Assembly: GCF_024505085.1 (NCBI RefSeq)
Contig: NZ_JANIBC010000014.1
Span: 1-35,156 of the forward strand
Origin: Parvularcula maris
GTDB lineage: Bacteria > Pseudomonadota > Alphaproteobacteria > Caulobacterales > Parvularculaceae
DNA: 35,156 bases
Reading direction: 5' to 3'
The notes under the pieces were generated by a model, which had not been told where the DNA came from, did not search any database, and saw only the letters and a list, made by a program, of their open reading frames with translations. The stretch's first letter is position 1. Each line of letters opens with the position of its first letter. The translations under genes were made by a program, and so were the position numbers. Shown here in pieces: positions 1 through 35,156 of the stretch.

Positions 1-143
1 CGTAGGGCGGGTGCGCATCGCCAACGTTCCTTCAGTGCGAAGAGACCACCCGCACCCACGCAGCCCCACGCGCAGGCCACCCGGGCGCGGCTGCCGGAAA
101 GGAAAGCGCATAAAACGATCAGCACACGGGCAGCCGCCCTACG
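1..143. repeat. REP-like inverted pair (GTAGGGCGG family)
   Basis: CGTAGGGCGG at 1-10 is repeated in inverted orientation as CCGCCCTACG at 134-143. Each end has its own inner stem: GGGTGCG (9-15) with CGCACCC (51-57), and GCGGCTGCC (87-95) with GGCAGCCGC (129-137). The same GTAG-headed ends occur at 30762-30839. A GTAG tetranucleotide followed by a GC-rich palindrome is the classic layout of REP elements recognised by RAYT (TnpA-REP) transposases. No RAYT gene is in this window. The element may extend left of the window. Confidence 0.6.
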
Positions 144-159
144 TGGCTATGGCCTTCTA

Positions 160-1050
160 CTAAATTTGTTCGAACTGTACCCGTAGGGATCCTTGGGCAC
201 GATTTCCAGCCTTTACATCGACGAATTGTTTGCAAATCAATTTATCCAGTTCGATGATTTTGTCAGCGTAAAGACATATACCGATATTGTTTGGAAACTT
301 GAAGGTTGGCACGATAGTTGTAGCAGTAGGTGCAGGTTCGATACGAAGTTCTCCATCACTCGCGTGCTGAAAGACGGAATGCACAACTCCTAAGAGCAAC
401 ATTCTAGAGCCTAGAAGATTTTTGCCGTCTTTAGTGCCAAAAGCCCCTGAACTAGCTAAAAACACAGGTGATCCGCTGGACCCTGGGTAGATGGCGCAAT
501 CAATTAGGAATTCTGGTCGCCCCTCAAAATCATTGTACGGCGGGGTAGCGGAGATACCCTTTCGGAAAACTGGTGTGTTGTTGCAACTATCCCACAAACC
601 GTCGGGGTAACCGACAACTACAATCTCCTCCACCGCCATCAAATTGCGACGCTGTTCTAGGTCGAGGGCATGCCGAGAATCAGGAACGATAACGTCGGGC
701 CTCGGACCGGTCTTACCAAGAGCGTCAATCACAGTTGAGAAGTTGATTGCTATCAGATCACAATCAGGCTCAGGATGAGGAAGAGCAATACTCTGAATAC
801 CTTCAACGTGAACTCTTACGTGTTGTATTATACCGTCCTTATTTATGACATCAACAACAAAACCAACCCTCTCGTATTCACCAATAACGTGCTTATTCGT
901 AATTACGCTTATAAGAAATTTATCAAGCGTCCCGAAAGGATAAGATTTCCAAAAGAACCCGGTGCCAGTACTATCCAGAAGCTCTCCATCGAACATTTCA
1001 AGACGGCATGTCATCTTCGCCATCTGATCGTATGGGTTTACATTCTGCAT
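160..1050 (-). CDS. trypsin-like serine protease, probably acquired
   Basis: This 296-residue protein has the layout of a chymotrypsin-fold (trypsin-2/DegP-like) serine peptidase. The probable triad is His54 in SVITNKHV, Asp98 in DCDLIAI and Ser192 in PGSSGSPVF, where GSSGSP matches the GxSGxP active-site motif. There is no PDZ domain, no clear signal peptide and no membrane segment, so a cytoplasmic location is inferred; the substrate is unknown. The ATG at 1050 is preceded by AGGG at a suitable distance; Met11-like alternatives lie further in. The gene is visibly richer in A and T than everything around it and uses codons that are rare in its neighbours, which suggests horizontal transfer. 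Stand-alone proteases of this type sometimes belong to defence islands, but no partner is visible here. Its 3' end lies 16 bases from a REP-like repeat. Confidence 0.8.
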   Translation of the reverse strand: MQNVNPYDQMAKMTCRLEMFDGELLDSTGTGFFWKSYPFGTLDKFLISVITNKHVIGEYERVGFVVDVINKDGIIQHVRVHVEGIQSIALPHPEPDCDLIAINFSTVIDALGKTGPRPDVIVPDSRHALDLEQRRNLMAVEEIVVVGYPDGLWDSCNNTPVFRKGISATPPYNDFEGRPEFLIDCAIYPGSSGSPVFLASSGAFGTKDGKNLLGSRMLLLGVVHSVFQHASDGELRIEPAPTATTIVPTFKFPNNIGICLYADKIIELDKLICKQFVDVKAGNRAQGSLRVQFEQI

Positions 1051-1102
1051 AGTAGCCCTATTCGCCAGTTTTCTGTACTCGAATGCCGATTGTTGTTATA
1101 CC

Positions 1103-4021
<2,919 letters not shown>

Positions 4022-4057
4022 GGTGCGCCTCCACTCATCCCTAGCTGAGAAGCTAGG

Positions 4058-4095
4058 CGTGTAGGTGGTGACGGCACCGTGAACAAGGGGCGAAC
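4058..4095 (-). promoter_or_regulatory. SOS (LexA) box overlapping the uvrA promoter
   Basis: On the minus strand 4095-4081 reads GTTCGCCCCTTGTTC, a perfect match to the alphaproteobacterial LexA site GTTC-N7-GTTC. Its last six bases, TTGTTC (4086-4081), double as a -35 element. After exactly 17 bases comes TACACG (4063-4058) as -10. Between this and the uvrA start lies a small hairpin, CTAGCT/AGCTAG around a 4-base loop (4041-4056). Repressor bound here would block RNA polymerase. The site is read directly; binding is inferred from known LexA biology. Confidence 0.85.
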
Positions 4096-4238
4096 GGACG
4101 CGCCTTCGAGATCGTAAGCCAACCCGGTGTTGCAGATCATCACCGCGCCGCGAGAGCGCCGTTTTGTTATCATAGGATACGTGACGATTTCGCTCGGTCG
4201 CGCGTAGATAAGAACAGGGCCGAGCGCAGGCGGCGCTA

Positions 4239-4658
4239 ATGGATCATGTTCGGGAGCGTCTCGTGCACCGTAGTTCTTTGTCGGGTCTGAAGATCCTCCT
4301 GATCGAGGGAGACCCCATCGTGGCGCTCGATCTCGCCGGTACGCTCGAGGATGCCGGGGCTTCGGTGTTCCTCGCTCTCAACGCTGCGGAGGGTTACGAC
4401 CTCGCCGACCGGGGAGAGGCGGCGGCGTACGACCTCGCCATTCTCGATACGAAGATCGGGCGAAACGGGCTTCTGTCTTTAGCTGCCAAGCTAGAGAACC
4501 TAGGGACGGCGCTGGCCTTCTACACCGCGGTCGCGAACCGCTACTGGCTCGCGGAGCAGTTCCCCGAGAGCCTCATTCTTTCGAGGCAGCACGACAGCGA
4601 CGTGTTTCTCAGCAGCCTGCAGAGCGACTTCGGCGCCGGTCGAGCCTATCTGAACTGA
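4239..4658 (+). CDS. single-domain response-regulator-like protein
   Basis: This 139-residue protein is essentially one receiver domain. The acidic pocket is E23/D25 in [11 protein letters not shown], the phosphoacceptor is D70 in LAILDTKIG, and the switch Thr is T96 in LAFYTA. The conserved beta5 lysine is not evident: the expected place reads LILSRQ, with Arg. There is no DNA-binding or enzymatic output domain and no kinase next door. Such stand-alone receivers act as phosphate shuttles or protein-protein switches, but the degraded lysine could mean a pseudo-receiver. The ATG at 4239 has only a weak ribosome-binding site, and GTG at 4263 is an alternative start. It is divergent from uvrA and converges with the barrel gene, 7 bases away. 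Confidence 0.75.
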
Positions 4659-4665
4659 CGCGCGA

Positions 4666-5304
4666 TCAGAAGCCGATCTTGTAGGTGAGAAGCCCGCTCA
4701 CTCCGCCATAGCTGAACTCGGTATTGACGAGATCGCCGCCGAAATCACCGCTGAGGTCGAAATCGTCGGTGGCGAGGTAGTTCGCCTCCACGCCGATCGT
4801 GCCGGGGATGAGCGGGAAGCCGAAGCTGACCCCCGCCTTGATCTGATAGGCGAGCTGGCCGTCCACGTCCTCGCCGCCGATCGTGTTGAAGTTGTTGGTG
4901 AGGTAGCCTGCGCCGATGCCGATATAGGGGTCGGGGAGAAGCGGAAAGGTCGGGCGCAGCACGGCGTTGGCCATGTAGGCGATGGTCCTGGGGTCGTCCT
5001 GGAGAGCGGTCTCGACATTGTCGACCGTGACCTCCTCCATCGACGCGGTGCGCAGGGTGACTTCGCCCTCTACCGCGACGAAGGGCAGAACGTAGTAGCC
5101 GACCAGGCCGCCGAGGACCGCACCTAGATCGGCGTCGCTGTCCACATCCACGTCCACGACCTCGCCGAGGAAGTTATCGCTGGCGAAGGCAACCGTGTCC
5201 GCGGTCTGCTGAAACAGGCCGGCATGGATCTGAACGTAGCCGCCAGCCTGGGCGGAACCGGCGAAAAGGGTGAGTGCGGCGGCGGAAGCCAGGAGTTTGT
5301 TCAT
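4666..5304 (-). CDS. outer-membrane beta-barrel protein (OmpA/OmpW-like)
   Basis: The 212-residue precursor has a clear Sec signal peptide, MNKLLASAAALTLFAGSAQA, cleaved before GGYVQ. The mature part alternates aromatic and aliphatic residues with glycine turns (GGLVGYYVLPFVAVEGEV, YIGIGAGYLTNN, LIPGTIGVEANYLA) and ends in YKIGF; a C-terminal Phe is the recognition signal for BAM-mediated insertion. This fits the small 8-stranded barrel superfamily of surface proteins. The start at 5304 is preferred over an upstream ATG at 5322 because GGAAGGGC lies just ahead of it and the signal peptide then begins properly. No ligand or transport role can be read. The gene is transcribed divergently from ssb. 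Confidence 0.85.
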   Translation of the reverse strand: MNKLLASAAALTLFAGSAQAGGYVQIHAGLFQQTADTVAFASDNFLGEVVDVDVDSDADLGAVLGGLVGYYVLPFVAVEGEVTLRTASMEEVTVDNVETALQDDPRTIAYMANAVLRPTFPLLPDPYIGIGAGYLTNNFNTIGGEDVDGQLAYQIKAGVSFGFPLIPGTIGVEANYLATDDFDLSGDFGGDLVNTEFSYGGVSGLLTYKIGF

Positions 5305-5445
5305 AGAGCTGCCCTTCCTCATAGGCGTTGCGGCGCGATCGCCTGCCGGGAGAGAGGGTAGGGCAGCAGACGAAGATTGCCAGACTGTTTCGCCTCCAGC
5401 GTGCGAAGATTTTGTGGCCAGTTTATGGCCGCCCCTGCTGCGCTA

Positions 5446-5479
5446 GAACATTGCAGGAACAGATACGGGCGGCTAGAAC
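5446..5479 (+). promoter_or_regulatory. SOS (LexA) box overlapping the ssb promoter
   Basis: GAACATTGCAGGAAC at 5446-5460 is a perfect GAAC-N7-GAAC site, the reverse-complement form of the alphaproteobacterial LexA box. It overlaps TTGCAG (5451-5456) as -35, followed after exactly 17 bases by TAGAAC (5474-5479) as -10. The geometry mirrors that upstream of uvrA. The ssb start is 81 bases further on. The rest of 5323-5560 shows no gene. Confidence 0.85.
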
Positions 5480-5560
5480 GGAAAGCGTGGAAAACTAATT
5501 CGGCGGGCAGGTCCGAAGCGCCCTAGGCGTAGGCTTCTGACTGCTTTTGGAGGACCGGCA

Positions 5561-6055
5561 ATGGCTGGAAGCGTGAACAAGGTGATCCTGATCGGCAATC
5601 TCGGCCAGGACCCCGAGGTGAGGCAGTTCGGAAATGGCGGGCAGGTCTGCAACCTGCGCATCGCGACCTCCGAGACGTGGAAGGACAAGCAGTCCGGCGA
5701 GCGGCGCGAGCGGACCCAATGGCACACGGTGGCGATCTTCTCCGAGCCCCTGGTCAGGGTGGCGCAGAACTACCTCAAGAAGGGCTCGAAGGTGTATATC
5801 GAGGGCCAGCTCGAGACCCGCAAATGGCAGGACCAGAACGGTCAGGACCGCTACAGCACTGAAGTCGTGCTGCGGCCCTACACCTCGACCCTGACCATGC
5901 TCGACGGCCGCGGCGGCGGTGACGGCGGGGGCATGTCCGGTGCCGGTGGCGGCGGCTACGGCCAGCAGATCAGCGGCGGCGGCTCCTCCGGCGGCGGCTA
6001 CGATCAGGGCCAGGGCGGCGGCGACTACGATCTGGATGACGACATCCCGTTCTAA
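5561..6055 (+). CDS. ssb: single-stranded DNA-binding protein
   Basis: SSB coats single-stranded DNA during replication, recombination and repair and recruits partners through its C-terminal tip. The N-terminal OB fold (about residues 4-112) opens with [18 protein letters not shown] and contains the usual [11 protein letters not shown] and [16 protein letters not shown] stretches. A glycine-rich disordered linker (about 117-152) follows, and the acidic tip DDDIPF (159-164) is intact. The 164-residue length is normal. The start has GGAGG seven bases upstream. The SOS-box promoter predicts induction by DNA damage together with uvrA. Two very small membrane-protein genes follow immediately and could be co-transcribed. 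Confidence 0.98.
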
Positions 6056-6060
6056 GGCAG

Positions 6061-6243
6061 GTGTCGGAGGCGATGAAGTCGCTGGATGAGCGCCGCGCGG
6101 ACAGCTTCGAAAAACTGGCTCTAGGTCTGGCCGTTGGCTCGTTTCTAGGGAACTTTCCCTTCTGGGCCAGGCTTCTTCTCGTAACGCTAGCTATTATATC
6201 CTATGCGTTGAGTGAGCTGTTTGCGCGAAAGGCCATGGACTGA
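6061..6243 (+). CDS. small two-helix membrane protein
   Basis: This 60-residue protein has a charged N-terminus (MKSLDERRADSFEKL) and then two hydrophobic stretches, about residues 20-32 and 36-52 (WARLLLVTLAIISYALSEL). It ends basic (FARKAMD). I recognise no family. The first start is GTG at 6061, right after the ssb stop; ATG at 6073 would give 56 residues. It overlaps the next small gene by one base (TGATG), a pattern of translational coupling, so this and the next product may act together at the inner membrane. Confidence 0.6.
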   Translation: MSEAMKSLDERRADSFEKLALGLAVGSFLGNFPFWARLLLVTLAIISYALSELFARKAMD

Positions 6244-6347
6244 TGACCATTGATGCTTGGGAAGCCGTTAGCTTGGCCGCCATTCTCGTCGGTGCCGGGG
6301 CAGGTCTTTACTGGTGGACCTCTCGCAAAGAGCAAGAACACGATTGA
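6243..6347 (+). CDS. 34-residue single-helix membrane protein
   Basis: ATG at 6243 overlaps the previous stop as TGATG and opens a 34-codon frame ending at TGA 6345-6347. The product is MTIDAWEAVSLAAILVG, then AGAGLYWWTSRKEQEHD. It has one hydrophobic segment (about residues 8-24) with an interfacial WW and a charged cytoplasmic tail, like many bacterial micro-membrane proteins. It is coupled on both sides, since rsmE appears to start at TTG 6344 inside its stop (TTGA). No homologue can be named. Coupling and composition are the only support. Confidence 0.5.
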   Translation: MTIDAWEAVSLAAILVGAGAGLYWWTSRKEQEHD

Positions 6348-7114
6348 GACCCGACCCTCGCCTTTATACCGAGGCGCCGCTCGGCTCCGGCAGTTTCGGC
6401 TTCGACCAGGGGCAGCTTCGCTATCTCGGCTCCGTGTTGCGGCTGGGGCAGGGGGATGGGGTGCGGCTGTTCAACGGCCGCGATGGCGAGTGGCTCTACC
6501 GGATCGAGGCGCTGGAGAAGCGGGCTGGTTCGGCGCTCCCTGCGGAGAAACTGCGGGAGCAGCCAGGGTTGACGACGGCGCCGGTTCTCCTCTTCGCCCC
6601 GTTGAAGCGCGGGCCGACCGAGATGCTGGTGCAGAAGGCGACGGAGCTGGGCGCAACCTCCCTTCAACCTGTCATCACCGCGCGGACTGGCAGGGACAGG
6701 CTCAAGACCGACCGCCTGCAGCTTATCGCCACCGAAGCCGCCGAGCAGTGCGAGCGGATGATCGTGCCCTCGATCGCAGAACCGGTCCGTCTGGAGAAAG
6801 CGCTCGAACCCCTCACCGGTTTCGTCTTCTGCGACGAGGCGGGGGACGAGGAGGACAAGCCCTGGGGCGGTGAGGAGGGGCGTGCGCCCTTGGCGGCGCA
6901 GGTTTTCCCGGACGTTTCGCAGGCCCCGGAAGCCATCCTGATCGGCCCGGAAGGCGGCTTCACGCCGGAAGAGCGTGCCGCGCTGCGCGGCGACCCTCGG
7001 GCGGTACCCATCTCGCTGGGACCGCGTATTCTGAGGGCCGAGACCGCCGCCATCGTCGCACTGACCCTGTGGCAACTGCGCTTCGGCGATCTTGCCGCTT
7101 TGCCGCGGCGGTGA
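6344..7114 (+). CDS. rsmE: 16S rRNA m3U1498 methyltransferase RsmE
   Basis: RsmE is a SPOUT-family enzyme that methylates N3 of uridine 1498 in helix 44 of 16S rRNA on the assembled small subunit. It has an N-terminal PUA-like domain (RLYTEAPL...LRYLGSVLRLGQGDGVRLFNG) and a C-terminal knotted domain with LIGPEGGFTPEERAAL and ISLGPRILRAETAAI, the S-adenosylmethionine-binding signatures of the family. The frame is open further upstream, but RsmE proteins normally begin MRPxPRLY. That places the start at TTG 6344, which overlaps the previous stop as TTGA (256 residues); GTG 6314 is the alternative. Confidence 0.92.
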   Translation: MRPDPRLYTEAPLGSGSFGFDQGQLRYLGSVLRLGQGDGVRLFNGRDGEWLYRIEALEKRAGSALPAEKLREQPGLTTAPVLLFAPLKRGPTEMLVQKATELGATSLQPVITARTGRDRLKTDRLQLIATEAAEQCERMIVPSIAEPVRLEKALEPLTGFVFCDEAGDEEDKPWGGEEGRAPLAAQVFPDVSQAPEAILIGPEGGFTPEERAALRGDPRAVPISLGPRILRAETAAIVALTLWQLRFGDLAALPRR

Positions 7115-7172
7115 GCACGTCTAGCTGTTCCCCAACCATGAACCCCTTCGCGGGCGCGGCAAAGCGTGCTCA
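7096..7172 (+). other. inverted repeats in the rsmE-gshA junction, possible pseudoknot
   Basis: CGCTTTGCCGCG (7096-7107) is perfectly complementary to CGCGGCAAAGCG (7155-7166). TGAGCACG (7112-7119) is complementary to CGTGCTCA (7165-7172). The arms are ordered left1, left2, right1, right2, so both helices together would make an H-type pseudoknot; otherwise they are alternatives because they share 7165-7166. The structure covers the rsmE stop codon (7112-7114) and lies 51 bases before the gshA start. No T-run follows, so it is not an ordinary terminator. Function is unknown. Confidence 0.4.
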
Positions 7173-7222
7173 AGGCCGGGGGCGCCGCAGCGGCGGCGCG
7201 GAGCTATAGGAAAGAAGCACCC

Positions 7223-8593
7223 GTGACGCAGCTCGACGCCAGCACCCGCCACGACCTTCGCCCCATCGAGGACAAGGCGGAGCTAGCCGCCTATCTCGCC
7301 ACCGGCTGCAAGCCGAAGGATGCCTGGCGCATCGGCACGGAGCACGAGAAGTTCGGCTTCCTCAAAGACAGTTTGGAGCCGCTTCCGTTCGCCGGTGAGC
7401 GATCCATCCAGGCCGTGCTGGAGGGGCTCTCGCGGGAGTTCGGCTGGCAGCGGTTGGAGGAGGACGGCAACCTCGTCGCCCTCAAAAAGGACGGTGCCTC
7501 GATCACCCTCGAGCCCGGCGGGCAGTTCGAGCTCTCCGGCGCACCGCTCAAGACCGTGCAGGAGACCTGCTCGGAGGTAACCCAGCATCTAAAAGAGGTG
7601 AAGGCCGTGTCCGACCCCTTGGGTGTCGGCTTCATCGGTCTCGGCGCCGCGCCCTTCTGGACCCGCGAAGAGATGCCGCGCGTGCCCAAGGGTCGCTACA
7701 CCATCATGCGCCGCTACATGCCGAAGGTCGGCGGGCTCGGCCTCGACATGATGCACCGGACCGCCACCGTGCAGGTCAATCTCGACTTCGCCTCGGAAGA
7801 GGACATGGTGAAGAAGTTCAGAACCTCCCTGGCGCTGCAGCCCATCGCCACCGCGCTCTTCGCCAACTCTCCGCTGACCGAGGGCAAGCCCAACGGCTTC
7901 CGCTCCTGGCGCGCACATATCTGGACCGATACCGACCCGCACCGCACCGGGATGCTGGACTTCGTCTTCGAGGAGGATTTCGGCTTCGAGCGCTATGCGG
8001 AGTACATGCTCGATGTGCCGATGTACTTCCTCTGGCGTGACGGGGTCTACACGGATGCCGCGGGGCTCTCCTTCCGGGACTTTCTGGACGGAAAGCTGGA
8101 GGCGGCACCGGGTCAGCGCCCGAACATCGAGGACTGGAAGGACCACCTCTCTACCGCCTTCCCCGAGGTGCGTCTCAAGACCTTCCTGGAGATGCGCGGC
8201 GCCGATTCAGGATCCTGGGGCCGTATCTGTGCCCTGCCTGCCTTCTGGGTCGGGCTTCTCTATGACGAGGAGAGCCTCAACGGGGCCTGGGACCTCGTGA
8301 AGGACTGGACCGCCGAGGAGCGAAGGGCATTACGGCCCGAGGCAGCGAAGAACGGCATGGCCGGCGAGGTTGGCCGTATCCGGATCAAGGAAACCGCGGC
8401 GCAGGTCCTCGACCTCTCCCGCGCAGGGCTTCGCAGGCGCGCCGCCATGGATGCTGCGGGCACGGATGAGAGCGGCTTCCTTGCGCCACTCGCCGACATC
8501 GTGCGGACGGGGGAGAGCTTTGCCTGTCAGCTCCTGCGTGACGTAGAGGAGGGCGCGGACGCCGAGGCGCTCTTCAGGGCCTACGCCTTTTGA
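7223..8593 (+). CDS. gshA: glutamate-cysteine ligase (plant/alphaproteobacterial type)
   Basis: This enzyme makes gamma-glutamylcysteine from glutamate, cysteine and ATP, the first step of glutathione synthesis (EC 6.3.2.2). The 456 residues match the GCS2 plant-type group used by alphaproteobacteria, not the E. coli type. Recognisable stretches are WRIGTEHEKFGF (35-46), ITLEPGGQFELSGAP (94-108) and the active-site region RRYMPKVGGLGLDMMHRTA (163-181) followed by VQVNLDF. The start is GTG at 7223 because AGGAAAG lies upstream and the protein then begins as in relatives; the frame itself runs back to 7166 through low-complexity sequence. Its TGA overlaps the TTG of the next gene (TTGA). Confidence 0.93.
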   Translation: MTQLDASTRHDLRPIEDKAELAAYLATGCKPKDAWRIGTEHEKFGFLKDSLEPLPFAGERSIQAVLEGLSREFGWQRLEEDGNLVALKKDGASITLEPGGQFELSGAPLKTVQETCSEVTQHLKEVKAVSDPLGVGFIGLGAAPFWTREEMPRVPKGRYTIMRRYMPKVGGLGLDMMHRTATVQVNLDFASEEDMVKKFRTSLALQPIATALFANSPLTEGKPNGFRSWRAHIWTDTDPHRTGMLDFVFEEDFGFERYAEYMLDVPMYFLWRDGVYTDAAGLSFRDFLDGKLEAAPGQRPNIEDWKDHLSTAFPEVRLKTFLEMRGADSGSWGRICALPAFWVGLLYDEESLNGAWDLVKDWTAEERRALRPEAAKNGMAGEVGRIRIKETAAQVLDLSRAGLRRRAAMDAAGTDESGFLAPLADIVRTGESFACQLLRDVEEGADAEALFRAYAF

Positions 8594-9213
8594 CGGCGAC
8601 GACCGAGGAGGCCTGCGCCGAGCTCTCTTCGCGGGACCCCGTGCTGGCCGAGCTTCTCCGGCGCAACGGCCCGCCCCGCTGGCGCGAGAGGGAGGGCGGC
8701 TATCCCGGCCTTGCGCGGATCATCATCGAGCAGCAGCTCTCCGTGGCCTCCGCCAACGCCATTCTCGCGCGGGTGCAGGTGCTGACCGAGGGTCTTTCAC
8801 CTACGGCCGTTTTGAAGACAGAGGACGAGACGCTCCGCGGCGCGGGTCTCTCACGCCCGAAGATACGCTATCTCCGCGCGTTGGCCGAGAACGTGGAGGA
8901 GGGGCGTTTCTCGTTTCATGCCCTGCGCGATCTGGACGAGGCCGAAGCGGCGAGGGAGCTGGAGAAACTGCTCGGCGTTGGCAGGTGGACGGCGGCGGTC
9001 TACCTCCTCTTCTGTGAGAGCCGCCGCGACCTCTGGCCCAGGGGCGACGTGGCGCTCCTCGCCGCCCATCAGTCCGGGGGCGGCGCGTTCGCGCGGCAAG
9101 AGATAGGCGCGTTCGACGCCTTCGCGGAGGAGACCTACGCCCCGCACAGGGGTATCGCCGCCCATCTTCTGTGGTCGGAGATCGCGAGGATCAGGGGCCG
9201 GTCGCCGGTGTAG
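8590..9213 (+). CDS. DNA-3-methyladenine glycosylase II family (AlkA-like)
   Basis: This 207-residue protein belongs to the HhH-GPD base-excision superfamily. It has the helix-hairpin-helix ELEKLLGVGRWTAAVYLL (about 123-140) and, after a conserved spacer, the catalytic aspartate D153 in WPRGDVALL. The IIIEQQLSVASANAI segment (44-58) is typical of the compact AlkA-type glycosylases, which release alkylated purines from DNA. It lacks AlkA's N-terminal TBP-like domain. The start is TTG at 8590, overlapping the gshA stop as TTGA, so translation is probably coupled. Pairing with gshA is plausible in electrophile defence, because glutathione and AlkA both counter alkylating agents; that link is inference. 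No SOS or Ada-type box was seen. Confidence 0.85.
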   Translation: MTATTEEACAELSSRDPVLAELLRRNGPPRWREREGGYPGLARIIIEQQLSVASANAILARVQVLTEGLSPTAVLKTEDETLRGAGLSRPKIRYLRALAENVEEGRFSFHALRDLDEAEAARELEKLLGVGRWTAAVYLLFCESRRDLWPRGDVALLAAHQSGGGAFARQEIGAFDAFAEETYAPHRGIAAHLLWSEIARIRGRSPV

Positions 9214-9276
9214 GCAGGACTTGCCTTCGCCCTTCAACCCGAACAGCCTCCCGTCAGAGGTTTCGAGAGAGGATTC

Positions 9277-10419
9277 ATGGCTATGGGACGTAAGCTGATG
9301 CTGGTGACGCTGTGCCTGGCGATGTCCATCGGTCATGCCTTTGCGGACTGGCAGGAGAGCTATCTATCCTATCAGCAGGCGATGCAGGAGGGGGACCGAG
9401 ACGCTGCCGAGCGTCACGCCCGCGAGGCATGGCAGGGTAGTCGCGAAGCGATGCCGCCTTCCGAGAACCGCGCGCTCCTGGCGCAGAACTATGCTGCTCT
9501 TGCAGTGCTGACCGACCCGCAAGGATCGGTGGAGGCCCTCGATGACGCCATCCTCCTGGCGGAAGAGGGGTTCGGCACCGGCAATTTCGATAGGCCGACA
9601 CTGTCTTTCATACGCGCGGAGGTGCTCTCGCAGCTCAGACCCACCAAGCGCAGGCCGATGCGGGAGGCCGTCAAGGCGCTGGACGAACTGAGCGCCAAAA
9701 ACCGCACGCTCACCGTTCCGCTGCAGCTTCAGCTCCGTCTCATCGACCGTCTTCACGAAGCCCGATTGTGGCCCGAAGTCATCGAGGTAGCCGGTTCCAC
9801 CAGCGACCTTCTAGGCGAGATGGACAGCACCTCTCCGGCCCTTGCGGTTCAGGTGGAAGCCTTCCGAACCCATGCCGTCCTGAAGACGCAGCCGGAATCG
9901 AACGTCCAGGAAAGCCGCTTTGCCCGCAATCTGGAGGCGACCCGTCAGCGCTATGTCCAGATCGGATCGCAGATCGGCCCCCAGCCCTCCATTGACGAGT
10001 TCGACGAGACGCTGGCCAGGGTTCAGGCCTATCTCGGCCTGATCAGGGCGTTTCAGGCGAGCTACGGCCACCCGTCCGGGGAGCGGGCCGAGGACGGCAT
10101 TATGTCGACCGCGGCCGAGCGGAGCTGCGCAGGGGAGACCACTTGGGAGAAGCGCTCCATGAGCTTTCCGAGGTCGCAGTACGGTACCAACGCCGCCGTG
10201 CTGATAGGCTACCACATCGACGAGGCGGGCCGGGTGACCGAGCCTCGCATTCTCGGCGAAGTGCCGATGGCCAGCCCCTTCGGCGAGAGGGTGCTGCAGC
10301 AGATCAGCAAGTGGGAGGCGGATGTGGACGGCCTTTCGGAGGTCTGCCGACGGGACCGGACGAACGGTTATCCAGTTCACGACCGTCCTTTGATGCACTT
10401 GTCACATAGAATCGGCTAA
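9277..10419 (+). CDS. exported protein with helical repeats and C-terminal TonB-like domain
   Basis: The 380-residue precursor begins with a signal peptide ending GHAFA (residue 23). Residues 24-270 are alpha-helical and TPR-like (SYQQAMQEGDRDAAERHAREAW, ALDDAILLAEEG). Residues about 290-375 look like a TonB C-terminal domain: AAVLIGYHIDEAGRVTEPRI, then FGERVLQQISKWE and a terminal beta segment. TonB domains contact outer-membrane receptors, but this protein has a cleavable signal rather than a TonB anchor and no proline-rich spacer. It is better called a TonB-domain periplasmic protein of unknown role. Two cysteines (C289-like and CRR) flank the domain and may pair. AGAGAGGA precedes the ATG. 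Confidence 0.7.
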   Translation: MAMGRKLMLVTLCLAMSIGHAFADWQESYLSYQQAMQEGDRDAAERHAREAWQGSREAMPPSENRALLAQNYAALAVLTDPQGSVEALDDAILLAEEGFGTGNFDRPTLSFIRAEVLSQLRPTKRRPMREAVKALDELSAKNRTLTVPLQLQLRLIDRLHEARLWPEVIEVAGSTSDLLGEMDSTSPALAVQVEAFRTHAVLKTQPESNVQESRFARNLEATRQRYVQIGSQIGPQPSIDEFDETLARVQAYLGLIRAFQASYGHPSGERAEDGIMSTAAERSCAGETTWEKRSMSFPRSQYGTNAAVLIGYHIDEAGRVTEPRILGEVPMASPFGERVLQQISKWEADVDGLSEVCRRDRTNGYPVHDRPLMHLSHRIG

Positions 10420-10500
10420 GACATTCTAGGTAGTAGAACGATCATACCAACGGAGACCATCGCCTTCAGCGTTGCCAGGTTTCATATCGAACCCCTTCTG

Positions 10501-10555
10501 GCCGAGCGAATAGGACGCTCGGCTCACCTGCCCTTCCGAATAGGCGGGCTGGTGA
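10501..10555 (+). promoter_or_regulatory. tandem hairpins sharing the octamer CGAATAGG
   Basis: Hairpin 1 is GCCGAGCG/CGCTCGGC (10501-10508 with 10516-10523), a perfect 8-bp stem with a 7-base loop. Hairpin 2 is TCACC-T-GCCC paired with GGGC-T-GGTGA (10524-10533 with 10546-10555). Both present CGAATAGG in or beside the loop (10507-10514 and 10537-10544). They lie between the TonB-like gene and the HNH gene, ending 42 bases before the latter's start. No T-run follows. They could be a terminator, a protein-binding leader or a small repeat. Confidence 0.4.
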
Positions 10556-10597
10556 GAGGCGATGTCCTGGGTCTTCGGAGGCGCAGGAGAACGTAAC

Positions 10598-11164
10598 GTG
10601 CAAGCTGTCCGCCAGTCCCCCGATGGGTGCCCCGCTCTGGTCCTGAACGCCGATTTTAGGCCCCTGAGCTACTTTCCCCTCTCCTTATGGTCCTGGCAGG
10701 ACACGCTGAAGGCGGTGTTCCTCGACCGCGTGGACGTGGTGGCCGAGTACGAGCTGGAGGTCCGATCCGTCTCGAGCCGGATCAGGCTACCCTCGGTGGT
10801 CTCGCTGAAAAGTTATGTGAACCACGCGCGCAAGCCCGCCTTCACGCGCTTCAACGTCTTTCTGCGCGACAGCTTTGCCTGCCAGTACTGCGGCAAGCCC
10901 GACCGAGAGGGGCTGACCTTCGACCATGTCATCCCCCGCTCCCGCGGCGGCAAGACCACCTGGGACAACATCGTCGCCGCCTGCAGCCCTTGCAACCTAC
11001 GCAAGGGGGGCAAGATGCCTCGCGACGCGAAGATGTGGCCTGCCCACACGCCGCGCCAGCCCAACATGTTCGAGCTCAACGAGAAGGGCAGGGCCTTCCC
11101 GCCCAACTACCTGCATGAGAGCTGGCACGACTATCTCTACTGGGATGCCGAGCTGGAGAGCTGA
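10598..11164 (+). CDS. HNH endonuclease (alphaproteobacterial conserved family)
   Basis: This 188-residue protein matches a family found in nearly all alphaproteobacteria: CPALVLNADFRPLSYFPLSL at the N-terminus and FPPNYLHESWHDYLYWD at the C-terminus. The HNH/zinc core is CQYCG (C95, C98), FDHVIPRSRGG with D109 and catalytic H110, N124 in TTWDNIV, and CSPCNLRKGG (C129, C132). The fold nicks or cuts DNA with a single metal ion, but the cellular role of this family is not established to my knowledge. The start is GTG at 10598, preceded by AGGAGA and agreeing with family N-termini (MQ-V--SP). An ATG at 10562 in the same frame would add 12 residues. Confidence 0.88.
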   Translation: MQAVRQSPDGCPALVLNADFRPLSYFPLSLWSWQDTLKAVFLDRVDVVAEYELEVRSVSSRIRLPSVVSLKSYVNHARKPAFTRFNVFLRDSFACQYCGKPDREGLTFDHVIPRSRGGKTTWDNIVAACSPCNLRKGGKMPRDAKMWPAHTPRQPNMFELNEKGRAFPPNYLHESWHDYLYWDAELES

Positions 11165-11175
11165 GCCTCCGGCGT

Positions 11176-11604
11176 TCAGACGTCGTAATGGGCCTCGTGG
11201 GTGATCTCGCAGTTCAGGAGCTTCGAGACGGGGCAGTTCTTGGCGGCGCTCTCGACGGCTTCCTCGGCGGTGCTCCTGTCGGCGCCTGGGGCTCTGAGGT
11301 CCACCTTGAGGTGGGACTTGGTGATGGCGAAGTCGCCGTCCTTCTGATCGAGCGTGATCTCGCAGTCCGTCTCGATGGCCGGGGCGTTGATGTCACGGTC
11401 GCCCAGCTCCTTGGACAGCGCCATGGAGAAGCAGGCCGCGTGGGCGGCGGCGATCAGCTCTTCGGGGTTGGTGTTCGGCCCGTCCTCGAAACGGGAGGCG
11501 AAGCCGTAGGGGACCTCGTGCAGAACGTCCCGGCCGGTGCTGATCCGGCCGTGGCCGTCCTTGATTCCGCCGTTCCAATGCACCTTTGCCGTGTTCGTGG
11601 TCAT
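11176..11604 (-). CDS. osmC: OsmC-type peroxiredoxin
   Basis: OsmC/Ohr proteins are dimeric thiol peroxidases that reduce organic hydroperoxides. The reactive cysteines are C58 (AAHAACFSMAL) and C124 (AKNCPVSKLL), spaced as in the family, with E48/E49 in the preceding helix. The start MTTNTAKVHWNGGIKDGHGR and the sequence details fit OsmC rather than Ohr. At 142 residues the length is normal. A ribosome-binding site GGAGG lies 7 bases ahead of the ATG. The gene converges on the HNH gene. It shares a stress theme with gshA nearby, although they are not one operon. Confidence 0.92.
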   Translation of the reverse strand: MTTNTAKVHWNGGIKDGHGRISTGRDVLHEVPYGFASRFEDGPNTNPEELIAAAHAACFSMALSKELGDRDINAPAIETDCEITLDQKDGDFAITKSHLKVDLRAPGADRSTAEEAVESAAKNCPVSKLLNCEITHEAHYDV

Positions 11605-11671
11605 CTCGAATCTCCTCCGCTGATGGGCGGAAGACGAACGGGCTTGGGGCGAGTGCGTTCCCGAAGCCCGC

Positions 11672-14600
11672 TCAGTAGTCCCGCTTGTAGTTCGCGCCCA
11701 GGGTCTGCGCGCCGTCCGGCTGAAGGGTCGTCTCCAGGCTGATGGAGCGGGTGATCTCGTAGACCACGCTGATGATGGTGCCGACCTCGCTGAGGGACTG
11801 GCGGGCGGAGACGTAGATGTCCTCGGAGATGTACTTGCCGACCGTCAGTGCGCGGCCCGAGGGGTCGATGTCGAGGCGGTCGAGACCGAGTCCCGAGCGA
11901 AGGCCCGCGCCCATGCCCCCGCCCGAGCCGAACGCGCCCGAGAGCGTCGCCCCGGCCTGGGCGAGCTGCAGCGCTTCGGCCGCGCCGAGGTCGTTGGCCC
12001 GCCTGCCGAAAAGGATCAACGCCAGAACGTCCTCTTCGGGCAGCCTGGGGCTCGAGGTGAAGCTGATCTCCGGATCGTCGGCCGGCCCCTCGACATTGAT
12101 GATGGCCGTGACGGTGTTGATGCCCTCACCGGCCTCGGTCTGCGCCTGAAGGTCGATGATCGGGTTGATCTCCTGAGAGCGCTGGAAGCCGATCAGGCCC
12201 TCCGTCAGCTCGAAGGTCCGTCCGCCCAAGGAGAGGTTGCCGTCCTCCAGGCGGATGGCGCCGCCGATCCGGGGGTCGTCGGCGGTGCCGCGGACCTGAA
12301 GATCGGCGCTCCACTCGCTCTGCAGGCCTCTCCCGCGCACGAACAGCCCGTTGCGGGCGCCGATATCGAGGTTGAGGTTGATGACCGGGCCGCTCTGCTG
12401 CGGGGTCTCGATCTCTTCGGCTCTGTCATCGAGCTCGCCGTCCACGCGCACGATGTTGACGGGCGCGTAGGTCGGCACCTCCTCGCCGCCTTCCAGCTCG
12501 GGGATCGTCAAGTCGAGTTCATCGAGGCGGACATTGCCCGCCAGCAGCATCTCGCTGAGCGTGCCGGTCAGGTTGATCTCCGAGGTGACGCGCAGCTCGA
12601 GCTCCGTGCTGTCGGCAAGCTGGGCCTCGTCGAGGACCAGGTTGATGTCCACGGAGGAGCTGTCTGGGCGGGTGTCCACACTACCGGTGAGGCGGACGGA
12701 CTGGTCCCTGCCATTGGCGCCCGAGCCGGTGATGTTGATCTCGCCATGGGTGCCGTCGGCAGTATAGTTGAAGGTGACCCCGCCTGTCAGTTCACTGAGG
12801 GTGAGGCCGACCTGCTGGTCCTCGAAGCGGGCGCCGTCGAGGTCGATCCTGCCCTGGGCCTGGGGGGCGGCAAGCCCGCCTGTAACGGTGAGGTCGGCAT
12901 TGATCCGCCCCGTGACCGGCGGCGCCTCGATGGCTGCGAAGGCGAGGAGGGGGGCGATCCGGTCTTCGTAGCGGACACGGACGTTGAGCCCGTCATCCTC
13001 CAGCGCGATGCCGATGGCGGGCTGCCGCTGCAGCGAGATGGGAAGCTGGGCGTCGATGGTGCCGAGCACCTCTTCCCCCTCGCGCAGGATCTGCGCGTCG
13101 GCCTGAACGAACTCGCCGGTCCAGCGGCCGTCGGCGGTGAGGCTGTAGTTGGTCTCGTCCTGGCCCGTGGCGTTGGCGGCGAGGGAGAAGGTGGCCGGCG
13201 TGCCTTGATCCGTATCGAGACTGAGGTCCAGATTAGCCGTCGCGTCCGCATTGGGGATGGGGATCGCGCGGGCCTCGACATTCGCCGTCCAGCGCCGGGG
13301 CGCAATCTGCGCTTCGGCGGTGATGACACCGTCTTCGAGATAGTCGATGGTGGTGGGGGCGACGCTGATCGTCTCGCCGATGCTGATCCTGGTGGGGGCC
13401 GCTAGGCTAACCACCTGGTCCTCGCCGGGGAGGGCCGCGCGGAACGTATCGAGGGCGATCTCGATGTCGCCCTCGGCATCCACCGTACCGCGGCTCGCCG
13501 CCTCGGTGATGAAAAGACCGCCCCCGCCCACATCCGTCGCGGCGAGATCGAAGGCGATGGCGCTTCTCGGGCCTTGGGCGGTCAGGTTCAGGGCTCCGAG
13601 CTCGTAGTCGTCGAGGCGGAGGCGGCGGCCTTGCGCGGTGACGTCGACCGGGTTGAGGCCTTCGCCGGTCCTGGCGTCGATCTCCAGCGTGCCGGAGAGG
13701 ATCTGGCCGGTGACCAGGGTGGTCCGGCGCCCGGCGTCGAGGTCCACATCGACGGCTGCCGCCTGGGTATCGAGGTTGTAGCGCGCGGTGCCCTGACCCG
13801 ACAGCTCGCCCGCCTGGAGGGTGAACTCGGTGACCGAGAGCTCGCGCCCCGCCATGGCGAAGACCGCCCGTCCCTCATAGCTGCCGTCTGCGGAGGAGAG
13901 CTCGACATTGCCCGAAGGTGCACCGGGAAGCCCGGTGAGGTTGGCGTTGAGCTGACCCGCTCCGAAGGCGTTGCCGTCTATCTGCCCCGCGGGCAGAGAG
14001 GCGCCGAGGTTCACGGCGAGCCGCTCCGTGGTGCCGTCGGCCTGAACGGTGGCGGCGAGGGGGCCTTGAAACCCTTCCTGACCGCTGAGGATGGTGAGCG
14101 CGCCCGCCCCGGCCCGGAGGTCCAGATTGGCCCTCACGCCTTGGGTTTCCGTGGCGTAGCTGCCGCTGCCGGTGACGATCACCCGCTGACCCTGCCGCGT
14201 GCCAAGCTGCACCCTAAGGTCGCGCCCCACGGCCATGCCTTCCGCCGTGTAGCGCAGATCGCCCGCAAGGCTCGCGCCTTCGGCGAGGAAGGGGTCGAGC
14301 TGGGGGATATCGAGGGCGACGCCCTTGGCCGTCGCTGCGACCCTGCCGTCGAAGAGAACCTCCTCCGTGGACCGTCCATCTTCGACGGTGAGCTGGACCT
14401 TCCCGGCGGTCAGCGCGGCAGCGAAGGCGTAGCCGTCCTCGACGGCCGCAGCATCGGCGTTGAGAGCGAAGGCGCCGCCTAGATCGGCAGCGCCGTAGGG
14501 CTCGAGAACGGCCGGTTCTATGTTGCCGCTGATCTCGGCATTCACGGACTGCGCCTCGCCGAGCCCGGCTTCGATCCTGCCGCCCAGACGGCCGAAGGCG

Positions 14601-15595
14601 GCCTGCAGGCGCTCGATGTCCACGACCAGCACTTCCTCACGAAGCTGACCGACCGCCGATAGGACGACCTCTTCGCCGAGTGCACTCGCGGCTTCGGCGG
14701 GCAGGAAGCTGCCCGGCTGCCATCGCAGCGTGGCCTGCAGCCGGTCGAGGGCGTCCATTGAGCCGCCCAGGCTGCCTCGCAGGTCGCCGTAAACCCCGGC
14801 GGTGGCGGCGATCTCCGCCGTCAGCGCGCTGAGCTCGCCGCTGGCTTCGAGCTGCAGCTCCGTGCGGTCCTCCGCCTTAATCAAGGTGGAGAGTAGGCCC
14901 GTCTCTTCACTCAGAAGGTCCAAGGAGAGCTGCACCTCCTCCTCGTCGTAGAAGGCGTTGAGACCGATGCGGTCCGTTCCCTCCTGGGTGCGGGCAGAGA
15001 GCTCGGCAATGATCTCGCCGTCCTGGTACCGGCCGCCGCTTTCCAGGGAGAAGACATAGCGCTGACCTAGAATACGCTCGCCGAGCACGAAGTCGGAGAT
15101 GATAAGCGAGTCGAGCTTGACGTCGGGAATGCTGGGCGGCGAGCTCTCCTCTTCCGGCTGCTCCTCCCTCTCGACCGAGGGCGGCATGGCGAGGAAGGCG
15201 CCGTCCTTCAAGACCACGGTCTCGATGTGCACCTGACCCGAGATGAGGTCGAGCGGGTCCCATTCGAGGACGAACCGGTCGGCCCTCGCCCAGACTTCTC
15301 CGCCTGCGGAGAGAACCACGTCGGTCAGGATGATCTCGGCGGGCAGCTTGCCCTCGATCTCGCCGTAGGAGATGTCCGAGCCGAGCTGCTCACGCACCGC
15401 GTCCTCGATGATCGGGCGGCTGATCCGGTCGACCAGCGCGATGCCGATATTGCGCGAGGTGCTGCGGTCTCCGGCCTGGGGGTCGGCCGTGCCGAGACCG
15501 GGCAGGCTCACTTGGGTGAGGACGATCAGCATCAGGACGATGAGACCGATCAGGACACCGATGGTGCCGAGGGAGATGGCGGCGAAACGTTTCAT
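11672..15595 (-). CDS. tamB: translocation and assembly module subunit TamB
   Basis: TamB is a very long inner-membrane-anchored protein that spans the periplasm as a hydrophobic beta-groove. With TamA it supports outer-membrane protein insertion and, as shown for AsmA-like proteins, lipid transport. The 1307 residues start with a signal anchor (SLGTIGVLIGLIVLMLIVLTQV, about 8-29). A repetitive beta-rich body follows, and then the conserved C-terminal DUF490/TamB region (roughly the last 350 residues, with NPIIDLQAQTEAG, ILFGRRANDLGAAEALQLAQ and the terminal NYKRDY). The ATG overlaps the tamA stop (TGATG), so the two are translationally coupled, as is usual for this pair. Frames on the opposite strand are shadows. 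Confidence 0.95.
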   Translation of the reverse strand: MKRFAAISLGTIGVLIGLIVLMLIVLTQVSLPGLGTADPQAGDRSTSRNIGIALVDRISRPIIEDAVREQLGSDISYGEIEGKLPAEIILTDVVLSAGGEVWARADRFVLEWDPLDLISGQVHIETVVLKDGAFLAMPPSVEREEQPEEESSPPSIPDVKLDSLIISDFVLGERILGQRYVFSLESGGRYQDGEIIAELSARTQEGTDRIGLNAFYDEEEVQLSLDLLSEETGLLSTLIKAEDRTELQLEASGELSALTAEIAATAGVYGDLRGSLGGSMDALDRLQATLRWQPGSFLPAEAASALGEEVVLSAVGQLREEVLVVDIERLQAAFGRLGGRIEAGLGEAQSVNAEISGNIEPAVLEPYGAADLGGAFALNADAAAVEDGYAFAAALTAGKVQLTVEDGRSTEEVLFDGRVAATAKGVALDIPQLDPFLAEGASLAGDLRYTAEGMAVGRDLRVQLGTRQGQRVIVTGSGSYATETQGVRANLDLRAGAGALTILSGQEGFQGPLAATVQADGTTERLAVNLGASLPAGQIDGNAFGAGQLNANLTGLPGAPSGNVELSSADGSYEGRAVFAMAGRELSVTEFTLQAGELSGQGTARYNLDTQAAAVDVDLDAGRRTTLVTGQILSGTLEIDARTGEGLNPVDVTAQGRRLRLDDYELGALNLTAQGPRSAIAFDLAATDVGGGGLFITEAASRGTVDAEGDIEIALDTFRAALPGEDQVVSLAAPTRISIGETISVAPTTIDYLEDGVITAEAQIAPRRWTANVEARAIPIPNADATANLDLSLDTDQGTPATFSLAANATGQDETNYSLTADGRWTGEFVQADAQILREGEEVLGTIDAQLPISLQRQPAIGIALEDDGLNVRVRYEDRIAPLLAFAAIEAPPVTGRINADLTVTGGLAAPQAQGRIDLDGARFEDQQVGLTLSELTGGVTFNYTADGTHGEINITGSGANGRDQSVRLTGSVDTRPDSSSVDINLVLDEAQLADSTELELRVTSEINLTGTLSEMLLAGNVRLDELDLTIPELEGGEEVPTYAPVNIVRVDGELDDRAEEIETPQQSGPVINLNLDIGARNGLFVRGRGLQSEWSADLQVRGTADDPRIGGAIRLEDGNLSLGGRTFELTEGLIGFQRSQEINPIIDLQAQTEAGEGINTVTAIINVEGPADDPEISFTSSPRLPEEDVLALILFGRRANDLGAAEALQLAQAGATLSGAFGSGGGMGAGLRSGLGLDRLDIDPSGRALTVGKYISEDIYVSARQSLSEVGTIISVVYEITRSISLETTLQPDGAQTLGANYKRDY

Positions 15596-17448
15596 CAGAA
15601 GGGCTGCCCCAGTCCGATCAGCACCTGCACGGGCGCATCGCCCTCGAAGGGGCCGCCTTCCACGGGCTCGTCGCGCTTGTCCAAGGGGAAGGCGATGTCG
15701 AGGCGGATCGGCCCGATCGGCGTGTGGTAGCGTACGCCTATCCCTGCGCCCACCAGCACGTTGCCGAAGTCCGGGGAGTTGCTTTCGAAAGCCCCGCCAA
15801 TGTCAGAGAAGACAGCCAGCTCGATGGCTTCGGTGACGTGCTGGCGCAACTCGACGGAGATCTCCGCGAGGGACGCGCCGCCCAGGATCTCGCCGGTGGT
15901 GTTGTCGATGGGGCTAGCTTCCTGGAAAGCGTAGCCTCTGATCGAGCCGCCGCCGCCTGCGAAGTAGCGTTCCGTGGCGGGTATCTCTGCCCTGGACGCG
16001 CCGTAGATGGCGCCGACCCTGATGCGCCCCGCCAGGGTGCCGCCGTCGTCCTCACCCCAGAAGATACGGTCCGTATAGGACGTCTCCAGCCGGTTGAAGT
16101 TCACCGTGCCGACGAAGGGCTGCACGGTGAAGCGCGCCCTGAAGCCGTCCTGCGGATCGAGGGGCTCCTCCTGGTTGTCCCAGAGGACGGTGAGGGGGAA
16201 GCTGACGGCCTGGAAGATGCGGGTGGATGTCTCCACCGTCCCGCCGAGATCCTCGACGCAGCTCTCGTCATCGTCGGGGAAGATGCGCGCCCCGTTCGGC
16301 CCGAAGCATTCAAGCTCGCGAATGTCCGAGTGCTGCAGAAGAATGCCGCCCTCGGTGGTCAGGTCGTCGTTGAGCCAGAACTTGCCGATGGAGCCGCCCA
16401 CCTGGGCCGTCTGCGCCTCGAACGCATCCGTGTCCTCGTTGCGCAGGATCGCCTGGAGGTTGTAGAAGCCCGGCAGGCGGGGGCGGTCCTTGCGGAAGCT
16501 CGCAGAGCCCTGCTGGATCGGCTGGGACGCCAGAATCTCCGCCCGCAAGGTCTCGCCGCGCTTGAGGGCGTTGCGGTTCTCCCAGAAGACCGTTGCCGTG
16601 GGGCCGATATCGGTGGCGTAGGAGACGCCGCCGCCGATCGTCCGGGGCTTGCGCTCAGTCACCCTGACCAGAATGTCCGTGGTGCCGTCTTCGGCGGGAA
16701 GCTGCGGGGTGACCTCGACCTCGGAGAAGAGCGCGGTCTCGACCAGCCGCTCGCGGTAGCGGTCGATTTCGGAGCGCTCGGCGAGGTCGCCCCGCTCGAA
16801 GGTGCGGTACTGGCGGATGTACTCGACATCGGTGCGCTCGGCGCCGGTCACCTCGATATTGGCGTAGGTCGCCTTGGCGCCGGTACGGACCTCGTAGGTC
16901 GCCCGCCCGCTCGCTTCCGAGAAGTCGGACAGCACCGCGCGGCGGGCGATCTCCGCACCGAGATAGCCCTCGTTCCAGAACCATTCGAGGATCTGGTTCT
17001 CGATGGCGAGGAGGCTCTCCCCCGTGGGGCTGCCGTCCGGCTCGATGCCCATAGCGTAGAGGCTTTCGGGGCGCTCCACCTTCTGCTCGTCCGCATAGGT
17101 GAGCTCGTAGCCAGTGATGTCGAACTTGGTGCCGGTCTCGATGGTGAAGGTGACGAGGACGTTGTCCTCCTCGCGCCTAACCTCCGGCTCGATGCGAGCC
17201 GCGTAGAAGCCTTTGCTCTGCAAAGCGGCTAGGAGCGCGTCGGCATCGCTGTTCGCGGCCCGGCGTACCGGCGCCAAGGCGCTGAAACTGTCCGGATCGC
17301 GGGCCAGCGAGGAGACGGGGCGCAGCTCCTTGCGCAGCTTGTTCGAGAGGCCCTCGATGGTGACCTTCACCTCGAGCTCGGCCGCGGCCTGACCGGCGAG
17401 GGCCAGGCACAGGGCAGGGGCGAGGAGGAGGCGGCGCAACATAATCAT
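15595..17448 (-). CDS. tamA: outer-membrane assembly factor TamA (Omp85 family)
   Basis: TamA is an Omp85 barrel with periplasmic POTRA domains that partners TamB. The 617-residue precursor has a signal peptide MIMLRRLLLAPALCLALAGQAAA. POTRA repeats follow (about 24-270: EVKVTIEGLSNKL, FDITGYELTYAD, ANIEVTGAERTDVEYIRQYR). A surface-antigen barrel comes next, with FAGGGGSIRGYAFQE as the conserved substrate-exit loop (RGY motif) and VGAGIGVRYHTPIGPIRLDIAFPL near the end. It terminates in Phe, the BAM signal. The start at 17448 is preferred over the longer frame beginning at 17475 because it begins exactly at the signal peptide and GAGAG lies just upstream. It overlaps tamB by one base. Confidence 0.95.
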   Translation of the reverse strand: MIMLRRLLLAPALCLALAGQAAAELEVKVTIEGLSNKLRKELRPVSSLARDPDSFSALAPVRRAANSDADALLAALQSKGFYAARIEPEVRREEDNVLVTFTIETGTKFDITGYELTYADEQKVERPESLYAMGIEPDGSPTGESLLAIENQILEWFWNEGYLGAEIARRAVLSDFSEASGRATYEVRTGAKATYANIEVTGAERTDVEYIRQYRTFERGDLAERSEIDRYRERLVETALFSEVEVTPQLPAEDGTTDILVRVTERKPRTIGGGVSYATDIGPTATVFWENRNALKRGETLRAEILASQPIQQGSASFRKDRPRLPGFYNLQAILRNEDTDAFEAQTAQVGGSIGKFWLNDDLTTEGGILLQHSDIRELECFGPNGARIFPDDDESCVEDLGGTVETSTRIFQAVSFPLTVLWDNQEEPLDPQDGFRARFTVQPFVGTVNFNRLETSYTDRIFWGEDDGGTLAGRIRVGAIYGASRAEIPATERYFAGGGGSIRGYAFQEASPIDNTTGEILGGASLAEISVELRQHVTEAIELAVFSDIGGAFESNSPDFGNVLVGAGIGVRYHTPIGPIRLDIAFPLDKRDEPVEGGPFEGDAPVQVLIGLGQPF

Positions 17449-17517
17449 GGAACTCTCAGCGGAACGCAGGCACAACGCGCTTCGTTCCTTCCCCCTTCTT
17501 CTTCTAGGGTCCGCCTG

Positions 17518-18399
17518 ATGCAGAACCTCCCTGATATCGCCCTCTTATTGAAGAACCGTGCCGCCGAGGTGGAACGGGCTTTGAGCGATGCCCTTCTTCC
17601 CTTCAGCGATGAAGCCGCCATCGCGCGCCTGCAAGAGGCCATGGGCTACGCCCTGACCGGCGGCGGCAAGCGCATGCGGCCCTTCCTGGTGCTGGAGACG
17701 GCGGCCCTTTTCGGTGCCGAGGACAGGGCCATGGAGGCTGCTATCGCCCTCGAAATGATCCACGCCTACAGCCTCGTCCATGACGATCTGCCGGCCATGG
17801 ACGACGCCGAGACCCGCCGCGGCAAGCCCTCCGTACACAAGCAGTATGACGAGGCGATCGCGATCCTCACCGGTGACGCACTTTTGACCGAGAGCTTCTT
17901 CGTGCTGACAAGCTATGAGGGAGCGCTCTGCCGCGAACTCTGCCGTGAGTTGTCGAGGGCGGCGGGAACCCACGGCATGGTCGGCGGCCAGATGATGGAC
18001 CTCTACCCCGAAGGCGAGACCGAGGAGCACATCATCGCCCTCCAGGACCGCAAGACCGGCGCCCTCATCGAGTGCGCCGCCGCCATGGGCGCACTCGTCG
18101 GCGGGGCGTCGGACGAAGAGACCGCGGCGCTGCGCACCTACGCGAAGAAGCTCGGCCTCGCCTTCCAGATCGCCGACGACCTCCTCGACGTGACCCAGAC
18201 CGCCGAAGAGATCGGCAAACCGGCAGGCCGCGACGAGGAGATGGGCAAGGCCACCTTCGTCGGCCTCCTCGGCGAAGACGGCGCGCGGGCGCGGCTCCGG
18301 CAGGTGAACGACGAGGCGAGGGCAGCCCTGGGCCAGGTCGAGCGGGACACAAGCGTGCTCGAGGCGCTCCTCGACTGGCAGGCGGGACGGACGAGTTAG
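17518..18399 (+). CDS. ispA: polyprenyl (farnesyl/geranylgeranyl) diphosphate synthase
   Basis: This trans-prenyltransferase condenses isopentenyl diphosphate with allylic primers for quinone, undecaprenol or carotenoid precursors. The first aspartate-rich motif is DDLPAMDD (89-96, in HAYSLVHDDLPAMDD). The second is DDLLD (220-224), and the isopentenyl-binding GGGKRMRP is at 48-55. The 293-residue length and the two-residue insertion in the first motif are as in bacterial IspA-type enzymes, so farnesyl diphosphate is the likely product; chain length cannot be fixed by eye. It is not next to xseB or dxs as in many relatives. Only three bases separate its stop from that of the convergent methylase. 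Confidence 0.9.
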   Translation: MQNLPDIALLLKNRAAEVERALSDALLPFSDEAAIARLQEAMGYALTGGGKRMRPFLVLETAALFGAEDRAMEAAIALEMIHAYSLVHDDLPAMDDAETRRGKPSVHKQYDEAIAILTGDALLTESFFVLTSYEGALCRELCRELSRAAGTHGMVGGQMMDLYPEGETEEHIIALQDRKTGALIECAAAMGALVGGASDEETAALRTYAKKLGLAFQIADDLLDVTQTAEEIGKPAGRDEEMGKATFVGLLGEDGARARLRQVNDEARAALGQVERDTSVLEALLDWQAGRTS

Positions 18400-18402
18400 T
18401 CG

Positions 18403-19053
18403 CTATCCGCTAGAAGCTGAGTTGAAGGCGTATGTTTGCCAGTCCGGTGCCCAGTCTTCCTCAGCCTGGTTGCCCCATGCGGTCCAGCCTGGACGAACCC
18501 CGCGGGAGAATAACTCCAGCCTCGGTCCCCATGAGCAGCCTTCGATCAGGTCGTACTGCTCATCAGGCTTACGGCTATGCTCACGCTTTCTCGTGGCAAG
18601 CAGATTGACTTGTCTGCGCCCGAGATCGAGCGTCCGGGCATTCTTTCCCCTGACCCCGAAAAGAATCATTTCGGTGACATTGCGAAAGTAGAAACCGACG
18701 CCTCGGCCATCGGAGCCGCCATCCTTACGGATCTTATGCCAGACGATGTTGGATTTGTACTGGAATCCCCAGGCCTCCATCACGCGAAGACCATCCGGGA
18801 GGAGGGCGTTTGGAACCCACAGATAGAGATGCGACGGTTCCGCTGCGACCTGACCCACTGGGAGGTCACAGATTTCACCCAGCGACATGGTGGCGTAGCG
18901 GTTCAGCCTCTTATGCTCCGGCGCCATCTTCCCTGTTCGGTTGGTGAACTGCCATGGCGGGTCGGCGAGGATCGTACCGAACCGGGTCGAGCCAGCCGTC
19001 TTCAGAAGATCACGACCTGCGTCGGAGAGGGGGACAACGTTCTCAGCCGACAT
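18403..19053 (-). CDS. MT-A70-type DNA adenine-N6 methyltransferase of a type II R-M system
   Basis: The 216-residue protein has the catalytic DPPW motif (31-34) of the MT-A70 class of adenine-N6 methylases. RFGTILADPPWQF, HLYLWVPNALLPDGLRVMEAWGF and NIVWHKIRKDG are typical family stretches. It probably protects host DNA against the nuclease encoded just upstream. The start MSAENVVPL at 19053 is chosen because it begins the conserved part; it lies inside the last codons of the nuclease gene (11-base overlap), so translation of the two is likely linked. The frame is open further upstream, but only as an antisense-like extension through the nuclease gene. Base composition is lower in GC than in neighbouring genes, suggesting acquisition. 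The recognition sequence is unknown. Confidence 0.85.
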   Translation of the reverse strand: MSAENVVPLSDAGRDLLKTAGSTRFGTILADPPWQFTNRTGKMAPEHKRLNRYATMSLGEICDLPVGQVAAEPSHLYLWVPNALLPDGLRVMEAWGFQYKSNIVWHKIRKDGGSDGRGVGFYFRNVTEMILFGVRGKNARTLDLGRRQVNLLATRKREHSRKPDEQYDLIEGCSWGPRLELFSRGVRPGWTAWGNQAEEDWAPDWQTYAFNSASSG

Positions 19054-19630
19054 AGCAGCGCTCCGTGATACCGAATACGACGATAGGGCAACCTCCGCCT
19101 GCGCCGCCTTCCAGTCGGGGGAGCAGTTTGGAGACGTGGGTGGTCGAGTTCCCAAAACTGGACCCACGGCCTAGTTCGGTGAAGATGCGCTGCAGCTCGG
19201 TGGCGCGGGTGATGATGACACCGAGATCGATCGCGCGCAGCTCAAACAACTGTCGGAAATTGTTCAGGTCGCGGTCGAAGAACGGATCCTTGTTGTTCCA
19301 TTCGAGTTCCAACGCCACCCGGTCCTTGACGCAATCAACGCTGTGGGTCGGCGAGTCGAGACGTTGGCCATCTACGATCACAGCGGTTTCGTAGGTCTTC
19401 TCCACCCAGCCCAGTTCGTAGAACCGACCGTCGATCTTTCGTGCAATACCGGATTTGCTGCCCCCTGGTGTGAGCACGTCCTCCTTCGAGAAGACGAACT
19501 CGCGCAAGACGGTGAGAATATCCCGGAAGCAGTTCGCGTGGGCCGTATGAAGAACTGCCAAGCCGTTGCGCCACTCGTAAGTGTCGTAACGCTCGCGAAT
19601 ATCGCTAGGAACGAGGCTTTCTACGGACAT
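19043..19630 (-). CDS. BglII/BstYI-family type II restriction endonuclease
   Basis: The 195-residue protein resembles the BglII/BstYI restriction fold. The stretch VALELEWNNKDPFFDRDLNN (105-124), then FRQLFELRAIDLGVIITR, is the family core. The probable catalytic set D99...E108-x-E110 keeps the spacing of BglII (Asp, 9 residues, Glu-x-Gln), with Glu in place of Gln. The start at 19630 (MSVESLVPSD) has GGAG eight bases upstream; the open frame extends to 19726 without support. Family members cut GATC-centred six-base sites, so a GATC core is a reasonable guess, not a reading. The order is nuclease first, methylase second and overlapping, with no controller (C) protein visible. GC is lower than in flanking genes. 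Confidence 0.82.
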   Translation of the reverse strand: MSVESLVPSDIRERYDTYEWRNGLAVLHTAHANCFRDILTVLREFVFSKEDVLTPGGSKSGIARKIDGRFYELGWVEKTYETAVIVDGQRLDSPTHSVDCVKDRVALELEWNNKDPFFDRDLNNFRQLFELRAIDLGVIITRATELQRIFTELGRGSSFGNSTTHVSKLLPRLEGGAGGGCPIVVFGITERCYVG

Positions 19631-19732
19631 TGGCCAACTCCATCCGATTCGCTCCGGATAAGCGAATGAGAGTTTTCCTAGTTCCGCATTTGTTCTGATG
19701 GAAGAGGCGAAGCACAGCGACGCCAACCTACC

Positions 19733-20194
19733 TCAGACCGAAGGCAGCGCGGCCTTCTTGCTCACCTCGCGGAGCATGAAGCTCGACTCGATGCTGGCGA
19801 CGTTGTCGGTGCGCAGGAGGCTGTCGGAGAGGAAGCTCTCATAGCTGCCGAGGGTGGGGAGCACGGCCTTGAGGTAGTAGTCGAACTTGCCTGTCACGAG
19901 CAGGCACTCCATGATCTCGGGCTTGGACTTCACCGTCTCCTCGAACTCGCGCAGGGAGACCTCGTCCTCCTTCTCGAGCTTGACCAGGATGACGACGGTC
20001 ACGGGCAGGCCGAGCGCCTCGCGGTTCACTTCGGTGCGGTAGCCGCGAATGATCCCCTCGGTCTCCAGCCTGCGCAGGCGGCGCAGGCAGGGGGTCGGCG
20101 ACAGACCGACCTTTTCCGCTAGCTCTGCGTTCGTGATACGAGCATTATGCTGCAGATGGTTGAGGATATTGCGGTCGATCTGGTCGAGCTTCAT
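19733..20194 (-). CDS. Lrp/AsnC-family transcriptional regulator
   Basis: The 153-residue protein has the N-terminal helix-turn-helix (MKLDQIDRNILNHLQHNARI..AELAEKVGLSPTPCLRRLRRLE, about 1-45). A C-terminal RAM/AsnC effector domain follows (VTVVILVKLE...IMECLLVTGKFDYYLKAVL...FMLREVSKKAALP). These proteins sense amino acids and regulate their metabolism. The SPTPCLRRLRRLE recognition helix is as in Lrp itself, and the length is standard. The start at 20194 follows the family; the frame runs on to 20248 through basic residues. It is divergent from the ppx/gppA gene, and the short gap must hold both promoters. The target genes are not evident. Confidence 0.9.
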   Translation of the reverse strand: MKLDQIDRNILNHLQHNARITNAELAEKVGLSPTPCLRRLRRLETEGIIRGYRTEVNREALGLPVTVVILVKLEKEDEVSLREFEETVKSKPEIMECLLVTGKFDYYLKAVLPTLGSYESFLSDSLLRTDNVASIESSFMLREVSKKAALPSV

Positions 20195-20217
20195 GGCGCT
20201 GCGTTTGCCGCGAGGGT

Positions 20218-21297
20218 ATGCCTTTCGGCAAGCCTTTTTGTCGCGCATGCTGTGAAACCATGAGCTGGGCCGCCGCCACCTGCGCCGAAAGGGCCTTTGC
20301 CAGCCGCGGAAGGGCCGTGGCGGCTATCGACCTCGGCACCAATAACTGCCGCCTGATGATCGCCAAGAGGCGCAAGAGCGGCTTCGCCGTGGTGGCCACC
20401 TTCTCGCGAATCGTTCGTCTCGGCGAGGGCCTGGTCGCGACCGGAAGGCTCGCCGAGGGTGCGATGGACAGGACGGTCGATGCCCTCAAGGAGTGCGCCG
20501 AGATCATTGCCCGGTGGGATGTCGCCAGCGTGCGCGCCGTCGCCACCGAAGCCTGCCGATCGGCTGGCAACGGCGCAGCCTTCCTGGAGCGGGTGCGCCG
20601 GGAGACCGGTCTTCGCCTTGAGGTGATCGGCCCTGCGGAGGAGGCGAGGCTCGCTCTTATCAGTTGCTCGCCGCTGATCAGCCGCCGGGCCGGGCGCGCC
20701 GTGCTCTTCGACATTGGCGGCGGCTCGACCGAGATCAGTTTCTTGGAAGTGGGCCACGACCACGAGCCTGAGCTCTGCAAGACGATCTCGCTTCCGGTGG
20801 GGGTGGTGAGGGTGGCCGAAGCCCATCCCGTGCCCTTCACCGTCGAAGCCTACCGGAAGGTCCGGGCGGATATGGCGGCGGCCGTGCGGGAGCAGGGGCC
20901 TCGGAGCTTCCTGGCGGCGCTCGATCCGGCCAACGACCATCTCATTGGCACCTCAGGCACCGCGACGAGCCTTGCGGCCTTTCATAAAGGGCTCAAGCGC
21001 TACCGCCGGCGGGAGATCGACGGCAGTTGGCTCGGATCGGAGGAGATCGCGGCAGCGGCAAAGGCGCTGCGCAGCCTCGGCCAGGAGGGCAGGGCGGAGA
21101 CCCCTTGCGTCGGCTCGGGGCGGGCGGACCTCATCATGCCCGGCTGCGCGCTTCTCGAGGGCATTCTAGAGGCGACCGGCTTGCGTAACGTCCGCGTGGC
21201 GGACCGGGGCCTTCGCGAAGGGGTGGTGACAGAGCTTCTCGCCGAGCGTAGCGCCGCCAGGCACGCCGCGGCCGCGGCAGCCCTCTCAGCGGAGTAG
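20218..21297 (+). CDS. exopolyphosphatase / guanosine pentaphosphate phosphohydrolase (Ppx/GppA)
   Basis: This protein belongs to the ASKHA-fold Ppx/GppA family, which hydrolyses polyphosphate and/or pppGpp. The two phosphate-binding loops are [15 protein letters not shown] (35-49) and [15 protein letters not shown] (about 161-175), and [14 protein letters not shown] supplies the third conserved element. At about 359 residues it is the short type without the C-terminal HD-like extension of E. coli Ppx. Neither candidate start (ATG 20218, ATG 20260) has a clear ribosome-binding site, so the first 14 residues are uncertain. It lies immediately upstream of rlmE (4 bases), a common alphaproteobacterial arrangement. 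Substrate choice cannot be decided from sequence. Confidence 0.88.
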
Positions 21298-21301
21298 CTC
21301 C

Positions 21302-22069
21302 ATGCCCAAGAAGAAAGGCCACGGCGGCAAGCCCAACGTCCTCGGCGACGAGCCGCAAGTCCGGCGGATGAAGGGCGACAAGAAGAAGGTCGCCGACAGA
21401 GAGCTCTCCGTGAAGGTGAAGACCGCCCGCGGCCGCAAGCTGGGCTCGACCCTGTGGCTGCAGCGCCAGCTCAACGACCCGCTCGTCATCCGCGCGAAGA
21501 AGGAGGGGTATAAGAGCCGGGCCGCCTACAAGCTGACCGAGCTCGACGACAAGTACGGCCTGTTCAAGCCCGGCGGCCGGGTGGTGGATCTCGGCGCGGC
21601 TCCGGGCGGCTGGTCCCAGGTGGCCGTGGCCCGGACCAAGGGGAAGGGCCGGGTGGTCGGCATCGACTACCTCGAGATGGAGGACGTGGAGGGCGCCGAG
21701 CTTCTTCAGATGGACTTCCTCGACGAGGAAGCCCCCGCCCGCCTCAAGGAGCTGCTGGACGGCCAGGCCGACGTGGTGCTCTCCGACATGGCCGCCCCCA
21801 CTACCGGGCACCGCCCCACCGACCACCTTCGCATCATCGCGCTGGCCGACGAGGCGCTGGGTTTCGCCCTGGAAGTGCTCGCGCCCGGCGGGGCCTTCGT
21901 CGCGAAGGTGCTGCAGGGCGGCAGCGAGAAGGAGCTTCTCGACCGGCTGAAGCGCAACTTCACCAAGGTCCACCACGCCAAGCCCGAGGCGAGCCGAGCC
22001 GATTCGGCGGAGATGTACGTGGTCGGCCTCGGCTTCCGCGGCGAGCGAAAAAGCGACACGACCGCTTAA
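21302..22069 (+). CDS. rlmE: 23S rRNA 2'-O-methyltransferase RlmE (RrmJ/FtsJ)
   Basis: RlmE methylates the 2'-OH of U2552 in the A-loop of 23S rRNA, a late step of large-subunit assembly. The catalytic K-D-K-E tetrad is present as K77, D162, K202 and E237; the last two spacings match E. coli exactly and the first differs by one. The SAM-binding loop is [15 protein letters not shown] (94-108). The protein is 255 residues against 209 in E. coli because of a Lys-rich extension of about 40 residues at the N-terminus ([11 protein letters not shown]...), which is usual in alphaproteobacteria. GGAG precedes the ATG at 8 bases. It is probably co-transcribed with ppx/gppA. Confidence 0.95.
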
Positions 22070-22123
22070 CCGCTCTCTAAGCCAAGTTGTGCATCCTCCT
22101 CCGGCGCGACCGCAGGAACGGTG

Positions 22124-23893
22124 ATGGCAAGGCTTCGGTCACTTTGGACGGCCTATGAGAGGTTTCTCCGCATCGACGGACAGACCGACCCTCTTGGCGC
22201 CATGCGCAACAGGGCGATCGCCGTCACCTGCCCCCTCTTCGCCCTGGTCCAGGTCCTCAACCTGTTCGGCATGACGATCAGTTATGGCGGCTTCACCTTC
22301 GACCACATCACCTCGCTCAGCGTGATCCTGTTCGCGAGCTGCCTTGCCGTCCTGCAGCGCTGGTACAAGCCGCCGAGCTTCTACTGCTTCACCTTCGGCG
22401 CGATGATCGTGGCCGGGGTTCTCGCCTCGTCGATGAAGTCGGGTATCAACAGCGCTCTCATCCCCTTCTTCATCATCGCGCCCATCACCTTGGGGTTCAT
22501 CGGCGGGTGGCGCTGGGCCATCGCCTCGGCCGTTCCCGCCTTCGTGGTCCTGTCCGGTCAGTTCTATCTCAGCGTCACCAATGAGGAGATCGCCGCCGGG
22601 GTGTCGCTCTCCCGGCTGCAGCAGCGCTACTTCCAGGCCTCGTTCGCGCTCTTCACCTCGGCCTGCATTTCCACCATCCTCGCCTACATGGCCGAGAAGG
22701 CCGTGGTCGGGCTGACCGAAGAGGCGGAGCGGGCGAGGGCGTCGGAGAAGGCCAAGGACGCCTTTCTCGCCACCATGAGCCACGAACTCCGCACGCCCCT
22801 CAACGGCGTGCTAGGGCTGACAACCGCGCTCCTCGACAACGGCACGGCGGACAGAGCCGCCACGGCGGGTTCGCTGACCCATATCAAAGCCTCGGGCGAG
22901 CACCTTCTGACGCTGCTCAACGACCTTCTCGACTACTCCAAGATCGAAGCCCGCAAGGCCAGCATCGAGCCGAGGGACTTCGACCTGCGCGCGTTAGTGG
23001 AAGAGGTGCGCAGCATCTTCGCCGAGGAGGCGGTGCGCAAGGAGCTCGGCCTGACCGTCTCGGTCGCGGACGAGGTGGCGCCCGCTTTCCACGGCGACGA
23101 CCGCCGGGTCCGTCAGATCCTCTGCAACCTCGTCTCCAACGCCATCAAGTTCACCGACAGGGGCGGCGTCTCTATCGAGGTGATCGAGGGCGGCGAGGCA
23201 GGCTTCGTCTTGCGCGTCACCGACACCGGCAAGGGGGTGCCTGAGGAGCAGCAGCGGCGTATCTTCGAACCCTTCGAGCAGGGCGAGCAGGGTATCTCGA
23301 GGCGCTTTGGCGGCACGGGGCTCGGCCTCGCCATCTGCCGCGATCTGGCCGAGCAGATGGGCGGCTCGGTGGGGATCGAGGAGAGTTCTCCGCAAGGCAC
23401 GACGATGAGGCTGGAGCTGCCTTTCGCAAGCCGCGCGCCCCTCGCCGCACCTTCCGAGCAGCATGAGGCGGTGTCGGTCGATTTGCGGGGCGTCAGGGCC
23501 CTCATCGTCGACGACAACGAGGTGAACTTGCTGGTGGCGTGCCAGTTCGTGCGGGCCATGGGCGCCTCGGTGGTCACCGCCTCGACGGGTAGCGATGCCC
23601 TGGCCGATCTGAAGGAGGGCGGCTTCGACATCGCGCTGATCGACCGGCGGATGCCCGGCATCGACGGCGAGACGATCATCAGGGCGATCAGGGCGGGGGA
23701 GGCGGGGCCGCCGGACCTGCCGGTCGTGGTCGTCACCGCCGATGCGGGCGAGAGCGACCGCGCCGCGCTCCTGCGGCTTGGGGCGGACGGCTTCGTGGCC
23801 AAGCCGATCAGGCCGTCCAAGCTGCGCTGCGCGGTGACGCAGGCTCTCGCTAGGCCTGCCAAGCCGGGTCCAGACGCGCGCGAAGCGGGGTAG
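22124..23893 (+). CDS. membrane-bound hybrid sensor histidine kinase
   Basis: The 589-residue protein starts with a hydrophobic sensor region of about five or six transmembrane helices (roughly 30-192) with almost no periplasmic loop, so an intramembrane or membrane-state signal is likely. A short coiled linker leads to a HisKA domain with phospho-His H220 in MSHELRTPLNG. The ATPase domain follows with N-box ILCNLVSNAIKF, G1 DTGKGVPEE and G2 GTGLGLAI. A C-terminal receiver has D507 in IALIDRRMPGIDG. There is no Hpt domain and no cognate regulator next door, so the phosphate must pass to proteins encoded elsewhere. The start ATG 22124 has AGGAA six bases upstream; GTG 22121 is possible. It stands alone between rlmE and guaB. 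Confidence 0.9.
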   Translation: MARLRSLWTAYERFLRIDGQTDPLGAMRNRAIAVTCPLFALVQVLNLFGMTISYGGFTFDHITSLSVILFASCLAVLQRWYKPPSFYCFTFGAMIVAGVLASSMKSGINSALIPFFIIAPITLGFIGGWRWAIASAVPAFVVLSGQFYLSVTNEEIAAGVSLSRLQQRYFQASFALFTSACISTILAYMAEKAVVGLTEEAERARASEKAKDAFLATMSHELRTPLNGVLGLTTALLDNGTADRAATAGSLTHIKASGEHLLTLLNDLLDYSKIEARKASIEPRDFDLRALVEEVRSIFAEEAVRKELGLTVSVADEVAPAFHGDDRRVRQILCNLVSNAIKFTDRGGVSIEVIEGGEAGFVLRVTDTGKGVPEEQQRRIFEPFEQGEQGISRRFGGTGLGLAICRDLAEQMGGSVGIEESSPQGTTMRLELPFASRAPLAAPSEQHEAVSVDLRGVRALIVDDNEVNLLVACQFVRAMGASVVTASTGSDALADLKEGGFDIALIDRRMPGIDGETIIRAIRAGEAGPPDLPVVVVTADAGESDRAALLRLGADGFVAKPIRPSKLRCAVTQALARPAKPGPDAREAG

Positions 23894-25426
<1,533 letters not shown>

Positions 25427-25428
25427 TT

Positions 25429-25465
25429 CCCTCTCCCCGCCGGGGAGAGGGCTAGGGTGAGGGGG
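25429..25465 (+). repeat. palindromic repeat family 1, copy A (left of DUF559 gene)
   Basis: CCCTCTCCCCG and CGGGGAGAGGG form an 11-bp stem around one base (25429-25451), followed by CTA and GGGTGAGGGGG. It fills the guaB-DUF559 gap. The GAGGGGG end lies 4 bases before the ATG at 25470, so it probably serves as that gene's Shine-Dalgarno region. An inverted copy is at 25817-25855, and an inverted pair is at 32427-32578. Confidence 0.85.
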
Positions 25466-25469
25466 CGCC

Positions 25470-25862
25470 ATGGCCAAACGCGAGAACATCGGTCTCAGTA
25501 GAGAGCTACGGCAGACGGAGAACCGCGCCGAAGAAGAGGCATGGCAGACCCTGCGCCTTCTTCGCAAAGAGGGCTGGCCCGTCCGTAGGCAACATCAGAT
25601 CGGTCCGTATATTGTCGATTTTGCGATCACTAAGGCGCGCCTGGTAATCGAAGTGGATGGCGGGATTCATCGCGAACAAGAAGTCGCCGCACGCGATGTG
25701 GAGCGAGAGGGTGTTCTTCGAGCTGATGGGTGGAACGTGCTGCGAGTTTCCGCCCAGTTCGCTCGGCATGGGGATCATCTGATCGAAATGGTGCGTGCAG
25801 AGATCAAGCGCTGCTGCCCCCTCACCCTTCACCCCTCTCCCCAGGGGGAGAGGGGAACATAG
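25470..25862 (+). CDS. DUF559-domain protein, PD-(D/E)XK (Vsr-like) endonuclease fold
   Basis: The 130-residue protein belongs to the DUF559 group, which shares the fold of very-short-patch-repair and other PD-(D/E)XK nucleases. Candidate active-site residues are E21, D50 (GPYIVDFAI) and E61-x-D63 ([10 protein letters not shown]), followed by RD...R...[11 protein letters not shown]. The motif E-x-D in place of E-x-K is normal for the group. There is no experimentally agreed function that I know of. The start ATG 25470 takes its ribosome-binding site from repeat copy A. The last 14 residues ([14 protein letters not shown]) are translated from repeat copy B, so the nuclease domain really ends near residue 114. 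Its stop overlaps the rluE GTG by one base (TAGTG). The interior looks somewhat less GC-rich than the neighbours. Confidence 0.85.
25817..25855 (-). repeat. palindromic repeat family 1, copy B (inside the DUF559 3' end)
   Basis: Read on the minus strand it has the copy A layout: CCCCTCTCCCC paired with GGGGAGAGGGG (stem 25832-25842 with 25845-25855), then a short spacer and GGGTGAGGGGG. It encodes the C-terminal tail of the DUF559 protein. Its GAGAGGGG lies about 7 bases before the GTG of rluE and probably acts as that gene's ribosome-binding site. Confidence 0.85.
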
Positions 25863-26404
25863 TGCTCCTAGCCTTCAACAAGCCCATGAACGTGCTCAGC
25901 CAGTTCACCTCGGAAGGGGGCTGGCCAGGGCTTGCGGAGTATATCGACGTGCCCGGCGTCTATGCGGCGGGCAGGCTGGACCGTGATTCGGAGGGGCTTA
26001 TGCTGCTTACCGATGACGGCAGGCTGCAGGCGCGGATCGCCTCGCCTAGAGCCAAGACGGCCAAGACCTATCTCGTCCAGGTGGAGGGTGAACCCTCAGG
26101 CGACACGCTTGATGCGCTGCGACGCGGCGTGACGCTCAAGGACGGACCCACCGCCCCGGCGGAAGTCGAGCTGATCGAGCCGCCCGCTCTCTGGCCTCGC
26201 AACCCGCCGGTCAGGGTGCGCAAGACCGTGCCTGACAGCTGGCTGCGCCTCACCATCACCGAGGGGCGCAACCGCCAGGTCCGGCGCATGACGGCCCATA
26301 TCGGCCACCCCACGCTGCGCCTGGTCCGCTGGCAGATCGGCGGCATCGGTCTTGCAGGCCTCGCGCTGGGGGCGTGGCGGGAAGTGTCGCCGAACGAGCT
26401 CTGA
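25862..26404 (+). CDS. rluE: 23S rRNA pseudouridine synthase RluE
   Basis: RluE isomerises U2457 of 23S rRNA to pseudouridine. The 180-residue protein matches the short RsuA-family enzymes without an S4 domain. It has the catalytic [17 protein letters not shown] with its Asp, then [37 protein letters not shown] and [17 protein letters not shown], the last two being RluE-specific runs. The true start is taken as GTG 25862 ([15 protein letters not shown]), because everything upstream in the open frame (to 25730) is translated from the DUF559 gene and repeat in another frame. Expression therefore seems to depend on the repeat-borne ribosome-binding site and on coupling to the DUF559 gene. Confidence 0.93.
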
Positions 26405-26499
26405 GGTGCACGCCCTTGTGACGGTAGGTGCGGTTCCCGTTCGCGCGGCTGCTCCATATCGTTTATCGTAAGGATGTCGGTAACCAAGGAGGCCCTGAC

Positions 26500-26721
26500 A
26501 TGCGCGCATTATCGAACTTCGTGCTCTTCACCGGGGCCGCCGGGCTGATGCTGCTGGTGAGCCTGAACTTCTACGCCCTTCTGGCCGGAACGCCGAACGC
26601 CGTGTCGTTCTTCAGCTCCGAATGGATGAGCGCCTGGGGTACAGCCTACTTGGGCTTCGGCGCTTCGGTGATCTGCGGCATCGTCGGGCGGTTGTCGGCG
26701 GAAGCCACGCGCCAGCACTAG
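26500..26721 (+). CDS. small membrane protein of unknown function
   Basis: This 73-residue protein is preceded by AAGGAGG seven bases ahead of the ATG, which fixes the start although the frame is open to 26428. It has two hydrophobic segments, about residues 7-28 (VLFTGAAGLMLLVSLNFYALL) and 46-64 (WGTAYLGFGASVICGIVG), joined by an NAVSFFSSEW loop, and a charged tail (RLSAEATRQH). No family is recognised. The excellent ribosome-binding site argues for a real, well-translated gene. Confidence 0.7.
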   Translation: MRALSNFVLFTGAAGLMLLVSLNFYALLAGTPNAVSFFSSEWMSAWGTAYLGFGASVICGIVGRLSAEATRQH

Positions 26722-26755
26722 GCGTCTCGCCGAGCCGGAGAGCGAACCTCTGAGC

Positions 26756-26782
26756 CTCATCCCTGTTGCCCTGCGGGATGAG
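26756..26782. other. perfect inverted repeat between small membrane gene and SDR gene
   Basis: CTCATCCC (26756-26763) and GGGATGAG (26775-26782) form an 8-bp perfect stem with an 11-base loop, 17 bases before the SDR start. No T-run follows. It could be a weak terminator, an operator or a leader hairpin limiting access to the SDR start. Confidence 0.4.
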
Positions 26783-26799
26783 CAGCGAGGCGACCCAGC

Positions 26800-27582
26800 A
26801 TGACCCAGCGTATCTTCGTGACCGGCGGCAGCTCCGGCATCGGCGAGGGCATTGTCCGCCGCCTGGGCCGCGAGGGCGCCTCGGTCGGCATCGGCTACCA
26901 TAGCGGCGAGGACGAGGCGAAGCGCATCGCGGCGGCTGTCGAAGAGGATGGCGGCAAGGGCCTGCCCATCGGCGGCAATGTCGGCGATGCGGACGACGTG
27001 GCCGCTGCCTTCGCGGCGATGAATAAAGCGTTCGGCGGCGTCGATGGGGTCGTCATCAACGCGGGCGTTCAGGCGGATGCCGATGCCGAGGACATGAGCG
27101 CCGATCAGTGGCGCAAGGTCATGTCGGTGGACCTCGACGGCTCCTTCTTTTGCGCCCGCGAGGCGATCCGCGCCTTCCAGAAGAAGAAGCGCCTTGAGGG
27201 CGGTATTGTGGGCCGCATCGTCTTCGTCACCTCCGTCCACGCCTTCATCCCGTGGGCGGGCCATGTGAACTACGCCGCGGCCAAGGGCGGGGCGGAGATG
27301 CTGATGAAGTCCCTCGCCCAGGAGGTCGCCAGCGACGGTATCAAGGTCAACGCCGTGGCTCCCGGCGCGATCAAGACACCCATCAACGAGGATGTTTGGT
27401 CGGACGAGGAGAAGCTCGAGAAGCTGCTCCAGATCATCCCCAACGGAAGGCTCGGCGAGACCGAGGACGTGGCCGCCGCCGTCTCCTGGCTCTTGTCGAA
27501 GGAGAGCGACTACGTCACAGGGGTCAGCCTGATCGTGGATGGGGGGATGTCCCTCTATCCGGGCTTTATCGGAAACGGCTGA
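26800..27582 (+). CDS. short-chain dehydrogenase/reductase (glucose 1-dehydrogenase-like)
   Basis: This 260-residue classical SDR has the nucleotide-binding TGGSSGIGEG (8-17), NAG at 87-89, catalytic S145 (VFVTSVHAF) and Y158-x3-K162 (NYAAAKGG). SDRs oxidise or reduce alcohols and ketones with NAD(P). The C-terminal VTGVSLIVDGGMSLYPGF is typical of the glucose 1-dehydrogenase/FabG-like branch, but the substrate cannot be assigned. The downstream rsmB gene starts 3 bases after its stop, so the two form an operon. Confidence 0.88.
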   Translation: MTQRIFVTGGSSGIGEGIVRRLGREGASVGIGYHSGEDEAKRIAAAVEEDGGKGLPIGGNVGDADDVAAAFAAMNKAFGGVDGVVINAGVQADADAEDMSADQWRKVMSVDLDGSFFCAREAIRAFQKKKRLEGGIVGRIVFVTSVHAFIPWAGHVNYAAAKGGAEMLMKSLAQEVASDGIKVNAVAPGAIKTPINEDVWSDEEKLEKLLQIIPNGRLGETEDVAAAVSWLLSKESDYVTGVSLIVDGGMSLYPGFIGNG

Positions 27583-27585
27583 CCC

Positions 27586-28824
27586 TTGAGAGACCCTGGC
27601 AGGATCGCGGCGGCGATCGACGTGCTCGACCGCTATGCGCTGCGCCCGCAGCCCCTATCCCTGCTGATCCAGGACTGGGGCAGGCGTGCCCGCTATGCGG
27701 GTTCGAAGGACCGTGCCTTCGTGCGGGGGCTGTGCCTCGACGTGCTGCGCCGATGGCGATCTTCGGGAGCGGCGGAGGACCGGCGGCGGGGAATGCTGGT
27801 GACCCTGCGCGACCATTGGGGCTGGCCGATGGAGCGCATCGAGGAGGCTTTTTCCGGTGAGCACGGTCCCGGCGCTCTTACGGATGAGGAGCGGACTGCA
27901 GGACCGACGGGACTTCTGGACCTACCATCCTTCCTCGAAGGGCTGGACGGCGCTGCGGAGGTCTCCGAAGCCCTGGCTTCGCGCGCGCCGGTGGACCTAC
28001 GGGTCAACCTTCTCAAGGGCGACCGAGATAAGGCGCTCAAGGCCACTGTCACGTTGGGTGCCGAGCCTGCTCCGCTGTCTCCCACCGGCCTGCGTATCCC
28101 GCCCGCGGGCGCTGCGGAGAAGGGACCGGGGGTCACGGTGATCCCGGCCTACGGCAAGGGCCTGGTCGAGGTGCAGGATGAGGGCAGCCAGCTTACCGTC
28201 CTCGCGGTGGGCGATCTGCGCGGCAAGCAGGTCCTCGACTACTGCGCCGGGGGAGGGGGCAAGACTCTCGCTCTAGCCGCCGAGATGGGAAACACCGGCC
28301 AGCTCTTCGCCTATGACAGCGACCCCCAGCGCCTGGCGCCGATCCATGACCGCGTGCGCAGGGCCGGGGTGCGTAACGTGCAAGTTCTGCCGCCGCAGGA
28401 GCCTGAGAAGCTCGAAGCGCTCGAGAGGAGCATGGACCTCGTCTTCGTCGATGCGCCCTGTTCGGGCTCCGGCACCTGGAGAAGGCATCCGGACGCCAAA
28501 TGGCGCCTCACCGAAGAGCATCTTCAGCGCCGCCAGGAGGAGCAGGACCAGGTGCTCCGCGAGGCTTACCGCTACGTGAAGCCGGGCGGGGTGATGGTCT
28601 TCGTCACCTGCTCGTTCCTAGCGAGCGAGAACGAGGAGCGGGTTGCGGCTTTCCTTCGCCAGAACAGCGAGTTCAGCCTCGAAGAGCCGCTGGCCGAAGC
28701 GGCCGGGGAGCTCCGCGGGAAGCTCGCGCCCTTCGTCACCGGCTCGGCGCTGCGGCTGACCCCCTGGACCTCCGAAACGGACGGTTTCACCCTCATGCGC
28801 CTGCGCCGGATCACGCAAAGGTAA
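27586..28824 (+). CDS. rsmB: 16S rRNA m5C methyltransferase, RsmB/NOL1-NOP2-Sun family
   Basis: This enzyme forms 5-methylcytosine in 16S rRNA (position 967 for RsmB). The 412-residue protein has an N-terminal NusB-like helical part (1-110), a linker and a Rossmann methylase domain. The domain contains VLDYCAGGGGKTLALAAEM (motif I, 216-234), VDAPCSGSGTWRRHP with C292 (motif IV) and VTCSFLASENE with the catalytic C342 (motif VI). The start TTG 27586 follows the SDR stop by 3 bases. No closer ATG keeps the N-terminal domain, so the TTG is accepted with some doubt. RsmB is the best name by architecture; another RsmB/RsmF-type specificity is possible. Confidence 0.88.
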   Translation: MRDPGRIAAAIDVLDRYALRPQPLSLLIQDWGRRARYAGSKDRAFVRGLCLDVLRRWRSSGAAEDRRRGMLVTLRDHWGWPMERIEEAFSGEHGPGALTDEERTAGPTGLLDLPSFLEGLDGAAEVSEALASRAPVDLRVNLLKGDRDKALKATVTLGAEPAPLSPTGLRIPPAGAAEKGPGVTVIPAYGKGLVEVQDEGSQLTVLAVGDLRGKQVLDYCAGGGGKTLALAAEMGNTGQLFAYDSDPQRLAPIHDRVRRAGVRNVQVLPPQEPEKLEALERSMDLVFVDAPCSGSGTWRRHPDAKWRLTEEHLQRRQEEQDQVLREAYRYVKPGGVMVFVTCSFLASENEERVAAFLRQNSEFSLEEPLAEAAGELRGKLAPFVTGSALRLTPWTSETDGFTLMRLRRITQR

Positions 28825-28844
28825 GCGCTCGGGGCAAACAGGGG

Positions 28845-28873
28845 TTGGACAAGGGGCGCGAAGCGTCTATGTA
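28845..28873 (+). promoter_or_regulatory. predicted sigma-70 promoter of the DUF4167 gene
   Basis: TTGGAC (28845-28850), 17 bases, then TATGTA (28868-28873) is a good -35/-10 match just after the rsmB stop. It would start transcription near 28880, leaving an untranslated leader of about 220 bases before the DUF4167 start. Confidence 0.5.
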
Positions 28874-28879
28874 GGTCTT

Positions 28880-29101
28880 ACGGTCTTGGACGAGAGGTTC
28901 AGCCGTCACTCTTCCTCTTTCAGGCTTTGATGACTTCCCGAGCGGGATGCGAAGCTTGAGGACAGACTTTTGAGGGTCCGAAGGGGCGGTACAGACCGGC
29001 AGCGCCGCATGGTGCGGCGGTCTCATGGCTAAGGGAGCCTGATCCTGCGGGGCGCAAGAGCGCTCGCGGGCAAACAGCAACAGGACGAAGACCATACGCT
29101 G
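28880..29101 (+). promoter_or_regulatory. long structured 5' leader of the DUF4167 gene
   Basis: The leader has a perfect hairpin CGCCGCA-TGG-TGCGGCG (29003-29019), a smaller one GGCT-AAGGG-AGCC (29027-29039) and the palindrome GAGCGCTC (about 29069-29076). It also has two tiny reading frames: ATG 28930 with 9 codons (MTSRAGCEA) and ATG 29025 with 5 codons (MAKGA), neither with a convincing ribosome-binding site. No known riboswitch or leader motif was recognised. Post-transcriptional control is inference. Confidence 0.4.
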
Positions 29102-29752
29102 ATGGCGCAATACTCGAAACGCGGGCGGAACTCGAACCGCCGCCGCCAGGGGGGTAACAACAACCCCAACCGTTCCATGGACAGCCAGGGCCCGGAGGTG
29201 AAGATCCGCGGCACGGCCACCCAGATCCACGACAAGTACCAGGCGCTCGCGCGCGATGCCTTCTCCTCGGGCGACCGCATCCGCGGCGAAAGCCTGATGC
29301 AGCACGCCGAGCACTACTACCGCCTGATGAAGAGCATGCAGCCGGACAAACCGGCGGAGCAGAAGCAGCAGGGCGACCAGCAGAACCAGCAGGACGGCTC
29401 GGGCCAGGAGGCCGCTTCGGAGGACAAGAAGTCCGAAGAGATCAAGGCCAATGGCGAGGACAAGGCGTCCTCCGAGAATGACGACCAGAACGCCTCCTCC
29501 AGCGACGACAGCGACGAGGGCCGCCCCCGCCGCAGGCGCCGCCGCCGCAAGGGTGATGAGGACCAGCAGGTCGAAGCATCTGGAAGCACGGAGGAGACTG
29601 GCGACCAGCCCAGCGTCTCCGGTGATGTCACTGCCGAAAGCGACGAGGCTCCAGAAGAAAAGCCCAAGCGGACACGCCGCAGCCGTAAGGCAGCGGCCGA
29701 AGAAAGTGAGCAGCCCAAACTCGAAGAAGCCGCTGCGCCCGCTGCTGAGTAG
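29102..29752 (+). CDS. DUF4167 domain-containing protein
   Basis: This 216-residue protein has the alphaproteobacteria-specific DUF4167 domain at its N-terminus (about 1-82). It begins with an RGRNSNRRRQGGNNN-type basic, glycine/asparagine-rich stretch and then GPEVKIRGTATQIHDKYQAL...RDAFSSGDRIRGESLMQHAEHYYRLM. The rest is low-complexity: Gln/Glu/Asp/Ser-rich, with an Arg-rich patch (RPRRRRRRRKG, about 141-151) and a second basic patch (KPKRTRRSRKAAA). The composition suggests nucleic-acid or ribosome binding; the function is not established to my knowledge. It has its own promoter and a long leader. A family 2 palindromic repeat follows 14 bases after the stop and may act as terminator. Confidence 0.88.
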   Translation: MAQYSKRGRNSNRRRQGGNNNPNRSMDSQGPEVKIRGTATQIHDKYQALARDAFSSGDRIRGESLMQHAEHYYRLMKSMQPDKPAEQKQQGDQQNQQDGSGQEAASEDKKSEEIKANGEDKASSENDDQNASSSDDSDEGRPRRRRRRRKGDEDQQVEASGSTEETGDQPSVSGDVTAESDEAPEEKPKRTRRSRKAAAEESEQPKLEEAAAPAAE

Positions 29753-29765
29753 CGAGACTGCGCTT

Positions 29766-29880
29766 CCTCCCCTACCAGGGGGAGGTGCCCCGAAGGGGCG
29801 GAGGGGGACGATCAACGAAGGCCTTCGCTAGCTGCAACTCCCCTCCGGCCGCTACGCGCCCACCTCCCCTGAAGGGGAGG
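29766..29880. repeat. palindromic repeat family 2, inverted pair E/F
   Basis: Copy E (29766-29807, plus) is CCTCCCC, a short loop, GGGGGAGGTG, then CCCCGAAGGGG and CGGAGGGGG. Copy F (29838-29880, minus) has the same order on the other strand, with a diverged middle hairpin. The GGAGGGG arms face each other across 30 bases. The pair separates the DUF4167 gene from the SDR gene. Nothing else is seen from 29881 to 29964. Confidence 0.8.
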
Positions 29881-29964
29881 GCACAGTCGAAGGACTGTGC
29901 GGTTCTCTTGGAGCAAGCCTGCGATAGGCGCTAAGCCTCCGAGCGCCCTAACAGAAAGCGCTCC

Positions 29965-30759
29965 ATGGCCGATCTTCAGAACACGCTCTTCGACCTCTCC
30001 GGCAAGTCCGCCATCGTTACCGGCGCGAGCCGCGGGATCGGCGAGGCCATCGCCCGGCGCTTGGCGCAGCACGGCGCCAAGGTCACGGTCTCTTCCCGAA
30101 AGCTCGATGCCTGCGAGGAGGTGGCCGCCTCGATCAACAAGGTGGAGGGGGAGGGCACGGCCAAGGCGGTGGCCTGCAACATCTCCCACGACCAAGCGCT
30201 GGGCGAGCTCGTCCGTCAGCATGAGGGAGCTTTCGGTCCCGCCGACATCCTCATCTGCAACGCGGCGGTGAACCCCTATTACGGGCCGTCGGGCGGCATC
30301 TCCGACGAGCAGATGGACAAGATCTTCGACTGCAACATCAAGGCGAACCACAAGCTGAGCCACCTCGTCCTGCCCAAGATGGAGGAGCGAGGCGGCGGGG
30401 CGATCGTCATCATCTCCTCGATCTCCGCCTTTGTCGGCAATCAGGGGATCGGCATGTACGGGGTCTCGAAGGCCGCGGATCTGCAGGTGGCGAGGAACCT
30501 GGCGGTCGAGTTCGGACCGAAGAACGTCCGTGTGAACTGCATCTGTCCGGGCGTGGTGAAAACCTACTTCGCCGAGGCTCTCTGGAAAGACCCGAAGATG
30601 GAGAAGATGGTCACGGAGAAGATCCCCGCCCGCCGCTTCGGCGAGCCGGACGATATTGCAGGCGCAGCGGTGTTCCTGGCGTCGGATGCCGCCGCCTGGA
30701 TGAACGGGCAGCACATCACCATCGACGGCGGTACACTGATCGGCTTTGGCGGGATGTAG
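29965..30759 (+). CDS. short-chain dehydrogenase/reductase
   Basis: This 264-residue classical SDR has TGASRGIGEA (19-28), CNAAVNPYYGP (98-108, an N-A-A variant of the usual NAG), catalytic S151/S152 (VIISSISAF) and Y165-x3-K169 (MYGVSKAAD). RVNCICPGVVKTYFAE is the usual substrate-side segment. The N-A-A and NPYYGP features recall the DHRS4-like branch that reduces carbonyls and retinoids, but the substrate is unassigned. The gene stands alone between two repeat pairs; its stop lies 2 bases before a REP pair. Confidence 0.87.
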   Translation: MADLQNTLFDLSGKSAIVTGASRGIGEAIARRLAQHGAKVTVSSRKLDACEEVAASINKVEGEGTAKAVACNISHDQALGELVRQHEGAFGPADILICNAAVNPYYGPSGGISDEQMDKIFDCNIKANHKLSHLVLPKMEERGGGAIVIISSISAFVGNQGIGMYGVSKAADLQVARNLAVEFGPKNVRVNCICPGVVKTYFAEALWKDPKMEKMVTEKIPARRFGEPDDIAGAAVFLASDAAAWMNGQHITIDGGTLIGFGGM

Positions 30760-30761
30760 GC

Positions 30762-30839
30762 CGTAGGGCGGCTCGCGTAGCGTGCCGCCGCTTCAACGCC
30801 CCACGCCGGAAGGCGGCACGCTATGCGAGCCGCCCTACG
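30762..30839. repeat. REP inverted pair (GTAGGGCGG family)
   Basis: The left arm 30762-30789 and right arm 30812-30839 are inverted copies matching at 27 of 28 bases, with a 22-base spacer. Each copy is GTAG followed by GGCGGC, an 11-base loop and GCCGCC. This is the REP/BIME layout: a GTAG head plus an imperfect palindrome. The right copy supplies the TAG stop codon of the alpha-glucosidase gene. Confidence 0.88.
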
Positions 30840-32415
30840 TTGCAGTGATCCGGAAGCCAAACCCCATCCCACTACTGAAGCGAACCAACTCTTCGCCTTC
30901 CGTTTCGGGCAGTTCGGCAGCACCCTCCTTGGTCGCCAGCCAAACCTCGCAGCGTTCGCCGCTATCGAGCGTCCGCGCGAAACCCAGCAGCCCCTTCTGA
31001 TCGTCCGCTTCCAAGACGTCCAAGCCGCCGTAGCGCAGCGCTGACGTCTTCCGCCGTAGACAGATGAGCTCTCGCCAGGTCGCTAGTGGCTCTTCCCGTT
31101 CGGCATGACAAGCGGTCACCTCGTCTCTCAGCGTCAGCCAAGCCTCGCCCTCGGTAAACCCAGCACCCGGTCCGTCGGACCACGGAACAGGATGGCGCAC
31201 CGGGTCGCGACCGCCGCCCTTGGGCCAGAAGCGGATGCCTTGGGGGTCCTTCAGCTCGTCGAAGCCGTAGGGCGCGTTGGGCAGGCCTAACTCCTCGCCC
31301 TGGAAGAAGCTGATCTGACCGGGCAGGGTACAGACAAGGGCGGCGGCCATCTTGGACAGCGCGATGCGCTTCTCGTCACTCATCTCCTCACCGCCCCAAC
31401 GGCTGACCATCCGTTTGGCGTCGTGGTTGGTCAGGGTCCAGACATGGCTCCCCTGACAGCTATTCCGGTCGATCTCGCCAAACACCCGAGCGATCTCCGA
31501 CGGCTGAAGCGCGAGCTCCATGACATCGGGCGTATACGCACCATCGAGCATGCCCTCTTGCGTGTAGCGCGCCAGGTTCTCGTAAGCCTGGTAGCGCACG
31601 TCGAGCTCGGCATAGGTGTAGGTGCACCCGGCGCATCGCACCTGGTCCACGAGCTTCTCCAGGAAACCCTCGATGCGCTCGTCGTTGCAGTCGTAGAGAT
31701 GCTTCTGGTGGGCGAAGGTCGAGTAGCTGCCCACCGGTGAGATATCATGATCTTCGGGATCGGCAGGCGGGTTGTCACGCATGTGCTCGTCGGCGTGGTA
31801 CTGGGTCACGGCGTCGAAGCGCATGCCGTCCACGCCCTTGTCCAGCCATTTGCGCATGAAGGCGAGGCGCTGCTCGACCACCTCTTCGTTGGCGAGGTTG
31901 AGGGCAGGTTGCTCTTTCATGTACTGGTGGCGGTAGTACTGTTCGCGCCGCGGCTCCCAGGTCCACTGGCTGTCGGCGAAGCGGCTGATCCAGTTGTTGG
32001 GCGGCGAGCCGTCAGGCTTCGGGTCGCACCACTGGTACCAATCCGCCTTCGGATTGTCTCGGCTCTGACGGCTCTCTTCGAACCACTCATGGTCGATGGA
32101 GGTGTGGTTGAGGACGGCGTCGATGATGACCTTGAGGCCTAGATCGTGAGCCTTACCCACCAGCTTCTCGAAGTCATCCATGGTCCCGTAGTCGGGGTGG
32201 ACGTCGCAGTGCGCCGTGATATCGTAGCCGAAGTCACGCATGGGGGAGGGGTAGAAGGGGGACAGCCAGACGGCGTCCACGCCCAGCTTCGCCACATAGT
32301 CCAGCTTACGGATGATCCCCGGCAGATCACCGATGCCGTCGCCATTCGTATCGAGGAAAGAGCGGGGATAGATCTGATAGATCACCGCGCCCCGCCACCA
32401 GGGGTGTTGTGTCAT
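30835..32415 (-). CDS. GH13 alpha-glucosidase
   Basis: The 526-residue protein is a glycoside hydrolase family 13 (alpha/beta)8 enzyme that hydrolyses terminal alpha-glucosidic bonds in maltose, isomaltose or sucrose-like sugars. Conserved region I is VIIDAVLNHTS (97-107). Region II, DGMRFDAV, holds the nucleophile D201. Region III, YTYAELDVRY, holds the acid/base E270. Region IV, LTNHDAKR, holds D332. WWRGAVIYQIYPRSFLDTNGDGIGDLPGI is the hallmark N-terminus. There is no signal peptide, so it is cytoplasmic and acts on imported sugar, yet no transporter or sugar regulator is nearby. The start is ATG 32415 with GGGAG 5 bases upstream, adjoining a palindromic repeat. The stop lies within a REP. 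Confidence 0.93.
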   Translation of the reverse strand: MTQHPWWRGAVIYQIYPRSFLDTNGDGIGDLPGIIRKLDYVAKLGVDAVWLSPFYPSPMRDFGYDITAHCDVHPDYGTMDDFEKLVGKAHDLGLKVIIDAVLNHTSIDHEWFEESRQSRDNPKADWYQWCDPKPDGSPPNNWISRFADSQWTWEPRREQYYRHQYMKEQPALNLANEEVVEQRLAFMRKWLDKGVDGMRFDAVTQYHADEHMRDNPPADPEDHDISPVGSYSTFAHQKHLYDCNDERIEGFLEKLVDQVRCAGCTYTYAELDVRYQAYENLARYTQEGMLDGAYTPDVMELALQPSEIARVFGEIDRNSCQGSHVWTLTNHDAKRMVSRWGGEEMSDEKRIALSKMAAALVCTLPGQISFFQGEELGLPNAPYGFDELKDPQGIRFWPKGGGRDPVRHPVPWSDGPGAGFTEGEAWLTLRDEVTACHAEREEPLATWRELICLRRKTSALRYGGLDVLEADDQKGLLGFARTLDSGERCEVWLATKEGAAELPETEGEELVRFSSGMGFGFRITAT

Positions 32416-32426
32416 GTACTCTCCCA

Positions 32427-32578
32427 CCTCTCCCGCCCGCGGGAGAGGTCGAAATCTTCCATTTCGGGTGAGGGGATCGGCGAAGCCGTGATGTTGGACC
32501 TACGACGAACGTCTGCGCTCAGAAGCCCTCACCCCCGGCCCCTCTCCCCCGGCCCCTCTCCCGCAAGCGGGAGAGGGG
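32427..32578. repeat. palindromic repeat family 1, inverted pair C/D without a gene
   Basis: Copy C (32427-32475, plus) is CCTCTCCCGC/GCGGGAGAGG, a second small hairpin GAAAT/ATTTC, then GGGTGAGGGG. Copy D (32526-32578, minus) is CCCTCACCCCC followed by the CCCCTCTCCCGC/GCGGGAGAGGGG hairpin, with an internal duplication of CCGGCCCCTCTCCC. As in the DUF559 cassette, hairpins are outside and GGGTGAGGG arms inside; here only 50 bases lie between them, with no gene. It looks like a MITE-like miniature of the cassette. Confidence 0.8.
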
Positions 32579-32584
32579 AGAGAA

Positions 32585-33376
32585 CTAAATATCCAAGCTC
32601 GCCACGGCGCCGCCGTCCACGCGGTAGTTGGACCCCACCACAAAGCTAGCGCGCTCCGAGCAGAGGAAGGCGATGGCGGCGGCCACCTCTTCGGGTTTAC
32701 CTCGGCGGCCTAGCTTGAGATAGGGGCGCTCCTCTTCGAGGAAGGTCTCGACCGCCTCTTCCATGCTGTCATAGCCCTTCTCCTCCATGCGCTTCTCCAT
32801 CATGCCGTCGGTCATGTTGGTCTCGATGAAGGCAGGCGCCACGGAGTTCACCAGCACGCCTTTCTTGGCGTAGGGCATGGACAGGCCCTTGGCGAAGGAG
32901 AGAAGCGCGGCCTTGGCCGAGTTGTAGACCACCTCGTCCGGGTAGCTCTGCGCCACGTTCTCAGAGGTCACATAGACGACCCGGCCCCAGCCGCGTTCCG
33001 CCATGGCGGGCACGAGGTGCCTTGCCATGCGCACGCCGGAGAGAAAGTCGATCTGGAGCGCCTCCATGAAATCATCCTCCGTCACCTCCAGAGGATCGCC
33101 CTTGGCGCCGGTGATGCCGGCTGCGTGGACCAGAATGTCCGGGCTCGCATCGAGCTGGGCTGCGAAGGACTTCGCCCCTTCGGCCGAGGATAGGTCGGAG
33201 ACGTAGCCTTTCGTGTCGCCGCCGATCTCGCGGACGGCCTCGTCGATATCGTCCTGGTCGATATCGGTGAGGATGCAGGTGACGCCTTCTTCGGCGAGTA
33301 TCTTGGCCGTGTGACGACCGATCGTGCCGGCGCCGCCGGTGATGAGGGCGGTTCTGCCTTTGATGCCGAGATCCAT
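32585..33376 (-). CDS. short-chain dehydrogenase/reductase
   Basis: This 263-residue classical SDR has TGGAGTIGRH (13-22), D61-L62 binding the adenine side, AAG at 85-87, catalytic S138 (YVTSEN) and Y151-x3-K155 (YNSAKAALL). The C-terminal FVVGSNYRVDGGAVASL is typical. Its substrate is unknown. The start at 33376 (MDLGIKGRTALITGG) has GGAG six bases upstream, whereas the frame extends to a TTG at 33388. It reads away from the NhaC gene and towards the C/D repeat pair. It is the third SDR in the window and is not closely similar by eye to the other two. Confidence 0.87.
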   Translation of the reverse strand: MDLGIKGRTALITGGAGTIGRHTAKILAEEGVTCILTDIDQDDIDEAVREIGGDTKGYVSDLSSAEGAKSFAAQLDASPDILVHAAGITGAKGDPLEVTEDDFMEALQIDFLSGVRMARHLVPAMAERGWGRVVYVTSENVAQSYPDEVVYNSAKAALLSFAKGLSMPYAKKGVLVNSVAPAFIETNMTDGMMEKRMEEKGYDSMEEAVETFLEEERPYLKLGRRGKPEEVAAAIAFLCSERASFVVGSNYRVDGGAVASLDI

Positions 33377-33429
33377 GGGGAACTCCAATCCGTTCTACCA
33401 ACCGCTAACGCGGGCGCAGGCGGCTCGGT

Positions 33430-34788
33430 TCACCCTGTGACGCTAAGTGCCCCCGCGACGAGGTAGAGCACCGTCGCCGCCCCCGCTGCCGCTAGGGCGT
33501 AGGGGAGCTGGGTGCGCACATGGTCCACGTGATCGCAGCCTGCGGCCAAGCTTGAGATCACTGTCGTATCGGAGATCGGCGAGGCGTGGTCGCCGAAGAC
33601 GCCTCCGCCGAGGACCGCCGCCAGCATCAGGCTCGGCGGAATGCCCGACGCCAGCGCCAGCGGCATAGCGACGGGGATGAGGATGCCGTAGGTACCCCAG
33701 CTCGTCCCCACCGAGAAGCTGGTTGCCGCCGCCGCCAAGAAGATCAGCGCCGGAAAGGCGAAGGGGGCGGGGAAGGCGGTGGCGAGCTGGGCGATGAACT
33801 CTCCGGTGCCGAGGGCGCGGAGGCTGTCACCGAGTGCCAGAGCGAGAAGGATGACGGTGGTGGCGGGCAGAAGCTCGGCGATGCCGTCGAAGGTGATCTC
33901 GCCGAGCTTCCGGCCTTTGAACGTCGGTGACAGCGTCAGCATGATGAGCAGGACGGCCACGGCCAAGCTGACCGACAGCAGCACGGACTGGGCGCCGTCC
34001 CCCTCCAGTAGATTGCCGCCGCCCGACCACAGCATGAAGCCGACGGCGCCGAAGACCATGACGCTCGAGGGGATGATCATGTAGCGGGCGAGGGTCGGCT
34101 CGGCCTGACCGTCGGCGCTCACCGGCGCGGTGGTGCTCGCGGTCTTCAGCGGGCCGAAGAGCCTGCCGCTCCAGGCGGTGAAGAAGACCAGCACCAGGGT
34201 CAGGATGGCGTAGAAGTTGAGGCCGATGGAGCCCGCCACCACGCCGACTGCGCCATCCTCCACATACGGGCTGACGAGGCCGAGGGCGTAGGCGCCCCAA
34301 CCGTTGAGGAGAATCAGCACACTGACCGGCGCGCAGGTGCTGTCGATGATATAGGCGAGCCGCTCGCGGCTCATGTTCAGCCGGTCGAAGAGGGGACGCC
34401 CCAGAATGCCGGAGGTCAGCAGGCTGACATTGGTCTCGATGAAGAGCAGCACGCCCGCCAGCGCCGTCGCCAGGCTCGCCCTTCGCGGCGTCGAGGCGGC
34501 ACCCGAACGCACCAGCCTTTCTACCGTTGCCGCAATGCCGCCCGAGCTGCGCATCAGGCCGATGAGACCGCCCACCAGGAGGCAGAAGAGGAGGATCTGT
34601 GCGTCGCCCGGCGAGGTCACCACCTCGACGATCCGCTGCACCAGCGCCGGAAAGGTCAAGAGGGGGTTGCCCTGAAGGATCAGAAGCTCCGACGCCGCCA
34701 GCCCGGCGATCAGCGACAGGACGACGTTCCGGGTTGCGAACGCCAGCGCCAGCGCGAGGAGAGGAGGCAGGAGGGTCAGAAGTTCCAT
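33430..34788 (-). CDS. nhaC: NhaC-family Na+/H+ antiporter
   Basis: The 452-residue polytopic membrane protein has about 11-12 hydrophobic helices and the family signature GGVFGDHASPISDTTVISS plus LAAGCDHVDHVRTQLPYA near the C-terminus. ATSFSVGTSWGTYGILIPVAM is another conserved segment. NhaC proteins exchange Na+ for H+ (some relatives exchange malate/lactate) and help with salt and pH homeostasis; a Na+ antiporter would fit a marine lifestyle. The start is placed at 34788 (MELLTLLPPLLALAL), where the first helix begins; the 47 residues upstream in the frame are Arg/Pro-rich and run into repeat sequence. No good ribosome-binding site is visible. Confidence 0.88.
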   Translation of the reverse strand: MELLTLLPPLLALALAFATRNVVLSLIAGLAASELLILQGNPLLTFPALVQRIVEVVTSPGDAQILLFCLLVGGLIGLMRSSGGIAATVERLVRSGAASTPRRASLATALAGVLLFIETNVSLLTSGILGRPLFDRLNMSRERLAYIIDSTCAPVSVLILLNGWGAYALGLVSPYVEDGAVGVVAGSIGLNFYAILTLVLVFFTAWSGRLFGPLKTASTTAPVSADGQAEPTLARYMIIPSSVMVFGAVGFMLWSGGGNLLEGDGAQSVLLSVSLAVAVLLIMLTLSPTFKGRKLGEITFDGIAELLPATTVILLALALGDSLRALGTGEFIAQLATAFPAPFAFPALIFLAAAATSFSVGTSWGTYGILIPVAMPLALASGIPPSLMLAAVLGGGVFGDHASPISDTTVISSLAAGCDHVDHVRTQLPYALAAAGAATVLYLVAGALSVTG

Positions 34789-34899
34789 CGGGTGCCGGTC
34801 GTGCCCGCGCTCGCGGCGGCGTGCAAGTGGGGAGGGCTGGGCGCGTGTTCCATCGTCGCGCTCTGAAAGGGCACTTGTCTCTCTTGCAATCGGGAGCGG

Positions 34900-35015
34900 C
34901 CCCCTCCGCCCTTCGGGCACCTCCCCCACCCGTGGGGGAGGGAAGATACAACCGACGCCTGCTCTTTATCGCTCCCCCTCCCTGAGGGGGAGCTGCCGGT
35001 AGGCTGAGGGGGAGG
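34900..35015. repeat. palindromic repeat family 2, inverted pair G/H
   Basis: Copy G (34900-34942, minus) and copy H (34971-35015, plus) have the E/F layout (CTCCCCC hairpin, small second hairpin, GAGGGGG arm), but here the hairpins face inward and the arms outward, opposite to E/F. They occupy most of the gene-free stretch 34789-35092. Nothing recognisable lies in 34789-34899 or 35016-35080. Confidence 0.75.
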
Positions 35016-35092
35016 AGCCAGCAGCGCTTGCGTTTCCATCTGTTTGCAAAGGCCCCGAAAAGGCATCCGCAGCGCCCTTCCCGAAGGAAGAG

Positions 35093-35156
35093 GTGAACAA
35101 GCTAGAACCGCGCTTATGGGCAGTTCCCGCCAACGAAGTCGCCTCGACTTTGGCGC
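35093..35156 (+). CDS. possible 5' end of a gene cut by the window edge
   Basis: GTG at 35093, with AAGGA five bases upstream, opens a frame to the end of the window: MNKLEPRLWAVPANEVASTL. The spacing and composition look like a genuine start. The pattern RLWAVPANEVA faintly recalls the N-terminus of alkyladenine (MPG/AAG) DNA glycosylases, but 21 residues are too few to name it. ATG 35115 in another frame is the competing reading. Confidence 0.35.
   Translation, partial: MNKLEPRLWAVPANEVASTLA

Follow-up and report, generated by a model that had tools for sequence, protein, structure and literature searches.

The DUF559 locus of Parvularcula maris

The stretch of DNA analyzed here, which we refer to as the window, comprises positions 1 to 35,156 of contig NZ_JANIBC010000014.1 from Parvularcula maris (RefSeq assembly GCF_024505085.1), i.e., 35,156 nucleotides. 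Our analysis confirms the observation with which the initial annotation of this DNA had started: a DUF559 gene (positions 25470 to 25862) is boxed between two inverted palindromes. The features of the window that are relevant to this study are the following.

23951 to 25426, plus strand: guaB (IMP dehydrogenase; PF00478, 1.3e-161), left neighbour of the insertion site
25429 to 25464, plus strand: left palindrome, a triplex-type (TM/BoxC/PIT) unit with its hairpin on the outside and its GGGTGAGGG tag on the gene side
25470 to 25862, plus strand: DUF559 gene (130 codons), coding for a predicted Vsr/EDxHD-like nuclease of 130 aa (PF04480 match, fold match and invariant columns)
25816 to 25854, minus strand: right palindrome, an inverted copy overlapping the 3' end of the DUF559 gene
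25862 to 26404, plus strand: rluE-like pseudouridine synthase gene (PF00849 on the longer frame 25730 to 26404), right neighbour
32426 to 32475, plus strand: left unit of a gene-less pair, of a two-hairpin type with a GGGTGAGGGG tag
32525 to 32578, minus strand: right unit of the gene-less pair, partner of 32426 to 32475
34918 to 34942, minus strand: single palindrome belonging to a different class (CCTCCCCCAC..GTGGGGGAGG); palindromes of that class flank the DUF559 gene on contig C11 of the window genome

The two genes that border the cassette are guaB and the rluE-like gene, to which we refer as guaB and rluE throughout. A comparison with the gene starts in two further genomes (G004 and G009) suggests that the rluE-like gene probably begins with a GTG codon that overlaps the stop codon of the DUF559 gene. 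The left palindromic unit (25429 to 25464) has the sequence CCCTCTCCCCGCCGGGGAGAGGGCTAGGGTGAGGGG and is laid out as CCCTCTCCC-CGCCG-GGGAGAGGG-CTA-GGGTGAGGG-G; a purine-rich stretch that is visible in the sequence is a putative ribosome-binding signal of the DUF559 gene supplied by this unit. The inverted-repeat arms on the two sides of the gene measure 38 and 39 nt, and the left arm reaches position 25466, ending three bases upstream of the ATG at 25470 and not four, as had been stated initially. The right palindrome is situated within the DUF559 reading frame (stop codon at 25860 to 25862) and encodes the last 14 residues of the protein, just as the first reading of the sequence had it. With an inverted-repeat score of 50, the window gene stands apart from the 780 ORFs of the loci examined, just six of which score at least 30. 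Judged by these ORF scores, the paired inverted palindromes at the window gene are beyond chance.

Fold and candidate catalytic residues of the DUF559 protein

The window protein matches PF04480 with an E-value of 1.6e-22, a match that passes the family cut-off. A Pfam scan of this protein at E-values of up to 0.001 returned DUF559 and REase_MTES_1575 alone, and no HUH/Y1 (Y1_Tnp) domain. In an AlphaFold model (14 sequences; mean pLDDT 78.9), the closest fold is that of 3hrl, an endonuclease-like protein with sequence similarity to the window protein, followed by the catalytic domain of the homing endonuclease I-Bth0305I (3r3p; E 4.3e-4, TM 0.60/0.77); the match to the Vsr fold is weaker (E 0.045). 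Six residues (E21, D50, E61, D63, H67, and D76) are invariant in 30 aligned sequences, including that of the window, and represent candidate catalytic residues. The PF04480 match and the modelled fold support the proposal that the enzyme is PD-(D/E)XK/Vsr-like and not of the HUH type. Its likeness to the EDxHD homing endonucleases (I-Bth0305I) and to Vsr lies in the nearest solved folds after 3hrl, and the candidate catalytic residues are conserved among the aligned sequences; it differs from them in that the cassettes have palindromic ends and varied sites, and that no intron or intein was seen. Among the seven other window proteins that we scanned, there was no cytosine methyltransferase.

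DUF559 genes are generally flanked by inverted palindromes

To measure flanking, we compared the 250 bp upstream of a gene with the 250 bp downstream of it and scored their highest local match in inverted orientation, with a threshold of at least 30 points. When all loci were pooled under one setting, inverted flanks were found at 80 of 122 DUF559 loci versus 6 of 766 control ORFs, a result that bears out the expectation of the initial annotation that DUF559 genes should generally be flanked by palindromes. The control ORFs stem from the same loci as the genes and served as the negative control; there are 780 of them in the fetched loci and 766 in the slightly smaller pooled set. The loci are partly non-independent, since several can come from one genome and the genomes are related, and the p-value of Fisher's test (2e-76, computed from 81/122 and 6/780) is cited for its magnitude alone. 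On the pooled measure, the remaining 42 of the 122 DUF559 loci are without inverted flanks.

The 122 loci consist of 59 loci from the window genome and 40 of its relatives (65 found, minus six that were fragments, contained internal stops, or were weak matches in long frames), 30 loci from across the window's class, nine of the ten matches in genome G049, 11 hand-picked strong matches from other genomes, and all 13 distant loci. Among the 59 loci, which derive from 30 of the 41 genomes, 37 score at least 30, compared to 6 of 780 ORFs. Across the window's class, 18 of 30 DUF559 genes are flanked, as against none of 16 neighbouring ORFs, and a further set of DUF559 loci yielded 17 flanked genes out of 20. 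In other phyla and classes, where the loci were chosen by protein similarity and flanks of 300 bp were compared, the figure is 8 of 13; two of 40 neighbouring ORFs also score at least 30 there, so that the background of this distant set is higher than elsewhere. Coincidence with transcription terminators was considered as a source of the flanks and is unlikely in view of the scores of the control ORFs.

The orientation of the palindromic units varies. At the 80 flanked loci, the tag points toward the gene in 18 cases and away from it in 12, with 50 undecided. A rule by which the tags of every cassette face inward is not borne out by these numbers, and the mixed orientation of the units relative to the gene is something that a full model must explain.

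Most genes are paired with a palindrome class of their own

In the 22 genomes that harbor at least two DUF559 genes, the right flank that best matched the left flank was the gene's own for 49 of 69 genes, with 22 expected, and scores of at least 30 were reached in 49 of 69 cis versus 28 of 198 trans comparisons. This whole-flank comparison supersedes an earlier cis/trans comparison (36/43), which we dropped because its design favoured cis. Genome G049 contains ten DUF559 matches and roughly 200 palindromes, and eight of the nine that were examined are flanked by palindromes that are, for the most part, visibly different from one another; two of these loci (L187 and L189) have one palindrome class in common. 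Similarity between the proteins tracks similarity between their palindromes weakly (Mantel r of 0.13 overall and 0.11 between genomes).

The window genome itself contains three DUF559 genes by our search, all of them flanked, and by three different palindrome classes. When the left and right flanks of the three genes were scored against each other in all combinations, the values on the diagonal were 70, 49, and 50, and those off the diagonal did not exceed 26. The palindrome class of the window gene is rare in its own genome, while looser relatives are present. Its unit pattern, with up to three mismatches allowed, occurs at five places, two of which are the window pair itself; one other convincing place (on contig C22) is part of a different type of pair. 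In the 400 kb of this genome that were sampled, CCTCTCCCG pairs and palindromes of the CCTCCCCC type are commoner; the latter type flanks the DUF559 paralogue on C11. The suggestion that the flanks belong to the most abundant repeat family of the genome is thus not upheld for the window gene; the class of its C11 paralogue is common in the sampled stretch.

A second, gene-less pair of palindromes 6.5 kb away (32426 to 32578) had initially been described as sharing this arrangement. This pair is real, and the arrangement is indeed shared, its tags facing inward as they do at the DUF559 gene. Since its left unit carries an additional small hairpin and the pair is a member of a genome-wide paired family of about 150 bp, it does not fall into the palindrome class of the window gene.

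Palindrome abundance follows the presence of DUF559

To count palindromes, we used the pattern CCTCYCCC-N2-14-GGGRGAGG, which covers some of the palindrome classes and not all of them. The window genome contains 217 copies of it, and none of the pattern read backwards. In the set of 41 genomes formed by the window genome and its 40 relatives, the median number of copies is 12.5 in genomes with DUF559 (n = 30) versus 1 in those without (n = 11; p = 1.9e-4). In 193 genomes spread evenly across the window's class, probably Alphaproteobacteria, 39 of the 46 that have a full DUF559 match (E<1e-12) contain five or more copies, versus 8 of the 147 that lack one (p = 1e-25); when any DUF559 match is counted (62 genomes), the corresponding figures are 41 of 62 and 6 of 131. 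Exceptions exist in both directions, with fewer than five copies in 7 of the 46 full-match genomes and at least five in 8 of the 147 others. Of the 18 families in which both states occur, 17 have a higher mean copy number in the genomes with DUF559; genome size and GC content enter the abundance test only through this within-family comparison.

Repeat abundance thus follows DUF559 presence, a relation of the kind that the initial annotation had put up for testing. The partnership between DUF559 genes and palindromes is well supported, the strength of the case lying in the flanking of 80 of 122 genes together with this dependence of abundance on DUF559.

Empty sites and insertions of the cassette into other genes

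The intergenic region between guaB and rluE is occupied by a DUF559 cassette in genomes G000 and G009. In G004, the two genes are 18 bp apart and there is no cassette; it is likewise absent from G001, where the spacer contains another palindrome. Other genes follow guaB in the remaining six of the ten genomes of the genus, and the site is therefore informative in four genomes only. Nucleotide divergence at the empty sites is too high for the junctions to be read. The DUF559 protein of G009 is 58% identical to that of the window in the aligned stretch, compared to 88% for GuaB, and the G009 palindromes match each other in a version of their own; these data indicate that, at this one site, the gene has changed jointly with both of its ends. 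By eye, the palindrome in the guaB-rluE spacer of G001 (locus L054), at the site that holds the cassette in the window, is CGTC-like.

In phyla other than that of the window, palindrome-DUF559-palindrome cassettes lie in frame within other genes: within hsdR at one site in three loci (L010, L011, and L014) and at a different site in a fourth (L012), and within hsdM in L009. Alignments to uninterrupted homologues from plasmids of Psychrobacter, Acinetobacter sp. NEB 394, and Sulfuricurvum reveal that the extra segments of hsdR and hsdM are edged by palindrome-encoded peptides. The interrupted genes are from metagenome or draft assemblies, and the frame of L010 ends early (648 aa); all five loci agree with each other. 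Mobility of the cassette as a whole, which the first reading had proposed, is supported by the empty sites and by the in-frame insertions into hsdR and hsdM. The hsdM gene of L009 additionally contains palindrome-like inserts without a gene.

These sites bear on the possibility that DUF559 spreads by homing, with the nuclease cutting palindromes or pairs that already exist and repair copying the gene into them, so that the gene would spread and the palindromes would not. Such a process would be in keeping with the proximity of the modelled fold to the homing endonuclease I-Bth0305I, and with the position of the window gene, which occupies the spacer of a pair whose tags face inward. However, cassettes are present where a relative or homologue is devoid of a palindrome (guaB-rluE in G004; hsdR and hsdM), the genes usually possess a matched pair of their own, and the orientation of the units is mixed. 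We consider homing an unlikely explanation.

The left palindrome conforms to the triplex motif

Holder et al. 2015 (PMC4666352) describe the BoxC/PIT/TM element as an intrastrand-triplex motif, whose origin is left open in the text of that report. The left unit of the window (25429 to 25463) is a strict match to the BoxC/PIT/TM consensus CCCTCNCCC N3-6 GGGNGAGGG N3 GGGNGAGGG, and the right unit (25819 to 25854) fits it only if a longer second loop is allowed. Of the 122 DUF559 loci, 15 have a strict TM unit no more than 300 bp away, versus none of 766 control ORFs. According to passages of PMC4666352, E. coli copies were demonstrated to fold into the intrastrand triplex in vitro, the TM loci of E. 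coli are unstable, and a search around the E. coli copies revealed neither transposases nor integrases; the main text of that paper contains no mention of DUF559 or ycjD. The window units resemble the elements described there in that the left unit fits the consensus and inverted pairs occur, and they differ in that an associated mobility gene is absent from this account of the motif.

E. coli K-12 has an intact TM (TMECO 9 of PMC4666352) 167 nt past the stop codon of ycjD, in the gap between ycjD and fabI. Inspected by eye, the 3' end of ycjD is overlapped by a decayed palindrome; we looked for a matching left unit at ycjD and did not find one. Also by eye, this region (L267) displays the 3' end of ycjD, then an imperfect duplicate of that end, and then the intact TM, and there is a separate hairpin upstream of ycjD. 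Our PF04480 search gave no match in the control genome of E. coli, whereas YcjD is a DUF559 protein according to its RefSeq annotation.

The instability of TM loci (PMC4666352) would suit a different role of DUF559, namely that of a Vsr-like repair or restriction nuclease that is kept against unstable triplex repeats, or of a selfish gene to which the palindromes serve as marks. In the same vein, VsrA, a DUF559 protein of C. crescentus, is tied to cytosine methylation and to the DNA-damage response in passages of PMC12907096, and the window protein has a weak match to the anti-phage protein ProA, far under the cut-off of that family. Both forms of this proposal leave unexplained why the gene has a unit of its own class on either side and why cassettes reside within hsdR and hsdM, and we regard it as improbable.

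Y1_Tnp and GIY-YIG genes have flanks of other types

The type of palindrome differs between nuclease families. The D-type motif (GGGNGRGGGG) is present on both sides of 32 of 122 DUF559 genes versus none of 47 small GIY-YIG genes, none of eight Y1_Tnp genes, and none of 766 controls. The GTAG-type motif is found on both sides of one of the 122 DUF559 genes and of three of the eight Y1 loci. Inverted flanks as such are present at six of the eight Y1 loci on the pooled measure, and at five of the eight when measured from the frame ends.

If a Y1 transposase of the RAYT kind, or the repair and replication of the host, moved the palindromes, DUF559 might be a mere passenger caught between two of them. 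The window genome does contain a weak Y1_Tnp match, and passages of PMC3733652 report the motif GGGGWSAS in the terminal repeats of some tyrosine transposase genes. Yet Y1_Tnp was found in 6 of the 41 genomes, compared to 30 of 41 for DUF559, and the flanks of the Y1 loci are different, none of the eight having the D-type motif on both sides. Furthermore, neither a flanking frequency of 66% versus 0.8% for other ORFs nor the agreement with the abundance prediction in 17 of 18 families would be expected of a passenger. A RAYT is therefore unlikely to be the mover, and we regard the passenger role as improbable. In an observation made by eye, the weak Y1_Tnp-like gene of locus L239 (G000, contig C4; match at 87033 to 87188) is followed by an apparent GTAG-type palindrome pair.

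A predicted mobile cassette that would work like REP/RAYT

The best explanation of our data, and one that we consider likely, is that a DUF559 gene and its own palindromes constitute a mobile cassette whose predicted enzyme recognizes and spreads its own palindrome class. The gene and its two inverted palindromes would form one mobile unit, and the small palindrome pairs that are scattered over the genome would be gene-less relatives, i.e., miniature forms, of such cassettes. The Vsr/EDxHD-type protein would most likely recognize palindromes of its own class in a single-stranded or folded state (hairpin or intrastrand triplex), a triplex or hairpin fold in single-stranded DNA being an attractive candidate for the recognition signal. 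The enzyme might then nick or cut at the recognized palindrome, and repair or replication from the cut could place copies of the pair elsewhere, either together with the gene or without it. Binding, cutting, and the copying step are what we infer; the association of gene and palindromes, its class-specificity, the dependence on DUF559, the empty and occupied sites, the cassettes within other genes, and the modelled fold are observed or computed. The simplest account would be a selfish element in two parts, a Vsr-like nuclease together with the palindromic ends that belong to it.

The initial annotation had likened this arrangement to that of RAYT transposases and REP elements. The analogy holds in the sense that the cassette works like such a system, and fails as a statement of membership. 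As in REP/RAYT (TnpA-REP) systems, REPtrons, and REPINs, a small nuclease gene is flanked by inverted palindromes, gene-less singles and pairs occur elsewhere in the genome, and there are several genes per genome, usually with one class each. In contrast, as stated in passages of PMC3733652, RAYTs belong to the HUH/Y1 enzymes and their REPs have a GTAG tag, whereas DUF559 is Vsr/PD-(D/E)XK-like and its palindromes bear a GGGTGAGGG-type tag. Measured by the defining features of RAYTs and REPtrons, the window locus has the inverted-palindrome flanks; it has neither the Y1_Tnp domain nor the GTAG tag, its units carrying GGGTGAGGG instead. In the openly licensed literature that we searched, also under the family name, we found no paper that links DUF559 to palindromic repeats. 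Our proposal gives DUF559 a function that can be tested, and carries the principle of RAYT and REP over to a nuclease whose fold is unrelated.

Small GIY-YIG genes and CGTC repeats

Small GIY-YIG genes (PF01541) had been chosen as a negative control and came out positive with a different type of repeat; we kept them as a test of specificity. This set comprises 47 small loci, four frames of UvrC length having been excluded (none of the four is flanked), and 19 of the 47 genes are flanked by inverted palindromes. The CGTC-type motif is present on both sides of 10 of the 47, versus none of the 122 DUF559 genes, none of the eight Y1_Tnp genes, and 3 of 766 controls. Passages of PMC3733652 portray CGTC repeats as abundant palindromes, mostly of alphaproteobacteria, without associated transposase genes. 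The CGTC-tagged REPs described there differ in their tag from the palindromes of DUF559, and here they are found around small GIY-YIG genes and not around DUF559.

It is conceivable that every palindrome superfamily has a small nuclease of its own, the folds of these nucleases being unrelated, so that the known pairing of GTAG repeats and HUH RAYTs would be joined by that of GGGTGAGGG/triplex palindromes and DUF559 and by that of CGTC repeats and small GIY-YIG proteins; we regard this generalization as evenly balanced between true and false. If true, nuclease-plus-palindrome elements would represent a general kind of mobile DNA that has arisen several times in evolution, and DUF559 would be an enzyme that recognizes triplex-forming ends. 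The BoxC/PIT/TM repeats, which are known from E. coli and many other bacteria, would gain a common family of "unknown function" as their partner, and there is a hint that CGTC repeats may likewise have a GIY-YIG partner. Small solitary GIY-YIG genes, which we encountered at loci L209 to L234 and L247 to L266 of the window's class, are candidates for this role.
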